Shown here: positions 1 to 64,000 of the stretch, piece by piece
How the letters are laid out: the number at the start of each line of letters is the position of its first letter
Position numbering within the stretch: the first letter of the stretch is position 1
Source: Celeribacter baekdonensis
GTDB taxonomy: Bacteria; Pseudomonadota; Alphaproteobacteria; Rhodobacterales; Rhodobacteraceae
DNA length: 64,000 nt
Assembly (NCBI RefSeq): GCF_003047105.1
Contig: NZ_CP028474.1
Location: 1-64,000, forward strand
Reading direction: 5' to 3'
Made by a program: the position numbers and the translations under genes
Notes under the pieces: generated by a model
Told to the model about the DNA's origin: nothing
The model's input: the letters and a program-made list of their open reading frames with translations, nothing else
The model's database searches: none

Positions 1-1220
1 GCGTCTTTATGCTTTCGGCGACGATTGGCATTTTCCCGAGCCGGTCAAACTCGTCGAGCATGATCATCACCGGCCAGGGCTCGTCATCGCCGGGTTCCTG
101 TGCTTGCAGCGAGGCGATCAGGTCCGAGAAGAAGAGGCGGATCAGCGGGGCAAGCGGCGGATCATCTCGGATTCGACCGCAAGATAGATCGCATGTGGGC
201 GGCGGCGGATATCCCGGAAGGAAAAGTCAGAGGTCGCGGTGGCCGCGTCGATCGCGCGGTTGTCCCAGGTGTCGAGACCCGATGTCATGAGAAGCGAGAG
301 GTAGGAGTGAGGGTGTCGTTGTTGGTCGAGGCCATACGCTCGAAGATCAGTTTGGCCGAGGTGTTCTTCACCTCCTGCGAACGCTTCAGATATTCCTTCT
401 GCTTGTCGCCCCCCGAGGCGGTGATGCGGTAGATCTCGCCGATGGTCGGCACGCCGCGCTCGAAAGCCAGAAGACCGGCCGCCACGAACAAGTCGATACC
501 GCCTGCGAGAAGGCCGCTCAGCTTTTCGTTGTCGGTCTGCAGGAAGAGCTTCGCGGTGAGTTTAAGCTCCATCTGCTGCCGGTCGGGTTGGTCATGGCAG
601 CAATGCGCGCCAGCGGATTATAGCGATGTGTTGGTCGGTCCCAGTCGGTCGGCGCGAAGCGGAAAACCTTGTCCCCCATGCTGGCGCGGAAGCGCGAGGT
701 CTCGCGGAAGTTCTCGCCTTTCACGTCGAGCACCACGGCGGAGCCCTTGTAGGTCAGCAGGTTCGGGATCACGAACCCCACGCCCTTGCCCCGGCCCGTG
801 GGCGCCACGATCAGCGCGTGGGGAAGGTTTTTGAGACTAGGAACGGGCGCTTGGATTTCGGGGAGCCGAGCTTGCCCAGAAGGAAGCCGCCGCCGGGCTT
901 GGCAAAGAAACCGTTCCTCTTCATCTCGCTGCGAGTCTGCCAATGCGTCGTCCCGAAGCGGGTCAATGCATCCCCCAGAAGCGTGACGCTCAGCATCAGC
1001 GATGCCAGACCGAAGCCGCCAAGTATGAGGTTCACCCAGAGGAAGTCTTTTGGTGCGGACTGAGACAGACCCCGATATTCGCGGGCAAGCAGGGTGACGT
1101 CGAAACGCGTGGGAGAAAGCCCATAGCGGAACATGACAAAGCCGGTCGCCACGACATAGCCATGGCGAGACCGACCAGCACGAGGCTCAACACTCCTAGG
1201 GCAATCTTGCCTTTATCCAT
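1..1220 (-). pseudogene. traG: VirD4/TraG type IV coupling protein, frameshifted and cut by window edge
   Basis: Family role: a VirD4/TraG inner-membrane ATPase that hands the relaxase-DNA complex to a type IV secretion channel. The start (ATG at 1220) overlaps the end of the relaxase gene. The product begins with hydrophobic segments, then a Walker A region (APTGRGKGVGFVIPNLL near 770-820) and a Walker B region (MLDEFDRLGKMPIVAES near 10-60). No single frame covers it. The homologous reading jumps frame near 1155, 820-823, 580, 300 and 147-150, and each jump is repaired by adding one base, mostly in C/G runs. This is either a decayed gene or sequencing error. The C-terminus lies outside the window. 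Family identity is secure; functional status is not. Confidence 0.85.
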
Positions 1221-3560
1221 GGGTGATCCCCTTCTCACCATGTGCCGCGGCGTGGCGTGCGCGCTGCGCCTCTATCTGTTCTTCCGCCAATGCATCGAGA
1301 ACGCGCTCCATGGCCGGCCATGCGCAGTGACCTCGCTGCTCTGGAGATAGGTTCTAGCGAGTTCCAGCTGGCGGAGCGGATCCTCAGTGAACTTATCGAG
1401 GACTTCTGCGTTTTCCGGCCCGCAGCGCGTCGATTGCGTCGGGCTTAGCCGTTCGTTGACCTGCCGGACGATGTCATGTCGCTCTGCCTCGGAGAGCGGG
1501 CCCTCGACGTCTGCGTTTCGCACAAAGGCCATGACGGTTGGCGCTGTCTCTTCCAGATACCGGCGCTCGGCGTAGTCTTGTCGCGCCTGGTCCTCGATCT
1601 CGAAACTGCGCTCGCTGATATAGGCACGCGACGCGCCGAGCGAACGAAGGTGGTTGATTTCGTCCTGGACGGCCTGCCCAAACTCGTCATCCGGCATCTC
1701 CGTGCGATAGCGGGCGAGGGTACGGAGCTCTTCGGTAATCGGACCGAGATGATCCGAAGGATCCCGCAAGGCGAGGTCCATGTCGCCAGCATGAAGTGTG
1801 CGGTCCTGTTCCGATACCGCATATTGCGGCGGCATTCGACTGTCAGTCATCTGTTCCCAAGCCATCGAGGCCAATTCGGCATGCTGCGGAGATCTCTGCG
1901 CATAGGCGTCGAACGCAACGCGGGCCTCCTCCACCTCCACGGCGCCCGCCCGCCGCACCGAGGGGTCGTCGGAGAACGGATGATCGAAATCCGTCCGACG
2001 GAACTGCGCCACCAGCGCCCTGAACGCCTGCCGCTCCGATGGGGCAAAGATGTCGGACCCGTCTTGCGCGAGATCACTCCTAGGTGTCGTCAACCGCTCA
2101 CCAAGCGCTGCCTCAGCGTCATCCACCTCGTCGACCTCGGTTGGCGCGCGCAGGACGCGCACGTCAGTCAGAACATCGCCCAACCGAACATGCACGGCTT
2201 CCAGCCGGTCGAGCGCGTCTTCCCGGTCCGCAGATTTCTCCAGATCGAGGTCGCTTGCTTTGGCAATCCCCTGCAGATCCTGTGCCAGCCACTGGCGCTC
2301 CAATGCGGCATTGCCTGCCCCCTCCCGCAGGCGCGCGGCCACAGCCTCGGCATCGATGCCCGTGCCTTGCAACGCCTCGGCCAGCTTTGATGCCACCTCT
2401 CCATCGTCAATACGCGCGAGGTGTTCTTCACTTAAGTTCGGCCTTGCATAGATGCCGTCCCGGGATGGGGCATCGACCAGGGCGGCGGAGCGATCCCCGA
2501 GCGGGTTCAAATGCGCGACCGAGGCCAGAACGTCGGTCAGCTTGCGCTCGATCACCGGCCTCTCGGCCGCTGGCGCCCTGTCGATCGCCGCCTCGATCTG
2601 GCGAATGTTCTGAGAAAACTCGGTGATCAGCGTGTCGAACGCTGCTTCGTCTTGGGACATGTAGATGGCTCCGTCAGATTGAATCTGACCGCCACTGGCA
2701 AGGATGGTGCTGGCCCTCTCGAGCGCCTCGGACACGTCTTCGAAATTCGAACGGGACGCCTCCGCCGCGAGCCCGCGATAGATCAAAGCGTTGTGCCGGA
2801 CGGTTTCCAGAGCGGCCGCCAGGTCAGCACCGGTTCTCTGGCGCTCGACTGGGGGACGACCTTCGTCGCGGGCCTTGTAGATTTCATCGATCTCGGCGCG
2901 GTAGGTCGTGACGCCGCGATCCAGACGACGCGTTGCCTCGAGCCGGATCCCGTGTCCTCTGGCCGCTTCGACCATCGCCTCGCGAAAGGCGTCGTAGTTG
3001 AAGTGATGATCCTTCCCGAGAAAGAACATTTCGCCATCCTTGCTGCGGCGGTTCAGAACGATATGCGCATGTGGATGCGCGCGATCTTGGTGTATTGCAG
3101 CAATATAGTCGAATTGCGAGCCCTCACCTTGAAAGAACTTCTCGCAGACGGCCTGGGTGATATCGCGCACCTCTTCACCACTGGTCCCAACCGGGAATGC
3201 CATCAGCAGATGCGACGTATGGCCAAGCTTGGGGCTGTAGCGCTCGTTCCACTGGTTCTCGAACCGCCGCGCCACTCGGTTGATCTCGGCTTCCGAGAGC
3301 TGCTTCTTCCCGTCATGGGTGCCGCGGCTGTCGAGGATATGGGTCGACTTCGTCGTGAGATATGTGAGCTGCGCCCGTAGCTGCGCCCCGGTGTGGCAGC
3401 CCCCTTTCGAGATAGCCTTGAAGATCGCTGGCGAATAGCCGCGCGCGGCCCGGACCATCTGCGCGCCCTTGGAAAGCCCCTGCCAGGATCCCGAAACCCG
3501 GCTCCAGCCGCGGTCGAAAAGCGCCGGATCGATGCCACGGACCCGGTCACTCCGCGCCAT
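1213..3560 (-). CDS. VirD2-type relaxase (MOBP-like), C-terminus frameshifted
   Basis: The relaxase nicks oriT and stays covalently attached to the transferred strand. The N-terminal domain has an HTSHLLM segment (residues 114-120) and the three-histidine metal motif HQDRAHPHAH (157-166). A tyrosine near residue 67 (QLTYLT) is a candidate nucleophile. The remaining ~550 residues are helical and charged, as in VirD2-like proteins. I chose the ATG at 3560, which overlaps the end of mobC; an ATG two codons upstream is possible. The open frame stops at 1272 with an aberrant tail. One extra base near 1311-1317 restores a continuation to a TAA at 1213 that overlaps the traG start (ATGGATAA), so the tail is probably frameshifted. 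About 782 aa when repaired. Confidence 0.85.
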
Positions 3561-4134
3561 TCTCATCCCTCTCGGCGAGGCCCGCCAGGGCAGAGCTGAT
3601 CTCAAGGTCCAGCAGGCTGCGCCGCGCACGCGACATCTCCTGGACCTGGTCGGCCAGATCGAAGACCAGACCCGCAAGGGCGCGGACGTCACGGTGACTT
3701 GAGGCCGGGTAGGACAGTCTCTCGCCCCGCACCTTGGCCTCGTTCAGACGTCGCGCGATCTGGTTCACGTTGTTGCCGACCCGGTTGAGCGCGGCGCCGA
3801 GGCTGCGCAACTCGTCACACATCTCGTCGTCGGGCAAGAAGACACCTTCGGCCGCCAGCATCAGGCGGCGCATGGCATCAGAGCGGTGCGCAATCCCGCG
3901 CCGCGACAGTGCCGCGTCGAACCGGCGCAGGTCGTCGTCCGAGACCCGGATCCCCACAACCCGCGATCGGCTGCCGTTCGCTGTCTGACGCTCATCCCGG
4001 TGGTTCACCACGTTGTAGATCGTCTTCAGGCTGACATCGTAGCGCGCGGCCAATGACGCCGCGGAGACGCCGTTCCGGCGCTCCTGGGCGATGGTCGATC
4101 GCTCGATCTCTGACAGTCTGCGGCGGCGGGACAT
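3547..4134 (-). CDS. mobC: MobC-like relaxosome accessory protein
   Basis: A small DNA-binding protein that helps the relaxase recognise and open oriT. Residues 5-42 look like a resolvase-type helix-turn-helix. Residues 60-95 read as a ribbon-helix-helix segment, followed by the hallmark MobC helix LNRVGNNVNQIARRLN (116-131) and a coiled C-terminus. The chosen ATG (4134) starts the basic MSRRRR stretch; the frame is open another 25 codons upstream, but those residues look untranslated. It overlaps the relaxase start by about 14 bp, so the two are translationally coupled. MobC, relaxase and coupling protein in this order form a standard mobilisation operon. About 195 aa. Confidence 0.8.
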   Translation of the reverse strand: MSRRRRLSEIERSTIAQERRNGVSAASLAARYDVSLKTIYNVVNHRDERQTANGSRSRVVGIRVSDDDLRRFDAALSRRGIAHRSDAMRRLMLAAEGVFLPDDEMCDELRSLGAALNRVGNNVNQIARRLNEAKVRGERLSYPASSHRDVRALAGLVFDLADQVQEMSRARRSLLDLEISSALAGLAERDENGAE

Positions 4135-4686
4135 TTTGAAGTTAACGTTCCTATTTCTTGCCAACTTCGTACAAGCCCGCCGACTCCCAACGCAAGTGGA
4201 GTCGGCCATAAGGGATTGTACTCAATGTAGAAAATCGCCCTGCAGGGGCGATTTCCCGTCCTTTGTCAAATGGATCGCGCGCCGCGCTCATTGCACCACG
4301 CGATGCGGTCTCCGCATCGCGCATCGCGTCTTTTGCGCCCCGTCTCTTGCACCCCGCAAGACGGGTTCTGCCGCGCGCTGACCGTCTCGCGTCACCCGCA
4401 GAACGCCATACGCGAGACTGCCTCCCGTCGTCTGGAGCGCGCTATCCGTCACCTGCATTCCGTCCGCAGCACATCGCCGAGCGCATCCCGACATTTGGAG
4501 GGTGTGCGGTGCCCCGCGACGAATGCTGACGGCGCCACGGCAGACGTCGCACGGTCATCGCATTACGCCACCCGCTGCATGCCAAACGCAGTTCGCATCC
4601 CGACTTCTGCTTGACCCCTCCGCCTCATGCGTTTAGCGACGCTTTTGCATTATCGTTGCGATTCACTATTTTTGCGGAGGATCAGA
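4135..4686. other. Divergent intergenic region, candidate oriT
   Basis: This 552-bp gap separates the divergently transcribed mobC-relaxase-traG and virC1-virC2 units, the usual place for an origin of transfer. It contains a perfect 9-bp inverted repeat, aaatcgccc (4232-4240) and gggcgattt (4246-4254), with a 5-nt loop. The stretch 4270-4620 is rich in imperfect repeats of gcgatgcg/cgcatcgc type. No nic site of a known family was identified with confidence. The oriT assignment rests on position and is an inference. An alternative is that the hairpin is an operator for mobC. Confidence 0.4.
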
Positions 4687-5406
4687 ATGCCGAACGAAAA
4701 TCTTGTGGTGATCGCAGCGATGGCCCGGAAAGGGGGCAGTGGAAAAACGACGCTTTCGCGCGCCTTGATCAGTGCCGCGATCGCCGCCGGACGCAGAGTG
4801 ATGTTGATCGACACGGACAGCACGAGAGTACTCGGGGCATGGCATGCTCGGGCGGAAGCCGGTGGGCTGAGTTCGCCGCTTCTCTGCTCGGCCACCGTCG
4901 AAAGCGTGGCGGGTGTCGAGGGTCAGATCGATCAGGTCTACATGGCAGGCACGGCAGACTTCATCTTCATCGATACCGCGGGGGTCGGTGCCGAATGGTC
5001 AGACGGCATCGCGGTGCTTGCGGACCACATTGTGACGCCCGTCATGCTGTCGACATCTGATTTCGATGTCGGAGCGCAGACGGCTGATTGGTTTGAGAAA
5101 CTGAAATCCCGTGTTGACGACCCCTCCAGCCTTCCGCGCCACCACGTCGTCCTGAACATGGTCGACCCGAAAACGACCCGTGCTGACGCCGCCCTGATTG
5201 AAGAAGCGCTCACCCGTTTCCCGGTGATTGAGACCGTCATGATGCGGCGGAACACTTACAAGGAGATGGACCAGAAGGGGCTTCTCCACGCCTTGGCACT
5301 GGAAAAGCAATCTGATCCAAACCCTCTGATGCGTCCACATGTACGTCATGTCGTCGAGGCGCTCGAGGAGGCGACGGACATCCTCAACAACATTCTTGCT
5401 GCGTGA
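4687..5406 (+). CDS. virC1: ParA/MinD-family ATPase, VirC1-like
   Basis: A ParA-type ATPase with a deviant Walker A motif KGGSGKTT (residues 15-22) and a Walker B-like FIFIDTAGVG. About 239 aa, the length expected for VirC1, a ParA relative that in Agrobacterium binds near the T-DNA border and recruits the relaxosome to the secretion pole. The start is the ATG at 4687, preceded by gcggagg. It sits divergent from mobC-relaxase-traG and directly before a VirC2-like gene. That context favours a transfer role over plasmid partition, since repAB are encoded elsewhere in the window. The alternative is a generic ParA. Confidence 0.75.
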   Translation: MPNENLVVIAAMARKGGSGKTTLSRALISAAIAAGRRVMLIDTDSTRVLGAWHARAEAGGLSSPLLCSATVESVAGVEGQIDQVYMAGTADFIFIDTAGVGAEWSDGIAVLADHIVTPVMLSTSDFDVGAQTADWFEKLKSRVDDPSSLPRHHVVLNMVDPKTTRADAALIEEALTRFPVIETVMMRRNTYKEMDQKGLLHALALEKQSDPNPLMRPHVRHVVEALEEATDILNNILAA

Positions 5407-5416
5407 GGACAGTCGA

Positions 5417-6058
5417 TTGCGCAAGAAGATCCCGACCATCACCAGGCCCGACCCAGCCTACGCCGCCACCCTGCAACAGGGTGACCGCGAGATTCCCGGG
5501 ACGGAAGATGAGGCACAGGTCACAGCAACAAAGACAGGCACCCCAGCCACTGACGTTGACGCTGATCGGCACGAGTCAGAGCTTATGCCGGGAGGTACCG
5601 TGGCGCCGCACCAAGTCACCGCGGAAAGCTCTGACCCGCATACCAGCCTGAGAGCTCCCGTATCGGCGCGCGCATTGAGCCCGACCCGGAAGATCGACAT
5701 CAGGGTCAACGCACTCGAACGACAGGAAGCAGCGCTGGAGACTTGTGGTGTTGAGCCAGCACATGTGGTGCGTGCCGCCCTGCGCCGTGCAGTCAAAGGC
5801 TGGCAACTGTCGCCGGTCTTCGCCCCAGTCGCTGAGGAGCGACGCACTCGAAACACGCAGTGGCAGGCCCGGACATCTCTGGCAGTAGATGCAGCCAGCC
5901 TGGGTGTCCTCCTCCGGGACCACGACCCCCTCGACGTCTTGAGTAAATGGGCTCTGATCCGCGGTCAGGTGGAACCACGCATATGGGGCGAGATCGACAG
6001 AATCTTGGAAGAAATTGCTGTTCCCGCTGCATCGCCGCATGAGCAGCCCGGACCTTAA
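5417..6058 (+). CDS. virC2: VirC2-like DNA-binding protein (probable TTG start)
   Basis: Partner of the VirC1-like ATPase; in Agrobacterium VirC2 binds the overdrive sequence and boosts relaxase processing. The first ~75 residues are low-complexity and probably disordered. The C-terminal half (TRKIDIRVNALERQEA and the helices after it) fits the ribbon-helix-helix core of VirC2. No ATG starts the frame sensibly: the first ATG lies inside virC1. I propose TTG at 5417, 10 bp after the virC1 stop and preceded by gtgaggac. About 213 aa. The assignment rests on the VirC1 neighbour, size and the C-terminal pattern. Confidence 0.6.
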   Translation: MRKKIPTITRPDPAYAATLQQGDREIPGTEDEAQVTATKTGTPATDVDADRHESELMPGGTVAPHQVTAESSDPHTSLRAPVSARALSPTRKIDIRVNALERQEAALETCGVEPAHVVRAALRRAVKGWQLSPVFAPVAEERRTRNTQWQARTSLAVDAASLGVLLRDHDPLDVLSKWALIRGQVEPRIWGEIDRILEEIAVPAASPHEQPGP

Positions 6059-6220
6059 GGAACCTATCTGAAAGGACAACTTTCACTTCGCCGGTGGATT
6101 TTTGCCCATACGCGGCCATTCGCCTTGAAGTTGCATAATGCCGCCATTAACACCGCCGAACAGATTTTTTTATGACCTCATTGTTAAAGAGTTACGAGGT
6201 CCATTTTGGAGGAACGCATT

Positions 6221-6460
6221 ATGAACACGAAGCCCCGCCTGACTGGCGAACCGATCATGCGCATCCTCTGCAAGACATCTGAAAATCTGGTTGGCTACCT
6301 GTACCAATGGAACAATGGTGACGTGCAGCCTGCCTGGTTCGACGGCGCCATGGCGGACGTTCGCTATGAACCATTCTTTCAAGCGCCGGAACAAAACCCC
6401 GCCGATCCGAAGGCCCCCAGACCGCGTCAGCAAGGTCTGACGCACCTTGAAAAGGCATAG
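6221..6460 (+). CDS. Small hypothetical protein
   Basis: A protein of about 79 aa that I do not recognise. The ATG at 6221 follows a strong ggaggaacgcatt Shine-Dalgarno region, which supports translation. The sequence is mixed polar and aromatic with no membrane segment; a WNNGDVQPAWFDGAM stretch mid-protein is the only distinctive part. It lies between virC2 and the Fic gene, in the same direction, with 160 bp of AT-richer DNA upstream that could hold a promoter. Confidence 0.55.
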   Translation: MNTKPRLTGEPIMRILCKTSENLVGYLYQWNNGDVQPAWFDGAMADVRYEPFFQAPEQNPADPKAPRPRQQGLTHLEKA

Positions 6461-6520
6461 CTCAAGGCCTCGCGTCGTTTTGTGGGTCACCCCATCGCGC
6501 AGGTCCTTTGAGCGATAGAG

Positions 6521-6581
6521 TTGACTTCTATGCCTCAGAAGTGGTCTAGATGTGAGTTATAGAAAGGATGTCTATAACTCA
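6521..6581 (+). promoter_or_regulatory. Promoter plus operator-like inverted repeats before the Fic gene
   Basis: TTGACT (6521-6526) and TCTAGA (6545-6550), 18 bp apart, form a plausible sigma-70 promoter. A short inverted repeat acttct/agaagt lies over the spacer. Next comes a perfect 10-bp inverted repeat, TGAGTTATAG (6553-6562) and CTATAACTCA (6572-6581). Its 9-nt loop contains the Shine-Dalgarno aaagga, and its last base is the A of the Fic start codon. The dyad could be an operator for autoregulation or an RNA hairpin presenting the ribosome-binding site. Confidence 0.6.
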
Positions 6582-7693
6582 TGGCTTGGAACTGGACGCT
6601 GCCTGATTGGCCGGATTTCCGGTATGACGCCTCCGCTCTGGAGCCGTTTGAGCAGACGTTCCTGCTGTCGTCCGGAGAAATCCTCGGCGCGGTCCATCAT
6701 GTCAGCCAGCCGGAACGCGAGCAACTCCGCATCGAACTGCTCAGCGAGGAAGCGATGCAGACGAGCGCCATCGAGGGTGAAATCCTCGATCGGCTCAGTG
6801 TGCAATCTTCGCTGCGCCGCCATCTGGGCCTCGATCCGGACAGCTACCCTGCCAAACCGCGCGAACAGGGCGTCGCGGAAATGATGGTCGACGTCTATTC
6901 CAGTTTTGCAGAGCTGCTAACCCATGAGACACTGTACCGCTGGCATCGGATGCTCCTGTCCCATGACCGTCGGTTGGAAACCATTGGGGCCTACCGACAA
7001 CACGCCGAGGCGATGCAAATCGTTTCCGGCCGCCTTGACCGGCCCACGATCCATTTCGAAGCGCCGCCCTCGGAGCGGGTCATGCCTGAGATGGAGCGAT
7101 ACGCGGATTGGTTCAACAAGACCGGTCCGGGGGGAGCAGAGCCGCTTCCAGCACTGACGCGCGCAGGGCTAAGCCACCTCTATTTCGAGAGTATCCACCC
7201 ATTCGAAGACGGCAACGGCCGCTTGGGTCGCGCCCTCGCTGAAAAGTCGCTGGCGCAGAACATTGGCCAGCCCACCCTCATCTCGCTCGCCTTCACCATC
7301 GAGAAGGAGCGCAAGGGATACTACGATCAGCTTGAGCAGCATCAAAAAACGCTCGACGTGACCGATTGGCTCGTCTGGTTCGCAGAAGTTGTCTTGAAGG
7401 CCCAACAGGCAACACTCGACCGCGTAGGCTTCTTCATCAGCAAGGCACACTTCTACGATCGTCACAGAGACCACTTGAACGAACGCCAGGCCAAGGCCAT
7501 CGCTCGAATGTTTCAGGAAGGCCCTGGCGGTTTCAAAGGCGGCCTCAGCGCCGACAACTATCTCAAGATCACCGGAACTTCACGCGCAACCGCAACCCGC
7601 GATCTGCAGGATCTGGTCGAGAAAGGTGCGCTCAGCCGGACCGGTGAGCGACGGCATACGAGGTACTGGTTGAACCTAGACCATATGGAGTAG
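6581..7693 (+). CDS. Fic family protein (AMPylation-type) with C-terminal winged helix
   Basis: Fic enzymes usually transfer AMP from ATP to a target protein. The 370-aa product has an N-terminal DUF4172-like helical region, the canonical active-site motif HPFEDGNGRLGR (206-217), and a C-terminal winged-helix-like domain (TGTSRATATRDLQDLVEKG). An inhibitory helix motif of the (S/T)xxxE(G/N) type, TSAIEG, is at 61-66, which makes this a class II, self-inhibited Fic protein. The DNA-binding-like C-terminus and the large inverted repeat touching its start codon suggest autoregulation. There is no separate antitoxin gene beside it. Family assignment is strong; the target is unknown. Confidence 0.93.
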   Translation: MAWNWTLPDWPDFRYDASALEPFEQTFLLSSGEILGAVHHVSQPEREQLRIELLSEEAMQTSAIEGEILDRLSVQSSLRRHLGLDPDSYPAKPREQGVAEMMVDVYSSFAELLTHETLYRWHRMLLSHDRRLETIGAYRQHAEAMQIVSGRLDRPTIHFEAPPSERVMPEMERYADWFNKTGPGGAEPLPALTRAGLSHLYFESIHPFEDGNGRLGRALAEKSLAQNIGQPTLISLAFTIEKERKGYYDQLEQHQKTLDVTDWLVWFAEVVLKAQQATLDRVGFFISKAHFYDRHRDHLNERQAKAIARMFQEGPGGFKGGLSADNYLKITGTSRATATRDLQDLVEKGALSRTGERRHTRYWLNLDHME

Positions 7694-7898
7694 CGCAAGC
7701 GACGATGACTTCATATTGGTATTTATTATCAATATGTTACCAAAATACGCATAATTCGTTTTATGTAATTTTTTTGCCCTATTGATATTTGAATCGGGCT
7801 AGCTAAGAATCTGAAAAAACCAGCGCGATAAAATAGCTCCAAGTAGCGCTTTATTGAGAATGCTTCCCCGGATTCAGCCTGATTGAGCTGCAACGAGC

Positions 7899-8354
7899 AT
7901 GACGATACAGGACGAAGGCCGCCTGAAGGCGGCATGGAACCAGAAGACAATCCCTGTCGCGCTTCGCCGTGACGGCAAGGGCGAACGGGTCAGGGTCCGC
8001 CTTCCTTATGCGGACGACAACTATGCCTGGCTCAGGAATGGCCGGCGCATCCGGCCAAGCTGGAACTCGGCACTGGGATGCTGGGAGAGTCCCAAGGCAT
8101 GGTTCAATGACCTCGTGAACCGCTGTCTTCGCCGCTGGGGCCTGATCTATGTCATCCAACCCTACCGGGAGCAGGAGATCTGCGCTCCGGCCTGCATGAA
8201 CGCCATCGGCCATGAGTGCCAGTGTTCCTGTATGGGGGCCAACCACGGCCAGGGCGACGATGGCGGCTGGTTCTCGACAAGCGAGGCCTTCGCGGCCCGA
8301 TGGGGCGACCGTGAACTCGCCTGTCGTCTCATGACGGTCAGCTCTGAAAAGTAG
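7899..8354 (+). CDS. Conserved-looking hypothetical protein with Cys cluster
   Basis: A 151-aa soluble protein not recognised by family. A cysteine-rich stretch (CAPACMNAIGHECQCSCMG, about residues 95-113) followed by a histidine could bind a metal. The N-terminal part has an RVRLPYADDNYAWL segment followed by basic and tryptophan-containing stretches suggestive of nucleic-acid contact. It begins at ATG 7899 after a 205-bp AT-rich gap and ends 82 bp before the convergent end of the XRE gene. No operon partner. Confidence 0.6.
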   Translation: MTIQDEGRLKAAWNQKTIPVALRRDGKGERVRVRLPYADDNYAWLRNGRRIRPSWNSALGCWESPKAWFNDLVNRCLRRWGLIYVIQPYREQEICAPACMNAIGHECQCSCMGANHGQGDDGGWFSTSEAFAARWGDRELACRLMTVSSEK

Positions 8355-8435
8355 AGGCCCGGCCGATATGGCCAGGCCTGCGACAGACGTGCAGATGATG
8401 GTCATGACCAGACAGAGAGGCCCGTCGAGAACAAA

Positions 8436-9122
8436 TCACAGCTTGGGGCGATCCTGTTCTGGAACCTCCCACGGGTCCTCCAGGGTGACGATGCCGTAGC
8501 GGACGCCATCGCGGCCGGCCTTCGGAAGAAAGGTGATCATCCCGATATCCAGGATCATCCCCTTGTCGTGCATGTGCTGCTGTCGGAAGTGACCGAAGTG
8601 CGTGAGATATCCGAGGCCCTCCAACTCGAGACACAGCGCGGAGATCGCGGCCGAATACTCAAGCCGCTGGCCGGCGCTGCTCATATCCCAGATCCCGTCC
8701 AGATCGGTCATCCAGTCCGAAATCGCGGCAGTCAGTTCGAGGGCATTGCCGGCCTCCACCGCGCCGGCGTTGAACAGGAGCCCGTGCCATTCGCGGTTAC
8801 GGGAATAGAAGTCGTTGGGCTTCCTGATGGGGGACGTGGGCACGAGCACCGTCTTTTTCAGCGCGCGCTCCATTTCTTCCTGCTGGCGCTTCTCCTCCTC
8901 GGGGGTGAGCTTGGAGAAGACCGTGATGTCGAACCCGAGGCCGCGCGCGAGGCTTCGCAAGGTCTGCACCTCGGGCACGTGCCGTCCGCTTTCCACCTTC
9001 TGGATCGTGCGGACCGTCAACCCGGAGGTGTCCGCAAGGTTCTCCTGGGTTAGAGAGAACATCTTGCGGATATACTTGCACTGGTTGGCGATATACTCGG
9101 CGTCTCGTTCCATCGTTTCCAT
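8436..9122 (-). CDS. XRE-family regulator with novel C-terminal domain
   Basis: A 228-aa protein. Residues ~12-66 form an XRE/Cro helix-turn-helix (SLTQENLADTSGLTVRTIQK, then the turn ESGRHVPEVQTL). The C-terminal ~130 residues (DMSSAGQRLEYSAAISALCL region) are not recognised and could be a sensor or effector. I chose the ATG at 9122 after ggagtg; the frame is open upstream but those codons look spurious. It is the last, same-strand gene after the ubiquitin-like operon, 82 bp beyond the DUF6527 gene. It is therefore a candidate regulator of that operon or an additional component. Confidence 0.8.
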   Translation of the reverse strand: METMERDAEYIANQCKYIRKMFSLTQENLADTSGLTVRTIQKVESGRHVPEVQTLRSLARGLGFDITVFSKLTPEEEKRQQEEMERALKKTVLVPTSPIRKPNDFYSRNREWHGLLFNAGAVEAGNALELTAAISDWMTDLDGIWDMSSAGQRLEYSAAISALCLELEGLGYLTHFGHFRQQHMHDKGMILDIGMITFLPKAGRDGVRYGIVTLEDPWEVPEQDRPKL

Positions 9123-9204
9123 CAGATCACTCCATGTTGCTGACAGGAATAGCATGGCACGCCGGCTCTGGGGGGTCCCCGAACGCAACCCGAACGCTCG
9201 ACTG

Positions 9205-9567
9205 CTATCCCGCCCCGGGGCCGCTGTCCTTGCACCAGTCAATCCGCCCCTGCCGGATCCAGAAGTGACACCGGCATTCGTTCGTCTGGCGGACCGACGG
9301 CGAGATGGTCGGGCGCCTCAGCCAGTCTGACATGGCCGTCCACCTGGGCCTCCGGTTCTTGCTGAGGGACAGTTTGATGGTCTCGCCGCACCCACCAGGG
9401 CAGTGGAAGCAGGCCCATTTGTCGACGCCATCGCGCACGATGGTCATCTCCCCCGGCACGATCTGATCCGGCGTCGGGTGTCTGGGTGTTACCCTGGCAA
9501 GCAGGTCACTTCGTGGAATGAGGCGGAAGAGCTCGAGGCTCTTCCGCAGAATGTCGATCATCATCCC
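9205..9567 (-). CDS. DUF6527-like protein, cysteine-rich, of the ubiquitin-like operon
   Basis: A 120-aa protein with a zinc-ribbon-like arrangement: CFHCPGGCGE (residues 52-61) and, near the C-terminus, CRCHFWIRQGRIDWC. This matches the DUF6527 family as I know it, a frequent last partner of bacterial JAB/E1/E2/multi-ubiquitin operons. Its role is not established; a metal-binding accessory or substrate-recognition factor is possible. The start is ATG 9567, immediately followed by a second ATG and 3 bp past the E1 stop, so it is probably translationally coupled. Confidence 0.7.
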   Translation of the reverse strand, partial: GMMIDILRKSLELFRLIPRSDLLARVTPRHPTPDQIVPGEMTIVRDGVDKWACFHCPGGCGETIKLSLSKNRRPRWTAMSDWLRRPTISPSVRQTNECRCHFWIRQGRIDWCKDSGPGAG

Positions 9568-9569
9568 GC

Positions 9570-10979
9570 TCACCCGATGCGATCCAGGAACGGATCGATG
9601 TCGCCGAGACCCCAGTATTCCTCGCTGCCGCAGACCGGGCAGTCGGACCGAGGCTGCGCCGCCTGCGAACGCTCTAAACCCTTGTCGAGCTTGCGATAGC
9701 GTTGCCATGTCCATCCACCGCCGCCGCGGAAGTCAACGAGACCGGCAAGAAGTTCGTTCACTGCCATGGTGGCGGCCTCGGAGGTGAAGGTCACGACGGC
9801 CGGCGCGGGATTACCTCCGCCGCGGACGTAGGCTTCGGTCTTCTGCCGTTCATATTCGACGGGGTCCGATCGCTGGAGGTCCTCCTCGCGAGCCCTGACG
9901 CGATCGACTGTGCCGCGGCAGCCGTGGCACGCCGACGTGGGAAACAGCACGCTGACCCGCGCGGCCATCTCGAGGAGGCCGGGCTCACCATCATCACGGG
10001 GCATGAGGACCAGCCCGACATCGATGACCGGGATCAGGTAGAAGTGCGCCACGCGGTTCAGGTAGAGGCGCCCGGCGTGATCGTCCGTGCATCCGAAGAT
10101 GACGTCGCAGGATTTCAGCGCGTCACGGATATGCGGCGCATCCACCCAGCCGTTCATCGACCGGATCTCGACGTCGAGGCCCATCATCGTCACCTCGCGC
10201 GCCATGACGTCGACCTTGGGCACCGCGTTTTCAGCATCCTTTCGGGTCGCGCCATACAGGCGGTTCAGGTTGGAATGCTCGACCACGTCATCGTCGATGA
10301 CCAAGATGCGCCCCACGCCGAGGCGAGCGAGGAGATGGACCACCGGGCTGCCGGTGCCGCCGCAGCCGACCACGGCAACGGAGAGCTGTTTGAGGAGTCC
10401 GTTGACCTCCGGCCCGAAGGCCAGTGCCTGCCGGGCCAAGGCTTCCGACGGGGTCGGCACGTCGGTCGACTGGATCTCGAGCCGAGTGCCGATGACGGTC
10501 ACGCGGCGACAGGGCAAGGGTGTCATGTCGTCTTCCCAGACCCGTGCCCGGTAGAGGCCGTCACCGACTTGCACGACGCTCACCAAGCGTGTCCCCTCGC
10601 CGTTACGGTTCCGAGCCATGGTGAAGAGGTCGCGCTCGTTGCGATCGTCCTGGTCCGAGAAACCGTCGAAGCCTCCCGGGTGACTATGAACGATCGCCGG
10701 CACCAGGCCTTCCTCCTTGGCCCGGCGACAGAGCTGGGCGAAGGAGTTGGTATTCCAGGTGACGTGCTTGTCGCTGGCATCGACGCGGTCCTCCTGCGGG
10801 ATCGCGATGACCTCGTAGGAGGTGTAACGGGTCCGCGGCTCGAGGTCCCAGGGGTCCTGCGCGATCTCGCTTTTGCCGAGCAGCATGTAGGCGGCGCCCT
10901 CGTGCCCACGGGGGTGCGCGAGCAGCGCCTGCAGCTTGTCGCGGTGACGGGCGTGGAGGGTGATGTCGCTGCGCTTCAT
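9570..10979 (-). CDS. JAB isopeptidase - E1 (ThiF) fusion
   Basis: A 469-aa fusion. The N-terminal JAB/MPN domain carries the JAMM zinc motif: HSH at 98-100, then S108 and D111 (HSHPGGFDGFSDQDD). The central ThiF/E1 domain has the nucleotide-binding GCGGTGS (205-211) and the NLNR motif (237-240). CHGC (351-354) and a C-terminal CPVC are candidate catalytic or zinc-binding cysteines. Family knowledge: such proteins adenylate the C-terminus of a ubiquitin-like protein and can also process or deconjugate it. The start overlaps the E2 stop (ATGA). Identity is strong; substrate and biological role are unknown. Confidence 0.92.
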   Translation of the reverse strand: MKRSDITLHARHRDKLQALLAHPRGHEGAAYMLLGKSEIAQDPWDLEPRTRYTSYEVIAIPQEDRVDASDKHVTWNTNSFAQLCRRAKEEGLVPAIVHSHPGGFDGFSDQDDRNERDLFTMARNRNGEGTRLVSVVQVGDGLYRARVWEDDMTPLPCRRVTVIGTRLEIQSTDVPTPSEALARQALAFGPEVNGLLKQLSVAVVGCGGTGSPVVHLLARLGVGRILVIDDDVVEHSNLNRLYGATRKDAENAVPKVDVMAREVTMMGLDVEIRSMNGWVDAPHIRDALKSCDVIFGCTDDHAGRLYLNRVAHFYLIPVIDVGLVLMPRDDGEPGLLEMAARVSVLFPTSACHGCRGTVDRVRAREEDLQRSDPVEYERQKTEAYVRGGGNPAPAVVTFTSEAATMAVNELLAGLVDFRGGGGWTWQRYRKLDKGLERSQAAQPRSDCPVCGSEEYWGLGDIDPFLDRIG

Positions 10980-11356
10980 GCCGCCACCTCCAGGGCCTCT
11001 TCGACCCGCTTCAGCATGGTCCAGATGCCGTCGGTGCCGGGACGCCACTGGTTGTTATGGCGAGACCAGCGCTGCCAGTTCTGGCCATCAAAGGCCTGGC
11101 GTGCCTGCGTGCAGCGGGGCTCACGCTGGCCGACAAGGAGCTTCAGATGCGGCACGGCGTAGAACATGTCGGGGGCGACCTCGGGATACGAGGGCGGCAG
11201 CAGGATCAGGATATCCACCTGGGCGACCTGATACTTGCCTTCCGGCAGCGTGATCCCGGTGAGGATCACGCCCTTCTTTCCGCCTTCGATGACCTCGCGA
11301 ACGGTGATGCCGCGACCCTCGAGGTAGCGGCGATCCTGACGGGGGAGGAGGCTCAT
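10976..11356 (-). CDS. E2-like ubiquitin-conjugating protein (prokaryotic E2 family E type)
   Basis: A 126-aa E2-fold protein. It shows the LLPPSYPEVAPDMFY segment typical of the UBC core and a conserved cysteine at residue 82 (REPRCTQAR), the expected thioester site. The WQRWSRHNNQWRPGTDG block that follows is characteristic of the prokaryotic E2_E group. It would accept the activated ubiquitin-like protein from the E1 and transfer it to a target. It overlaps both neighbours by ATGA (mUb stop to E2 start, E2 stop to E1 start), so the three are one translational unit. No separate E3 is evident. Confidence 0.88.
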   Translation of the reverse strand: MSLLPRQDRRYLEGRGITVREVIEGGKKGVILTGITLPEGKYQVAQVDILILLPPSYPEVAPDMFYAVPHLKLLVGQREPRCTQARQAFDGQNWQRWSRHNNQWRPGTDGIWTMLKRVEEALEVAA

Positions 11357-11892
11357 GCCGCACCCCCTTCCGTGGTCTGGGGCACGCCGGTGAAGAAGTG
11401 CTCCAGGCCAGCATCCGCGAGGCAGATCAGATCGGTGTCGCCGACCAGGATGTCATCCTTGCCGGGGATCACCTGCCAGACGGCGAACTTCGCGGGATCG
11501 ACCCCGGCCAGCTTCTTGAGCACGCGCCCGCTGATGACCTTGTGGCCCCACTCGAGGCGTTTGCCATCGATGTCGAAGCGGAAGGATTCCGCGCTCGGGA
11601 AGACCAGGAAGCGCTCGACCTGGCCAGGGCGCAGATCCGTGGTTTCCTCGAGGCGCAGTTCTTCAAGTTCACCGTTGCGCAGCACCTGGAACACGAGGTG
11701 TTCCTCGGCCTTACGGAAGTCGGCCCCCTCGATGATCTGGCGGCCGGTGGGCGTCGGATCGTCGATGACGGCGTCGGTGAACTTCAGGTCGTGGTCGCCG
11801 ACTTTGACCTTGTAGGGTCCGTGGTCGCGGGGCTTGCGGCCGGCCTTCAGGGCGGCCTGGAGATCTTCGATTTCCATCTGTTCGGTAGTCAT
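11353..11892 (-). CDS. Tandem ubiquitin-like (multiubiquitin) protein ending in GG-AA
   Basis: A 179-aa product with two beta-grasp-like repeats (about residues 20-92 and 93-168). Each contains a hydrophobic strand pattern such as KVGDHDLKFTD or ESFRFDIDGKRLEWG followed by a ...VLRNGELEEL-like end. The protein terminates ...TTEGGAA. A Gly-Gly two residues from the end would need removal of AA before activation, a job suited to the JAB domain of the downstream fusion. It is the first gene of a four- or five-gene operon. I chose ATG 11892 (MTTEQ) rather than an upstream in-frame ATG because of spacing to tttgctgccat. Confidence 0.85.
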   Translation of the reverse strand: MTTEQMEIEDLQAALKAGRKPRDHGPYKVKVGDHDLKFTDAVIDDPTPTGRQIIEGADFRKAEEHLVFQVLRNGELEELRLEETTDLRPGQVERFLVFPSAESFRFDIDGKRLEWGHKVISGRVLKKLAGVDPAKFAVWQVIPGKDDILVGDTDLICLADAGLEHFFTGVPQTTEGGAA

Positions 11893-12054
11893 GGCAGCAA
11901 ATCCTTTTCTTGTCTGCTCGACGCCCGCAGCAGGCGCCATCAATGGTGTATGCGCGGCACAAGAGGGTTCGCGTTCTTAGCCTTGATATTTTTTTGAATT
12001 TTCTTGACTGCGATAGGTCGCTGCGTGCGCATATGTATATTAAGAGCAGCGAAG

Positions 12055-12645
12055 ATGGCGATTGGCATGGCGAAAGACACACCCCAAGAGTTCAATACCC
12101 TCAAGGAATTCACTGACGAACTGGACCTTCTCTTCCGCGATGATGTCGCACTCAGAAAGCTCCTTCAGAAGGCGCGCAACTGGTGCATTCGGAACAACCG
12201 AGTCGGCGACGAGGAGGAGGTCCTTCAAGAGGCCGTCATGAGGGTGATGAAAAGTGAGATCACCGGGACACGCCAATGGCCCAAAGGTGTTGCGCTTATG
12301 GACTTTCTCTCCGGCGTGATGCGGAGCATTGCATCGGAGCGGCCTAAGATCGGGTTTCGCAAGAACGCCGACAAAGACATGGAGGCCGCGAAGGACATTG
12401 CCTCGTCGTGCAACCAAGAAGGGCAGCTCTTCGAGAAAGAATTTATGGCCCGCTTCATGGCGCTCTTCGAGGGTGATGACGATTCACAGCTATACCTCCT
12501 GGCTCTGGAGGAAGGGCAATCGAAGTCCGAGATCATGACGGGCCTCGACTGGAATGAAAGGGAATACAACACGGTGGTGCAGCGGGTCAAAAGGACACGC
12601 AACGCCCACCCGGAAATGAAAGAGATGCTCAATGGCGAAGGATAA
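12055..12645 (+). CDS. Sigma-70-like protein, divergent from the ubiquitin-like operon
   Basis: About 196 aa. The N-terminal part (DEEEVLQEAVMRVM followed by FLSGVMRSIASERP) resembles sigma region 2 of ECF-type factors. The C-terminal part (ALEEGQSKSEIMTGLDWNER..., then VVQRVKR) resembles a sigma region 4 helix-turn-helix. It is likely a dedicated promoter-selectivity factor, though a non-sigma DNA-binding role cannot be excluded. The start may be ATG 12055 or ATG 12067. It overlaps the next gene by 14 bp. The divergent position, 162 bp from the ubiquitin-like protein gene, suggests it controls that operon. Confidence 0.65.
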   Translation: MAIGMAKDTPQEFNTLKEFTDELDLLFRDDVALRKLLQKARNWCIRNNRVGDEEEVLQEAVMRVMKSEITGTRQWPKGVALMDFLSGVMRSIASERPKIGFRKNADKDMEAAKDIASSCNQEGQLFEKEFMARFMALFEGDDDSQLYLLALEEGQSKSEIMTGLDWNEREYNTVVQRVKRTRNAHPEMKEMLNGEG

Positions 12646-13045
12646 GAAAACCTTTCAAGATCGCCTGGCGGAGGAAATCGACGAAGCTATCACGAACGCT
12701 TCAGACGAGGATATTCGAAAAGAGGCTGAAGAGGCCGGGGAGGACATTGCTGCTTTCGGTGATCGCATGAGAGTTTGGCTGGAGACCGCGAAAGACGAGG
12801 TCGCCGAAATGGCAATGAAGGAAGCCAAGGCCGCAGCTGAGCAAGGTCGTGCAACGCGCGACCAGAATGTCGTCTCCATGGCTCAACGCAGGCCTGCGAA
12901 CAGGCCTGGCAACTTCATGCCCGATACGGTGGCCGCTCGTCATGGAAAGAAGCTGTCGGAGAGAGACAGAAAAGGGATCGAGAAGGACTTGGAAGACCTG
13001 TTCGACGATGACGCTTGGCCTGACAAAAACGGCGATGAAGAATGA
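12632..13045 (+). CDS. Small acidic protein between sigma-like and ImmA/IrrE genes
   Basis: A 137-aa, highly charged, helix-forming protein. The first ~90 residues are Glu/Ala/Lys-rich and probably coiled coil (EEIDEAITNASDEDIRKEAE), followed by a basic linker and an acidic tail DLFDDDAWPDKNGDEE. I do not recognise the family. It overlaps the sigma-like gene by 14 bp and the protease gene by 4 bp (ATGA), so the three are co-translated. By analogy with repressor/ImmA pairs it could be the inhibitor or cleavage substrate of the protease, for example an anti-sigma. That is inference from gene order only. Confidence 0.7.
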   Translation: MAKDKKTFQDRLAEEIDEAITNASDEDIRKEAEEAGEDIAAFGDRMRVWLETAKDEVAEMAMKEAKAAAEQGRATRDQNVVSMAQRRPANRPGNFMPDTVAARHGKKLSERDRKGIEKDLEDLFDDDAWPDKNGDEE

Positions 13046-13830
13046 CTCATTCTCCGCGTCGTGCTGAGGAGATCCTCCAGGCTTTGCGCCTGAAGCGACC
13101 GGAAGACATCAACCTTGAAGCCATTGCCTGGCTTCAAGGTGCCAAGGTTGACTACCGGGAAATGGACGGATGTGAGGCTTGCATCCATGGTCGAGCTGAC
13201 GTCGGCCGCGCGATAATCGCCGTGAATGACGCGCATGGAAATCTACGGCGCCAGAGGTTCTCCCTCGCACACGAACTGGGGCACTGGGAATGGCACAGGG
13301 GAGAACATCTGTTTTGTGCAAAAGAGGATATCGGGGGTAGCAAGGGGCGGGAACGAGGAATGTCCCGAGAGAAGGGCGCCAACCGGTTCGCCTCAGAGCT
13401 GTTGATGCCGGAGTTCATGCTCAAGAGCGCACTGAATGACTTCAGGAAATTCGATATGCGCACCGTCCGTCTTCTTTCGGACGCCTTTTCTGTCAGCAAG
13501 ACGGCCATGGCGTATCGCTTGGTGGATCTGGATTTCGAGCCGAGCCTCCTGGCCTCTTACAGCCGCGGCGGCCTCAACTGGTTCAAGAGATCGAAGAGCG
13601 TCGGGGAGCGATGGTTCCTGCGTCGAACACTTGACCCGCAGAGCAACGCTCACGATATCCTGCACAAGGGAGCCCGGGACGACATCTCGCTGTCTCTTAT
13701 GGACGCGGACACCTGGTTCGATACAGAGGGCGCCGATCGGTATGAGCTTGCTGAGCAGTCGTTCCGTGTGGGTGACGACGAGGTCATGACCTTGCTGGTC
13801 CTGAAGAGCGAATACATGATGGCGCGATAA
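13042..13830 (+). CDS. ImmA/IrrE family metallopeptidase
   Basis: A 262-aa protein with the gluzincin motif AHELGHWEWH (HExxH at residues 77-81) and a downstream ANRFASELLMP that supplies the third zinc ligand (Glu). The family cleaves repressors or anti-sigma-like proteins in response to damage or mobile-element signals. The C-terminal ~110 residues (from about 150) are an additional domain of unknown role, possibly sensory. It is the last gene of the three-gene cassette. Its likely substrate is one of the two co-encoded proteins or the XRE protein at 8436-9122. Confidence 0.88.
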   Translation: MTHSPRRAEEILQALRLKRPEDINLEAIAWLQGAKVDYREMDGCEACIHGRADVGRAIIAVNDAHGNLRRQRFSLAHELGHWEWHRGEHLFCAKEDIGGSKGRERGMSREKGANRFASELLMPEFMLKSALNDFRKFDMRTVRLLSDAFSVSKTAMAYRLVDLDFEPSLLASYSRGGLNWFKRSKSVGERWFLRRTLDPQSNAHDILHKGARDDISLSLMDADTWFDTEGADRYELAEQSFRVGDDEVMTLLVLKSEYMMAR

Positions 13831-13869
13831 AAATTCACAACCTCAATAGCTTCTTCACCCAGCAAGTGC

Positions 13870-14079
13870 TCAAGCTGACTTAAATTTACCCACGCTGTAT
13901 TGACGAGATGCCTCAGACTGTCTCTCAAGCATGCGTTCGTACACCTGCCGCTCCTGCTCTAGATCACGTGCTTGGTCGGCTTGCGCTTCACGTTCACAGC
14001 CTTTCGCATATCGCTTCAAAGCAATACATCTCTTGGGAAATGACAGTGCAGCGTTTGAGTTCAAGGTCAGTGGCTGCAT
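13870..14079 (-). CDS. Possible small protein downstream of the WGR gene
   Basis: A 69-aa reading frame starting 12 bp after the WGR gene stop, with aagaagcgg as a possible ribosome-binding site. The C-terminal two thirds are charged and helical (EREAQADQARDLEQERQVYE). No family is recognised. The spacing favours a real, co-transcribed gene, but the N-terminus looks atypical, so it could equally be chance. Confidence 0.35.
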   Translation of the reverse strand: MQPLTLNSNAALSFPKRCIALKRYAKGCEREAQADQARDLEQERQVYERMLERQSEASRQYSVGKFKSA

Positions 14080-14091
14080 CGGGCCGCTTCT

Positions 14092-14364
14092 TTAAATTTC
14101 GCCCAATAATTTGTAGCCCCGCCGCTGCTTCGTCGCCGACAGCTTCATCAGAGCGTTGACCGCCCTGCCCTCGTCATCATGCTGTTCGATTAGCATCTGC
14201 CCTCTATACCCGATACGGCCCCATTCCCGCACAAGGCATGCGCCGCCAAACAGGTCCGGCTGAACGCTCATTCGATAGAAGCGCCGCATGTTGAGAGACG
14301 GGTCGATCCGCTTGAGATCGACCGTTGTCGGGAACACTTCCATTTGCTGCGATATGTCGAACAT
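14092..14364 (-). CDS. WGR domain protein
   Basis: A 90-aa protein that is essentially one WGR domain: the defining Trp-Gly-Arg occurs in LVREWGRIGYRG, preceded by the RRFYRM strand and followed by a helix and RRGYK. WGR domains in PARPs bind nucleic acid ends and contact partner domains; stand-alone versions are common on alphaproteobacterial plasmids. It begins at ATG 14364 and is convergent to the ImmA/IrrE gene. No recognisable partner apart from the possible small downstream gene. Confidence 0.85.
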   Translation of the reverse strand: MFDISQQMEVFPTTVDLKRIDPSLNMRRFYRMSVQPDLFGGACLVREWGRIGYRGQMLIEQHDDEGRAVNALMKLSATKQRRGYKLLGEI

Positions 14365-14448
14365 GTTGTTGGCGCCTCTCTCCGGACCACAATATCAAGC
14401 GCTCTTCGACGTTTCCACAATGTTCTGTGCCGGATTGAAGTCGGGGGC

Positions 14449-15381
14449 TCACGCCCCCTTCTCGAACTTCATGACCGGGATGCCGAGCTTCTTGGCCTTG
14501 TCGGCGAGGTTTTCCTGGATACCGGTGCCGGGGAAGACAAGGACCCCGACCGGGAGCACATCCAGCATCGCATCGTTTCGTTTGAAGGGCGCGGCCTTGG
14601 CGTGCTTGGTCCAGTCAGGCTTGAAGGCGACCTGCGTCACGCCCCGAGACTCTGCCCATTTGGCGGCGATGAGTTCTGCGCCTTTGGGGCTTCCACCGTG
14701 CAGGAGGACCATGTCTGGATACTTGGTCCGGACCTGGTCGAGCTTACCCCAGATCAGGCGGTGATCATTGAAGTCGGTCCCGCCGGTGAGGGCGACCTTG
14801 GGACCAGCGGGAAGCATTACCTCGGTCTCGGCGCGGCGCTTGGCGGCCAGGAAGTCGCGGCTGTCGATGAGCGATGCGGTCATGTGCTGGCGGTTCACCA
14901 TCGAGCCGGTGCGGGGGCGCCAGGTCGATCCCGTGTGATGGACGAACTCGGTGGCGGCGTGATCGCGCATCATGTCCATGCAGTTGCGCCGTTCAACGAG
15001 AGTCAGGCCTTCGGCCGTCAGGCGCTCGAGTTCGACGGACTTCACTTCGGAGCCGTCCTGCTCGCGCTGGAGGCGGCGCTGCGCCTGCTCGTTCTCATCG
15101 AGCGTCCGCTCGATCCGGGCCGTGGCGCGGTGGAAGAGGTTGACCTGGCCCCAGAGCACCTCTTCGAGGTCGGGTTCCATACGGGTGTCTTCCAGGGTCG
15201 CGACGAGGGCGTCGAAGATGTCGGCGACGGCGACGGCGAGGCGCTGCCCATCGGGCATCGGGCGCGGATCGGGCTCGTCAAAGGGGCGATAGCCATAGAG
15301 CTGAAGCTCGTCGAGCGCATGGGCGGTCTGGGATGCGCTATGGGCGGGTTCATACGCGTCGTCGTGGGTCTGGATCGTCAT
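14449..15381 (-). CDS. DUF2493 (SLOG-like) protein
   Basis: A 310-aa protein. The C-terminal ~130 residues (KVALTGGTDFNDHRLIWG, then MVLLHGGSPKGAELIAAKWA) fit DUF2493, a SLOG/Rossmann-like domain thought to bind nucleotides or nucleotide-derived ligands. The N-terminal ~180 residues are helical. The start is ATG 15381 (MTIQTHD), preceded by ggaggcaag; an upstream in-frame ATG exists but lacks a good site. It belongs to the minus-strand maintenance block with the toprim and strawberry-notch genes, separated from toprim by a hairpin-rich 365-bp gap. Confidence 0.8.
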   Translation of the reverse strand: MTIQTHDDAYEPAHSASQTAHALDELQLYGYRPFDEPDPRPMPDGQRLAVAVADIFDALVATLEDTRMEPDLEEVLWGQVNLFHRATARIERTLDENEQAQRRLQREQDGSEVKSVELERLTAEGLTLVERRNCMDMMRDHAATEFVHHTGSTWRPRTGSMVNRQHMTASLIDSRDFLAAKRRAETEVMLPAGPKVALTGGTDFNDHRLIWGKLDQVRTKYPDMVLLHGGSPKGAELIAAKWAESRGVTQVAFKPDWTKHAKAAPFKRNDAMLDVLPVGVLVFPGTGIQENLADKAKKLGIPVMKFEKGA

Positions 15382-15472
15382 CGGTTTCTTGCCTCCGGGC
15401 CTGTCTCGTCCGCGCGTCATCCCGCGCGGCCTTCATGGGCAGACCCGAGCCGTCGGAGCGGTTGCCCCTTCA

Positions 15473-15582
15473 CCCCGGCTTCACCGGGGCCGGAACAGCG
15501 TGGAGGAGGTCGGCAGGGAAGCTATTTGTCTCGCGATGCAAAGGCGGCTTTGCCGCCGGCGGAAATAGGTTCCCTGCCGACC
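15473..15582. repeat. Two hairpins in the gap between toprim and DUF2493 genes
   Basis: The 365-bp gap 15382-15746 holds no convincing gene. It contains a hairpin ccccgg/ccggggg-like at 15473-15489 and a much larger inverted repeat. The large repeat has 20-nt arms at 15508-15527 and 15563-15582, with one mismatch and a 35-nt loop that itself holds ggcgg-cttg-type pairing at 15543-15557. There is no T-run, so a simple terminator is unlikely. A structured RNA leader, a protein-binding site or a single-strand origin are possible. Confidence 0.6.
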
Positions 15583-15746
15583 TTGCAGGGGCAAACGCTT
15601 TGACGGCCTGCCCATCTCTTGAAGGCCGCGCAGGGCTGACGGGTGGATGCGCAAGGACCGGGATGGGGTGAGGACGACGATCCAGTGCCACGACTGGGAT
15701 GCTGCCTCCTGCCCCGCACTCCCAGCCCCCCCCTGCGCGATGCAGC

Positions 15747-16778
15747 TCAGCCCAATAGGCGATGCCGATCCTCTGGCCCGATCTGACCTGCCAGATGCTG
15801 GCGCAGCGCGTCCTTGCCGTTCGCCCGAAGATCATCGTTGAAATCCCCGAGCCGCGGTTCCAGCACCCGCACGCGCACCCCGACCTCGGAGGCTCTGGCG
15901 CTCAACTTCTCTGCCGCGCGATGCCCGGCCGGATCGCGATCGATCGCGATGTAGAGGCGCTTCAGCCCCGCTGGCAGCAGGACCGCCCCGAGGTGACCCG
16001 AAGAGAGTGCCGCCCAGACGGGCAGACCTGGGAACGCCTCGGACAGGGACAGCATGGTCTCGATGCCTTCGCCGATGACGAGGATGTCATCCTGCGGGGT
16101 CAGCCTGACAGCATTGCCGAGGAGGTGACCCATAGCCCGACGCTCTGGCTTCACTGCCGCCTTCCCCTGCCCGTCAGCGGCCAACCAGGTGCGATGCACG
16201 CCCTGAACGGCCCCTGCCCCATCGGTGACCGCCGCGATTATCGCAGGTCTGGGGATACTCCGGGTCTGCCCCTCTTCCCGATGCCAGCACTTCGGGTGGA
16301 AGCGTAAGGCGCCGTTCGCCCCGAATTGGGTGATGCCTCGGGAACGGAGGTAGGTCTCAGCAAGCGTGCCTGTGATCGGGTTCGAGGCCGCGAACAAACG
16401 CGCCGCCGCCGCAGGAGTGCCACCGGGCGCCTTAGCCTTCCTCGGCTCTTGCCTATCCGGGACGACCGGCTGCGGACGGCCAAGATGCGCTCGGGCCTCG
16501 GCGAGAAGGTCGGGGAAGCGCGTGATCCCCGTCCGGGCGCGGATGATGTCCAGGAGATCGCCATGCTCGCCTGTGGCCCCATCCATAAACTTGCCCGCTG
16601 CCCCTCGTCCCGACGCAGGGCCCGTCAACCGCACGAAGAGCGACCGGCCGGGGTTGTTCTGCAGATCGCCGACGATCCAGTAGGATCCTTCCCGCCGTCC
16701 GGCGGGAAGGTAGGCACGACAGACGCCTTCGGCATTTTCTGCCAGATCGCGCACGAGGTCTTCGGTCTCGGAATACAT
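15747..16778 (-). CDS. Toprim domain protein (plasmid/phage primase-like)
   Basis: A 343-aa protein. The N-terminal part (YWIVGDLQNNPGRSLFVRL, then AGKFMDGATGEHGDLLDII) matches the DUF7146-type region found before toprim domains. The C-terminal toprim fold shows ILVIGEGIETMLSL (catalytic Glu) and LYIAIDRDPAG (DxD). No zinc finger or helicase is fused. It may prime replication or act in a conjugative or plasmid-repair step. It starts 3 bp after the strawberry-notch gene stop (gcggagg site), so the two are co-expressed. Confidence 0.85.
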   Translation of the reverse strand: MYSETEDLVRDLAENAEGVCRAYLPAGRREGSYWIVGDLQNNPGRSLFVRLTGPASGRGAAGKFMDGATGEHGDLLDIIRARTGITRFPDLLAEARAHLGRPQPVVPDRQEPRKAKAPGGTPAAAARLFAASNPITGTLAETYLRSRGITQFGANGALRFHPKCWHREEGQTRSIPRPAIIAAVTDGAGAVQGVHRTWLAADGQGKAAVKPERRAMGHLLGNAVRLTPQDDILVIGEGIETMLSLSEAFPGLPVWAALSSGHLGAVLLPAGLKRLYIAIDRDPAGHRAAEKLSARASEVGVRVRVLEPRLGDFNDDLRANGKDALRQHLAGQIGPEDRHRLLG

Positions 16779-16781
16779 GGG

Positions 16782-19700
16782 TCAACAACCTCCGCGATCA
16801 TGTAGCCTTGCAACAGGACAACGTGCAAGCAGACGATCCAGTATCGCGATGCCATCGGCGTCGGTCGGGCAAAACAGCCGAAGCTTCCAACTGATAATCT
16901 CCGAGAAGAAGCCATCGGCCTTGAGCCGATCCTTGGCTGCCTCCGAGAAGCCCGACAGTTCGATCCGGTTCGCGCCCATGACGCGCGAGCGGTACAATTC
17001 CATCCCTTCGGACAGGCACACCACGGTCTTGCCCTCCAGAACGAGGGCATGGATCTGAGCGGCCGAGAGCTTGGGCGCATCGGTGGCCAGCGTGGTCGCG
17101 ACCCAGGCAGGCGAGACGCGGCGGCCGATGATGCGCTGCCCGTCATCGGTCTGCAGGCGATAGACCCGGGTTTCATCCTGGGGAAGCTGCTTCCAGATCG
17201 GCAGCAGCAGACCTGCCACGATGTGCAGCGTGGAGCCCGAAAACTCCGGCACCTCGGCCAGTTCCGCAGTCCACGCCGCAGTGAAGGCCGCGCGGTCGGC
17301 CTCGAGCCAGTGGGTGTCCTCCATGACCTTGGCCGGGACCGTGCTGGCATCAAGCGGGCGGATCAGGCGCAGGCGCGGCTCGATGGTCCCATCGTCCAGC
17401 ATGTGACTAGTGGCGGGAACCTGCACGGCAGCCCGGCCCGAGCGGCTGTTGATGAGACACCGCGCCTTCGGGTCATCCAGCCAGTCGAACGCATCCGCGA
17501 GCGAGGTCGGCGTGTTGCGGCGTTTCTCCGCGATGGTGAGAAGCTGGGTTTCTGCGCCGGAGCCGGGATGGGCGTAGATGACACGTGCGTCGGTCACTCG
17601 AAAGCTCTCGGCACGGAGTGTCTCGAGCCCGAGATCGTAGACCCCGGCGGCGATAGCACCCGCAATTCGCTGATCGAGCAGCTCCTCGAAGGCCGCGAAC
17701 AGCACGGCCTGCATGTCGATCGTCAGCGCCAGCAGGCGATTGAGGAAAGTCGTGATCGGCGGCAAGTCGTCTTTTAGCCCGTTGTCGTCGGTCAGGCTGA
17801 GACCTGTCGCGTCCTCAAACGCCCCGAGCGAGCAGCCAACGACATCGCCACGATAGATGCGGCGGTAGAGTTGGCGCAAAGCATCACGGGCGTAAGGCGA
17901 CTCGAGGTTGTCCTCGGGTCGGAACAACCCTTGCCCGCCAGTCTGGCGCTGGCCGCGGGTGATCGCGCCAAGCGTGTCGAGACGACGCGCGATGGTCGAG
18001 AGGAACCGCTTTTCCGCCTTCACATCGGTGGCGACCGGCCGGAACAGCGGCGGCTGCGCCTGATTGGTGCGGTTGGTGCGCCCGAGGCCCTGGATCGCCG
18101 CATCTGCCTTCCAGCCGGGTTCCAGGAGGTAGTGGACCCGCAAGCGCTGGTTCTTCGCCCCGAGATCGGCGTGGTAGCTGCGCCCGGTGCCCCCGGCATC
18201 CGAGAAGATCAGGATAGGCTTTTCGTCATCCATGAAGGCGGCGGTTTCCGCGAGGTTGGCCGAGACCGCCCGATTTTCCACGACGAGGCGCGCAGCACTT
18301 CCTTCGCCCTTGCGCACGATACGGCGCGACCGGCCCGTGACCTCGGCGACGAGGTCGGTGCCGAAGCGCTGGACGATCTGGTCGAGTGCGCCCGGCACGG
18401 GCGGAAGCGAAGCCAGTTTCTCGATCAGCGCATCGCGCCGTCGGACGGCCTCGCGGCATTCGACCGGTTGGCCGTCTCGCGTGACGGGGCGCGACGAAAG
18501 ATTACCTTCGCTGTCGGTGAAAGGCTCGTAGAGCTGCACCGGGAAGGAATGGGCAAGGTAGTCCAGGACGTATTCCCTGGGGGTGATGTCACAACGGATA
18601 TCGTTCCATTCGTCAGTCGGGATATCCGTCAGGCGGCGTTCCATCAGTGCCTCGCCCGTCGAGACGATCTGGATGACCGCCGCATGACCCGCAGCCAGAT
18701 CGGCATCGATGGATGCAATCAGCGTGGGGGTCTTCATCGAGGTGAGCAAATGGCCGAAGAAGCGCTGTTTGGCGCTCTCGAAGGCTGACCGCGCGGCGGA
18801 TTTCGCCTGACGGTTCAACGTGCCGCTCTCGCCAGAAATGTTCGCCGCATCTAACGCCGCGATCAGGTTGTTGTGAATGATGGCGAAGGCCCCGGCATAG
18901 GCATCGTAAATGCCGCGCTGCTCGGGGCTGAGCGCATGTTCGAGCATCTCGTATTCGACACCGTCATAGGACAGCGACCGCGCCGTGTAGAGACCGAGCG
19001 CCCGGAGGTCGCGGGCAAGAACCTCCATCGCCGCGACACCGCCAGCCTCAATGGCTTCCACAAATTCCGACCGGGTCTGAAAGGGGAAATCCTCCCCGCC
19101 CCAGAGCCCGAGACGCTGCGCGTAGGCGAGGTTGTGGACCGTCGTCGCGCCCGTGGCCGAGACATAGACCACGCGGGCATTCGGAAGTTTGTGCTGCAGG
19201 CGCAGACCCGCCCTGCCCTGCTGCGATGCCATGGTATCGCCCCGCTCGCCTTTGCCCCCGGCGGCATTCGCCATAGCATGGCTTTCGTCGAAGAGGATCA
19301 CCCCGTCGAAATCCGCCCCGAGCCAGTCGACGATCTGGTCGACGCGGGATTTCTTGGCCGCCCGCTCTTCGGAGCGCAGCGTCGCATAGGTGGTGAAGAG
19401 GATGCCCTCGGTCAGAGGGATGTCGCGCCCTTGTGCGAAACGCGACAGCGGCGTCACCAGAAGCCGCTCCTGGCCAAGCGCCGACCAGTCGCGCTGCGCA
19501 TCCTCCAGAAGCTTGTCGCTCTTCGAGATCCAGAGCGCCTTGCGGCGGCCTTGGCACCAGTTGTCGAGCAGGATCCCAGCCGACTGGCGGCCCTTGCCCG
19601 CTCCGGTGCCATCGCCGAGGAAGAAGCCGCGGCGGAAGCGGACGGCGTCAGCGGCATCGTCCGGTGCAGCGGAGACCACGTCACCGGTCTCATCGACGGT

Positions 19701-21158
19701 CCAAGACCCAGTGAGATGCGCGCCATGCGCCTCCCCCGCGTAGATGACGGTCTCGAGCTGCGCGTCTGACAGCAGGCCGTCACGCAGGATGGCCGGGGGC
19801 AGCTTGGGGCGGTACGTGGGTTTCGGCGGTGCGACAGAGGCCATGGCCGCCGATTGCACAAGCTTGGTCGGGTGCGATGCGGCGTCTGGGATGTCGATAG
19901 CCTGCAAACGGAATGTCTCGTAGATCGCGTCGGACAGCCGTGCGGCATCTTCGTCCCCGGCGACGTCGCGAAGCGCGTAGTTTAGGTCTTCGACCTCGAT
20001 CGGTATGTCTGATTTCGCCGGTTGAGCTGCGGAGGTCGCGCGGGATCGGCTGACGGGTTTGCGGGGGGTCGGGGCAGGACTTCCCGGGAAGAGGGAAGTG
20101 TGGCCCAGACTCACGGTAGCTGCCGGATCAAGCTCCAGGCGCGGCGGGACCTCGGCAGTGACCCGAGACATCAGATGTGCCACGTCCGGGGACGTGGGCT
20201 GGCGCAGGTCTGCGGTGGTGCCGCCCGGCTCACCGCCGCGGCATTTGTCAAAGACAGAAATCCGCGTCTCGAAGCTGGTGCCGTGCTTGGCGAAAGCTGC
20301 GCCCGACACCGCGCCGGAGAACACCAGATGCGCGGTCTCGGTCAGACGGCCGAAGGTCTCGGCCCAGGCAGGCGCATCCGGCGCGAAACCAGCTCCGGTA
20401 ATGGCGACGAGCCGTCCGCCGGGGGCCAGACGCGCGAGGGCCGAGCGCAGATGCCGGGCCGTCGCCTCGGTCGACCGACCATCGACATTGGCTTGGGCCG
20501 AGAAGGGCGGGTTCATCAGGATGACGCTCGGGCGGGTCTCTTCGCCGAGATGATCATCGATCTGCGCGGCATCGAACCGGGTGACGGGGCGACCCGGGAA
20601 AAGCAGCCGAAGAAGGTCGGCGCGGGTGTCCGCCAACTCGTTCAGAGCCAGAGTGCCGCCGGCGATCTCGGCGAGGATCGCCAGAAGCCCGGTCCCGGCC
20701 GACGGCTCGAGGACGAGATCTCGGGGCGTGAGCTGTGCTGCCGCCACAGCCGTGAGCCCCATAGGCAGCGGCGTCGAGAATTGCTGAAAGCGCTCCATCT
20801 CTTCCGACCGCCGGGTGTGCGTGGGTAAGAGGCCTGCCACCTTGGCGAGGATCGGCAAGAGCGCCGCAGGCGAGCCGGCACGCGCAAGCAGCGCCCGACC
20901 GAACTTTTGCAGAAAGAGGATCTGCGCCACCTCACCCGCCTCATAGGCGAGCTTCCAGTCCCAGGCACCGGTCGCATCGGAACCGCCAAAGGCATGTTCC
21001 ATCTCGCGGCGCAGGTGCAGCGCGTCGATCTGAAGTCCTTGCGCCAGATCGGGCTGCAGCGCTTCGGCAACAGCAACGATCGCAGGGGCAGGATTTGCTG
21101 CCAACGGAACAACGGGCGCAGGCAAGGACGCCTGCGCAACAGGGGCAAGATGGGTCAT
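16782..21158 (-). CDS. Strawberry-notch family NTPase with N-terminal methyltransferase-like domain
   Basis: A 1458-aa protein. Residues ~120-300 form a class I methyltransferase-like domain with EPSAGTG (151-157) and NPPF (216-219), the signature of N6-adenine DNA methyltransferases. Residues ~450-1150 are the strawberry-notch helicase-like core: Walker A GDGTGAGKGR (515-524), DESH box (624-627) and a second RecA-like domain with GLGRTNRTNQAQPP. Such MTase-SNO proteins are hallmark genes of alphaproteobacterial plasmids and some phages. Their role is unproven; suggestions include methylation of entering DNA and anti-restriction. The frame is intact throughout. A degenerate copy of the backbone leader motif lies about 75 bp upstream. 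Confidence 0.9.
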   Translation of the reverse strand: MTHLAPVAQASLPAPVVPLAANPAPAIVAVAEALQPDLAQGLQIDALHLRREMEHAFGGSDATGAWDWKLAYEAGEVAQILFLQKFGRALLARAGSPAALLPILAKVAGLLPTHTRRSEEMERFQQFSTPLPMGLTAVAAAQLTPRDLVLEPSAGTGLLAILAEIAGGTLALNELADTRADLLRLLFPGRPVTRFDAAQIDDHLGEETRPSVILMNPPFSAQANVDGRSTEATARHLRSALARLAPGGRLVAITGAGFAPDAPAWAETFGRLTETAHLVFSGAVSGAAFAKHGTSFETRISVFDKCRGGEPGGTTADLRQPTSPDVAHLMSRVTAEVPPRLELDPAATVSLGHTSLFPGSPAPTPRKPVSRSRATSAAQPAKSDIPIEVEDLNYALRDVAGDEDAARLSDAIYETFRLQAIDIPDAASHPTKLVQSAAMASVAPPKPTYRPKLPPAILRDGLLSDAQLETVIYAGEAHGAHLTGSWTVDETGDVVSAAPDDAADAVRFRRGFFLGDGTGAGKGRQSAGILLDNWCQGRRKALWISKSDKLLEDAQRDWSALGQERLLVTPLSRFAQGRDIPLTEGILFTTYATLRSEERAAKKSRVDQIVDWLGADFDGVILFDESHAMANAAGGKGERGDTMASQQGRAGLRLQHKLPNARVVYVSATGATTVHNLAYAQRLGLWGGEDFPFQTRSEFVEAIEAGGVAAMEVLARDLRALGLYTARSLSYDGVEYEMLEHALSPEQRGIYDAYAGAFAIIHNNLIAALDAANISGESGTLNRQAKSAARSAFESAKQRFFGHLLTSMKTPTLIASIDADLAAGHAAVIQIVSTGEALMERRLTDIPTDEWNDIRCDITPREYVLDYLAHSFPVQLYEPFTDSEGNLSSRPVTRDGQPVECREAVRRRDALIEKLASLPPVPGALDQIVQRFGTDLVAEVTGRSRRIVRKGEGSAARLVVENRAVSANLAETAAFMDDEKPILIFSDAGGTGRSYHADLGAKNQRLRVHYLLEPGWKADAAIQGLGRTNRTNQAQPPLFRPVATDVKAEKRFLSTIARRLDTLGAITRGQRQTGGQGLFRPEDNLESPYARDALRQLYRRIYRGDVVGCSLGAFEDATGLSLTDDNGLKDDLPPITTFLNRLLALTIDMQAVLFAAFEELLDQRIAGAIAAGVYDLGLETLRAESFRVTDARVIYAHPGSGAETQLLTIAEKRRNTPTSLADAFDWLDDPKARCLINSRSGRAAVQVPATSHMLDDGTIEPRLRLIRPLDASTVPAKVMEDTHWLEADRAAFTAAWTAELAEVPEFSGSTLHIVAGLLLPIWKQLPQDETRVYRLQTDDGQRIIGRRVSPAWVATTLATDAPKLSAAQIHALVLEGKTVVCLSEGMELYRSRVMGANRIELSGFSEAAKDRLKADGFFSEIISWKLRLFCPTDADGIAILDRLLARCPVARLHDRGGC

Positions 21159-21334
21159 CGGGAAACTCCGGAATGAAGGACAGGATCAGGCCCGGACACC
21201 CTATCTCGGGCAGCCTCGGACCTGATCTTTCCCGGCCCCTCTCTCCCTCTCGCACCAAGGTGTTCCCGACGCTTGGCTTGATTTTGTTCTTGTTATGTTC
21301 TATTTTAGAACCAAGCCAGAAAGGGGGTTCCACA

Positions 21335-21631
21335 ATGGAAAGCACCAAGCACGCCCTGCCCGTAACGCCCAAGCAGATTGCCTATGCGCGGTCGCTCGCC
21401 CTGCGCAACCGAACGCTCCTGCCCTGGGAGGTTCAGCAAGACCGGCGATCTTTGAGCGCTTGGATCGAGGCTCAGGCCCAGATGAAACCGGTATCGGACA
21501 TGGACCGGCTGCCCACGTCCAAGCAGGTGGCCTTCGCTGAGAAACTCGCCCGGATCAAAAGGCGCGCCGTTCCGGACGAATGCTTCCGCGACAAGGGGCT
21601 CATGTCGAAGTGGATCGACGGGAACAAGTGA
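21335..21631 (+). CDS. Small protein of two tandem KQ-helix repeats
   Basis: A 98-aa protein built of two similar ~38-residue units. The first runs from VTPKQIAYARSLALRNR to RRSLSAWIEAQ, the second from LPTSKQVAFAEKLARIK to DKGLMSKWIDGN. The pattern PTxKQxxxAxxLA...P.E...D...LSxWID resembles a short repeat I have seen at the ends of plasmid primase or toprim proteins. A nucleic-acid or protein adaptor is an inference. The start is ATG 21335 after aaaggggg. It diverges from the strawberry-notch gene. Confidence 0.7.
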   Translation: MESTKHALPVTPKQIAYARSLALRNRTLLPWEVQQDRRSLSAWIEAQAQMKPVSDMDRLPTSKQVAFAEKLARIKRRAVPDECFRDKGLMSKWIDGNK

Positions 21632-21899
21632 CAGGAACGGGGCGCTCGTCCCCCGACGAACGGGGTCACAGGCCTGCGGTATCTTCACACGTCATAACTC
21701 TGAGCTTGGAAAAGCCATTCCTGGTGAAGGTCGACTAGAAGCAGAATAGTGGGATGACCAAGCGCCACCGCACCATATTGGGCTGAGAGTTTGCCTCGCC
21801 AAATCTTCTTGGATTTCCGTAAGTAGATGTATAAAAAGCGAAAACCCGCGAGGACCTGTAACGGCTGTCGCGGGCTTCTAAGGGTTTGAAGGCCTGACT

Positions 21900-22607
21900 T
21901 TGCCTTCGATTGCTCTCATATATGGGTATCTTCGCACGACTGTCAAGCGCAGTGTGAAAGTCGTGCGAACAGTCGATCGGAGCATTAAGTACTTGGTAAC
22001 AAATATAATTTCTCAAGAACGCCTCACGAAGTACCTCATTGCTGCTGGTCACGATCCAGATCACGCTCTCGCCCTCTATGGCTGGAACATTCAGCTCAGT
22101 GAGGCTTTCTTCCCTGTACTGAGCGCAGCCGAGGTCAGTCTAAGGAACATAATCGTCGCTCGCCTCATCGCGCTCTATGGTCCGCAATGGTGGGATGACC
22201 CTGCCTTTCTCTTGCAGATCAAGAGCGGCGGCAAGCGCATAGTAAAAACAGCACGCGACAAGCTCGTCACAACGGGCGCGGTTACCTCAGGGCGAATGAC
22301 CGCAGAGCTCAATTTTGGATTCTGGGTGAAAATGCTGCTGCCAAGGCACGAACCCGTCTTCTGGGCAAATCTGCATGGAGACTTCCCTCACCTGCCGGGG
22401 CCTGTTTCCTATGCACAACTATACAAGCGCTGTGACGATGTCCGTGAATTTCGCAACCGCGTCTTTCATCATGAACCAATTCATCATCGAAATATCACCG
22501 CTGAGTATAGTCAGATCATGGAACTGATTAAATGGTTGAGCCCAGATAAGGCCATCTGGATCAAACAATATTCCCGGGTCATGACGGTCGTGCGGCAGAA
22601 GCCGTGA
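21900..22607 (+). CDS. Abi_2-like abortive infection protein (HEPN)
   Basis: A 235-aa protein. LSAAEVSLRNIIVARL near residue 80 and REFRNRVFHHEPIHH near residue 180 fit the Abi_2/AbiD-AbiF family. The RNRVFH element is the R-x4-H motif of HEPN ribonucleases. Its probable role is phage defence by RNA cleavage after infection. It may start at ATG 21900 or at a later internal codon, since the first ~40 residues are atypical. The region has a lower GC content than the flanking backbone genes, suggesting recent acquisition. It interrupts the minus-strand block. Confidence 0.8.
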   Translation: MPSIALIYGYLRTTVKRSVKVVRTVDRSIKYLVTNIISQERLTKYLIAAGHDPDHALALYGWNIQLSEAFFPVLSAAEVSLRNIIVARLIALYGPQWWDDPAFLLQIKSGGKRIVKTARDKLVTTGAVTSGRMTAELNFGFWVKMLLPRHEPVFWANLHGDFPHLPGPVSYAQLYKRCDDVREFRNRVFHHEPIHHRNITAEYSQIMELIKWLSPDKAIWIKQYSRVMTVVRQKP

Positions 22608-22662
22608 GCATTGCCGACTGACAACACCTAGCCCCCGCTTGTCTGCGTGGAACGAGATCAGC

Positions 22663-23307
22663 TCACCCAAACCGCCGCCCTCCTTCCGTGAACGTATACT
22701 CGTTGACGATGATCCCCTCCTCGATGGCCTCATCCGAAGTGAGGTGGTCGTATTCGGCCTCAAGCCGGCGGTAGAGCCAGCGGGCCAGATCACGCAGCGC
22801 CTCGGTCACGACTTCTTCCGCGTCCTCAGTCGGCGGCTGCCAGGTCGCGCTGTCCCGCGTGACGTCGATTGACATGGTACATTCATGGTAATAGCGGCCA
22901 CGGTGGCTGGCCTCCGCGGCGAGCTGGTAGAAATTCCGCCGCTGGATGGCCTGCAGCCGGTCGGCGATGCCATGCAACGTCGTGTCCGTGGGTACGTAGT
23001 CCCGGATGCGCGCGGCCGCGCCCTTGGCGTGGGACCAGTAGCCCTCGAAGCAGGCCCCGTCGCCCTGGCTCCAGAAGCCGGAGAACCAGATGCAAGGCTT
23101 GGCCCGCGTCCCGCCACCCATCAGGCGGATGGGTGTGGTTTTCAGGCGGATGCCGAGGATCTCGCAGACCCGCTCAAAATCCTCATAGACCGCGTCCCAC
23201 CAATCGTCATGGGGGCCAAGCTCGCGATACCAGCTGCGCGCCTTCTCCTTGGCGGCATCCGAGAGTTCGGGGAACTGGTAGACGGTGGTGCAGATCACCT
23301 CAGGCAT
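22663..23307 (-). CDS. Conserved plasmid protein ('antitoxin of TA stability system'-like)
   Basis: A 214-aa soluble protein rich in Trp, Tyr and acidic residues (RSWYRELGPHDDWWDAVYED near the N-terminus, CIWFSGFWSQGDGACFEGYW mid-protein). I know this family from alphaproteobacterial plasmids and phages, where it is often labelled antitoxin of toxin-antitoxin stability system, without experimental support known to me. No toxin gene lies beside it. It overlaps the next upstream gene by 8 bp, so the two are translated together. Confidence 0.7.
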   Translation of the reverse strand: MPEVICTTVYQFPELSDAAKEKARSWYRELGPHDDWWDAVYEDFERVCEILGIRLKTTPIRLMGGGTRAKPCIWFSGFWSQGDGACFEGYWSHAKGAAARIRDYVPTDTTLHGIADRLQAIQRRNFYQLAAEASHRGRYYHECTMSIDVTRDSATWQPPTEDAEEVVTEALRDLARWLYRRLEAEYDHLTSDEAIEEGIIVNEYTFTEGGRRFG

Positions 23308-23719
23308 CGATGCCCTCCCCGTTCAATGCTGCGGCCAGCCATTCTTGCGTGCTGGACCAGCCGATGGATTTGCGCGTGCTGAGATCGATGGCATGCGCGC
23401 CGCCACCAAAGGCGTCGAGTCGTGGCCGAGAGCAGGTCAGGGCATGCTGGAACCCCCAAAGCCCGGTGAGATCGAGGTCGTCCGCAAGGCGGAGCACGAA
23501 GCGGATGACGGCTTCGACATCGCCGTCGTCGTCATCATGGATCCAGAGGGTGCTGCCCTCGGGCGCGTCCTGATGCACGAGGGTGAAACCCGCCACCTCC
23601 GGATCGTCGGCGTCCTGATCCGCTGCGCGCAGTTTCTGGAACAGCGCGAGTGCACGAGCAGCCTTGTCGGGGGTGCCGACGTCGAGCAGGCATGAGAAAT
23701 GGGTGAAGTAATCCGCCAT
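23300..23719 (-). CDS. Conserved hypothetical protein of plasmid backbone
   Basis: A 139-aa acidic protein (LWIHDDDDGDVEAVIRFVL) with a start at ATG 23719 after aggaggtcccc. No family is recognised. It is co-translated with the following gene by an 8-bp overlap and preceded by a strong terminator-like hairpin that separates it from the gene at 23795-23992. Part of the minus-strand maintenance block; function unknown. Confidence 0.7.
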   Translation of the reverse strand: MADYFTHFSCLLDVGTPDKAARALALFQKLRAADQDADDPEVAGFTLVHQDAPEGSTLWIHDDDDGDVEAVIRFVLRLADDLDLTGLWGFQHALTCSRPRLDAFGGGAHAIDLSTRKSIGWSSTQEWLAAALNGEGIDA

Positions 23720-23738
23720 GGGGACCTCCTGAATGAGG

Positions 23739-23760
23739 AAAACCCGGCCGGGCGGCCGGG
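23739..23760 (-). terminator. Rho-independent terminator
   Basis: On the minus strand, a 7-bp perfect stem cccggcc/ggccggg with a 4-nt loop (23743-23760) is followed by tttt. It lies 35 bp downstream of the gene ending at 23795 and upstream of the gene starting at 23719, so it likely splits the block into two transcription units. Confidence 0.65.
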
Positions 23761-23794
23761 CGTTGTGTTGGAATGAAGGGGTGGTTGGGGGCGA

Positions 23795-23992
23795 TCAGCC
23801 GGTAGGACTGTCGCCTGCCGCCTGTCGCGCGGCATGCGCGCAGAGCATCTGCCTATAGAAGCGCTTGCGCGCCGTCCGGAAGGTGCGAAGGGCGCGCGTG
23901 TCGGGATGCAGCGCCCTGACCGCCGCCCGCAGGACGGCGTAGGGCGAAGCCGTTTCGGACAGGCCGAGGCGCTGATAGGCTGGATCGCTCAT
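23795..23992 (-). CDS. Small basic protein of plasmid backbone
   Basis: A 65-aa, Arg/Ala-rich protein (YAVLRAAVRALHPDTRALR) that could bind nucleic acid; the HPDT piece within a helical context is faintly J-domain-like. The start at ATG 23992 lies directly after the DUF6915-like gene stop at 23994, so the two are coupled. The frame extends upstream through that gene but the coupled ATG is the natural start. Confidence 0.6.
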   Translation of the reverse strand: MSDPAYQRLGLSETASPYAVLRAAVRALHPDTRALRTFRTARKRFYRQMLCAHAARQAAGDSPTG

Positions 23993-23993
23993 C

Positions 23994-24371
23994 TCAGGTG
24001 ACCTCGACCACGGGCGAGGCGAGATGCGGATCAACCAGGGCCTCGATCCGCTCGGCCCGGCCCATCCAGGGTTCGGGCCGGATCGCCTTTACCCAGTCGG
24101 CGAAGCTCGGGATGAAGCCGAGGTCTTCCTTCACATGCTGTTCCCCGACCCAGCGGGTCGGGATGATGCGCCCGGTCGAGAGCGTGAGAGTCTGCCCGAA
24201 AATCGTCTCGGCCATGAAGATCCCCTCCGCATGGTGGCGCAGCGCCCGGTGCCGAAAGTCGGCTGTGATCTCCTTGCTCTGGTCGAACCAGGAATGCACG
24301 GCGATGAAGTCGTCGACCGTGCCGCCCCATTTCTTCACCGAGGAGAGGGCGTGGTGATAGGGATGTGCCAT
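23994..24371 (-). CDS. DUF6915-like hypothetical protein
   Basis: A 125-aa protein with the conserved-looking segment ALSSVKKWGGTVDDFIAVHS, then RHRALRHHAEGIFMAE, then RWVGEQHVKEDLGFIPSFAD. This matches a family I know as DUF6915, found on alphaproteobacterial plasmids and in phages. The histidine-rich HRALRHHAEG may coordinate a metal. The function is unknown. It starts at ATG 24371, 11 bp after the preceding stop. Confidence 0.7.
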   Translation of the reverse strand: MAHPYHHALSSVKKWGGTVDDFIAVHSWFDQSKEITADFRHRALRHHAEGIFMAETIFGQTLTLSTGRIIPTRWVGEQHVKEDLGFIPSFADWVKAIRPEPWMGRAERIEALVDPHLASPVVEVT

Positions 24372-24381
24372 ACCCGCCCCC

Positions 24382-24873
24382 TCAGAAATCATGGGTGGTG
24401 AGTTCGGACGAGGTGAACCGTTCGTTGAACTCGAGATGGATGCAGCGGGCAGCGGCGTCGAAGCAGAACTCGCCCCAGGCGCCGTCATTGTTCTCCCAAC
24501 CGCCATGGGTGTCGGAGAGGAAGTCGTAGGCGAGTTGTTCGACAACATCCTCGAGCGACAGGCTGCGCATCTCGACCTCGGGGTCGTCCCAGGTCAGCGC
24601 GGCGTATTCGATTTCGGTGGCGGGGAAATCGACGGCGGTATCACCGGACCATGCGCCGATGCTTTCGATCTGGCCGCTGTCGCCGGCACCATCGAACGTC
24701 ACGGTGACATGGGTGATGCCGGCTGCCATGAGGCCGTCGAAGAGGCGGTCCTTGTTGCCAGGGCGCAGTGCTTCGATGCGAGCCGTGCGTTCGGCATGCG
24801 CCGCGATGATCTGCGCCATGTCGACGGTCGGGGGCACCATAGGCGGCGTGAGGGAGGGTTCGGTCAGGGTCAT
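24382..24873 (-). CDS. DUF6878-like hypothetical protein
   Basis: A 163-aa acidic protein (GITHVTVTFDGAGDSGQIES, then AYDFLSDTHGGWENNDGAWG) that resembles DUF6878, a plasmid-backbone family of unknown role. It ends with a Ser/Thr-rich tail. First gene of a three- or four-gene unit with DUF6915 and the small basic protein. A degenerate version of the shared leader motif lies 40-70 bp upstream. Confidence 0.7.
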   Translation of the reverse strand: MTLTEPSLTPPMVPPTVDMAQIIAAHAERTARIEALRPGNKDRLFDGLMAAGITHVTVTFDGAGDSGQIESIGAWSGDTAVDFPATEIEYAALTWDDPEVEMRSLSLEDVVEQLAYDFLSDTHGGWENNDGAWGEFCFDAAARCIHLEFNERFTSSELTTHDF

Positions 24874-24974
24874 CGGGTGTCTCCGGTCAAGGGAAGGGAT
24901 CGGAGCTGTCCCGGGCGTTCTCTCTCACCCGGAACAACTCCAATTCCTCCCTGCCCTCCTCTGTCTCTCGGGCC

Positions 24975-25493
24975 TCACGCCGCGACCTGCAGCGCCCGGG
25001 CGGCGAAACCGCGCCAGAGCGGATCGACCAGCCGCGCATCCAGAAGATCGGCGCGGTGGCGCAGCCGCTGCGCCAGATCGGGCTCACCCCAGGTGGCCGC
25101 TCGGCCCGCCTGTGCGCGCAGCTGGCTCGCCTCGGTCACCACGCCCCGCGCCTCGGCCGCGCTCGTCACCGGGTGGCACCAGGCGACCGCGTAATCACTG
25201 GCGGCCCCGGCCAGCACAAGGCGGGCGTCGCGGTCGAGGATTGCCAGAAGCTGGGGTGCGGCACCCGGGTCGATCCCCTCGGCATGATCGATCGCGCCCT
25301 GCATGGCCTCGGCCAGCGAAGCGAAACGGGCGAGGACCAGCGGGGCGGCCCGGCCCGACATGAGGTCAGCCGGTGCGCGGCGCGACAGTGTCAGGGCGAA
25401 GGGATGATCGGGATCGGTGTCGCCCAAGGGAAAATGTGGCGGGATGCCCCGCGCGAAGGCGGTCGGGTGGATGGGCAAGTACAGGTCGAACAT
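24975..25493 (-). CDS. Conserved hypothetical protein with shared hairpin leader
   Basis: A 172-aa protein, Ala/Arg/Leu-rich, without recognised domain. Its N-terminal MFDLYLPIHPTAFARGIPP is distinctive. I chose ATG 25493; the frame extends 17 codons upstream but those codons overlap the conserved leader hairpin (25505-25530), which ends directly before the Shine-Dalgarno ggag. Part of the backbone block and presumably under the same control as the DUF932 and ParB-like genes. Confidence 0.65.
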   Translation of the reverse strand: MFDLYLPIHPTAFARGIPPHFPLGDTDPDHPFALTLSRRAPADLMSGRAAPLVLARFASLAEAMQGAIDHAEGIDPGAAPQLLAILDRDARLVLAGAASDYAVAWCHPVTSAAEARGVVTEASQLRAQAGRAATWGEPDLAQRLRHRADLLDARLVDPLWRGFAARALQVAA

Positions 25494-25504
25494 GGGAGTA
25501 TCTC

Positions 25505-25530
25505 CGACGGCGCGGGAAGCCTCTCTCCCC
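25505..25530 (-). promoter_or_regulatory. Shared leader hairpin, copy 1 (before the 172-aa gene)
   Basis: Minus-strand gggag-agagg-cttccc, followed by gcgcc-gtcgg and the Shine-Dalgarno, 11 bp before the start. It aligns with copies 2 and 3; the stem bases differ but pairing is kept (one G-U here). Confidence 0.6.
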
Positions 25531-25601
25531 GCCTCATCCGTCAAAAACCAAACCGCCGCCCTCTTCCTCGAAGGGGCGGCGGTGATGGGTCCGATGGGCC
25601 C

Positions 25602-26042
25602 TCAGAGTTTGCCGAGGGCCCGCAAGCTCAGCTCCGTCCCGGCGCCGACGATGATGTGGTCGTGCAACGTCAGGCCCAGGTACTTGCAGCCATTCTGGAT
25701 CTCCTTCGTCATGCTGAGATCGGACTCGGACGGCGTTGGATCGCCCGATGGGTGGTTGTGGATCAGGATCAGGGCGCTGGCGTTCAGCATCAGCGCCCGC
25801 TTGATCACCTCGCGCGGATAGACCGGGACGTGATCGACCGTTCCGGTCGACAGGAGCTCATCGGCAAGGATGCGGTTCTTGCGGTCGAGATAGAGCACGT
25901 GAAATCGCTCGATCGGGCCGCGGACGGTAAGCGCGCAATAGTCCAAAAGCCCCTGCCAGCTGTCGATGACGGGGTTTTGGCTAAGATAACGGCCGAGGAT
26001 GTCTCGGGCCTCGAGGATGACGGTTTTTTCCTGGGGGGTCAT
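25602..26042 (-). CDS. RadC-like JAB domain protein
   Basis: A 146-aa protein with the RadC/MPN+ metal motif LILIHNHPSGDPTPSESD and a preceding conserved LYLDRKNRILADELLSTGTV. This is the short plasmid form lacking the N-terminal helix-hairpin-helix of chromosomal RadC. The biochemical role is unproven; such genes accompany anti-restriction and SSB genes on plasmids. The start is ATG 26042. It is followed by the 172-aa gene after 108 bp of leader DNA. Confidence 0.9.
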   Translation of the reverse strand: MTPQEKTVILEARDILGRYLSQNPVIDSWQGLLDYCALTVRGPIERFHVLYLDRKNRILADELLSTGTVDHVPVYPREVIKRALMLNASALILIHNHPSGDPTPSESDLSMTKEIQNGCKYLGLTLHDHIIVGAGTELSLRALGKL

Positions 26043-26165
26043 GGAGGTCTCGCGAGTTGCCCACCTCGAAGCCCCTGCCCTCTCGAGGCGGGGCCAGTGG
26101 CGTGCATGTGGAAGAGGAAAACGCGACCGCCGCGGATGCAGGCGGTCGCTGTGCCGGGCTTCGCG

Positions 26166-27365
26166 TCAGCCGACCCGGTCGAGGAGCTTCTTGGCGCGCC
26201 CTTCCATGTCGAGGCGCGCATCCTGCTGGGTCTTGTCGCGCGCAAGCCGCGTGATGCCCTGCACGAAGTCGAAGATGCTCTCGGGCGGGCGGCCTTCCTC
26301 CATCAGCACCTTCTCGATGATCTTGCCCGACTCCGCTTTCGAGAAGCCCCGCTTGCGCAGGAAATCCGCGCGGTCTTCGTCGCTGCGCGCCACGACCTGC
26401 TGCCGTGCTGCCTTGATGCCATTCACGAAGCCCTGCGGCGAGGAGTTGGCAAACCGCGTCAGCGCCGGGGCCGCCTCATGGGCAAAGCGCGAAGCGGCGT
26501 ATTTCGAGTGGCGGATCTTGATCTCCTGGAAGTCCTCGACGCCCCAGAGGTTGCGGTTCTGGCACACCGCCCGCAGGTAGAAGCTCGCCATGCCGAGGGT
26601 CTTCGCGCCCACCTCGGAATTCCAGCAATAGAAGCCCCGGAAATAGAGATCGGGGGAGCCGTCGGGCAACTTGCCCGCCTCGATCGGATTGCGGTCGTCG
26701 ACCAGAAACAGGAAGACATCGCGGTCCGAAGCGTAGAGCGTGGTCGTATCGCGGCTGATTTCGACATCGGGGTTGTAGACCCCGGTCGACCAGTCGAGCA
26801 CACCCGGCACCTTCCAGCGCGTATCGCCCGTGCCATTGCCCGCGATGCGCTGCACCGCCTCGACAAGCTCGAAGTCATGGATGCGGCCGTAGTCGGGACC
26901 GGTCACGGCGCGCAGTTCGGTCTGGCCGTCTTCCGTCTCGAGAGTCTTCACCTGCTCGGCGCGGTGGTTGGTCAGGCCGTATTGCAGGTTGATCCCCGCC
27001 AGCGGCGCGGGCAACTGCCGCAGGTAGGAGGCCGGAGCGCCGACAATGCTGGCAAGCTGGCCAAACGCCCAATGGGTAGGCACGACCGGCTCATGCGCCT
27101 TCGGCAGGACCAGGTGCAATCGCTCGGCGCTGTCGCGCGCGGCCTCGACGCGGATGTCCGCTGTCTGCACCACGCGGCTGCGGCTGCGCTCGGAGCGACC
27201 CTTCACGCTCGCCCAGAGATCGTCGAGCGACAGATACCGCTCGTCATCGGGCCGGTTGAACCATTCGGACGACACCCGCCCGTTCCGCTCACCCCGGCTC
27301 ACATCCACCTTCCAGCCACCAGCCCGCGTCGGCTGTACCGGATCCAGAACTTCAACAACGCCCAT
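26166..27365 (-). CDS. DUF932 (plasmid/phage DUF945-like) protein
   Basis: A 399-aa protein with the DUF932 pattern: PASYLRQLPAPLAGINLQYG, the ALT-like RAVTGPDYGRIHDFELV segment and CQNRNLWGV near the C-terminal third. It is a common plasmid and phage backbone gene of unknown biochemical function, usually near SSB, RadC and ParB-like genes as here. Two ATGs are possible. 27365 is preferred because ggagga is six bases upstream, whereas it abuts the ATG at 27371. A conserved hairpin lies just upstream. Confidence 0.88.
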   Translation of the reverse strand: MGVVEVLDPVQPTRAGGWKVDVSRGERNGRVSSEWFNRPDDERYLSLDDLWASVKGRSERSRSRVVQTADIRVEAARDSAERLHLVLPKAHEPVVPTHWAFGQLASIVGAPASYLRQLPAPLAGINLQYGLTNHRAEQVKTLETEDGQTELRAVTGPDYGRIHDFELVEAVQRIAGNGTGDTRWKVPGVLDWSTGVYNPDVEISRDTTTLYASDRDVFLFLVDDRNPIEAGKLPDGSPDLYFRGFYCWNSEVGAKTLGMASFYLRAVCQNRNLWGVEDFQEIKIRHSKYAASRFAHEAAPALTRFANSSPQGFVNGIKAARQQVVARSDEDRADFLRKRGFSKAESGKIIEKVLMEEGRPPESIFDFVQGITRLARDKTQQDARLDMEGRAKKLLDRVG

Positions 27366-27378
27366 CGGCATTCCTCCG

Positions 27379-27404
27379 CGACAGGCGCCGGGAGCCACTC
27401 TCCC
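27379..27404 (-). promoter_or_regulatory. Shared leader hairpin, copy 2 (before DUF932)
   Basis: Minus-strand gggag-agtgg-ctccc followed by ggcgcctgtcg and gcggagga, 13 bp upstream of the start. It matches copy 3 in 21 of 26 positions by eye, with paired changes in the stem. Confidence 0.65.
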
Positions 27405-27601
27405 AGCCTTTAACCTGTCGCGAAAGCAACCAGCCTTTCTCTCACTCTTCAAAAGAGGCACGAGCGGCGGCAATGCGGGACGAAGCGGGCGCTCGCTGCG
27501 ATTGCGCAATCGCCGAATTTCCTACCCAGATTCGGTTGTACCAGCGCAGTATGTGTCCATCTCTAGATGTGCGTGGGAATCTCAGACTTAGGGGGTGAAA
27601 G

Positions 27602-28675
27602 GTGAGCAAGTTGCAGGATGAAGAGGGCAAGACCGCCGAACTGCCACAAGGCACTACGATTCCGAGCGATCTTCAGTTTTCCGCCAGAATGTTTCCAGAC
27701 GAGGACTACGCCAAGGAGGCGATGTACAAGTTGCATTCCGTTCTCAGCGTCATCAGCCAATCCATCGACCTAACCAACCTGGATGGCGTGACGGTCGCCT
27801 TCGACTACGACGAAGCACTGGCTGATCTTGATCGTGGATATGAGACAACCTACACACTCACCGCCACCAAAGGTGTCGCCATCGGTGTTGCAATGGCGCC
27901 CACGGTAATTCGCGACGGTGTGATCAAAACGCATCTAGTACTTAACGCGAACTACGCGCTCAGCATCCTAGAAGGACCTGGGGAGGAAACCGAATACTTT
28001 TGGCAATCACTTCACCTAATTGCACACGAATGCGCGCATGTGGAGGTGACAGCAGCATTTGACAAGTCGTTCCCCGGGTTTCTTCTTCAGAAAACACACA
28101 GCAATATCCTAGATAACATGCGCTGGCAGGTTATTCTGGCAACGTGGGATGAGTATGCTGTATGCCGCATCGCAGGCTCCATTGGAGATGATCCCGTAGA
28201 GGGTTACCTCGAAACCTTGGTCAAGGTGTTGGGCGATACCAGGGGCCAATGCTATGAGCTGATTAAGGCATATCGGACCCACGGGGATGTTGGGCAGATT
28301 GTAGGGGAAGTATATGGGAAGCTCGGCGATCTGCTGAAGTATTCATCTTACTTTGTGGGTGCTGCAGCGGCGCAGGAAACCCCGGAAACGCATCCGCCTG
28401 CTCTCACCGATGAGGCTGAGTTTGGGTGGTTTTCTCCGTTCTACGAACGCTTGATTGAAATGCAGGAGGCGCTTTGGAACGAGTTTGGGAGATGGAAGAA
28501 TTTGGATGCCTTCGAGGCAATCGGCGATATCTTAGAGGACATGGCTGAGAGCATTGGTGTCGAAGCGTCGCGCGAGTCCGACGACCTGATTAAATTCAAT
28601 ATTCCATACCGATCGGAAAGCATGCCCGACATTGCCATGACGAACCCGTTAATGCGTGCACTGCTCGGCAGATAG
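27602..28675 (+). CDS. Putative HExxH zinc protease-like protein, unknown family
   Basis: A 357-aa protein, GTG start at 27602 after ggggtgaaag. A gluzincin-like motif AHECAHVEVT (HExxH at 142-146) lies in a helix, with further acidic residues (WDEYAVCRIAG about 40 residues on) that could provide the third ligand. No signal peptide or membrane segment, so it is probably cytoplasmic. Codon use and base composition are more AT-rich than the flanking genes and it is inserted against the minus-strand block. This suggests a recently acquired defence or stress gene, perhaps ImmA-like in action, but I do not recognise it. Confidence 0.65.
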   Translation: MSKLQDEEGKTAELPQGTTIPSDLQFSARMFPDEDYAKEAMYKLHSVLSVISQSIDLTNLDGVTVAFDYDEALADLDRGYETTYTLTATKGVAIGVAMAPTVIRDGVIKTHLVLNANYALSILEGPGEETEYFWQSLHLIAHECAHVEVTAAFDKSFPGFLLQKTHSNILDNMRWQVILATWDEYAVCRIAGSIGDDPVEGYLETLVKVLGDTRGQCYELIKAYRTHGDVGQIVGEVYGKLGDLLKYSSYFVGAAAAQETPETHPPALTDEAEFGWFSPFYERLIEMQEALWNEFGRWKNLDAFEAIGDILEDMAESIGVEASRESDDLIKFNIPYRSESMPDIAMTNPLMRALLGR

Positions 28676-28732
28676 CTGCATTGCATCATCGGCCAAAGTG
28701 GGCTCGAAGCTACATTGTAGCAGTGCAGCGAA

Positions 28733-28754
28733 CCCGGCGGGTTTCCCCGCCGGG
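28733..28754. terminator. Bidirectional hairpin between converging genes
   Basis: A perfect 8-bp stem cccggcgg/ccgccggg with a 6-nt loop sits between the stop of the 357-aa gene (28675) and the SSB stop (28779). No strong T-run follows on either strand, so termination efficiency is uncertain. Confidence 0.55.
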
Positions 28755-28778
28755 CCTGAGGGGGGGAGACCCCGTTCC

Positions 28779-29183
28779 TCAGAACGGGATCTCATCGTCG
28801 CGGTCGACCAGTTCGGGGTTTTCGTTCTCGGCCGACTTCGGGCGGCTCAGGAAGTCGACCTTCTCGGCAATGATCTCGCAGCCGTAGCGGTCGTTCCCCA
28901 TGCTGTCGATCCACTTGGTGTAGTGGATGCGGCCGTGGACGAGGACCTTCATGCCCTTTTCGCAATGCTCAGAGACCGTCTTGCCGAGACCGTTGAAGCA
29001 GGTGATGCGGTGCCATTCGGTGTCCATGACCCGGTAGCCGTTCTCGTCGCGCATCACACGGCCTTCCGAGAGGCGGGGGCGCGAGGTGGCGAGGCTGAAG
29101 TTGGTGATCTTGGTGCCGCTCTGGGTGGTGCGGACTTCGGGGGTCTGACCGATGTTGCCGGCGAGGATGACGATGTTCTGCAT
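28779..29183 (-). CDS. ssb: Single-stranded DNA-binding protein
   Basis: A 134-aa SSB: OB-fold strands start MQNIVILAGNIGQTPEVRTT, with WHRITCFNGLG and VLVHGRIHYTKW. The C-terminal acidic tip is VDRDDEIPF, the conserved peptide that recruits replication and repair proteins. It is shorter than the chromosomal SSB because the linker is brief. The start is ATG 29183 after aggagc. It protects single-stranded plasmid DNA during transfer or replication. Confidence 0.95.
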   Translation of the reverse strand: MQNIVILAGNIGQTPEVRTTQSGTKITNFSLATSRPRLSEGRVMRDENGYRVMDTEWHRITCFNGLGKTVSEHCEKGMKVLVHGRIHYTKWIDSMGNDRYGCEIIAEKVDFLSRPKSAENENPELVDRDDEIPF

Positions 29184-29936
29184 GATAAGCTCCTGTGTGT
29201 CCTGTCTTCGGGACCGTCCCTTCGACAAGACCCTGAAAAAGCCCGTCGGGTGACGCGTGCACGGTGGACAGCATGGACACCGGAAACCCCCAAAGGACCG
29301 GGGTGGAGCGGGCAGGACGCCTAAGGCGGCCAACACGGCCCGGACTGACGCGGGGTTGCGCGCAGGAGACCGAACGGGATTAGGGGATTGTCAGTCGAAG
29401 GGATGGCCCAGGAGACAGAGAGATACGGGGAGCCCATGCCAGACCATGTCCCCTTGCCAATCGGACTGTTTGACCCAAAGCCCAGCACCCCACCAGCGGC
29501 CAAAGTGGCTATCACCAGCTCTCGCCCCACTGCCCTTCCCTGCAGGGGAATGCAGGGCCTTGCCGAGACAGGCTATCGATACCGGAATATTCAGGACACG
29601 AACCGCACCAACGGCTGATTTCGATCTCGGGACATTGTCGCCCAACGCTCTGCAGAAAATGCGGAAGAAAGCCGCCAGGTCAATCCCCACGGTCTCGGAT
29701 TGGCAGATGGCGAAAGGTTGCACCAAGGCGGAAGTTATCGCCACGGGATGGACCACTTCCTGGCCGAACTGATCGGGGAGAATGGAAACCGCTTGTGCGC
29801 CGGTATCGCAGGGTTTCCGGCATTCTGAGCTTTTGGCGCCGACCTGGTCCGGTCACGGCCGAAAACTACGGCTGTTCGTCAATGTGGCGACGATAGATTG
29901 ACGGCGGACGACATGGCTGCATGGAAAACTCCGGGT
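29184..29936. other. 750-bp stretch without a supported gene
   Basis: The proximal ~60 bp form the SSB leader, with a short gggac/gtccc-type inverted repeat on the minus strand. The remainder has open frames on both strands, none with plausible composition, start site or recognisable motif. It may be a decayed region. Nothing further is seen. Confidence 0.5.
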
Positions 29937-30989
29937 TCAGTCTGGGTCGGACGGATCAACTGCGTCCAACTCGAAAATCGTTGCCTCGGGTCTTGGTCCC
30001 ATCACACGCGTTGGCAGATTAGGCGCAGGCAATTGCCCTCTGTGGTGCCCCTTCACCAACACAACCTTACCGCTGCGATAGCGCCGCTCATGTTCGCTCA
30101 CCCAATGGCGAACAGGGCCGCTTCGCCCGTCCTGGACCTGACGCTCGAACTCAAGGCGAGCCTGCCGCTCCTCCATGTGAGCCGCGGCCTGCGGACCAAT
30201 GCGGATTGTAAGATGGGATTTCTGCGCGCCTAGAATCCAGGACTTCCCGAATTTTCGAGCGGTCTTGGCATCCTTGGCTGTGAACGTCTCGTTTTCCGTG
30301 GGAATGATGCCACCCAAGTCCGGGGAAGCCAGCATCGCAAAGAGCGCGTAGGGGATGAAAAGATCGTAGCCTGTTTCAACTTGGTGCACCGTGCGCCGAC
30401 CGTTGATCATTTCCATCGTATCACCGCTCCGCACACGGAATTCGACCATGGAACGGCTCAACTCGATTTCGACGTTGTCGTAGTTCAACTCGCCTGTCGG
30501 AGTTCGCTTCACGAGCAAAGCGCAGATTGGATCGACGACCCTCGAATTGTCGCGGCGATGGAACATCGTGATGCGCAAGTGGCCATTGTTTCGATCATCG
30601 ATGAGATAGCCGCGTAGACCAGTGCCTATGGGTTTGTCGTCATGTCTCGTTACATGTGAAGCCCGTTCAAAGCGCGCGACACCCAGCTCTCGATCGTCAA
30701 ATTCGACCCAAACAACGTCGGCGGGGAGCTTTACCTCACCCAGAATGGCCATTGCGGGAAGACCGGTTTCCGAAGCCTGCTTGGCGACTGCGTCATGAAG
30801 CGTATCGGCATAGGCTGCAGCCATATGGTCGAGCAGGTATACTTTTGCCTGCTGTAGGGCATCGAGCGCATACTCGCGAAAAAGCCTCAGATCCTCGGAC
30901 GGCGTAAAGTGCCAAACCAGGTCGTCAGCAGGAGCCGATTTACCCGCAAGCGATGAACCGTATAAGGAAATCAATGATTTGTAGAGCAT
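29937..30989 (-). CDS. Hypothetical protein, ~350 aa
   Basis: About 350 aa from ATG 30989 (MLYKSLISLYGSS); the frame opens further upstream, but those residues are Arg/Cys-rich and unlikely. The protein is soluble, with alternating beta and helical regions (DVVWVEFDDRELGVARF, then RITMFHRRDNSRVV). The C-terminal segment is charged (EERQARLEFERQVQDGRSG). No family is recognised. It stands alone between SSB and the small gene at 31244. Confidence 0.65.
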   Translation of the reverse strand: MLYKSLISLYGSSLAGKSAPADDLVWHFTPSEDLRLFREYALDALQQAKVYLLDHMAAAYADTLHDAVAKQASETGLPAMAILGEVKLPADVVWVEFDDRELGVARFERASHVTRHDDKPIGTGLRGYLIDDRNNGHLRITMFHRRDNSRVVDPICALLVKRTPTGELNYDNVEIELSRSMVEFRVRSGDTMEMINGRRTVHQVETGYDLFIPYALFAMLASPDLGGIIPTENETFTAKDAKTARKFGKSWILGAQKSHLTIRIGPQAAAHMEERQARLEFERQVQDGRSGPVRHWVSEHERRYRSGKVVLVKGHHRGQLPAPNLPTRVMGPRPEATIFELDAVDPSDPD

Positions 30990-31243
30990 GCGACGTGACC
31001 CGAACCAAATACAACGCAGTGTCCGACGAACCCTGACGATGTTCAAGCTGCATTCATTGCACTGCAATTGACCGCTGATGTCTGTGCAAAGCCAGATTGG
31101 CTAACGCTCGAGCTTGTTTTCTTAATGCAAAGGCATGCCGACCATCGTCGGCTCATTCTGCCGGTCGGCCGGAACGGTGGACAGGCGAAAGGCCCGGATC
31201 GGAGCCTTGCTCCGAACCCGAGCCGTCTTCGATCCCGTGGGCG

Positions 31244-31408
31244 TTACGCCCAGGGGTCGATCTCACCCACCACCTGTACCTCGTCTCCGTCGATTTCATC
31301 GGCGGGGACGGCGCCAAAGGTTCCATCACCTGCCTGGAAGACGACGATCGAAACCATGAGCGTGGCGGCGAGGGAGGCGGCGAAGGCATGTGCATCTTTG
31401 CGGGACAT
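31244..31408 (-). CDS. Small secreted or membrane-anchored protein
   Basis: A 54-aa frame. MSRKDAHAFAASLAATLMVSIVVFQ looks like a signal peptide or single membrane helix, followed by an acidic tail (DEIDGDEVQVVGEIDPWA). ATG 31408 follows gccaaacag without a strong Shine-Dalgarno. The hydrophobic-then-acidic design supports a real protein, but there is no homologue I can name. Confidence 0.45.
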   Translation of the reverse strand: MSRKDAHAFAASLAATLMVSIVVFQAGDGTFGAVPADEIDGDEVQVVGEIDPWA

Positions 31409-31795
31409 CTGTTTGGCTCCTGTCTTGGAGGCGGAGGACCATCCCCCGCGCGACAGGACCCCGCTGGCCCGAAAACTGGCTGACATCACCGGGTGCGTTC
31501 GGCTCGTCCGAATCCACCCGGCGGCACGGGCTCGCCCGTAGTCCGACCCCTCGCGGGTTGATCTCGAAGACTGGATTCGGGGCAAGGAAGGGAATGGCGA
31601 GCGGGGGATGGTGCGACCGCTGACTGGAGCCGGGTGTCCCGCTGATGCTATCGCTGCCAGCCTCCCGGCAGACATTTGGTAGAAGACCTCCTTCCGTGTT
31701 GGATTGGATCCTATGGTGCTCCGCGATTTCGCGGGACAGGGTCGTGATGGGTGAGAGGCCCGCGCTTTGGCGGGCCCCGTGGGTTCTACGTAGGC
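31409..31795. other. 387-bp stretch without a supported gene
   Basis: Open frames exist on both strands but have Arg/Pro/Ser-rich, shadow-like composition. No promoter, repeat or terminator stands out. Confidence 0.45.
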
Positions 31796-32269
31796 TCAGG
31801 CGGCAAGCTCCGCGCCCCCTGCCCTAGCAGCGCCTTCTTCGCCGACAATCTCCAGCCGCGCATTGCGATAGCCTTCTTTGGCGATCCAGAGCTCGGCAGC
31901 CGTGACAGACTCGGCCAGGTGGAGCAGCTCCGTGCAACCGCCGAAATCCAAAAGGACGCGAACCTGCCCGGGCTGTGGTTCCTCAGCGACCTCGAAGGTC
32001 AAGGCGCTGTCAGCCGAATGCGTTCGCATGATCGTCACGAGAATGACTCCGTCCGAAGAGAAGTTCCCCTCGTGCAGCGTGAACGACGCCGGCGCCGCCC
32101 GGGTCGGATAGGGTCGCGGCGGCTCCTTCTTGACGAGACGGCCAACGCCGTTCGAGCGTTCCCAGGCCGCGAGCTTCTTCGTGAAACGCGCAGGTGGTTT
32201 CGGACTGTTGTCGGTGTAGCGAATGAGCGCCCCTAGCGGCGCGGTGTCGAGAATGGTCGATGCAGACAT
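31796..32269 (-). CDS. Hypothetical protein behind a TGAATGC operator-like repeat
   Basis: A 157-aa protein without recognised family. It has basic Arg/Lys/Pro-rich N-terminal residues (KKEPPRPYPTR), a mid-protein GVILVTIMRTHSADSALTFE and an Ala/Glu-rich tail. ATG 32269 lies 13 bp downstream of a 7-bp inverted repeat (32282-32303), suggesting specific regulation. It is the gene after the large ParB-like gene on the same strand. Confidence 0.6.
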   Translation of the reverse strand: MSASTILDTAPLGALIRYTDNSPKPPARFTKKLAAWERSNGVGRLVKKEPPRPYPTRAAPASFTLHEGNFSSDGVILVTIMRTHSADSALTFEVAEEPQPGQVRVLLDFGGCTELLHLAESVTAAELWIAKEGYRNARLEIVGEEGAARAGGAELAA

Positions 32270-32281
32270 GATTCCTCATCC

Positions 32282-32303
32282 TGAATGCGTGATTTTGCAT
32301 TCA
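32282..32303 (-). promoter_or_regulatory. Operator-like inverted repeat TGAATGC-N8-GCATTCA
   Basis: A perfect 7-bp inverted repeat (32282-32288 and 32297-32303) sits just upstream of the 157-aa gene. Its right arm region attttgcat also occurs in the inverted repeat at 39466-39489, so one regulator could bind both. Confidence 0.5.
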
Positions 32304-32368
32304 TCATATTGATATTGTTGTATTTTATGTGATCTAGGACGGGTTTCCCCGCCCTCGGATGGCGCAGA

Positions 32369-34537
32369 TCACTCCGCAGCTATCATCGATGCCTCATTGC
32401 TCGGCAGGTCAGCGGTGAGGAAGGCGGGAAGGTCGACATCTTCGGCTTGCTCAGCGTCGGAAACGAGCTCAGGCGCCCCCTGCCCTTCCGCGCCATCGAG
32501 TGCTGCCAGATCGTGACGGCGCAGAACCTCCGGCAACCAGCCGCTGCCTTTCAGCAGACGCTCGGCTTCACTCGCCATCTCGCCCTTCTTCAGGTGATCG
32601 AGGAGTTGCGCCGTCCCCTCCCCTTTCGCCTCACGCACGGCCTCGAGGATCCGGGCCTTGGGCACGCGGTTCAGGTAGGTATCGGCCGTCGGCTGCCAAC
32701 CCGCCTCGACCATGTCGAGTTCGACCGCCTGGGCGACCAAGTCAGACTGGGTCATCCGCCTGGTCAACCCGCTGGCGGAGATACCGGCACCATAGGGGTT
32801 CACCTTCTCATGGAGCGCGTTGACCCCGAAGCTGAGGCAATGCGCGAGCAACGACAGCCGGCTCCCTTGATCAAGGGAGGTCAGGTAGTCCCAGAGAGCG
32901 GCATCGTCGCCGAGCGGCAAGTCGGCCTCCCACTCGGCGTGGCGATCGTCGACCAGCTTGGCCACCACGCTGTCCTTCAGATCGCTCGCCTGCGCCGACA
33001 TGTAGACGTGACGGACCGAAGCCTCGAGGCAGCTGCCGGCCGAACTGGACGTCTGGAAGGTGTCACCCACGAGCTTCAGGAGCAGCAGCGTCAGCGCGAC
33101 GTCGGGGGAGCGCCCGACAGCTTCCCGCAGTGCCACTGTCCGGTGCGCCGTCAACTCCATGACCAGCCGCTCAGGCAAGGGCTTCAACGCACCATCGTCC
33201 TCGTCGTCGGGCACGTTGACGCCAAGCGCTTGACCAGCAGAGGTGATCACCGTGCTGTGGCCGATACCGTCCACATTGCTCCCCGTTGAAAGCTCCACGC
33301 CCGGCCCGTCTGCTGCCTGTTCACCGCTGTGGACGTCGACGTCTGTTTTTGGCTCATCCTCGGGCCGCACAAAGCCCCGATAAACGGCAAGCTCGCCATA
33401 ACGGTCAAGCGTCACGAACGCCCCTGCCCTCGCGATCTCCCCCGCGTCGAAGATCAGCGGCCGGGTCTCGAGCTTCTCCATCGCGACTTCCAACTCGCCA
33501 AGACGCGCGTCGATCTCTTCGGGGAATTCATCCTGGCCCTCGTATTCCTCTTCGAGCGCTCGGTATTCGGCAAGCAGCCTGGCATGGGCCGCGCCTTCGT
33601 CATCCGTCATCGGCGCCGGGTCTCCGTTGAGACGCCGCAAGCCGTGGCTGTAGCCATAGGGCAGGTCGAGCGAGACCTCGATCCATTTCCAACCTTCGGT
33701 CGCTATGACTTCGGCTTCAGCCTGAAGCTTCTCGCTGACCAGACGATCGAGCAGGGCAGGGTCTTCCAGCCAGCCCCCGTCATCGCCCTGGAAGAGGTCA
33801 TGCAACATGGTGCCGCCAGCAGCCTCATAGGCATCGACGCCGACAAAGACGGCACGACGATCGGAGGCCCGCACCGAGGTTTCCGTCAGTATGCGCCGGA
33901 TCTGATAGGGCTCCTTGTTCCAGGACGACTTGATCGCCTCCCAGACCTGAATCTGACGCTCGTGATCCGGATTGACCGTGAAGGCCATCAACTGCTCCAG
34001 CGTCATTTCATCCTCGGCATAAAGCTCAAGCAGGGCAGGGGCCACGGCGGCGAGTTTCAGGCGCTGTTTGACCACCTGCGGCGTGACGAAGAAAGCGGCC
34101 GCGATCTCTTCATCGCCCTGACCCTTCTCCCGAAGCGCCACGAAGGCGCGGAACTGATCGAGCGGATGCAAGGCAGCGCGCTGCATGTTCTCAGCGAGCG
34201 AGTCGTCTTCGGCGAGGATGGTGGAATTGGCATCCCGAACAATGCAGGGAATGGGCGTCGTCTTGGCCAAGCGTTTCTGCTTTACGAGGAGAGACAGGGC
34301 CTGAAAGCGGCGACCGCCCGCGGGAATTTCGAACTTACCGGTCTCGGACCCATCATCCGCCAGAACGGGCCGAACGCTCAGGCTCTGCAGCAACCCGCGG
34401 CGGGCGATGTCTTCGGCCAGTTCCTCGACCGAGATGCCAGCCTTGATGCGCCGGACGTTGGACTGGCTCAGCACGAGCTTGTCGAAGGGAATGTCCCGGG
34501 ACGGGGACAGGGTGACTTTCTGGGCAGATTTCGCCAT
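32369..34537 (-). CDS. Large ParB/Spo0J-like protein (plasmid backbone)
   Basis: A 722-aa protein. The N-terminal ParB core includes LVLSQSNVRR, EIPAGGRRFQALSLL (GxRR box), ENMQRAALHPLDQFRAF and a helix-turn-helix FFVTPQVVKQRLKLAAVAPA. The long C-terminal region is acidic and helical. This is the ~700-aa ParB-like family widespread on alphaproteobacterial plasmids, distinct from RepB and lacking a ParA partner here. The role may be DNA organisation or CTP-dependent loading rather than segregation. The start is ATG 34537; a conserved hairpin lies immediately upstream. Confidence 0.88.
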   Translation of the reverse strand: MAKSAQKVTLSPSRDIPFDKLVLSQSNVRRIKAGISVEELAEDIARRGLLQSLSVRPVLADDGSETGKFEIPAGGRRFQALSLLVKQKRLAKTTPIPCIVRDANSTILAEDDSLAENMQRAALHPLDQFRAFVALREKGQGDEEIAAAFFVTPQVVKQRLKLAAVAPALLELYAEDEMTLEQLMAFTVNPDHERQIQVWEAIKSSWNKEPYQIRRILTETSVRASDRRAVFVGVDAYEAAGGTMLHDLFQGDDGGWLEDPALLDRLVSEKLQAEAEVIATEGWKWIEVSLDLPYGYSHGLRRLNGDPAPMTDDEGAAHARLLAEYRALEEEYEGQDEFPEEIDARLGELEVAMEKLETRPLIFDAGEIARAGAFVTLDRYGELAVYRGFVRPEDEPKTDVDVHSGEQAADGPGVELSTGSNVDGIGHSTVITSAGQALGVNVPDDEDDGALKPLPERLVMELTAHRTVALREAVGRSPDVALTLLLLKLVGDTFQTSSSAGSCLEASVRHVYMSAQASDLKDSVVAKLVDDRHAEWEADLPLGDDAALWDYLTSLDQGSRLSLLAHCLSFGVNALHEKVNPYGAGISASGLTRRMTQSDLVAQAVELDMVEAGWQPTADTYLNRVPKARILEAVREAKGEGTAQLLDHLKKGEMASEAERLLKGSGWLPEVLRRHDLAALDGAEGQGAPELVSDAEQAEDVDLPAFLTADLPSNEASMIAAE

Positions 34538-34550
34538 CAAATCTTCTCCA

Positions 34551-34576
34551 CGACGGGCGCCGGAAGCCACTCTTCC
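34551..34576 (-). promoter_or_regulatory. Shared leader hairpin, copy 3 (before ParB-like gene)
   Basis: Minus-strand ggaag-agtgg-cttcc followed by ggcgcccgtcg and ggag. Relative to copy 2 the third stem pair changes from G-C to A-T, a compensatory change, while the loop agtgg is identical. Confidence 0.65.
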
Positions 34577-34648
34577 GATCTCACTTCCCGTCACCCCTCA
34601 AACCAACAAACCTTTCCCTCTCCTGTTCTGGCGCTCCCGAGACCGGAC

Positions 34649-34664
34649 CTTAACAGCTGTTAAG
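34649..34664. promoter_or_regulatory. Palindrome CTTAACAGCTGTTAAG, candidate parS copy 1
   Basis: A perfect 16-bp palindrome 54 bp beyond the repC stop. An identical copy lies 58 bp away. Position next to repC and perfect symmetry fit RepB-binding parS sites of repABC plasmids. The alternative is an operator for the ParB-like gene. Confidence 0.65.
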
Positions 34665-34706
34665 TCGTCAATCCCGAGGTGGCGGAACAGTACGCAGTCT
34701 CTCAAC

Positions 34707-34722
34707 CTTAACAGCTGTTAAG
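34707..34722. promoter_or_regulatory. Palindrome CTTAACAGCTGTTAAG, candidate parS copy 2
   Basis: The second identical 16-bp palindrome; it spans the repC stop codon (34718-34720). Two exact copies of a 16-mer within 75 bp are not expected by chance. Confidence 0.65.
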
Positions 34723-35929
34723 CTGCAGATCGTCGCCCAATCAATGCCATGACCATCGGCCCACAGGAAAACTCACCGGCCACAGCTTTGGCAGTCAGAG
34801 CTCGCAAGTATCCACCAGGCGATCTGATGTCCTCAAAGCGTTCCAGCATGGCAGAAACGACGATCGACGCTTGCTCCGGACCCATGAACCGCTGCGCTTC
34901 TTCCCATGCAGATGCACTGATCCCCATGGCTGGTCGCACATGGCATGCCGCATCGAAAAGCTGGTGCCAATGCCGGATTTCGCCTTGGTAGAAGGTCTTG
35001 AGCGAGGGACATGCCGCGATCACCAGGTGCAGCGGGATCTTTGGCAAGTGTCTTGTGTCCTGTTCATCGACGTCAGCCACGGGCTCATTCCTGTCCACAT
35101 CTGGCACGTCGGCCGCCGCCCCGCTTTTTTCTAAAGCAGGTTCAAGATCTATAGATTCTTTATTTGAATTATGATGGTGACGCTCAGATCGAGCATCATT
35201 GGTGTTCATTTCTTCTGTTTCAGAGCCATCAATGATGTTGCGTGCCTGATCGAGGAGAGCTTCAAGATCTGCTCGATAGGCCGCGAGGTCCTCAATTGAA
35301 AGCTTGCGGCGAAGCGCGCGCGCTGTGAGGATAGCTTTGTCACGAAGCTGGTCCCAGATGCCTAGGCCTGGCTGCATCTCGTCTCCGAACTCTGCGAGGG
35401 CCGCGAGATCACGCCGCATGAGGCTTACAACCTCTCTCAGACGCCTGACGCGCTCCTCAGCCTCACGTACGGCCTCTGCGGCCCGTGCTATCTCCTCGGA
35501 CTGGCAGTAGAGCGGGGAAAGATCGAAGCCAAAGGCGACGCGCTCTTCGCCGTGCTTGCGGACGTAGCGCTTTCCATTGGGGCTATCACGCCGCTGGAGC
35601 AAACCAGCCTCGACAAGACGCGCGAGGTGACGACGCATAGTGGAGCAGGGCATACCATTCAGGCGCTCACAGATCGCCTTGTTCGAGGGGAAGACTACCA
35701 TCTCGGCGTTCCCGCCAAGTGCATCGTCTGGAAAGAAGCTGAGGAGCCCCTGCAAAACAGTCAAATCACGTTCTGACACGCCAAAGGCCGCTTGCGCCTT
35801 GGAGAGCTCGCGCAGGAGTTCCCACTTGTTGACGGGTCTGCCCGGAACAGATGCATCGGGTCGCTCGATCACGCGCAGATGGGCGTGCGAGATCGGCCGC
35901 ATAAACGGCGAAATCGGTGTGTACTCCAT
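34718..35929 (-). CDS. repC: Replication initiator RepC
   Basis: A 403-aa replication initiator of the repABC type, about the family's usual length. N-terminal helix-turn-helix domain (NKAICERLNGMPCSTMRRHLARLV), a central coiled, charged stretch and a C-terminal winged-helix-like domain (IRSPGGYLRALTAKAVAGEFS). It binds the origin, which in this family lies inside the repC coding sequence. I chose ATG 35929 rather than 35941. It is third in the repA-repB-repC operon; expression is probably held down by the counter-transcribed RNA encoded opposite its leader. Confidence 0.9.
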   Translation of the reverse strand: MEYTPISPFMRPISHAHLRVIERPDASVPGRPVNKWELLRELSKAQAAFGVSERDLTVLQGLLSFFPDDALGGNAEMVVFPSNKAICERLNGMPCSTMRRHLARLVEAGLLQRRDSPNGKRYVRKHGEERVAFGFDLSPLYCQSEEIARAAEAVREAEERVRRLREVVSLMRRDLAALAEFGDEMQPGLGIWDQLRDKAILTARALRRKLSIEDLAAYRADLEALLDQARNIIDGSETEEMNTNDARSERHHHNSNKESIDLEPALEKSGAAADVPDVDRNEPVADVDEQDTRHLPKIPLHLVIAACPSLKTFYQGEIRHWHQLFDAACHVRPAMGISASAWEEAQRFMGPEQASIVVSAMLERFEDIRSPGGYLRALTAKAVAGEFSCGPMVMALIGRRSAA

Positions 35930-35979
35930 GAAAACGTTCACGAAGGCAAAATTTCTACGGCCCGCGAATCGCTTTGCGC

Positions 35980-36008
35980 TTGCGGGGTAGGGGCCAGAAC
36001 GCTACATT
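35980..36008 (+). promoter_or_regulatory. Promoter of the repABC counter-transcribed RNA
   Basis: TTGCGG (35980-35985) and TACATT (36003-36008) with a 17-bp spacer on the plus strand, 5' of the terminator-like hairpin at 36067-36099. This is the expected strong antisense promoter in the repB-repC gap. Confidence 0.55.
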
Positions 36009-36014
36009 CAGAAG

Positions 36015-36100
36015 TGCGAAAACTGAGATTTTGTAGCGGGCTGGTCCCGGTGCGAAACCTTACAAAGGTCTCGTGAAGCTAGCTTCTCGGGGCCTTTTTC
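36015..36100 (+). ncRNA. Counter-transcribed RNA (ctRNA) of the repABC operon
   Basis: The 213-bp repB-repC gap carries, on the strand opposite repC, a promoter (35980-36008) and a rho-independent terminator. The terminator has 12-nt arms ggtctcgtgaag (36067-36078) and cttctcggggcc (36083-36094), paired with G-U wobbles, followed by tttttctttttg. Small antisense RNAs of this kind block RepC translation and set copy number and incompatibility in repABC plasmids. The 5' end (~36015) is inferred from the promoter. About 85 nt. Confidence 0.7.
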
Positions 36101-36142
36101 TTTTTGCCTGTATCGTGCCTCCTTCTTGTTGGTTGCTCTTCC

Positions 36143-37072
36143 TCAGTCTCCTGAACGCTTCCAGCGCTCATGAAGCTCGGTAATCAGCTTTGGGGCATTA
36201 CCCTCCAACCAGCTGATAAAATCAGGTTCATCCGTAGTCAGATCGAGTTTAAGCTGCTTGCCTTGGCGGCCGGTCTTGACCGTCGCAGCTCCGACACCGG
36301 GGATCGCCACAGTAGGCACGCCCTTTCCAGACGGGTTTGCTTTCTTCTCTGGGCTCTTCGCAGCTGCCAGAACTGCGAGAAACGCGCGCTCAGAAACCTC
36401 ATCGACCGAGCCGGAACTTTCGGACTTGGCTGCATGAGCTACGGCTTGCAGTTGGTCTCGATCACCGTCGTAGGCACCCAAAGCCTTTTTGAGCTCTTCC
36501 CATCTCGGGCGACCAATCCCGGGAGCCGCACCAATTGCCTGGATGAGTTCCTCGCCGACCGTCCGAACGACACTCAAGAGCTGTGAAACCCCAGCTTCGT
36601 GGAGGTTAAGGACTTCGGCGACACCTCGATTGGTGCGCTCAGCCCCTTCCAAATGGTCACCGTCCAGAAGCGCCGTCGCCACAAGCGCACGTTCAATAAA
36701 GCTCAGATCACGACGCTCTTGGTTCTCGAGAAGCTGATCTCGAAGCGCTTGATCACCCTCAACTTCAGTGACGATGGCTCGAACTTTGATACCGAGTTCG
36801 CGACATGCTTCTAGGCGCCTGCGGCCATAGATCAGGTTGTAGCGATCGCCTTCAAGTGGGCGGACCAATACAGGCACACGCTGACCGTTCTTGGAGATAG
36901 AGTTCTTCAGGCCCTCAACTTCAATCTGAAGCCTGTCATCCAATCGTCCTTCGGTAACAATCTGCGCCGGATCGATCTCAAATACACCGCCACGCAGTCG
37001 GCGCCCTTCAAGAGCGTCAGGAGCGTTGCGAAGGGTCTGCAGCGGCAGGCCGAGTTTAGGCTTTCTTGCCAT
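36143..37072 (-). CDS. repB: Partition protein RepB (ParB-type)
   Basis: A 309-aa ParB-type centromere-binding protein. It shows NLIYGRRRLEACRELG (ParB box), LLENQERRDLSFIERALVA and a helix-turn-helix EAGVSQLLSVVRTV. The C-terminal dimerisation part is ~100 residues. With RepA it segregates the plasmid; it probably binds palindromes such as those at 34649-34722. The start is ATG 37072, overlapping the repA stop by 17 bp. Confidence 0.92.
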   Translation of the reverse strand: MARKPKLGLPLQTLRNAPDALEGRRLRGGVFEIDPAQIVTEGRLDDRLQIEVEGLKNSISKNGQRVPVLVRPLEGDRYNLIYGRRRLEACRELGIKVRAIVTEVEGDQALRDQLLENQERRDLSFIERALVATALLDGDHLEGAERTNRGVAEVLNLHEAGVSQLLSVVRTVGEELIQAIGAAPGIGRPRWEELKKALGAYDGDRDQLQAVAHAAKSESSGSVDEVSERAFLAVLAAAKSPEKKANPSGKGVPTVAIPGVGAATVKTGRQGKQLKLDLTTDEPDFISWLEGNAPKLITELHERWKRSGD

Positions 37073-38249
37073 TCCGCCCCCATGTGTTCTGGATGATTTC
37101 AGCGATCTCATCGTTGACTGCGTTCATGGATTCGATCGCACGATCAAACGTCTGACGCGTGAAGTCCTTCTTGTCAGCTTCATAGAGCGTTTGCTTGGTC
37201 AAGCCGGCATCAGAAATTGCGGTCGATTCAACCATGTGATTGGTCAGGACGGACCTCCCAAACAGCCCGCGAATGAAAGCGATGACTTCGGTTTGTGGCG
37301 CGTCGCCGACTTTGTATCGCGTTGGCAAAAAGCGCAGCCAATCGAAGCGCAGATTTGCGCCTGCATCCCTGATCACTCCCAGGAGATCCGCAGTCATTCG
37401 CAGGAATTGGGACATCGACATGAGGTCAAGCATCTGCGGGTGAACCGTCACGAGAACACCCGAGGACGCGGAAAGTGCTGACATCGTCAAGAAACCAAGC
37501 TGCGGCGGGCAGTCGATCACAACAACGTCGTAGTTCGCTTCAACACTATCGAGTGCGTCATGAACTCTCGCGAAGAACGCTTTCGCTCCGCCTCGCTGGA
37601 TAGCAGCAGGCGTCTCGTGCTCGAACTCCATGAGTTCAAGGTTGCCCGGGATAAGATCAAGGCCGCGGATGTAGGTCTTGCGGATCACTTCGGCGATCGG
37701 AACCGGATCGTCATAGCGAACGGCATCATAGAGGGTTCCGCCCTCCATAAGGTCGAGTTCTGGCTGGATTCCGTGAAGAGCCGAAAGAGATGCTTGGGGG
37801 TCGAGATCGATCGCAAGAACCCTGTACCCCTTGAGCGCCAAGCGCTGAGCGAGGTGAGCAGACGTCGTCGTTTTGCCGGACCCGCCCTTGAAGTTCACCA
37901 CTGAAATAACTTGAAGGTCGTCACCGTCGCGACGCCCAGGCACGTAAGTTCCAGACTTTTTTGCGTTTCCTTCAAGCGTCTGCCGGATTTCCCAGATATC
38001 GTCGAGCGTATAGCGACGATGACTTCCAGCCGTCGTCTCAACGTCAACGATCTTTCCTTCTCGATGAAGCTTCCGAAGATAGGTATGGTCGACGCCAAGG
38101 AGCTCAGCAGCTTCACCGCTGGTCAAAGTGCGCATCACCTTCTTTGCATCCGGAGGGAAGTGTGCGGCGCGCTGAGCATGCAGGTTCGACGCGAGAAGTT
38201 CCGCGTAGTGCCCGATGGCGATGTCTAGATCCTGCTCTACTTCGCTCAT
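37056..38249 (-). CDS. repA: Partition ATPase RepA (ParA-type)
   Basis: A 397-aa ParA-type ATPase. N-terminal MerR-like helix-turn-helix (TSGEAAELLGVDHTYLRKLH) as in RepA of repABC plasmids, deviant Walker A FKGGSGKTTTS, Walker A' AIDLDPQASLS and Walker B VVIDCPPQLGF. It drives segregation with RepB and represses its own operon. The start is ATG 38249; the promoter should lie in the 38250-38383 gap shared with the resolvase end. Order repA-repB-repC on one strand is diagnostic for the replicon type. Confidence 0.95.
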   Translation of the reverse strand: MSEVEQDLDIAIGHYAELLASNLHAQRAAHFPPDAKKVMRTLTSGEAAELLGVDHTYLRKLHREGKIVDVETTAGSHRRYTLDDIWEIRQTLEGNAKKSGTYVPGRRDGDDLQVISVVNFKGGSGKTTTSAHLAQRLALKGYRVLAIDLDPQASLSALHGIQPELDLMEGGTLYDAVRYDDPVPIAEVIRKTYIRGLDLIPGNLELMEFEHETPAAIQRGGAKAFFARVHDALDSVEANYDVVVIDCPPQLGFLTMSALSASSGVLVTVHPQMLDLMSMSQFLRMTADLLGVIRDAGANLRFDWLRFLPTRYKVGDAPQTEVIAFIRGLFGRSVLTNHMVESTAISDAGLTKQTLYEADKKDFTRQTFDRAIESMNAVNDEIAEIIQNTWGRNGKKA

Positions 38250-38383
38250 GTCTGCCCCGATCCGTGGGCGCGTTTTTTATGTGACCGCGCGTTATTTTTC
38301 GAGACTATTGCCCGACCAACCAGATTCGTGCAAGCACTTTCTAGATTTAGTGGCAATCGGTTAGGCCAACACAAGTGTGATCC

Positions 38384-39265
38384 TCAGAGGAGCCCCAGCT
38401 TTTCAGCACGCTCCAGCAGCATTCTGACTGAGGAAGGCTGCCAGCTGGTGCGACCGCGAGGGGTGCGCTCACGCATGGATTCCAGTCGGTCGCAGATTGC
38501 CTGCAAGGTGATCTCCGGGTCAGCACCTTTGATTGCGGCGACAATCGCAGGCAGGCGATCGTCGGTTTCGCGACGTCCAGCGCGTCCAAGCACTTCAGCA
38601 GGCAGGAATCCGTCCACCACGTATGCCTTCACGGCGCGGAGCAGGCGGCTTTGCGTCCAGCGCCGATCATGGGGCAGGGGGCCATTGATGATCCGCAGGA
38701 CGTCTTCCCAAGCCATATCGGGGCGCAAACGGCGCACATGGGGCACCCAATCCTGCGCAGTTTCGTTCAAGCGCTCCATGTAGCCGTCCTGTCGCGCCAG
38801 CCGCACCTTGCGCAGCGCTTCAGGGTCCTTGGCGCGAAGACCTGGGTTGCCGCCTACGCGGCCCTTTGAGCGTGCCGAGGCAAGTCCGGCTTTGGTACGC
38901 TCGCGGATCAGAGCGCGTTCGAACTCAGCCGCAGCGCCCAGAACCTGCAACGTGAACTTGCCCTGGGGCGACGCAGTGTCGATCGGGTCCTGGAGCGAGC
39001 GGAAGAACGCCCCCTTGCCTTCCAGTCTTTCGATCACTTCAAGTAGGTGCGACAAAGACCGCGCAAGCCGGTCGATCCGCACGACGACCAGCGTGTCGCC
39101 CTTGCCAATCCGCTCCAGCACACGTGCAAGCACGGGCCGCGCGCGGTTGCCGCCCGAGGCGTGCTCTTCAAAAATCTCGGCGCATCCCGCAGACTGCAGT
39201 GCCTCAGACTGGGGCAGGGGGGTCTGATCCTCGGTGGAGACGCGCGCATAGCCAATCAGCGGCAT
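38384..39265 (-). CDS. Serine recombinase/resolvase with C-terminal extension
   Basis: A 293-aa serine recombinase. The catalytic serine is in IGYARVSTEDQ (S10); the conserved arginines lie in VRIDRLARSLSHLLEVIE. The catalytic domain is ~140 residues and is followed by a DNA-binding region. About 100 extra residues (from PDMAWEDVLRIINGP) make it longer than Tn3 resolvases. Such proteins next to repABC probably resolve plasmid multimers. The start is ATG 39265. Inverted repeats at 39302-39320 could be its site. Confidence 0.88.
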   Translation of the reverse strand: MPLIGYARVSTEDQTPLPQSEALQSAGCAEIFEEHASGGNRARPVLARVLERIGKGDTLVVVRIDRLARSLSHLLEVIERLEGKGAFFRSLQDPIDTASPQGKFTLQVLGAAAEFERALIRERTKAGLASARSKGRVGGNPGLRAKDPEALRKVRLARQDGYMERLNETAQDWVPHVRRLRPDMAWEDVLRIINGPLPHDRRWTQSRLLRAVKAYVVDGFLPAEVLGRAGRRETDDRLPAIVAAIKGADPEITLQAICDRLESMRERTPRGRTSWQPSSVRMLLERAEKLGLL

Positions 39266-39301
39266 GAAACTGGGCCGTTTGCAATTTTATGTACCACCAA
39301 T

Positions 39302-39320
39302 AAACGACCGTTTGTAAACG
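39302..39320. promoter_or_regulatory. Triple half-site AAACG-CGTTT-AAACG
   Basis: aaacg (39302-39306), cgttt (39309-39313), aaacg (39316-39320), each separated by two bases, lie 37 bp upstream of the resolvase start. They form overlapping inverted repeats and may be part of a res site or operator. Confidence 0.45.
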
Positions 39321-39465
39321 AATGCAATGGCGCTCTCTGTGACCCTGCTCAACGAAAAGCCGTTGGTTTCCATACACTGAGCGCGATCACAGAGCCCTCG
39401 CCGACCATCGCCTGCGCGTGCTATATAAGGTGCGTGAGTGCACTCTGACAAAACCCTTGGGTAAG

Positions 39466-39489
39466 ATGCAAAACTTAGATATTTTGCAT
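39466..39489 (+). promoter_or_regulatory. Perfect 8-bp inverted repeat ATGCAAAA-N8-TTTTGCAT before a start codon
   Basis: Arms at 39466-39473 and 39482-39489, with the ATG of the helix-turn-helix gene at 39492. An operator overlapping the start region suggests autoregulation by that protein. The arm tttgcat recurs at 32293-32300. Confidence 0.6.
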
Positions 39490-39491
39490 AT

Positions 39492-40559
39492 ATGAAGCCT
39501 CAAGCGCCTGTCTTACATGATGAATATGATGCTCTCATCCTCGACGGTGAGGAGGTGGAAGAGGCGTCTGAGGACGATCTGTGGTTTCTGCCCGGTCCGA
39601 TGGAAGAGGAACCGGATTATTTGCCGCCCGGACCACGGGCCGAACCGTGTGAAACCGAAGTCCTCGACGATTGGCGGAAAGCAGAGGCGGGCCAAGCCGC
39701 GCGTCTCGCCCGCGCCGCAGGTCGGCTCGGCGCGCTTGATGATAGGCTGCGGCGCGGGCCAGAGGGTTGGCGCCACAGGCTGGCCCTGATCGAGGCTGCC
39801 GATCTGAGTTGGTTCGCGGGCGACCGCATTGGACCGGATAGGCTGGCGCTCTGGATCTCCATGCGCCTGTTAGGGGTACAGGACGACACCGCCGCGCTCG
39901 CGCGTGTCGGTTGGGCGGTGCGGCGGCTAACCGGTGGGCCGGGACCGGAGGTAGACCTTTCCGCCTTCCTTGACCGCCGCGACCCCGAGAACCTCGCCGA
40001 TGCGGCCGAACCGTTTGCGGATCGCGCAGGCGGTTGGCTGGATCTGACGGCGCAAGCCTCCGAGTTGCACCCGATCACCCGTGCTTGCTTGGGCTTTCAC
40101 CTCTGGAGCCTCGCGGGACTCGGGCAGCAAGGCGATCGAATGGAGGCGGCAGTCACAGCTGCGCGGATCGCGGCCAGCGAGGGCAAGGGAGCAGTCTTTG
40201 CGCCTCTGGCAATGGGCGGGGCAGGGGGGCTACGAGCCGGTGGTCTACCGGTCGACCGTCTCGCGCGTTGGCTCGACGGCATCGAGACGGCATGCCTGAC
40301 AGCGATGCGGCACCTTGACGATATCGAAGCTTGGGCTGCGCGGGCGGAGGCCGAGATGACGCCGCTTTCAGGCAAGACACCCCCTTCCTTGCGCGCTGTG
40401 CTGACCGAATGGCCGCTCGTTTCGGCCCCGATGGCCGAGGCCCTGACAGGCGCCAGCCGTGCCGCCGTCCAGCGCAACCTTGCCTGGATGGAAATGCGAG
40501 GCCTGATATGCGAGGTGACAGGGCAAGGGCGATTCCGGATGTGGCGGCTTGCAACTTAG
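39492..40559 (+). CDS. Helix-turn-helix protein (DUF1612/RHE_PE00001-like)
   Basis: A 355-aa protein. The N-terminal ~70 residues are acidic. The central part is Leu/Ala/Arg-rich helical repeats (RLARAAGRLGALDDRLRRG). The C-terminal winged helix (PMAEALTGASRAAVQRNLAW, then GLICEVTGQGRFRMWRL) matches the ending I associate with DUF1612-type plasmid proteins of rhizobia and roseobacters. The function is unknown; regulation is plausible. An inverted repeat abuts the start codon, consistent with autoregulation. Confidence 0.65.
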   Translation: MKPQAPVLHDEYDALILDGEEVEEASEDDLWFLPGPMEEEPDYLPPGPRAEPCETEVLDDWRKAEAGQAARLARAAGRLGALDDRLRRGPEGWRHRLALIEAADLSWFAGDRIGPDRLALWISMRLLGVQDDTAALARVGWAVRRLTGGPGPEVDLSAFLDRRDPENLADAAEPFADRAGGWLDLTAQASELHPITRACLGFHLWSLAGLGQQGDRMEAAVTAARIAASEGKGAVFAPLAMGGAGGLRAGGLPVDRLARWLDGIETACLTAMRHLDDIEAWAARAEAEMTPLSGKTPPSLRAVLTEWPLVSAPMAEALTGASRAAVQRNLAWMEMRGLICEVTGQGRFRMWRLAT

Positions 40560-40732
40560 GTTTAGCTCGTCGTCCGGAGGACAAAAATTTACGTTTAGGT
40601 CAAAACAGCCGTACGCTACGCTTGTAGAGATTCACGCATCGAGCCCATGAAGACCAATCTTACGTGGTTGATGGCTGTCCATAAGGGAGAAAGTAAACTT
40701 GCCTGCGTCCTGTCTTGGCCTTGATCCACAAC

Positions 40733-42052
40733 TTAGAAATGCGTGGCCCAGCTGGGATGGCTCTCGTCGATGATCAAGGCGTGGCTGTGCCTGCGATGCC
40801 CTTGCAGATGGGGGTGATCAAGCGGCAGATTGTCGTGGGTATGCTCTACCTCGACAGGATCGTTTGCGGGCCAGAGCTTCAATGCAACAAGCATTCCAAT
40901 GCCAGCGAGGAGGGCCAGTCCGGCCAGCGCGGGAATGACGCCATAGACCGTCAGCATCCAACCCGACAATGGATAGGTCACCAGCCAGCAGGCGTGCGAC
41001 AGCGCGAATTGCGCTGCGAAGAGTGCCGGGCGGTCTCCGGCATGGGCGGAACGGCGCAGCAAGCGGCCCGAAGGGGTGAGGACGGCGGAATACCCAAGTC
41101 CCACCAGCAACCAGGCTGCCAGAAGGATCGACCAGCCGAGCCCGGCTACGAGGACCGTCATTCCCAGCCCCAGAAGTGTCGCCACCATCAGCAGCGCGCC
41201 ACCGAACATCACAGGCCGGTCCGGCAGTGCATCCAGAACACGCGGCAAAGCCAGAGCGGCCGTCATGGAGCCCGCACCGAAGGCGAACATCGTCCAGGCC
41301 AGTGCACTCTCGGACAGGCCGAGCTCTCCGCGCACCAGAACGACGGTATTGACCAGCACCATCGCCCCCGCCGCTGCTGCCGCAAGATTCAGCGCCAGGA
41401 GCCCGCGAAGGCGGGGCGTGGCAAGATAGATGCGGATGCCGCGCGTGGTGCGGTGATAGACGCCGCGGGGCTCGGATGGACGGGGGCTCGGCAGCAGCAC
41501 CGAGACGACCAGGAGGGCCGAGGCGGTAAAACCTGCGACCGTTCCGAGGAAAAGCGAACTGTAGGACATCACCGCGAGCAGAAGTGCGGCCAAGGTCGGA
41601 CTGACGATGTTCTCCAGATCGTAGGCCAGCCGTGACAGCGACAACGCGCGGGTATAGCGCGCCTCTTCGGGCAGAACGTCCGGGATCGTCGCCTGAAAGG
41701 TCGGCGTGAAGGCGGCGGAGGCCGATTGCAGCAGGAAGATCAGCACATAGACCTGCCAGACCTCGGTCACGAAGGGCAATGCCAGCGCGACACCCGCCCG
41801 CACCAGATCAAGCGTCACCAGCAGCGCGCGGCGCGGCACCCGGTCCGCGAAGGCCCCGGCGATGGGGGCGATGCCCACATAGGCCACCATCTTGATGGTG
41901 AAGACCGTGCCCAGCACCAGCGCGGCCCCGTCGCCTGCAAGATCGAAGGCCAGCAGACCGAGCGCGACCGTTGCGAGTCCGGTTCCCAGAAGCGCCACGA
42001 TCTGCGCCAGAAACAGATGACGGTAGGTGCGGTCGGAAAGGATATCGAGCAT
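40733..42052 (-). CDS. MFS metal exporter with His-rich C-terminus (NreB-like)
   Basis: A 439-aa major facilitator with about 12 membrane segments, starting MLDILSDRTYRHLFLAQIVA. The cytoplasmic loop motif FADRVPRRAL fits the MFS signature. Unusually, the last ~35 residues are histidine-rich (VEHTHDNLPLDHPHLQGHRR), as in nickel exporters of the NreB type. The preceding RcnR-like repressor gene, 8 bp upstream on the same strand, supports nickel or cobalt efflux. I chose ATG 42052; the frame extends upstream into the repressor gene. Substrate specificity is inferred. Confidence 0.8.
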   Translation of the reverse strand: MLDILSDRTYRHLFLAQIVALLGTGLATVALGLLAFDLAGDGAALVLGTVFTIKMVAYVGIAPIAGAFADRVPRRALLVTLDLVRAGVALALPFVTEVWQVYVLIFLLQSASAAFTPTFQATIPDVLPEEARYTRALSLSRLAYDLENIVSPTLAALLLAVMSYSSLFLGTVAGFTASALLVVSVLLPSPRPSEPRGVYHRTTRGIRIYLATPRLRGLLALNLAAAAAGAMVLVNTVVLVRGELGLSESALAWTMFAFGAGSMTAALALPRVLDALPDRPVMFGGALLMVATLLGLGMTVLVAGLGWSILLAAWLLVGLGYSAVLTPSGRLLRRSAHAGDRPALFAAQFALSHACWLVTYPLSGWMLTVYGVIPALAGLALLAGIGMLVALKLWPANDPVEVEHTHDNLPLDHPHLQGHRRHSHALIIDESHPSWATHF

Positions 42053-42060
42053 GGCGAGCC

Positions 42061-42321
42061 TCAGAGATAGCGGGCAATCGTCCGCAGTTCGGCACGATCC
42101 GTTTCGGACCCCTCGACGTCCAGGCAATGATCCATATGGTCATGGATCAGCGCCCGCTTGGCGTTCGTGATAGCCTTTTCGACCGCCTGCATCTGTTGGG
42201 CGATTTCGAGGCAGGGCTTGCCTGCCTCGATCATCTCGATCACGGCGCGCAGGTGGCCGTCAGCACGTTTCAGCCGGGCGACGAGGGCGGGATGACTTGC
42301 ATGAACCGGGGAATCTGTCAT
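42061..42321 (-). CDS. RcnR/CsoR-family metal-sensing repressor
   Basis: An 86-aa all-helical protein of the DUF156/CsoR-RcnR family: RLKRADGHLRAVIEMIEAG, CLEIAQQMQAVEKAITN and HDHMDHCLD. The Cys and His ligands are those of the nickel/cobalt sensors (RcnR/DmeR) rather than copper sensors. It is a tetrameric repressor released by metal binding. It is co-transcribed with the His-rich MFS exporter and divergent from the His-rich protein at 42406. A G-tract flanked by tata/gata (42335-42350) is a possible operator. Confidence 0.85.
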   Translation of the reverse strand: MTDSPVHASHPALVARLKRADGHLRAVIEMIEAGKPCLEIAQQMQAVEKAITNAKRALIHDHMDHCLDVEGSETDRAELRTIARYL

Positions 42322-42405
42322 ATGAAAGGCTTATCTTCCCCTGGCGTATAGAACAAGATGGTGCCGCGACGCAGCACGCGAGCGACGAGCGGGCAGGCAG
42401 AGTTG

Positions 42406-42762
42406 ATGACAAGTTTACGGACAATCGGAAAGGCGGCTTTCGCGACCCTTCTCTGCGCGGCCATTCTTGTCTGGTCGGTGATGCCTACAACCTCGCACGC
42501 TCCCGCGATCATCGATGTGCTTCAGGAGCACGCGGAGATGATCGCCGAGCACGGGCATTCGCACGGTTTGGAAGAAGACCTGGCTTGGGCCATGCACGGG
42601 CACAGCCACGACAGTATCGATCACGACCACAGCCAGGCGGTTGTGCCTCGCCCCGATCTGTCGCCGCAGCCGCTCGATATCTACAGGACGGCATGGTGGC
42701 TGAGTTCAGCCACAGCGAATACGCTACGGATCGACCAGATCGAACGACCTCCGCGCGTCTGA
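42406..42762 (+). CDS. His-rich periplasmic protein of metal cluster
   Basis: A 118-aa protein with an N-terminal signal peptide (MTSLRTIGKAAFATLLCAAILVWSV) and a His/Asp-rich mid-section (HGHSHGLEEDLAWAMHGHSH, then HDHSQ). It probably binds metal in the periplasm. It starts the divergent unit followed by the HupE-like remnant and the anchor protein. The C-terminal third is not recognised. I assigned ATG 42406; an upstream in-frame ATG at 42358 lies in the intergenic operator region. Confidence 0.65.
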   Translation: MTSLRTIGKAAFATLLCAAILVWSVMPTTSHAPAIIDVLQEHAEMIAEHGHSHGLEEDLAWAMHGHSHDSIDHDHSQAVVPRPDLSPQPLDIYRTAWWLSSATANTLRIDQIERPPRV

Positions 42763-42822
42763 TCGACCGCGCGCTATCGGCGCGTTTCATTCGATCATCA
42801 ACACATATGCGGAGTTCAATCC

Positions 42823-43548
42823 ATGACTACAGTCCATCGGGCTGGACCGATCCCGGCATACGCCGGATCGTGATCCTGTCCTTCATTACGCTGTCAGCGC
42901 TTATCTCAGTGCGGGCCACGCGCTTGCCCATAACGTCACCGAAGGTGACGCGGGCTACATCCAGGAAATCTGGGGGTAAACATCATTCCCTTCATGTATC
43001 TCGGTGCCAAACACATGGTGACGGGTTACGACCACATCCTGTTCCTGCTTGGCGTCGTCTTCTTCCTCTACAGGATGAAGGACGTGGGCATCTATGTGAG
43101 CCTCTTCGCCCTCGGGCATTCGACCACGATGCTGGCGGGCGTCTGGTTCGGATGGGGCATAAATGCCTAAATCATCGACGCCATAATCGGCCTGTCGGTC
43201 GTCTACAAGGCGCTCGGCAATCTCGACGCCTACCAGCGCTGGTTCGGGTTCCAACCCAACACCAAGGCCGCGACGCTGATCTTCGGCTTCTTCCACGGCA
43301 CTGGCCTGGCCACCAAGATCCTCGACTACGAGATCGCCTCGGACGGACTTCTGGCCAACCTGCTGGCGTTCAACGTGGGCGTCGAGATCGGTCAGCTTCT
43401 GGCGCTCGCCATGATCCTCATCGTCACGGGCTACTGGCGGAAGTCCCCGAACTTCTTCCGCCAAGCCTACACCGCCAACGTCGTCATGATGTCCATGGGC
43501 TTCATCCTGATGGGCTTGCAAATCACCGGCTATTTCGTAGCCACCTGA
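42823..43548 (+). pseudogene. hupE: HupE/UreJ-type metal (Ni/Co) transporter, interrupted
   Basis: The reading recovered across frames gives a secreted leader, IVILSFITLSAL, then AHNVTEGDAGYIQEIWG and membrane segments MVTGYDHILFLLGVVFFLYR, FALGHSTTMLAGVWFGWGIN and FGFFHGTGLATKILD, typical of HupE/UreJ_2. It needs one added base near 42859-42866, 42908-42915 and 42972-42976 (ggggg), and it has an in-frame TAA at 43168 where the family usually has Tyr. Three indels and a nonsense codon make decay likely, but the indels share the window-wide homopolymer pattern. In similar clusters it precedes the anchor protein. Confidence 0.8.
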
Positions 43549-43564
43549 GAAATTGGAGACCAAA

Positions 43565-44188
43565 ATGTTCAACGCAGAAAAACCGAGCCTCGAAGAACTG
43601 CGAAGCTCCGCGCAGCTGATCCGTTCCACCGCCATCGCGGCCGCCAGCGCCGTCGCGATCCTCGTGACCGTCGTGTTGCCCGCTGAATACAACATCGACC
43701 CGACCGGGATCGGTGGAGTCCTTGGACTGGCGGAAATGGGCGAGATCAAGACCCAGCTCGCGGAAGAGGCCGAGGCCGACAGGCTGATGGAGCTTGAGGC
43801 AGAGGAACAGTCGAGCCTGATGAACGATATTTTCGGGCTCTTCGTCGGCGCGGCACACGCGCAAGAAGTCGAAGTCTGGCGCGATGAGATAACCTTTACT
43901 CTAGCACCTGGTGACAGTGCCGAATGGAAGCTGGTGATGGAAGAAGGCCAGACGGTCGAATACCGGATTTTTGTCGAAGGCGGTCGCGTGAACTTCGATA
44001 TGCATGGCCATGGCGGCGGTCAGTCGGTGACCTATGATAAGAGCCGCGGCTCCACTGGCGACGCAGGCGAGATCGTCGCCGCGTTCGACGGCGAACACGG
44101 CTGGTTCTGGCGCAACCGCGACAGCGAGCCCGCCACCGTGACCGTTCAGGTTCGCGGTGAATATGCCGAATTCAAAGACGCCAGTTGA
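43565..44188 (+). CDS. Transmembrane anchor protein of metal-transport cluster
   Basis: A 207-aa protein with one N-terminal membrane helix (TAIAAASAVAILVTVVLP, about residues 26-43), a helical stalk, a second hydrophobic piece ending AAHAQE, and a C-terminal beta domain with VNFDMHGHGGGQ and WFWRNRDSE. I know the family as a 'transmembrane anchor protein' beside HupE genes; the role is presumably to bind or anchor a periplasmic metal protein. The start at ATG 43565 follows ggagacc; an ATG at 43553 is possible. Confidence 0.75.
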   Translation: MFNAEKPSLEELRSSAQLIRSTAIAAASAVAILVTVVLPAEYNIDPTGIGGVLGLAEMGEIKTQLAEEAEADRLMELEAEEQSSLMNDIFGLFVGAAHAQEVEVWRDEITFTLAPGDSAEWKLVMEEGQTVEYRIFVEGGRVNFDMHGHGGGQSVTYDKSRGSTGDAGEIVAAFDGEHGWFWRNRDSEPATVTVQVRGEYAEFKDAS

Positions 44189-44516
44189 ACTCAGGGGCTA
44201 CCACTGCCGAATCGTGTGGAGTTGGTGGCCCCTACTCATTTAGGCGGGCGGCCAGTTCTGCGCAAATCACAGCGATGAAGGTTTTGAGTTCTCGAAACAG
44301 AAGCGCGTTGTTGCGCAGACCAGATCTGGCCCAACGAGAGTAGCTTGTCAGTTGATACAAAGTGCAACCGTAGCAGGCGCTCTAAGCCTGAAAGGACCGC
44401 CGACTTGTTCACATAAATATTCCCTTGAACCTCTAGCTACTAGAAGTCTTATCTACTGAAAGTGAACACATGCCGTTCTTGCCATCAATCGCCGGCGGGA
44501 ACCGAAAGGGTACGAA
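44189..44516 (+). promoter_or_regulatory. Gap with MerR operator 1
   Basis: The 328-bp gap has no supported gene. At 44425-44455 a MerR-type promoter is present: -35 TTGAAC (44425-44430), a 19-bp spacer with the imperfect dyad ctctag-cta-ctagaag, and -10 TATCTA (44450-44455). It reads toward the L,D-transpeptidase at 44517. Confidence 0.7.
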
Positions 44517-45182
44517 ATGCTGACAAGACGACACTTCATCCAGACAACAACGGCGCTATTTTCGGTGACCGTTCCCGGCGTGGCTTTTGCCGACAGTTGG
44601 CCAACCGAGGCGCAGAAGGCTGCGTGGGACGCACAGGTGACGCCTCAGGATTATGTTGCCGAGACTTCCAACCCATGGGGATTGCACCCGCGGTTCCTAC
44701 CGCAACGTGTAGTCGCGAACGACGGTCTCGTGCCGGGAGATATCCATGTCGATGCGGTCGCGCGATATCTCTACCACATTGAAGAGGGTGGGACCGCGAT
44801 GCGCTACGGCGTGGCGATCGCGCGGGGGAACCTCTACGAGCCGGGTGTCTATACCATCAAGCGCAAGGTCAGGTGGCCGCACTGGCAACCGACACAGAGC
44901 ATGATCAATCGCGACCCCGAACTTTATGCTGATATTGCCGATGGCATGGAACCCGGACCGGAAAACGCGCTTGGATCAAGGGCGCTGTATCTCTACGTCG
45001 GGGATCGCGATACCCTTCTGCGCATCCATGGCACTCCGAGCCCACGGAGTATCGGTGGCCGCGCAAGTTCGGGCTGCGTACGGATGGTCATGGCCCATAT
45101 CAATGACCTTTACCCGAACGTCGAGACCGGCTCTACGGCCTATCTTTACTCGGCAGAGGACAGCGTCACTGCCCGCAGCTAA
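44517..45182 (+). CDS. L,D-transpeptidase (YkuD/ErfK family)
   Basis: A 221-aa periplasmic protein with a twin-arginine-like signal (MLTRRHFIQ then FSVTVPGVAFA). YkuD catalytic signature: RIHGTPSPRSIGGRASSGCV, His and Cys being the active residues. It makes 3-3 crosslinks or attaches proteins to peptidoglycan. A MerR-type operator about 60 bp upstream places it in the metal regulon, an unusual setting for a peptidoglycan enzyme. It is separated from the ATPase by a small lipoprotein gene on the opposite strand. Confidence 0.88.
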   Translation: MLTRRHFIQTTTALFSVTVPGVAFADSWPTEAQKAAWDAQVTPQDYVAETSNPWGLHPRFLPQRVVANDGLVPGDIHVDAVARYLYHIEEGGTAMRYGVAIARGNLYEPGVYTIKRKVRWPHWQPTQSMINRDPELYADIADGMEPGPENALGSRALYLYVGDRDTLLRIHGTPSPRSIGGRASSGCVRMVMAHINDLYPNVETGSTAYLYSAEDSVTARS

Positions 45183-45207
45183 GCCAAGCAGCGGTCGGCA
45201 AACGTAG

Positions 45208-45492
45208 TTAAGTTTCGCGAGGGGTGCAGATACGATTGCCGTTCGCCGTTCGCAGCGGCAGCAGGGTCGTTTCAACGGGGCCGCTGTGTTCGTACCAGTA
45301 GCACCCGTCTTCCGGTACCAAGCGCGCGGTTGCAACATCCTGATCCGGGGCAGCCAATGCAATCACAGCTTCGGGAACGTTGCCCCGCTGGTCTGCCGCG
45401 TCGCCCGGCCCAGTCGGCTGGACTGCGCACCCGGCCGTAAGCGACAACGCCACTGCGACCATAATTTTTTGCTTCAGCATCATAACCCGCAT
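45208..45492 (-). CDS. Small lipoprotein, unknown
   Basis: A 94-aa protein with a lipoprotein signal ending LSLTAGC (lipobox) and a mature domain containing C-Y-W-Y (EDGCYWYEHSGPVETTLLPL) and a second Cys near the end (NRICTP). No family is recognised. It lies opposite to, and between, the two MerR-controlled plus-strand genes, so its promoter may overlap the ATPase promoter region. I preferred ATG 45492. Confidence 0.6.
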   Translation of the reverse strand: MRVMMLKQKIMVAVALSLTAGCAVQPTGPGDAADQRGNVPEAVIALAAPDQDVATARLVPEDGCYWYEHSGPVETTLLPLRTANGNRICTPRET

Positions 45493-45611
45493 CAAGCTTC
45501 CTTTCGTGACTGTTTTTCTTTGCAGCGGCTGTTCATGCTTAAAGGCGTGATAGAGCCGGTCACTGCATCCTCTAGCAATAAAGCAAACTGAAATACCACC
45601 GTATTTTGCTC

Positions 45612-45642
45612 TTGAAGCTCTAGCTACTGTAGGGGTTATGTC
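45612..45642 (+). promoter_or_regulatory. MerR operator 2 (P-type ATPase promoter)
   Basis: -35 TTGAAG (45612-45617), 19-bp spacer containing ctctagctactgtagggg (imperfect dyad) and -10 TATGTC (45637-45642), 33 bp before the ATPase start. The layout is that of MerR-activated pbrA/zntA promoters. Confidence 0.75.
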
Positions 45643-45674
45643 ATGGTAAAGCACCCGAATCCAGAGGTCCATTC

Positions 45675-48029
45675 ATGCCGTCCGACACCCATCGTCACGA
45701 CCACGATCACGCCGAAGATGCCCAGACAAGCGGCGGCAGCTGCTGCGGGGGCGCCGGAACGTGCGGCGACATCGTTCCGACGACGCCCGCGCCATCGGGC
45801 GGGCGCAGTTTTCAGGTATCCGGCCTCGATTGTGCCGAGGAGGTAGCAATCCTGAACAAGGTGGTCGGTCCGAAGATCGGTGGAGCCGAGCATCTCGCGT
45901 TCGACGTGATCAATGGACGGATGACTATTCTCGACAGCGCCAGCAGTGTATCGGACGGCGAAATTGCAGAACTGGTGGCAAGCACCGGCATGACCGCCAA
46001 GCCCTGGGATGCCGAGAACGCGTCGGTCGACCAGGCGGCCCATCTTGCAAGACAGCGGCTGTTTACGGCGCTCAGTGGAGGCTTCTGGGCCGCGGGATTT
46101 CTGTGGCACATCATCGAGACCGGCATGGGCGGGGCGCTCGGCCTCTTCGCGGGTCACGGCGAAGCGCCGATGCCACTGGTCGAGGCAGGGCTGTTCGCGG
46201 TTGCGATCCTGTTCGGTGTCTGGCTCGTGGCACCCAAGGCATGGTCGTCCGCTCAGCGGCTGTCGCCCGACATGAACCTGCTCATGGTGGTCGCCGTGGC
46301 CGGTGCCATCGGGCTTGGCGAATTTTTCGAGGCGGCGACAGTCGCGTTCTTCTTCTCGCTCTCGCTCTACCTCGAAAGCTGGAGCGTCGGGCGTGCGAGG
46401 AATGCGGTTTCAGCTCTGCTCGACCTGGCGCCGCCGACGGCAAGAGTTCTTAATGATGACGGCTCAGAAGCGGACGTTCCGGCTTCTGCGGTTGCTATCA
46501 ACGCACGTTTCGTCGTGCGCGGCGGAGACCGCATCCCATTGGATGGTGAGGTTGTCGATGGGGCAGGGGCCGTCGATCAGGCGCCAATCACCGGAGAGAG
46601 TGCGCTGGTCCCAAAGGAACGGGGCGACGAAGTCTATGCCGGTACGATCAACGGCGAAGGCACACTGACGGTGCGCGCCACGAAGGCCGCCTCGGATACC
46701 GTGTTGGCCAAGATCATCCGCATGGTCGGTGACGCCCATGCCCGCCGCGCGCCGGTGGAGCAGTGGGTGGCGAAGTTCGCCTGCATCTACACGCCTATCG
46801 TCATGGCGCTCGCCATCGCAATTGCCCTGCTGCCGCCGCTCATTTTCGGTGGAGCCTGGGATTATTGGTTCTACAATGCACTCGTGCTGCTGGTGATCGC
46901 CTGCCCATGCGCTCTGGTCATCTCGACTCCTGTCTCCATCGTCGCGGCGCTCACCGCTTCGGCGCGGGCGGGCGTACTCATCAAGGGTGGTGCCTATGTC
47001 GAGGCACCGGGTCGGACCACCGCGCTGGCCATGGACAAGACCGGCACAATCACAATGGGCGAGCCCGAAGTGGCGGCGGTGCATCCGCTGGGCGGGGCTT
47101 CGGCGCAAGATCTGATGACCCTCGCCGCTGGGCTGGAGGCACGTTCCTCGCATCCCTTGGCGCGCGCCATTCTTGCGCGGGCAGAAGCCGACGGCATCAA
47201 GGTATCCGCCGCGGAAGATACCCGAACCGTTCCGGGCAGGGGACTTGAAGGACGCACAGACGGCCGGTCGATCTGGCTGGGGTCGGACCGGTTTGCCGCG
47301 GAGAAGGGTTTCGGCGACGCCATTCCGAAGGATTTGCGCGACCGCATCGAAGGGGCTGGCAGCACCCTTGTTGCCGTGGGCGACGACACCGGTGTCACCG
47401 GCATCTTGGAATTGCGCGACCGTATCCGCCCGGATGCCAAAGGCATCGTGGCGCAGCTCCACGCGCAGGGTGTGAAGACCATCGTCATGCTGACCGGTGA
47501 TAACGAGCGGACAGCGCACGCTGTTGCAGCCGAGGTCGGCATCGACGAGGTCCGTGCCGAGCTTCTGCCCGAAGACAAGGTGACTGCCATCGAAGAACTG
47601 GTCGAAACGCATGACATGGTGGCCATGATCGGCGACGGGGTCAACGACGCCCCGGCCATGGCGCGCGCGCATTACGCCATCGCAATGGGTGCCGTTGGTT
47701 CGGACGCGGCAATCGAGACGGCGGATATAGCCCTGATGACCGACGATCTCGGCAAGGTGCCTTGGCTGATCGGTCATTCGCGCCGGACAATGTCGATCAT
47801 TCATCAGAACATCGGTATTTCCTTGGCGACCAAGGGCGTTTTCGTTGTCGCTACCGCGTTCGGACTGGCATCGATGTGGGGCGCGATTGCAGCCGACGTA
47901 GGAGTGTCATTGCTGGTGGTGGCCAATGCCCTGCGCCTGCTGAACAGCCAAGAGGCCAAGGCGCCGCCGTCCGGCGGTGAGCAGGTTGGCCCACAGATGG
48001 CAAAGGCCGCGCTTGCCCACGGACATTGA
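45675..48029 (+). CDS. P1B-type Zn/Cd/Pb-exporting ATPase
   Basis: A 784-aa heavy-metal P-type ATPase. N-terminal His- and Cys-rich stretch (HRHDHDH, then CCGGAGTC) and an HMA-like domain (VSGLDCAEE). Core motifs: TGES (306-309), CPC (410-412) in the transport helix, DKTGT (454-458), SSHPLA and GDGVNDAP. Near the C-terminus AADVGVSLLVVANAL fits the Asp-containing helix of the Zn/Cd/Pb (P1B-2) subgroup rather than copper pumps. It is preceded by a MerR-type operator and transcribed before a remnant transpeptidase. Comparable genes are zntA, cadA and pbrA. Confidence 0.92.
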   Translation: MPSDTHRHDHDHAEDAQTSGGSCCGGAGTCGDIVPTTPAPSGGRSFQVSGLDCAEEVAILNKVVGPKIGGAEHLAFDVINGRMTILDSASSVSDGEIAELVASTGMTAKPWDAENASVDQAAHLARQRLFTALSGGFWAAGFLWHIIETGMGGALGLFAGHGEAPMPLVEAGLFAVAILFGVWLVAPKAWSSAQRLSPDMNLLMVVAVAGAIGLGEFFEAATVAFFFSLSLYLESWSVGRARNAVSALLDLAPPTARVLNDDGSEADVPASAVAINARFVVRGGDRIPLDGEVVDGAGAVDQAPITGESALVPKERGDEVYAGTINGEGTLTVRATKAASDTVLAKIIRMVGDAHARRAPVEQWVAKFACIYTPIVMALAIAIALLPPLIFGGAWDYWFYNALVLLVIACPCALVISTPVSIVAALTASARAGVLIKGGAYVEAPGRTTALAMDKTGTITMGEPEVAAVHPLGGASAQDLMTLAAGLEARSSHPLARAILARAEADGIKVSAAEDTRTVPGRGLEGRTDGRSIWLGSDRFAAEKGFGDAIPKDLRDRIEGAGSTLVAVGDDTGVTGILELRDRIRPDAKGIVAQLHAQGVKTIVMLTGDNERTAHAVAAEVGIDEVRAELLPEDKVTAIEELVETHDMVAMIGDGVNDAPAMARAHYAIAMGAVGSDAAIETADIALMTDDLGKVPWLIGHSRRTMSIIHQNIGISLATKGVFVVATAFGLASMWGAIAADVGVSLLVVANALRLLNSQEAKAPPSGGEQVGPQMAKAALAHGH

Positions 48030-48092
48030 TCACGCAGCATTTGCAAGGTAACGTGATGTCCATATCAGACCTCACCAAAGAGGCATCGAGCA

Positions 48093-48605
48093 GTGAAGAC
48101 CATCCGATTTCCCCGCCGCGCCGTCCTGTTGGGCGGGTTGGTAGCGTTTCTGTCCGGGTGTGCCAGCAAGTTCCGCAGCTATGACGGACCCGAAGTCACC
48201 CGTGTTCGGCTTTAAAAGGGACAGCGCTTGCTTGTTCTCGACGGAGCCGATCGCGTCTTGCAAACCTATCCGGTCGGGCTGGGTTTCGCTCCTGAGGGTC
48301 ACAAACAATTCGAAGGGGATGGCCGGACTCCGGAAGGAGTTTACACAATCGACAGGCGAAACCCCAACAGCACCTACCATCTTTCGATTGGCATCTCTTA
48401 TCCGAACGAGGCCGACATCGCCTTTGCCGAAGCGCAGGGCCTTTCCCCCGGCGGCGACATCTTCATCCATGGTGGCCCACGCCCCGGCATCGACCCGACA
48501 AATGTCCGCGACTGGACAGCTGGCTGCATCGCGGTCACGGATCGGGAGATCGAGGACATCTATGCAATGGTGAAGGACGGGACACCTATCCACATCTTTG
48601 CATGA
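48093..48605 (+). pseudogene. Second L,D-transpeptidase-like gene with in-frame stop
   Basis: From GTG 48093 the product begins with a lipoprotein-like signal (GGLVAFLSGCASKF). After residue 40 an in-frame TAA (48213-48215) interrupts it; the same frame then continues for 130 residues to the YkuD-type signature FIHGGPRPG...WTAGCIAVTD. No indel is needed, so this is a nonsense substitution, selenocysteine-type decoding being very unlikely. The downstream part could be re-initiated from TTG 48228. It is probably co-transcribed with the ATPase, a second peptidoglycan enzyme tied to the metal regulon. Confidence 0.7.
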
Positions 48606-48614
48606 CGGTCTTTC

Positions 48615-50162
48615 TCATGCGGCGGTAGTGAGCCGTCGCATTGGCGCCATTGCCCAGCTCCACGAAGCCAAGATGAGCGCCAACAGCATCCAGTCCCCGA
48701 AGCTCGCGTAGAGTGTCGGCGGTCGCGCGGAGGGCAGGCTAGCGTCGATGATGCCCGTTTCGCCGGTATCGAGCCGCGCAACGATCTCTCCGCTCGCGTC
48801 GATGACCGCAGAGATGCCCGTATTCGCGGCTCGGATGACTGGAAGGCCTTCCTCTACGGCGCGCATACGTGCGGAAGCCAGATGCTGCTCGGGTCCGATG
48901 CTGGTGCCAAACCAGGCATCGTTTGTCGCGTTGAAAATCCAGTCCGGCCGGAACAGGTCGTCGACCACATGCCCTGGGAAGATGATCTCATAGCAGATCG
49001 CCACGGCGACCAGCGGCACACCCGGAAGCGCAAGCGTTCTCGGGCCCGGTCCGGGCGTAAAATCGCCCAGACCCGCCGTGAGCCGCTCGATGGGCAACCA
49101 GCCGCGGAATGGCACATATTCGCCGAAGGGCACGAGATGGTGTTTCGCGTATCCGGTCAGGATCTCGCCGGTCTCGTCAAATGCCTGGACCGTGTTGAAA
49201 TATCGGGTGCCATCCTCGCTCGGTACACGGTCCGGCACACCGGTAAGCAGCACTCTGCCGTCTGGTAGCGCTGCGGCAATGCGGGCCCGTGCCTCCGTAT
49301 CCTCATCGAGGAAACCCGGAAAGGCGGTTTCCGGCCAGAGAAGAACGTCGAAATCGCCGCGCCGGGTTGAAAGCTCAAGATAACGCGCGAAGGTTGCCTC
49401 GCGGTTCTCGGGCGCCCATTTCTCCTCTTGGGGAACGTTGCCCTGGACGATGCGCAGCTCCACACCGGGTGGCTGTTCTGTATCCGACTGGAGGCGAAGT
49501 GTGCCGACGGCCCACATCGTCGCGATGCCGGCCAGCGCCATGAGCGAGATGGTCAGTCGTTGCCGCCCGGACGCCATGACAGCCGCGACGGGAAGTGCCG
49601 CGACGAACACGGTGAGAAAGCTTAGTCCATAGCTTCCGACCCAGGCGGCGGGCTGGCGCAACGCGGCGTAATCGACCAGAGCGTAGCTGGCGAGGATCCA
49701 CGGAAAACCTGTCAGAACGTGACCTCGCAACCACTCGGCCACGGTCCAGAAGGTCGCGAACAGGAGGCAGGCCAGGAGATTGCCCAGGGCTCCGCGCCGC
49801 GCGATTTCGGCGAAGAGCACAGCGGCAATGGCTGGGAAAATCGCGAGACCTGCGGACAATCCCGCGACGGCCGGGATCGCCATCGCCCCAAACCGCTCGG
49901 CCTCGACGTAGAAACTCTCCGCGATCCATGAAATCCCGAAACCGAACTGGCCGAGTCCGAACGCCCAGCCGACGAGAAAAGCACGCCCGAAGGAGAGACC
50001 GCGAAGACCGACAAACAACGCGGAATAGGCAACGGGAACGAGTAGGAGAATCGAGAAAGGCGGGAAAGTCAGAACGGTCAGCGCCCCGGCGACGAAACCA
50101 AGCGTCACCCGCGAAAGAAAACGGTGGCGCAGAGCGATGCGGTTCAGAATTTCCGGCTTCAC
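48615..50162 (-). CDS. lnt: Apolipoprotein N-acyltransferase
   Basis: A 515-aa inner-membrane enzyme that adds the third acyl chain to lipoproteins. Six or more membrane helices, then a nitrilase domain with the catalytic triad: Glu in LLWPETAFPGF, Lys in YAKHHLVPFGEY, Cys in VAICYEIIFPG. I chose GTG 50162, which overlaps the lspA stop (GTGA); an ATG at 50192 is also possible. It is last in the ten-gene MerR-controlled operon. Lipoprotein-maturation genes are normally chromosomal; here lspA and lnt form an accessory pair on a mobile replicon. Confidence 0.93.
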   Translation of the reverse strand: MKPEILNRIALRHRFLSRVTLGFVAGALTVLTFPPFSILLLVPVAYSALFVGLRGLSFGRAFLVGWAFGLGQFGFGISWIAESFYVEAERFGAMAIPAVAGLSAGLAIFPAIAAVLFAEIARRGALGNLLACLLFATFWTVAEWLRGHVLTGFPWILASYALVDYAALRQPAAWVGSYGLSFLTVFVAALPVAAVMASGRQRLTISLMALAGIATMWAVGTLRLQSDTEQPPGVELRIVQGNVPQEEKWAPENREATFARYLELSTRRGDFDVLLWPETAFPGFLDEDTEARARIAAALPDGRVLLTGVPDRVPSEDGTRYFNTVQAFDETGEILTGYAKHHLVPFGEYVPFRGWLPIERLTAGLGDFTPGPGPRTLALPGVPLVAVAICYEIIFPGHVVDDLFRPDWIFNATNDAWFGTSIGPEQHLASARMRAVEEGLPVIRAANTGISAVIDASGEIVARLDTGETGIIDASLPSARPPTLYASFGDWMLLALILASWSWAMAPMRRLTTAA

Positions 50163-50641
50163 GACTTGATCGAACGCCGCGCGCTGATCCATGGCGCGGC
50201 GAGCAAGAGCCCCACGCCACTGACGACAAATACATCGGCCAAGTTGAAGGCAGGCCAATGTGTTGTGCCAATGTAGAAATCGAGAAAGTCTGTTACAGCC
50301 CGATACCGCACACGATCGATGACATTGCCCAGGGCTCCGCCAATGATCGCGCCATAGGCAAGTGTTTCGACCGCATTTTCGGCGCGAAACAGCATAACCC
50401 CTAGCCAAACACAGATGGCAAGAGCGAGAGCGATGAGGCTCCACCACGGCGCGCCGCCCAACATCCCGAAAGTCACGCCGTCATTACGATAAAAGACGAG
50501 GTTGAATCCCGGAAACACAGGAATCCCGGCGCTTAAAGTGACGGCATTCGCAACGACAATGGCTTTGGTGATCTGATCGATCGCGAACGCAGCAAGTGCT
50601 GCGAAGACGCCGATCATCGGAGATACCTTGTTTAGTGACAT
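50159..50641 (-). CDS. lspA: Signal peptidase II (lipoprotein)
   Basis: A 160-aa aspartyl protease of the inner membrane that removes lipoprotein signal peptides. It has four membrane helices and the conserved region GGALGNVIDRVRYRAVTDFL with its catalytic Asp, then FNLADVFVVSG with the second. The start is ATG 50641, 5 bp after the ZIP gene stop. In lead-resistance (pbr) operons an lspA-like gene is a known partner of the ATPase, so its presence supports a Pb/Zn/Cd role for the cluster. Confidence 0.93.
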   Translation of the reverse strand: MSLNKVSPMIGVFAALAAFAIDQITKAIVVANAVTLSAGIPVFPGFNLVFYRNDGVTFGMLGGAPWWSLIALALAICVWLGVMLFRAENAVETLAYGAIIGGALGNVIDRVRYRAVTDFLDFYIGTTHWPAFNLADVFVVSGVGLLLAAPWISARRSIKS

Positions 50642-50645
50642 TGCC

Positions 50646-51428
50646 TCATCCCAACCAGACATCAAGGAACAGCATTAGAACGAGCCCGACTGCGAGACCG
50701 AGCGTCGCCCTGTTCTGATGGCCGCTGCGATGGGTTTCGGGGATGATTTCGTGGCTGATAACGTAGAGCATTGCGCCCGCGGCAAAGGCCAGACCCCATG
50801 GAAGCAGCGGTTCCGACAGTGTGATGATCCCGGCCCCGAGCAGGCCGCCAATCGGCTCGACCATGCCCGTCAGCGCCGCGATGCCCCAGGCGCGCAGCTT
50901 CGGATATCCCTCGCCCAGCAGAGATACAGCGACGGCCAATCCTTCGGGCGCATTCTGAAGCCCGATTCCGACAGCAAGAGGCAGACCGCCCTCCATACCT
51001 CCGGATCCGAAGCCGACCCCAACCGCAAGGCCTTCGGGGAAGTTGTGGATCGTGATTGCGATGATGAACAGCCAGACCCGCCGCAAAGACGCCGCTTCGG
51101 GCCCTTCGCGTCCTGTCTTGAAGTGCTCGTGCGGCAGCTTTTCGTTCATCAGGGCGACAGCCCCCATTCCCAGAAGGATCGAGACGCACACGATGGCCGC
51201 AGGCATCGCGCCGTTCTCGAACATTGGCTCTGCCGCATTCAATGCCGGGATGATCAGCGAAAAGAACGAGGCTGACAGCATGACACCGGCGGCGAAGCCG
51301 AGCGACAGATCGCGCGTGGCCCGGGACGGGATGCGCCCAAACAGCACGGGAACTGCTCCGACTGCCGTGAGCGAACCGGCGGCGAGACTTCCGAGAAAGC
51401 CAAGCATTATCGGAGACAGATTTTCCAT
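50646..51428 (-). CDS. ZIP-family metal transporter
   Basis: A 260-aa ZIP protein with eight predicted helices. Signature histidines and acidic residues occur in the fourth and fifth helices: IAITIHNFPEGLAVGVGFG and GLQNAPEGLAVA. LPHEHFKTG is a His-containing loop. ZIP proteins move Zn, Fe or other divalent ions inward; within a resistance operon it may restore a needed metal under stress or be GufA-like. It sits between DUF411 (13 bp) and lspA. Confidence 0.9.
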   Translation of the reverse strand: MENLSPIMLGFLGSLAAGSLTAVGAVPVLFGRIPSRATRDLSLGFAAGVMLSASFFSLIIPALNAAEPMFENGAMPAAIVCVSILLGMGAVALMNEKLPHEHFKTGREGPEAASLRRVWLFIIAITIHNFPEGLAVGVGFGSGGMEGGLPLAVGIGLQNAPEGLAVAVSLLGEGYPKLRAWGIAALTGMVEPIGGLLGAGIITLSEPLLPWGLAFAAGAMLYVISHEIIPETHRSGHQNRATLGLAVGLVLMLFLDVWLG

Positions 51429-51440
51429 GGGCGGGCCAGA

Positions 51441-51896
51441 TTATCCTTCGGCGTAGCTCGAAAAGACTTCCGTCGACCCGTCCTTGCGGATGAGGAAGAC
51501 ATCATAGGCCTCGCGGTCGTCTTCTGGCCCCATGCCGGGCGAGCCATAGGGCATCCCCGGAACAGCGAGGCCGACGGCGTCCGGGCGCTCCTCGAGAAGG
51601 CGGCGGATGTCAGCGGCCGGTACATGGCCCTCGATCACGTAGCCGTCAATGAGCGCGGTGTGGCAGGAGACCATGCGCTGCGGCACGCCGTTGTCTAGCT
51701 TGAAGCGCACGAGAAGCCCGCCGAACATGTCCTGGCCGGTCGGCACAAACCCGTTCTCTTCGAGATGGTTCATCCAAGACAGGCAACAGCCGCAACCGTT
51801 CGTCTTGCGGACCTCGATCGCCGTTGCCTCTGCGAGAACCTGGGCCGCTGGTAACAGGGCGAGGGTGATTGCCAGAGCTTGGGTCATGCGTTTCAT
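51441..51896 (-). CDS. DUF411 periplasmic metal-binding protein
   Basis: A 151-aa protein with a signal peptide (ALAITLALLPAAQVLAEA) and the DUF411 site KTNGCGCCLSWMNHLE, cysteines 35, 37 and 38 being the likely metal ligands. CHTALIDGYVIEGHVPA and GLAVPGMPYGSPGM are also characteristic. The family is linked to copper handling. It is preceded by the M23 peptidase gene stop at 51900, so the genes are tightly packed. Confidence 0.92.
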   Translation of the reverse strand: MKRMTQALAITLALLPAAQVLAEATAIEVRKTNGCGCCLSWMNHLEENGFVPTGQDMFGGLLVRFKLDNGVPQRMVSCHTALIDGYVIEGHVPAADIRRLLEERPDAVGLAVPGMPYGSPGMGPEDDREAYDVFLIRKDGSTEVFSSYAEG

Positions 51897-51899
51897 GGG

Positions 51900-53272
51900 T
51901 CAGAGCCTTTCGGTTGTCGTTTCGGCAATCTCGCTGCCGAGGTTTTCATTCAGAAGCGCGCGCGCCTCGGCCAGACGCGAGAGCGCGGCGGTATCATCCG
52001 CTTCGCTCTCGGCTGCTTCGGCGAGCCGGTCGTCAGTGAGGGGGTCAGTCGGGCGCCCATCCACGAGGACTTCGTAGTGCAGGTTCGGACCTGTCGCCGT
52101 GCCAGTCGCGCCGACGCGGCCGATCACATCTCCCGCCGCAACGCGTTGGCCTTGTGCCAGGTCTTCCGGCACGGCGCTCAGATGCGCGTAGCGCGTCATG
52201 GTGTCGGAGCCGTGCGAGATTTCGACCACACGGCCATAGCCACCGCGCCAGCCAATGAAACTAACCCGCCCCGGTGCCGTCGATTGAACCGGTGTCCCAC
52301 GTGCCGCTGCAAAATCGACGCCGGTGTGCATCCGGACGTTGCCAAAGACCGGATGCGTGCGGCGCCCGAACACCGAGCTGAGGCGCGCACCCTCGACCGG
52401 CTGTGCGAAGACGCGCAGCACCTCGCCATCGACGTAGATCGTCGCCTGACCGCTGCCGTCGTCAGGCCATACGATCTCGTAGAGCGAACCGCCGATGTCC
52501 AGTGCGGCGAAGGCGAGTTCGGGCTGTCCGATCCTGTCCTCGCCGACCCGCGCCTCACGCCAGAGAAGCCTTAGTGTTTCGCCGCCGGCCATCTCGCGGC
52601 GGAAATCCACGGTCCCACCCAGCATCTGCGCAAGGTCCACGGAAAAACGGGCGGGTATGCCGGCTTCGTCGAGTGCCGCGAAGATCGAGCTGTCGATCAC
52701 GGCTTCGCCGGCAAGGGTTACGATCTCCGGATCCGGAGCCACGACCTGTGTGGACAACTGCTCGCCGAAAACCACCTCGATCCGAACCCCGTCCTCGACG
52801 GCGACTGAGACGGTGCGGGGGCTGCCGTCCATGGTCGAAGCAACAGTGACCGAGTGCCCCGGCCGCAGCCGTCGCAGATCGTATTCCGCGCCAAGCGCGA
52901 GGGCAACTTCGGCTCTGTCAGGTGCCGCAAGACCGGCCTCTGACAGCAAGAAATCGAGCGTTTCGCCCGGAGCAATGTCGCGCGACCACGTCGACAGGGG
53001 TGGCTCGATCGCTTGCACCGGCCTGTCGGCAAACGCGGCCTGCAGAAGGGGCAGCGGGCTGAGGTCGGGTGCATCGTCTGCCCATGCCGCCGCGGGCAGC
53101 GTCACGGGGATGTCAACGTTCTGGGGGCTTCAGGACCTTGGGGCATCCAGCTACCTGCCTGGGCAAGTTCCGGCGGCACGGGTTCTTTCGACATGGAATC
53201 AGAGATGGCGATAGCCGCTCCCGAAACCGTCCCCGCAATTGCGACACAAGCCGCCAAAGTTCTGAGCCTCAT
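51900..53272 (-). CDS. M23 family periplasmic endopeptidase, frameshifted near N-terminus
   Basis: The C-terminal LytM/M23 domain has the zinc site GNVRMHTGVDFAAA, then MTRYAHLS and GPNLHYEVLVDG. An N-terminal OapA-like or LysM-like region (SRDIAPGETLDFLLSEAG) probably binds the wall. The domain-containing frame has no good start; its first Met-equivalent is GTG 53105. A signal sequence (MRLRTLAACVAIAGTVSG) starts at ATG 53272, overlapping the SCO stop. It reads into the same protein if one G is added to the run at 53123-53127. I therefore annotate one gene with a -1 error. About 457 aa when repaired; it cuts peptidoglycan peptide bonds. Confidence 0.8.
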
Positions 53273-53895
53273 GTCGCCCCCTCCATTTCTTCTTCCAGCG
53301 CGCGGCGGATCTTCGGCACCGCGAATTCTTTGGGCTCGTGATAGTCGATCATGGTGACGAATCGCCCAGAGGCTGCGAACAGGAAGACGCTCGCGGTGTG
53401 GTTCATCGTGTAATCGCCGCTCTCCGCCGGTACTCGCTCGTAGGTGGCGCGGAAGCCGTCCGCGACGCGCGCTATCTGCTCTTCCGGTCCCGTCCAGCCG
53501 CGGATCGCCGGATGGAAGTAGCCGACATATTCGGCCATCGTTTCTACAGTGTCGCGCTCGGGATCGACCGTGATGAAAACCACGTTCATCTCGTCGGCCT
53601 CGTCTCCCAGATCGTCGAGCCATCCCGAAATGTCAGAAAGCGTGGTCGGGCAGACATCGGGACAGTAGGTGAAGCCGAAGAACGCCATCGTCGGGCGACC
53701 GATCAGGGTTTCCGGCCCGACCGCGTTGCCCTCATGATCCGTCAGACGGAAGTCCATCTCGGTAAGGGTCACAGGCCGCTGCCCGACAGGTGCGGGTGCA
53801 CCGGGTCCGTCGACCCGCCACCAACCGACGAAGAGCATCAGGGCGACCGCCCCGACACCAGCCGCGCCGTACCCCAGGATCGCCCGTCGCTGCAT
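53269..53895 (-). CDS. SCO1/SenC-family copper protein (second copy)
   Basis: A 208-aa thioredoxin-fold, membrane-anchored protein (ILGYGAAGVGAVALMLFVGW). Copper motif FTYCPDVCPTT (C78, C82) and a distal His in YTMNHTASVFLFA. SCO proteins deliver copper to cytochrome oxidase or act as thiol reductants. It overlaps the M23 gene start (ATGA) and abuts the PCuAC gene. A second SCO gene opens the operon (55469-56071). Confidence 0.93.
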   Translation of the reverse strand: MQRRAILGYGAAGVGAVALMLFVGWWRVDGPGAPAPVGQRPVTLTEMDFRLTDHEGNAVGPETLIGRPTMAFFGFTYCPDVCPTTLSDISGWLDDLGDEADEMNVVFITVDPERDTVETMAEYVGYFHPAIRGWTGPEEQIARVADGFRATYERVPAESGDYTMNHTASVFLFAASGRFVTMIDYHEPKEFAVPKIRRALEEEMEGAT

Positions 53896-54361
53896 CAGTC
53901 CTCTGGCCCCCGCGCGGCGATGCCGAGGATCGGAACCTCGACCGTCACTTCGCCTCCGTCGTCGAAAAGCAGTGTCAGCGGAAAAGTGTCCCCTTCCGTC
54001 ATTGGTTCTTGCAGCCGCATCAGCATTGCGTGCAGGCCCCCGGTTCGAGCGCGATGCTCTCGCCCGGGGCGATCGCGATCTCCCCCGCCGGGCTCATGGA
54101 ACTCACACCTTCGGCATTTGTCTTCGTCTCGTGAATTTCGGGCATCATCGCGAGCGGTGTTGTAAGGCCGATCAGCGTCACCGGCTCGTCGCCAGTGTTG
54201 CGGATCGTCATGTAAGCGGCCCCGGGACGGTTCATCCCGATGGAGGCGCGGGACCACGCGTTCTCGACGACAACATCCTCGGGTCCGGCCAGCGCGGGCA
54301 CTGAGAGCCCTCCTAGGGTCAAAAGCGCGGCCAGTGTGCCAGTCAAAATATACTTTTTCAT
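53895..54361 (-). pseudogene. PCu(A)C periplasmic copper chaperone, split by one frameshift
   Basis: The start frame gives a signal peptide (MKKYILTGTLAALLTLGGLS) and a beta-barrel with TNAEGVSSMSPAGEIAIAPG. It then stops early after ALEPGACTQC. Adding one G to the run at 54037-54041 continues the family's usual GGLHAMLMRLQEPMTEGDTF, ending at 53895 with ILGIAARGPED. Conserved Met/His ligands (MPEIHE, GLHAML) bridge the break. It hands copper to SCO proteins and cytochrome oxidase. The single homopolymer deletion suggests an error rather than loss. Confidence 0.85.
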
Positions 54362-54384
54362 CGTTCTGATCCTGCCCTTTCCAT

Positions 54385-55044
54385 TCAGCTTTGCGCGGCA
54401 GCGACTTCGGCGGCCACCAGACGACGCAACTCTGCCTCCCCGAATGGATCGAGCGGCTTGCCGTTCACAAAGAATGTGGGCGTCTGGCGAATTCCCACGG
54501 CCTCGACGTCAGCACGATCTTGGTTAAGGATCGCCACGACACCGGGTGCCAGCATTTGCGTGCGGGCGGCCTCGGCATCGAGCCCGGCCGTGGCGGCGAT
54601 CTGAAGGATCAGGCCGGGCTCCGGGGCACCGTGCGACGCCCATCTCGGCTGTTCCCGCAGAACGGCCTCGAGCACCGGCATGTAAACGTCCTGCATGCGC
54701 GCCGCCTCGAGCACGCGGATGGCTTCCTCGGATGCCGCGCCGTGGAAGGGCGTGTAGCGGATCACGACGCGGACAGCTTCCCCATGCTCGGCCATGATGT
54801 CCTTCACGATGGGATGAAAGGCGCGACAGGCCTCGCAGGCCGGATCGAAGAATTCGACGATCGTGACGGGCGCATCCGCAGGCCCGAGGATGGGCGAGTA
54901 GGGGCGGATCATCGCCTCCGCAAGTTCCGGAGCAACGGGCTCCGCTTCGGCCACTGGGCCGGGGCGGATTGCAAACCAGGTGGCTCCGCCGAAACCGGCG
55001 GCGCCGAGGGCAAGAACGGACAGGATCAGGCCGCGTCGATTCAT
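54385..55044 (-). CDS. DsbA-family thiol oxidoreductase
   Basis: A 219-aa periplasmic thioredoxin-fold protein with an N-terminal signal-anchor (LILSVLALGAAGFGGATWF). Active site FFDPACEACRAF (C70, C73) and cis-Pro region GIRQTPTFFVNGKP. It introduces or shuffles disulfides. It overlaps the dsbB stop (ATGA), showing coupling with its reoxidising partner. It may protect exported copper and lipoprotein factors from metal-damaged thiols. Confidence 0.92.
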   Translation of the reverse strand: MNRRGLILSVLALGAAGFGGATWFAIRPGPVAEAEPVAPELAEAMIRPYSPILGPADAPVTIVEFFDPACEACRAFHPIVKDIMAEHGEAVRVVIRYTPFHGAASEEAIRVLEAARMQDVYMPVLEAVLREQPRWASHGAPEPGLILQIAATAGLDAEAARTQMLAPGVVAILNQDRADVEAVGIRQTPTFFVNGKPLDPFGEAELRRLVAAEVAAAQS

Positions 55045-55463
55045 GTTCGTGTGTCCTTCAATGAAAGGGCCGACAGCGCCCCGATCAGCGCGAAGGCTGC
55101 GAGCGCCATCAGCGGGATAGGGACGCCGAAGACCAGTTGGTTGTCATCGGTGCAAGAGGGGCCGGTGGCCGTGCAGGGCTGGACGCGTTCGGCAACAAGA
55201 CCGACGTACAGCCCCATGTGCCACAGGGCGATTGCGCCGCCGCCAAGCGCCAATGCGATGCCGTAGCGCCCCACGCGGCCGTCCCGCCACCAAAGGCCGA
55301 GCCCGAGGACAATGGCCAAGGGGAACATGAAGGCGCGCTGGAACCAGCACAGCACACAGGGCGTCTGCCCCAGCACCTCGCCGATGAAAAGCACGGCAAG
55401 CGAGGCGACGAGCGCGATGATCCACGCCAGCCCGAGGGCTGTTTCTCCGGACATACGGATCAT
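55041..55463 (-). CDS. dsbB: Disulfide bond formation protein DsbB
   Basis: A 140-aa four-helix membrane quinone reductase. First cysteine pair in GQTPCVLCWFQR; the second periplasmic pair in VQPCTATGPSC. It reoxidises the DsbA-like protein and passes electrons to ubiquinone. I chose ATG 55463; the preceding in-frame ATG lies within the SCO gene. It is the second gene of the operon. Confidence 0.93.
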   Translation of the reverse strand: MIRMSGETALGLAWIIALVASLAVLFIGEVLGQTPCVLCWFQRAFMFPLAIVLGLGLWWRDGRVGRYGIALALGGGAIALWHMGLYVGLVAERVQPCTATGPSCTDDNQLVFGVPIPLMALAAFALIGALSALSLKDTRT

Positions 55464-55468
55464 GTCGG

Positions 55469-56071
55469 TCAGATCCTCTCTTCCAGATCGGCGAGGATCT
55501 CTTCGGCGGAGGTGCCGTAGGGCCACGAGTCGGCGAAGCCCGCGTCGGGATCGAAGAGGAACAGATGCGACGTGTGGCCCATCGTGTAACCATCCGGCGC
55601 CGCAGCCTCTTCGACGCGTTCGAAGAAGATCGGAAAGGTCTCGGATGTGGCGGCGATCTGTTCCGGCGTGCCGGTCAGCCCGATGATGCCCGCATCGAAC
55701 AGCGGGACGTATTCGGCGAGTGCTGCGGGCGTGTCTCGTTCAGGGTCGATTGTTATGAAAATCGGCTGGACCTTGGCGGCATCGTCGCCCAGACCGTCCA
55801 TCACCGCCGCGACCTCGGATAGGGTCGTCGGGCAGACGTCGGGGCAGTTGGTAAAGCCGAAAAAAACCAGCATCCAGCGCCCCGCAAAGTCCTCCTCGGT
55901 TCGAACCATACCCTGGTGGTCCGTCAGTTCGAACTCAGCGAAAAAAGGCGGTTCGGCGACGGTTCGGGCGCTATCGGCACGATAATCGGACCATAGCAAA
56001 AGCCATACGAAGGCAAGCGCTGCCACGCCTGCCAAAACCCAAAGAAACTTCTGTGCCGATGTAAGGGACAA
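55469..56071 (-). CDS. SCO1/SenC-family protein (first gene of the operon)
   Basis: A 200-aa membrane-anchored thioredoxin-fold protein (FLWVLAGVAALAFVWLLLW) with FTNCPDVCPTT and GYTMGHTSHLFLFD. It resembles the downstream SCO gene in the CPDVCPTTLS core but differs elsewhere, so the pair are paralogues and not a recent duplication. Its start is 36 bp from the -10 of the MerR-type promoter at 56107-56137. First of ten co-directional genes down to lnt. Confidence 0.92.
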   Translation of the reverse strand: MSLTSAQKFLWVLAGVAALAFVWLLLWSDYRADSARTVAEPPFFAEFELTDHQGMVRTEEDFAGRWMLVFFGFTNCPDVCPTTLSEVAAVMDGLGDDAAKVQPIFITIDPERDTPAALAEYVPLFDAGIIGLTGTPEQIAATSETFPIFFERVEEAAAPDGYTMGHTSHLFLFDPDAGFADSWPYGTSAEEILADLEERI

Positions 56072-56106
56072 TCCTGTTCGCCTGATTTTGATTCTTATTG
56101 CCTGTG

Positions 56107-56137
56107 CGGATACATCCTCTAGCTGCTAGAGGTTCAA
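56107..56137 (-). promoter_or_regulatory. MerR operator 3 (ten-gene envelope operon promoter)
   Basis: On the minus strand: -35 TTGAAC (56137-56132), a 19-bp spacer ctctagcagctagaggatg with a perfect dyad ctctag-cag-ctagag, and -10 TATCCG (56112-56107). It drives SCO and the genes behind it and lies divergent from merR. Confidence 0.8.
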
Positions 56138-56242
56138 GCACGAAATCATGGTATAGCTTGAACTCACGCGTCTGTGAATCCGACACTTGTTTATTCCGAC
56201 GGCAAAACCTACACAAACTGTATCTTTTTCATGGAGGCGAAA

Positions 56243-56671
56243 ATGCTCACGATCGGTACTCTGTCAAAGAAGACTGGCACAAAAGTGCAGACCATCCGGT
56301 ACTACGAACAGATCGGACTCATGCCCGAACCTGGCAGGACCGAAGGCGGACAGAGGCGCTACGACAATGCACAGCTTGATCGACTGTCCTTCATCCGCCA
56401 CTCGCGGCAACTCGGCTTCTCGCTCGATGCGATCCGCGAGCTGCTCGACCTCAGCGACCATCCCAATCGGCCCTGTGATGAAGCTGATGCCATCGCGCGT
56501 CGCCAGCTCAAACAGGTGGAGCAGCGCATGGCCCGCCTGAAGGCGCTGCGCACGGAACTGAAACGCATGGTTCACGAATGCAGCGGCGGGCGGACGGGAG
56601 ATTGCAAGGTGCTTGAGGTGTTGCGGGACCATTCGGAATGCTTGACCGAACACGAGGAAATCGGGGCCTGA
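56243..56671 (+). CDS. MerR-family metal regulator, PbrR/CadR/ZntR-like
   Basis: A 142-aa regulator. N-terminal winged helix-turn-helix (MLTIGTLSKKTGTKVQTIRY), dimerisation helix RQLKQVEQRMARLKALRTEL and a metal-binding tail with C78, C113, C121 and C133. This cysteine layout fits Pb/Cd/Zn sensors of the PbrR/CadR type. It binds dyads in 19-bp spacers and activates by DNA distortion. Four such promoters are found here, so it appears to control the whole 44.4-59.5 kb regulon. ATG 56243 follows ggaggcgaaa; the upstream ATG at 56231 is less likely. Confidence 0.92.
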   Translation: MLTIGTLSKKTGTKVQTIRYYEQIGLMPEPGRTEGGQRRYDNAQLDRLSFIRHSRQLGFSLDAIRELLDLSDHPNRPCDEADAIARRQLKQVEQRMARLKALRTELKRMVHECSGGRTGDCKVLEVLRDHSECLTEHEEIGA

Positions 56672-56753
56672 AGGAATTCAGCCAACATTCCGGCTGGAAC
56701 GCAGATCAGCCGCAGAAGTTAATGTGTCGTACAACACAAGCTGGAACCACAAA

Positions 56754-57353
56754 ATGGCCGCTAGACAAGATTCAATGGAGAGACGGACGCTTTGGATCGT
56801 TCTGGCGCTCAATATCGGTTTGGCCGTGGCCTTTTTCGCAACAGGCGCCTTCGGCGACTCAAGTGCCCTGATCGCCAACGGGCTCGATAACCTCTCCGAC
56901 AGCTTCGTCTACGCGATCAGCCTTTTCGCTTTGTCCCGATCCGCCAAATGGAAACGCGGGGCGGCGAACGTTTCCGGCGGGCTGCTGATCCTGTTCGCTG
57001 CAGGCATCCTCTACGATGCGTGGCGCCGCTACATCGGTGGGTCAGATCCGCTCGAGACGATCATGATTGCAATGGCCCTGATCGCGGCGGCTATCAACGC
57101 AGTCTGCGTTTGGCTGCTCGCTAAGCTCAAAAATCCAAACGTCAATATCCGCGCGGCCAACACCTTCAGTTACAACGATTTCGCCGCGAACCTCGGGATC
57201 GTCGTGGCCGGTGGCCTCGTCGCTTGGCTAGGAACCAACTGGCCGGATCTTGTCGTCGGTGTGATCGTCGCCGGGATCGCGGCCTGGGGCGGTATCGACA
57301 TCCTGCGCGACGCACACGGCGAACACCACAAAGCGGTTCACACGGACAAATAG
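56754..57353 (+). CDS. Cation diffusion facilitator-like protein (short)
   Basis: About 199 aa with five or six membrane helices. The first half has the CDF-type helix with NGLDNLSDSFVYAISLFALS and the second NDFAANLGIVVAGGLVAWLG, ending DAHGEHHKAVHTDK. It lacks the long cytoplasmic domain of true CDF proteins, so it is a shortened relative whose substrate is unknown. Start ATG 56754 or GTG 56724. It lies 82 bp after merR and probably shares its transcript. Confidence 0.75.
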   Translation: MAARQDSMERRTLWIVLALNIGLAVAFFATGAFGDSSALIANGLDNLSDSFVYAISLFALSRSAKWKRGAANVSGGLLILFAAGILYDAWRRYIGGSDPLETIMIAMALIAAAINAVCVWLLAKLKNPNVNIRAANTFSYNDFAANLGIVVAGGLVAWLGTNWPDLVVGVIVAGIAAWGGIDILRDAHGEHHKAVHTDK

Positions 57354-57382
57354 TTGCGGGAGATTCATTCTGAAAGAAAGGA

Positions 57383-57413
57383 TTGAAGCTATAGTGACTA
57401 TAGCAATTAGTCT
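57383..57413 (+). promoter_or_regulatory. MerR operator 4 (transglutaminase-CDF-STAS operon)
   Basis: -35 TTGAAG (57383-57388), 19-bp spacer with a perfect dyad ctatag-tga-ctatag, and -10 TAGTCT (57408-57413), 36 bp before the transglutaminase start. The -10 is weak, as expected for an activator-dependent promoter. Confidence 0.7.
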
Positions 57414-57448
57414 TGTTCCAAGACGATTCGAGGAGCGACCCGTTGCAG

Positions 57449-58204
57449 ATGACCGACCCCCTACTTGTACCCACCAAACTACTGGATTTTGATGCCGCGC
57501 CTCTTGCGCGTCTAATTGAGAACCGCAGCTGGCGCGGCTTATCCGAATACGATCGGATCGGAGCTGCCTATGATTTCGTTCGGAATGAAATCGCGTTCGG
57601 ATACAATCGAGCTGACGACATCCCCGCATCCGAAGTGCTTTCCGACGGCTATGGGCAGTGCAATACCAAAGGCACGCTCTTGATGGCGCTGCTGCGTGGT
57701 GTCGGCATTCGTTGCCGGTTGCATGGGTTTACGATCCACAAAGGCTTGCAGCGCGGTGTTGTCCCTGAGCTGGTGTATCCGCTTGCTCCGCAGGAAATTC
57801 TCCACTCATGGGTCGAGATCGAATTTCAAGGTGCCTGGATCAACCTTGAAGGCTTCATCCTGGATGACGCTTTCCTCGATGTCCTGCAAACGTCATTCTC
57901 GGACACAGAAAGTCTCTGCGGTTATGGCGCGGGCACGGATTGCCTTGGCGCGCCTCCCGTCGCCTGGAACGGAGAAGATACCTACATTCAGAGAACCGGC
58001 ATTGTGCAAGATTTTGGCGTGTACGATACGCCGGACGCCTTCTATTTGTCCCATGAGCAATCCTTTGGGTGGCTGCGTGGTACCCTTTACCGTCATATCA
58101 CCCGCCACTGGATGAATGCGCGCGTACGTGGTTTCCGCAGCGGCCGCCTCAAGACTGACCGACGCGCGACACACGCGCATGAGGAGCCTGCCAATGCCGC
58201 ATGA
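57449..58204 (+). CDS. Transglutaminase-like cysteine peptidase-fold protein
   Basis: A 251-aa protein of the transglutaminase core fold: catalytic Cys71 in SDGYGQCNTKGTLLMALL and His119 in EILHSWVEIEF. No signal peptide is evident. Known bacterial relatives act as peptidases or amide-forming enzymes; the substrate here is unknown. A MerR-type operator precedes it, and its end overlaps the CDF gene start (11 bp). Its presence in a metal regulon is unusual. Confidence 0.8.
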   Translation: MTDPLLVPTKLLDFDAAPLARLIENRSWRGLSEYDRIGAAYDFVRNEIAFGYNRADDIPASEVLSDGYGQCNTKGTLLMALLRGVGIRCRLHGFTIHKGLQRGVVPELVYPLAPQEILHSWVEIEFQGAWINLEGFILDDAFLDVLQTSFSDTESLCGYGAGTDCLGAPPVAWNGEDTYIQRTGIVQDFGVYDTPDAFYLSHEQSFGWLRGTLYRHITRHWMNARVRGFRSGRLKTDRRATHAHEEPANAA

Positions 58205-59158
58205 TCATGGGCACGCGCATATCGAACCGGATTCTGGCGATCGGCGGGTTGCCATCGCGATCTGGGCGAACGGGCTTCTTACCGTTGCGCAGATCGTCGG
58301 GGCATATTCTCGGGTAGTTTGGCACTGATCGCCGATGCGCTGCACAACTTTTCCGATATGGCCTCGCTTGTCATTGCCTTTGCCGCACGCAAGATCGCGC
58401 GCCGCCCGGCCGATGAGCGCATGACCTTCGGCTATGGCCGGGTCGAAATCGTCGCGGCCCTGATCAACTACACCACCCTCATCGTGATCGGCTTCTATCT
58501 GATCTACGAAGGTGGCATGCGCATGATTGATCCACCCGAAGTCATGGGGTGGACCGTCGTCATTCTCGGTGGAATCGCGCTTGTGGTCGACACGCTGACC
58601 GCAATGCTGACCTATTCGATGCAGAAGGGGAGCGTGAACATCCGTGCGCTTTTTCTCCACAACCTTTCGGATGCGCTTGCTTCGGTCGCGGTTATCGTCG
58701 CTGGGTCGCTGATCATCCTTTACGACATGCTTTGGGTCGATCCTGCCATCACCATCGGCATCGCGATCTACATCCTGTATCTGTCTTTCACTGAAATAGG
58801 CGGCCCAATCCGAACCCTGATGCTCGGGAGCCCGCCGGACATCGACAACGAGGCCGTCGTCGAAGCGATGCGGAAAGTCGAAGGCGTCGCCGACGTCCAC
58901 CACGTCCATCTCTGGCAAATGCAAGAGCACGAGGCTGCGCTCGACTGTCATGTCGTCGTGGCAGCCGAAGGATGGTCGAAGATCGAAGAGATCAAGAGCG
59001 CGATCAAGGAGCGGCTGAAGAAAGAATTCGGCATCAGCCATTCCAGCCTCGAATTCGAGCACGAGGATCGCGCTCATCAGAACGCCGATCTCTACGGTCA
59101 CGGCAACGCAAGTGAAAAGGAGAAGACCAATGTTCAAGGAAACGCTGACCGAGCGTGA
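58194..59158 (+). CDS. Cation diffusion facilitator (CzcD-like), one frameshift
   Basis: A CDF zinc/cadmium efflux protein of about 320 aa when repaired. The first frame, MPHDHGHAHIEP (His-rich start) to AQIVGA, breaks at a gggg run (58299-58302). One more G continues as GIFSGSLALIADALHNFSD (the HxxxD metal site) with all later helices and the C-terminal cytoplasmic domain, ending DLYGHGN. LHNLSDALASV supplies the second HxxxD-type site. It acts with the P-type ATPase in zinc homeostasis. The frameshift again fits the window-wide pattern. Confidence 0.87.
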
Positions 59159-59492
59159 TGATGTCATCGGGCTCGTCTGCGAAGGCAAGTTGACGGAGAC
59201 AGAATTCAAGCAAATGCACGCGCTGCTTCATGAGCGTCTTGGAACAACCGATAATCCGGGTCTGGTTCTCGACCTTACAAGTTTCGAGGGCTACGAAGAG
59301 CCTTCGGCGATGCTGGAAGATCTGAAGGTCGACACCGCCCACGTGAACGATTTCGGTCGCATAGCGGTTGTCGGAGAACGCAGATGGATGGAATGGGGCG
59401 CACGGGTGGTCAACCTACTGACGGGCTCCGAGATGCAGTGGTTCGAATCAAGCGATACCGAGTCCGCAATTGCGTGGGCGCGTGACGGGTAG
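59130..59492 (+). CDS. STAS/SpoIIAA-like protein
   Basis: A 120-aa protein resembling the SpoIIAA-like STAS family: LVCEGKLTETEFKQMHALL, LVLDLTSFEGYEEPSAMLED and RIAVVGERRWMEWGARVV. These small proteins are often found in metal or stress clusters and may bind lipids or nucleotides. The start ATG 59130 follows aaaggag and overlaps the CDF gene by about 29 bp. Last gene of the transglutaminase operon. Confidence 0.8.
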   Translation: MFKETLTERDDVIGLVCEGKLTETEFKQMHALLHERLGTTDNPGLVLDLTSFEGYEEPSAMLEDLKVDTAHVNDFGRIAVVGERRWMEWGARVVNLLTGSEMQWFESSDTESAIAWARDG

Positions 59493-59761
59493 CCAGCGAT
59501 TCTGCAAGAAAAGGATTCTGGCCTGGAAATTGACATCACATCAGATGCTTCACGATTAATGGAGGATCGGAACGATCTAAATGTAGTCAGCAACATTTGT
59601 CTGCTCGGATGAAACAATCCGATGAAGTTTGATGTCGACTTTAGGCTGCAAAATAAGTCCCTACGCGCTGAATTCTTCGAAATTTAACATAAACTTCATT
59701 ATCTGCCGATTTTCTGTACGCGGGGCAGAGCCTTCCCGGATCCAAAGCTTGGCAGGTGAAT

Positions 59762-60604
59762 CTACCTGGATATCTCCCCTGCCAGCACCGCTCGTCCGTG
59801 CACCGCCAACGTCGCTGAAAACCTCTGGCACCCAAACTCGTGGATCACATCGAGTACACGCGCTTCGTAGGCAGTGTGTCCGATCAAGCGACACAAGTCG
59901 GACGCGTGGAACTGGCGGTTCGAAGTTGGTGCGGCTTGCATCTGTCTCAGCAATTCGCGCTCTTTGGGGTCCGTTATTGGTCTCGCGGGCGGCTTGACCG
60001 CGGGACGAGTTGGAGTTCCCGACGAATTTCGCCATCGGCGCATGAAGCCAAGCAGGAAGCCGGCCGGCACCCTGCCATTGCCTCTGGACCGGTTGAAGGC
60101 GAGGAAGCGATCCCAGATGACCTGGGTGTCGATGTTCCAGCAGGGCAACGTGGCCTTCGCCGCTTTGATGAGCTCTGCCCAACTGGTCTGGAAAACGCTC
60201 GAACTCGCGGTGATATCGATCAGCCCTGAGAAGAGAGTTTTGTTATTACTATCTCTAGATAGTGATGTGTCGCCTTCACCTGACACGAGATCATGGGTTT
60301 CACTCTCCTCGTCGAAAGCGGAAAACCGAAAGATCCAGGGCGCGAACTTGCCATTCGGCTTCGCCCGCTCGAGCTGCAACTCCGAAGCCTCAAGTTCGTT
60401 CAGAAGAACCGCAAGATACTGCCGTGAGACACCCATCTTCTCTGCCAGGGCCGAGAGGGTGAAGGCTGCCGTTCCCCGCGACAAACCGTTGTAGCCATCC
60501 TTCCAGGCGATGGCGTCGAGGATGAGGGTGGCAAGCTTGTGCGCTGCAACAGAGAGATTTGTCTGCGTAATCCGCCGCAGGATCAAGCCGGTCGTAGGTT
60601 CCAT
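59762..60604 (-). CDS. Helix-turn-helix DNA-binding protein, unknown family
   Basis: A 280-aa protein from ATG 60604. N-terminal winged helix (FTLSALAEKMGVSRQYLAVL), a middle region with acidic and Trp-rich segments, a basic linker (TRPAVKPPARPITDPK) and a C-terminal helical part ending at 59762. The layout recalls plasmid replication or regulatory proteins, but no motif is decisive. The 157-aa coding gap between it and the STAS gene holds nothing recognisable. Confidence 0.6.
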   Translation of the reverse strand: MEPTTGLILRRITQTNLSVAAHKLATLILDAIAWKDGYNGLSRGTAAFTLSALAEKMGVSRQYLAVLLNELEASELQLERAKPNGKFAPWIFRFSAFDEESETHDLVSGEGDTSLSRDSNNKTLFSGLIDITASSSVFQTSWAELIKAAKATLPCWNIDTQVIWDRFLAFNRSRGNGRVPAGFLLGFMRRWRNSSGTPTRPAVKPPARPITDPKERELLRQMQAAPTSNRQFHASDLCRLIGHTAYEARVLDVIHEFGCQRFSATLAVHGRAVLAGEISR

Positions 60605-60840
60605 GGTCGAGGTCTCCTTGGAGATCCGACGCCATGTCGTGAGACAACAACATTCTTGCCAGCAAAACAACTTTGCTGGTTGCAGGTGTTTTAGCGGTGC
60701 GCTAGGAAACTCTTGTTCACGGAGTTTTCTAGCACGGCGTCAGGCTTCACGGTCTGGCGTCGTCTCCTTTTTGGGGGTTTTGCACAGCCTTCCGTGCAGG
60801 GTTGTGAGGACGCGCGCAGCAGAACCGCGCGCAGATTTTG

Positions 60841-61494
60841 TCAGTAGCGAACCTCTTCAGAGCCATAGTTCCCGGCGTGATCGCGCCAGTCGACGAAGAC
60901 GGAACGGTAGAAGTAGCTGCCGCATCCGTTCGGGATGCTCAGTCCGGATGCGGTCGGCACTTGGCCCACGTTGGACCTTGTCCATCGGTAATCGCCCTGC
61001 ACGCCGTAGGACCCCAATCGTGTCGAGTCGCTGCGATTGCAGTCGCCATCTCGGTTTTCATGCTGGCGGTACTGGATGTGATAAACGCGAATGCTACGCA
61101 CGAAATCAAAGGCGTCGCCTGAGATGTCGATGTCGGCTTGCTCATCTGCTTGGACGCGAACAAGGGGGATCGGAGACGATTCCTGCGGTTCGGGCGGATC
61201 GCGGAACGTGATGTCATAAAGGCGTTCCATAGGCGACATCGGACTGGGATCGTTGAACGACACACCCATCGGACACCGCCAGATTTGTAAGGGCGGCTCG
61301 ATCGGCCATGGCGTGATCCGCCGAATGAAGACCGCTCTGGCATGCGCGCAGGGCGCAGAGTCAGGCCAACCGCCCGCAAGGCAGAGGAGGATCGCACAAT
61401 CCACCTGATAGGCCTGAGCCGGAGCTGACGAGGCCATTAGTCCGGATATGCTTATTGCCGTGGCTGTTGCCACGCCGTGGATCACGTGCTTCAT
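60841..61494 (-). CDS. Secreted TrbM-like conjugation-associated protein
   Basis: A 217-aa protein with a signal peptide (VATATAISISGLMASSAPAQA). The mature N-terminus YQVDCAILLCLAGGWP, then CAHARAVFIRRITPWPIEPP and IWRCPMG, is typical of alphaproteobacterial proteins annotated near conjugation genes and resembles TrbM (CEAxLCLxxG pattern). No other type IV secretion genes lie near it, so it may be an orphan of a lost transfer region. ATG 61494 is preferred over the upstream ATG at 61608. Confidence 0.6.
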   Translation of the reverse strand: MKHVIHGVATATAISISGLMASSAPAQAYQVDCAILLCLAGGWPDSAPCAHARAVFIRRITPWPIEPPLQIWRCPMGVSFNDPSPMSPMERLYDITFRDPPEPQESSPIPLVRVQADEQADIDISGDAFDFVRSIRVYHIQYRQHENRDGDCNRSDSTRLGSYGVQGDYRWTRSNVGQVPTASGLSIPNGCGSYFYRSVFVDWRDHAGNYGSEEVRY

Positions 61495-61967
61495 GATGCC
61501 GACTCCATCTATAATGGTGCAGCGATACGAAACAACATTAATGATAGCAAGGAGATTTGATTGATGGTTGCTTGCGACTGTTCGCTTGTGTCGCTTGACC
61601 GCTTCCAAGATCTGACGCCGGTTCTGGCTGCTTCTGCGTCTTGAAAGTGGCCAAAATTGCGGACCCCTTTCATGTTAGCTGCTAAACAAACGTCTGTTAC
61701 AAAGGGGAAATTGGGTGTTCCAATGTGGCCGCGAAAGTGGTCACGGAAGGACAGATCGAATGAGCCCTCCAAACCGCGTGGCGCAGCGCTCCTGGCCTCG
61801 GGAAGGGCTGTATCGGGAAACTGCCCGGCCCGGCTCTCCGCATGGAATCCGGGAGCAGAAGGGCGGGAGCAGCCAGCGAGCCGATTTGGGGCCCAAGTTG
61901 GGATCGAGCATGAGCTTGAATATCTATGTCAGTATCTGATACGATTGAGCATGGATAGGAGAGTCTG
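61495..61967. other. 473-bp stretch without a supported gene, with a palindrome before parD
   Basis: No reading frame here is convincing. GTATCTGATAC (61932-61942) is a perfect 11-bp palindrome 25 bp upstream of the parD start, a candidate ParD operator. Confidence 0.5.
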
Positions 61968-62210
61968 ATGCCAAACGTCCACCTGACCGAACCGATGCAG
62001 AAATATGTGCAGGCGCAGATCGAGTCCGGCGCCTACGCCAATCTGAGCGAAGTCGTGCGCGCCGGCGTAAGGATGCTGATGGAGAAGGATGGCGCCCGGC
62101 AGTTCTATGCCCTCAAGGCCGACCTAGAGGAAGCAGCCTCCCTGGCCGAAAATGGGGATTTCGCCGAGTTCGATGCTCATGCCTTCGAACCGGATGCATT
62201 TGATCGCTGA
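61968..62210 (+). CDS. parD: ParD-type antitoxin
   Basis: An 80-aa antitoxin: ribbon-helix-helix N-terminus (MPNVHLTEPMQKYVQAQIES, then LSEVVRAGVRML) and an acidic C-terminal tail for toxin binding. It precedes the parE-like toxin by 5 bp. ATG 61968 follows ggagagtctg. Such pairs stabilise plasmids. Confidence 0.9.
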   Translation: MPNVHLTEPMQKYVQAQIESGAYANLSEVVRAGVRMLMEKDGARQFYALKADLEEAASLAENGDFAEFDAHAFEPDAFDR

Positions 62211-62215
62211 CCCAT

Positions 62216-62536
62216 ATGATTATTCGACTTTCCGGTCGGGCCAGGGCCGACCTTGAAGAGATCCGTGCCTACACCGTCGAAACTTGGGGTAGGGACCAAT
62301 GGCTCGTCTATTACCGCCAGTTGGTCAACGCCTTCGAGCAGATCACCGGGGATCCCGACCGGGGTCGGGACAGGAGTCTCTTCGTTCCGGGGTTGCGGTC
62401 CGTCAACTGCCAACGTCACGTGATCTTCTACAAGCGGCTAGATGCGGCGGATGGGGCGGCAGTCATCCTGCGCATCGTGCATCAGCGCCGCAACATGCCC
62501 GCGCTCGTCTACTACGAGGATCTCGACGGCGGTTAA
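62216..62536 (+). CDS. parE: ParE-type toxin (RelE/ParE superfamily)
   Basis: A 106-aa toxin: LSGRARADLEEIRAYTVETW, NAFEQITGDPDRGRDRSL and a C-terminal HVIFYKRL...ILRIVHQRRN. Family members poison gyrase. The start is ATG 62216, directly after parD. The layout and size are standard. Confidence 0.9.
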   Translation: MIIRLSGRARADLEEIRAYTVETWGRDQWLVYYRQLVNAFEQITGDPDRGRDRSLFVPGLRSVNCQRHVIFYKRLDAADGAAVILRIVHQRRNMPALVYYEDLDGG

Positions 62537-62744
62537 GCCCTTGCGTTTCCTCATTTCAATGGCTCGACCAGTCTTCCATAGTCTTCACTGACCTCGTGAA
62601 ACGCGCGTTGGCGCCCGCCATCGAGGCAACGAAAGTAGTCCTACACATCGGCAAAGTGGGTCTCAAAATCGCTCAAACCCGACCAATTTGAATGTTGGAA
62701 GCGCTAAGAATTACTGCTTCGATACCTGGTCATCACGCGAGCAC

Positions 62745-64000
62745 TCAATGCCCATTGTGATCATGTTGATGTGGCTCGGTTTTTGTGCGCTGAAGAAACC
62801 AATGCTCAAAGATCAATACACAAGCCATGATCGCGAATGCGACCACTACAATCATTGGATCGCTCTGCCACTTTAGTGAAGCGAATACGGCAAGCACGAT
62901 CGCGTCGAGACCGATTGCAGTCAACATGATCCATCCATGCGCAGAAAGCTCGGCCCTAAGGTTTCGGTACACTCCCCAGTGAATAACCATATCCATTACA
63001 AGGTAAAAGAAGGCCCCCATCGACGCTATTCGGCTAACGTCGAAGAGAATGGTCAGCAGGCTCGCAATCACTACTGTGTAGATCAGTGTATGGTCGCGGA
63101 CTCCGCCTGACATCCCAAAATGACTGTGCGGGATCAATTTCATCTCTGTCAGCATTGCCAACATACGAGATACCGCAAAGATGCTGGCAATCACGCCTGA
63201 TGCAGTTGCGATCAAAGCGAGCGCGACGGTCAGATAGAAGCCCGTTTCCCCAAGGGACGGTGCTGCCGCTTCCGCGAGCGCATAGTCTTTTGCTTCGACG
63301 ATCTTGCCAAGCGGCAAGCTGCTTCCCACCGCAAATGCTACCAAGAGATACACCACTACGCAGACCGCCAATGAAATGATGATCGCGCGTCCGATGTTGC
63401 GGTGTGGGTCCACTATCTCGGCGCCGCTGTTGGTGATTGTCGTGAACCCTTTGAATGCCAGAATTGCCAACGCTGTGGCACCAACAAATCCGCTGAGACC
63501 CTGTGAAGCTGTTCCATCTCCTGTTGTGCCAAAAGTAAACCCGCCGGCCCAAAGCGCAGAGATCCCAAACAGAGTGATACCGCCAACCTTCAGTACCGCG
63601 AGCAACTGGGAAATCCAGCCTACAGAGCGGTTGCCCGAGATGTTGACGACATAGGCTGCGATAATGAGAGCAACGCCTATTGCCGGAACCAGTAAGCCAT
63701 CTGGTGCAATGCCCAGTCCACGGAGCAAATAGTTTGCGAAGGTCCGTGCGACTAGGCTTTCGTTAATGACCATTGACAGAGCCATAAGCAAAGCCGCTGC
63801 AGCGGCTACGGCGGTTGGTCCATAGGCCTTTTGCAGGATCATTCCAATTCCGCCAGCTGACGGGTAGGCATTGGACATTCTTATGTAAGTGTAAGCGCTG
63901 AAGGCTGTAACGATGGCTCCAACGATGAACACAAGTGGAAAGGTAGGGCCGGCCAGTTCCGCAATTTGGCCTGTGAGTGCCAGAATTCCGGCGCCAATCA
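62745..64000 (-). CDS. APC-family permease, N-terminus outside window
   Basis: An amino acid/polyamine/organocation permease, at least 418 residues in the window with ten or more membrane helices. The frame stays open to the right edge (IGAGILALTGQIAELAGPTF) and the N-terminal part lies beyond 64000. The stop is at 62745. A terminal histidine-containing tail (HQHDHNGH) is noteworthy. The substrate is unknown. It points away from the ParDE pair. Confidence 0.85.
   Translation of the reverse strand, partial: IGAGILALTGQIAELAGPTFPLVFIVGAIVTAFSAYTYIRMSNAYPSAGGIGMILQKAYGPTAVAAAAALLMALSMVINESLVARTFANYLLRGLGIAPDGLLVPAIGVALIIAAYVVNISGNRSVGWISQLLAVLKVGGITLFGISALWAGGFTFGTTGDGTASQGLSGFVGATALAILAFKGFTTITNSGAEIVDPHRNIGRAIIISLAVCVVVYLLVAFAVGSSLPLGKIVEAKDYALAEAAAPSLGETGFYLTVALALIATASGVIASIFAVSRMLAMLTEMKLIPHSHFGMSGGVRDHTLIYTVVIASLLTILFDVSRIASMGAFFYLVMDMVIHWGVYRNLRAELSAHGWIMLTAIGLDAIVLAVFASLKWQSDPMIVVVAFAIMACVLIFEHWFLQRTKTEPHQHDHNGH

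Follow-up and report, generated by a model that had tools for sequence, protein, structure and literature searches.

Immune operons with a potential to harm the cell have to be kept off until needed, and the question here is what controls the ubiquitin-like conjugation operon of Celeribacter baekdonensis, and whether the three genes diverging from it do so. A Pfam profile search identified the minus-strand genes of the window (the whole stretch of 64,000 nucleotides analysed here) as a Bub-type operon: a tandem ubiquitin-like protein (Multi_ubiq, E 3.4e-28, two stretches; 11353–11892), an E2-like conjugating enzyme (Prok-E2_E, 9.8e-50; 10976–11356), a JAB-E1 fusion (ThiF, 1e-38; Prok-JAB, 1.8e-7; 9570–10979) and a DUF6527 protein (9.2e-25; 9205–9564). 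Bub operons unite a ubiquitin-like protein, an E2, an E1 and a JAB peptidase, and Pfam found all four here. Every gene named in an earlier note on this DNA is present, its multiubiquitin, E2, JAB-E1, DUF6527 and ImmA/IrrE assignments being supported by Pfam; the ATGA overlaps described there hold for multiubiquitin/E2, E2/E1 and acidic protein/protease, but not for the sigma and acidic genes (overlapping by 14 nt) or for DUF6527, which starts 5 nt past the E1 stop. The XRE gene that had been counted into the conjugation set (8436–9122) lies outside the coordinates given in that note, 82 nt past DUF6527, and was excluded from the system because, in the operon lists, its cluster is confined to four loci with the same operon copy (L016, L017, L080 and the window). 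An apparent second copy of the trio (G000:C3:126874–127456) was not counted as a separate locus: the last 2,084 bases of that contig, which ends at 127,457, repeat window positions 10555–12640 at 99.9%, and we read the repeat as overlap left untrimmed in a circular plasmid of ∼114.8 kb.

The plus strand carries a trio of overlapping genes for an ECF-like sigma factor (12055–12645, possibly from 12067, the start that the annotation of the Aestuarium copy gives), an acidic protein (12632–13045) and an ImmA/IrrE protease (13042–13830). The first protein had no sigma match in the Pfam profile search and stayed below the cut-off of NCBIfam sigma70-ECF (E 0.043; 13.4 bits, cut-off 42.9). Its AlphaFold2 model (pLDDT 87.7) is sigma-like, in line with the earlier note: ECF sigma factors rank top in Foldseek, none of them at E ≤ 0.001, with 1or7, which we take to be SigmaE–RseA, at rank 2. 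The homologue at L031 exceeds the Pfam Sigma70_r2 cut-off (25.2 versus 24 bits), and sigma regions 2 and 4, expected of an ECF sigma factor, were found. The protease is CapP, already known from the CapH–CapP controller (PADLOC capP, E 4.4e-59; Peptidase_M78, 4.9e-17; solved CapP 7t5t, E 5.2e-8). As in that controller, it is a CapP-family M78 metallopeptidase with an HExxH zinc motif (HELGH, 13270–13284, plus strand), which is conserved in trio CapPs; residues H77, E78, G80 and H81 are invariant in 6/6 of them. The protease had been presented as part of an undescribed trio, a description that does not stand for this member, since CapH–CapP is already reported beside Bub and CBASS operons in the available text of PMC13373217. 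Phage records gave five CapP matches, none spanning more than 80% of CapP length.

Relatives of CapP were collected with a query built from trio CapPs. The sigma gene lies upstream of CapP in 73/80 relatives, and the acidic gene is the second trio gene in 76/80 CapP loci. The trio loci considered below number 73, drawn from 88 after leaving out 12 without a full trio and three whose CapP was identical to another; L016 and L080, of the window's own lineage, are both counted. The divergent trio is thus conserved, and the neighbourhood check that had been named beforehand as a possible refutation left the cassette standing.

Sigma/anti-sigma pairs commonly show this gene order (sigma, partner, protease) together with gene overlaps (in our own survey of overlaps, the start codon chosen was the one closest to the end of the sigma gene, which favours overlaps), and it is from position and overlap that we propose the acidic protein as an anti-sigma factor. 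Its model consists of N-terminal helices, a low-confidence linker and a C-terminal helix. No HTH was found by Pfam or recognised by us in the model, a sequence search of the family against the PDB gave chance matches only (best E 0.11), and a Foldseek search of the model against the PDB gave no match, known anti-sigma factors included. PADLOC matched the window protein weakly to capH (2.6e-7), as it did 3/8 members of the family, and its tail resembles that of CapH weakly (HHalign probability 5.5%, P 0.007). This tail contains an AAR motif (residues 101–103; 12932–12940, plus strand), proposed from its conservation as the CapP recognition or cleavage region: A101 and R103 are invariant in 50/50 aligned proteins, and A[AF]R is present in 72/73. 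That CapP cuts the acidic protein is suggested by analogy. The sigma factor might instead transcribe the operon under different wiring, with CapP cutting the sigma factor or another protein, or with the acidic protein serving as a sigma co-activator or chaperone. The lack of a fold match to known anti-sigma factors would suit this, cleavage and inhibition being themselves proposals; we nevertheless consider it unlikely, given the gene order and overlaps, the weak similarity of the tail to CapH, a known CapP substrate, and the loss of the AAR tail in Bradyrhizobium relatives, where sigma and partner occur without the protease.

The strongest evidence for a link between sigma factor and operon, the link that the earlier note had proposed, is the shared intergenic DNA. 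Here, 69 loci were scanned (the 73 minus four with similar regions) for TGTCCG-N16-19-CGCATA with one mismatch tolerated per box. The pattern faces the sigma gene in 32/69 and the operon in 32/69, against an average of 1.9 in shuffles, and its density is 2.6 per kb in the intergenic DNA versus 0.18 elsewhere in the same loci. The −10 element differs among loci but agrees across both sides (6.33 versus 4.45 of 8; 48 loci, 0/5000 permutations); in the same test, the spacers used as a control also lay slightly above chance (3.60 versus 3.21, 9/2000; 3.69 versus 3.25, 3/2000). These mirror-image candidate promoters argue that the sigma factor very probably transcribes both its own trio and the divergent operon. 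Promoter type follows protein distance (Mantel, Spearman) for CapP (0.47), sigma (0.44) and acidic protein (0.30); as CapP correlates as well as sigma does, the test does not single out the sigma factor, and a link beyond common descent was discarded.

In the window, candidate −10 elements CGCATA face the sigma gene (12028–12033, plus strand) and the operon (11949–11954, minus strand), an outward pair that arose in 41/20000 shuffles. The candidate −35 elements, each 17 nt upstream, are TGACTG towards sigma (12005–12010, plus strand; 4/6 of the family consensus) and a weak AGAACG towards the operon (11972–11977, minus strand; 3/6). Because these lack the GTCC core, the window promoters are the least typical part of the locus; an autoregulated promoter common to sigma and target is found in the family, and in the window only the −10 boxes fit it. 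A region 4 valine replacing arginine was considered as the cause of the odd −35, an idea that was dropped because L023, L046, L064 and L065, with the usual GTCC pair, likewise lack that arginine.

The same boxes could be read as an operator. The locus would then be an ordinary CapH–CapP pair with a passenger: the acidic protein a diverged CapH repressor, the CGGACA/TGTCCG repeats its operator and the sigma factor an accessory. The repeats are indeed inverted, and the capH matches given above point the same way, but the inverted boxes lie anywhere from 6 to 66 nt apart, whereas the spacing to the second box stays at 16–17, which indicates promoters rather than a dimer operator. Since, in addition, the acidic protein offers neither an HTH nor a PDB match, and relatives without CapP retain, as judged by eye, the sigma gene and its promoter, this explanation is quite improbable.

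The trio is found with more than the ubiquitin-like operons to which the earlier note had tied it. As beside a CapH–CapP controller, an immune-type operon adjoins the trio in the window, and immune-type genes (Bub, CBASS, MBL/E1–E2, Pycsar) lie on the divergent side in 41/73 trio loci, a count that rests on greedy ORF calls containing errors, takes L094 (where patatin and a Cap2-like E1 were seen but no CD-NTase) and L095 as CBASS, takes in L030 and L032, which have no more than CD-NTase fragments, and draws the c13 "MBL" label from partial PADLOC matches (1.6e-10 and 2.3e-9). Two plasmids carry a natural swap: the proteins of their Bub operons are 89–97% identical, those of their trios only 27–46%, and their promoters differ on both sides together while matching within each plasmid. 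By these comparisons, the trio forms a module that is both conserved and mobile, sharing a promoter pair with its neighbour and moving as a block. That it controls only itself or distant genes, the adjoining operon being incidental as in a defence island, would accommodate the 32/73 loci with no recognised immune operon across the promoter (15 with only small DUF2188, DUF3892 or c4 genes, six with a lone c7 gene, 11 unclassified), but is very improbable, as operon-facing promoters match sigma-facing ones, promoters change along with the trio in the swap, and immune gene profiles, which were built from the divergent side, occur on that side in 41 loci, against 1/73 downstream of CapP.

We therefore regard it as likely that the divergent immune-type operon is under the control of the trio, which would act as a self-contained unit and amount to CapH–CapP in sigma/anti-sigma form. 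In the resting cell, the acidic protein, translationally coupled with the sigma factor, would keep the latter inactive. By analogy with CapP and PprI, ssDNA from DNA damage or phage attack would switch CapP on, and active CapP would cleave the acidic protein close to the AAR tail. The released sigma factor would bring RNA polymerase to the two back-to-back promoters. From the sigma-facing one, more sigma factor, acidic protein and CapP would be made, a positive loop in which the brake is renewed as well; from the other, the conjugation operon would be transcribed, with a presumed effect on the cell or on phages.

In systems of the SigmaE–RseA type, an ECF sigma factor is freed by proteolysis of its anti-sigma factor, which is membrane-bound and cut by envelope-sensing proteases. 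The trio shares the sigma gene with a partner gene overlapping its end, the autoregulated promoter and, as proposed, release by proteolysis; unlike there, both the partner and the protease seem to be soluble, and DNA damage is proposed as the signal. In CapH–CapP (Lau et al, 2022), as far as the available texts of PMC13373217, PMC10904395 and PMC10233336 go, ssDNA-activated CapP destroys the repressor CapH, and the pair controls CBASS, Bub and other immune operons. The trio resembles it, so described, in having a CapP-type M78 protease gene beside an immune operon and, directly upstream of capP, a gene for the (here proposed) substrate, in whose tail [AF]R is conserved. However, CapH is an HTH repressor whose loss derepresses, whereas the trio, in which no HTH was found, has a sigma factor and an acidic protein, and its promoters look sigma-specific, as for activation. 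PprI/IrrE–DdrO and ImmA–ImmR likewise use an M78 protease to inactivate a transcription regulator upon DNA damage, their target, unlike that proposed here, being an HTH repressor (available parts of PMC10904395 and PMC10233336). Within the accessible text of PMC13373217, CapW and CapK–CapS are damage-responsive controllers that, like the trio, stand beside Bub and CBASS operons; they differ in that the CapW repressor is relieved by ssDNA binding and CapS by phosphorylation, and CapK–CapS resembles sigma-factor regulators but has no sigma factor. That text counts 219/544 Bub operons with CapW or CapH plus CapP, some of which could carry the sigma/CapP trio, and states that phage protection by Bub operons is yet to be demonstrated. 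A literature search, whose coverage left out the key CapH–CapP and Bub papers (Lau 2022, Ye 2026, Gong 2025), returned no description of the trio.

The CapP protease itself is a known element; what differs from CapH–CapP is that the HTH repressor gives way to a sigma factor with its acidic partner. On balance, we lean slightly towards an immune controller of an undescribed class: a soluble protease of the DNA-damage type would release a dedicated sigma factor by cutting the cytoplasmic anti-sigma factor that holds it. This self-amplifying transcription switch, of a plug-in kind, would be common to Bub, CBASS, Pycsar and MBL/E1–E2 operons and perhaps arose from CapH when the DNA-binding head was swapped for a sigma-holding one and the CapP-cut tail was kept. 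CapW, CapH–CapP and CapK–CapS, all damage-responsive, act by lifting a repressor, according to the available texts of PMC13373217, PMC10904395 and PMC10233336. If true, control through a sigma factor would bring in positive feedback, portability and promoters whose code is readable from sequence. Relatives facing other immune operons across matching promoters point to a plug-in on-switch, the DUF2188, DUF3892, c4 and c7 genes across the same promoter would be candidate genes for new functions in immunity or stress, and how Bub operons are switched on would become a directly testable question.

In the window, the trio on the plus strand (sigma-like protein, acidic protein, and CapP-type M78 protease) is divergent from the minus-strand Bub-type ubiquitin-like operon (Multi_ubiq, Prok-E2_E, a JAB-ThiF fusion, and DUF6527), with 162 nt in between. 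PADLOC assigned the protease to capP (E 4.4e-59), and its best relative in the PDB was 7t5t, a solved CapP (E 5.2e-8); for the acidic protein, only a weak PADLOC match to capH was obtained (2.6e-7). A Fic-domain protein with a DUF4172 domain at its N-terminus is encoded at 6581–7693. The tail of the contig (125374–127457) repeats window positions 10555–12640 with 99.9% identity; judged from this repeat, it is an untrimmed circular overlap, which makes the replicon a plasmid of ∼114.8 kb.

In 69 intergenic regions separating trios from their divergent neighbors, plus-strand TGTCCG was present in 42 regions (expected, 6.8) and minus-strand TGTCCG in 37 (expected, 6.3). The two-box motif TGTCCG-N16-19-CGCATA (at most one mismatch per box) faced the sigma gene in 32/69 and the operon in 32/69, compared with an average of 1.9 (maxima 5 and 6) in 50 shuffles; 27/69 had it in both directions. 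The spacer was 16 or 17 in nearly all matches, and exact back-to-back −35 boxes (32 loci) lay 6–66 nt apart. Motif density was 2.6 per kb in intergenic DNA versus 0.18 per kb elsewhere in the same loci; of 21 HTH-type CapP loci, six had a match in 29 kb, which is near background. Within the 48/69 loci carrying an outward [TC]GTCC[GA] pair, the −10 regions on the two sides of one locus agreed at 6.33 of 8 positions versus 4.45 across loci (0/5,000 permutations), with a slight excess also in two spacer controls (3.60 versus 3.21 and 3.69 versus 3.25). Between loci the −10 type differs (CGCATA, CGCCTA, GAGTCC, or GAGCCT), and both sides vary in step. A scan for symmetric pairs without fixed consensus found perfect pairs (14/14) in 12/68 loci and in 0/204 shuffles. 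The simplest account of these patterns is that both promoters are read by one factor, very probably the sigma-like protein; no other member of the module has a recognized DNA-reading domain. In the window, candidate −10 boxes (CGCATA) point both ways at 11949–11954 and 12028–12033, an outward pair seen in 41/20,000 shuffles. The GTCC core was absent from both candidate −35 boxes, and the window is thus an atypical family member in its −35. A valine replacing an arginine in sigma region 4 was rejected as an explanation of this −35, since the arginine is likewise missing from loci with the usual GTCC pair (L023, L046, L064, and L065).

The Bub operon of the window is also present on pMARC5 of Paracoccus marcusii (88% DNA identity) and pP73C of Celeribacter indicus (97%; here with an IS256 between E1 and E2), where multiubiquitin and E2 are 89–97% identical to those of the window. 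The DNA match stops at window position 11939, and beyond it both plasmids carry another trio (27–28% identity for sigma, 30% for the acidic protein, 45–46% for CapP), together with TGTCCG-N17-AGCATA facing sigma and CGTCCG-N17-AGCATA facing Bub. As a different trio and different, matching promoters lie beside nearly the same operon, trio and promoter pair appear from these alignments to have been transferred as a single block. An Aestuarium zhoushanense plasmid (CP021117.1) shares the trio and first Bub genes of the window (99.9% DNA identity), but the homology breaks off within E1, at window position 10693, and DUF6527 is lacking downstream, which leaves a truncated conjugation set.

Six aligned trio CapPs served as the query for a scan of GTDB genome contigs, in which the best 80 of at least 382 relatives had a sigma-like gene (73/80) and an acidic gene (76/80) upstream of CapP; as the query was built from trio loci, these counts show linkage inside one CapP lineage, not prevalence. 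Three of the seven loci without sigma (L049, L057, and L073) had at most 424 nt of sequence available upstream of the match. By record titles, the trios among these 80 belong mainly to alpha-, beta-, and gammaproteobacteria, plus single Oryzomonas and Spirochaetes MAGs. Two IMG/VR "viral" contigs, which may be plasmid sequence, encode trio-type CapPs 95% and 40% identical to that of the window, preceded by sigma (partial in the former) and acidic genes. In alphaproteobacteria, capP was matched in 62/385 genomes at a cut-off of E 1e-20. Among the 23 top-ranking loci fetched from these, two carried the trio (L151 and the window) and 19, read by eye, an HTH CapH upstream; L152 and L166 were assigned to neither type. 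In a phylum sample, 31/398 genomes had capP matches. Of 25 newly fetched loci from it, 21 matched the HTH-CapH profile, four had neither HTH-CapH nor sigma/acidic protein, and none (0/25) had sigma or the acidic protein. With up to 10 candidates scored per genome, the acidic-protein profile matched only the window's own genome among the 398. The trio is a minority form among CapP loci.

Full trios were present in 76 of 88 loci examined, 73 of them with distinct CapP. Immune-type genes were matched by profiles on the divergent, opposite-strand side in 41/73: Bub-type E1 in 20, CBASS-type genes (CD-NTase, SAVED, or patatin plus Cap2-like E1) in 12, two of these with CD-NTase fragments only, an MBL-like protein plus E1-E2-JAB fusion in seven, and a Pycsar cyclase in two. 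Only small DUF2188, DUF3892, or c4 genes lay there in 15/73, a single gene of the unassigned cluster c7 in 6/73, and 11/73 were unclassified. Downstream of CapP the same profiles matched in 1/73, a comparison that favors the divergent side, from which the profiles were built. The conserved c7 protein (∼314 aa) is encoded first or alone across the promoter in seven Burkholderiales-type records (L062, L070, L083, L084, L086, L087, and L092); the L062 copy had no match in Pfam or PADLOC, and c7 is a candidate new immune or stress gene. The small conserved c4 protein (∼92 aa, starting MIYAINYDL) is encoded directly across the promoter in L011, L015, L022, L023, L025, L052, L054, and L067, sometimes preceding CBASS or Bub genes; its L023 copy had no Pfam match. 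In three Bradyrhizobium loci (L030, L032, and L033), CD-NTase is reduced to fragments while the trio genes are still recognizable. Three Bradyrhizobium plasmids (L008, L009, and L014) encode sigma and a short partner but no protease. Read by eye, their sigma-facing promoter is that of the trio loci, and the annotation of the divergent gene is rRNA adenine methyltransferase family.

One study counted 544 Bub operons, of which 219 came with CapW or CapH plus CapP, and states that phage protection by Bub is not demonstrated (PMC13373217; EMBO J, 2026). Phage defense is a possible function of the conjugation operon. No paper in the literature searched, which did not include the primary CapH–CapP and Bub papers, describes a sigma factor, a proposed anti-sigma, and an M78 protease together at immune promoters. 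The single parts of the trio are of known kinds, and what may be new is their combination. Transcription of the operon by the sigma factor is the step of the predicted mechanism that the sequence supports well, and the steps around it we infer. If CapP is like its relatives, it would sense ssDNA and cut the acidic protein at its tail, and the sigma factor thus set free would fire both promoters; once CapP calms, freshly made acidic protein would bring silence back.
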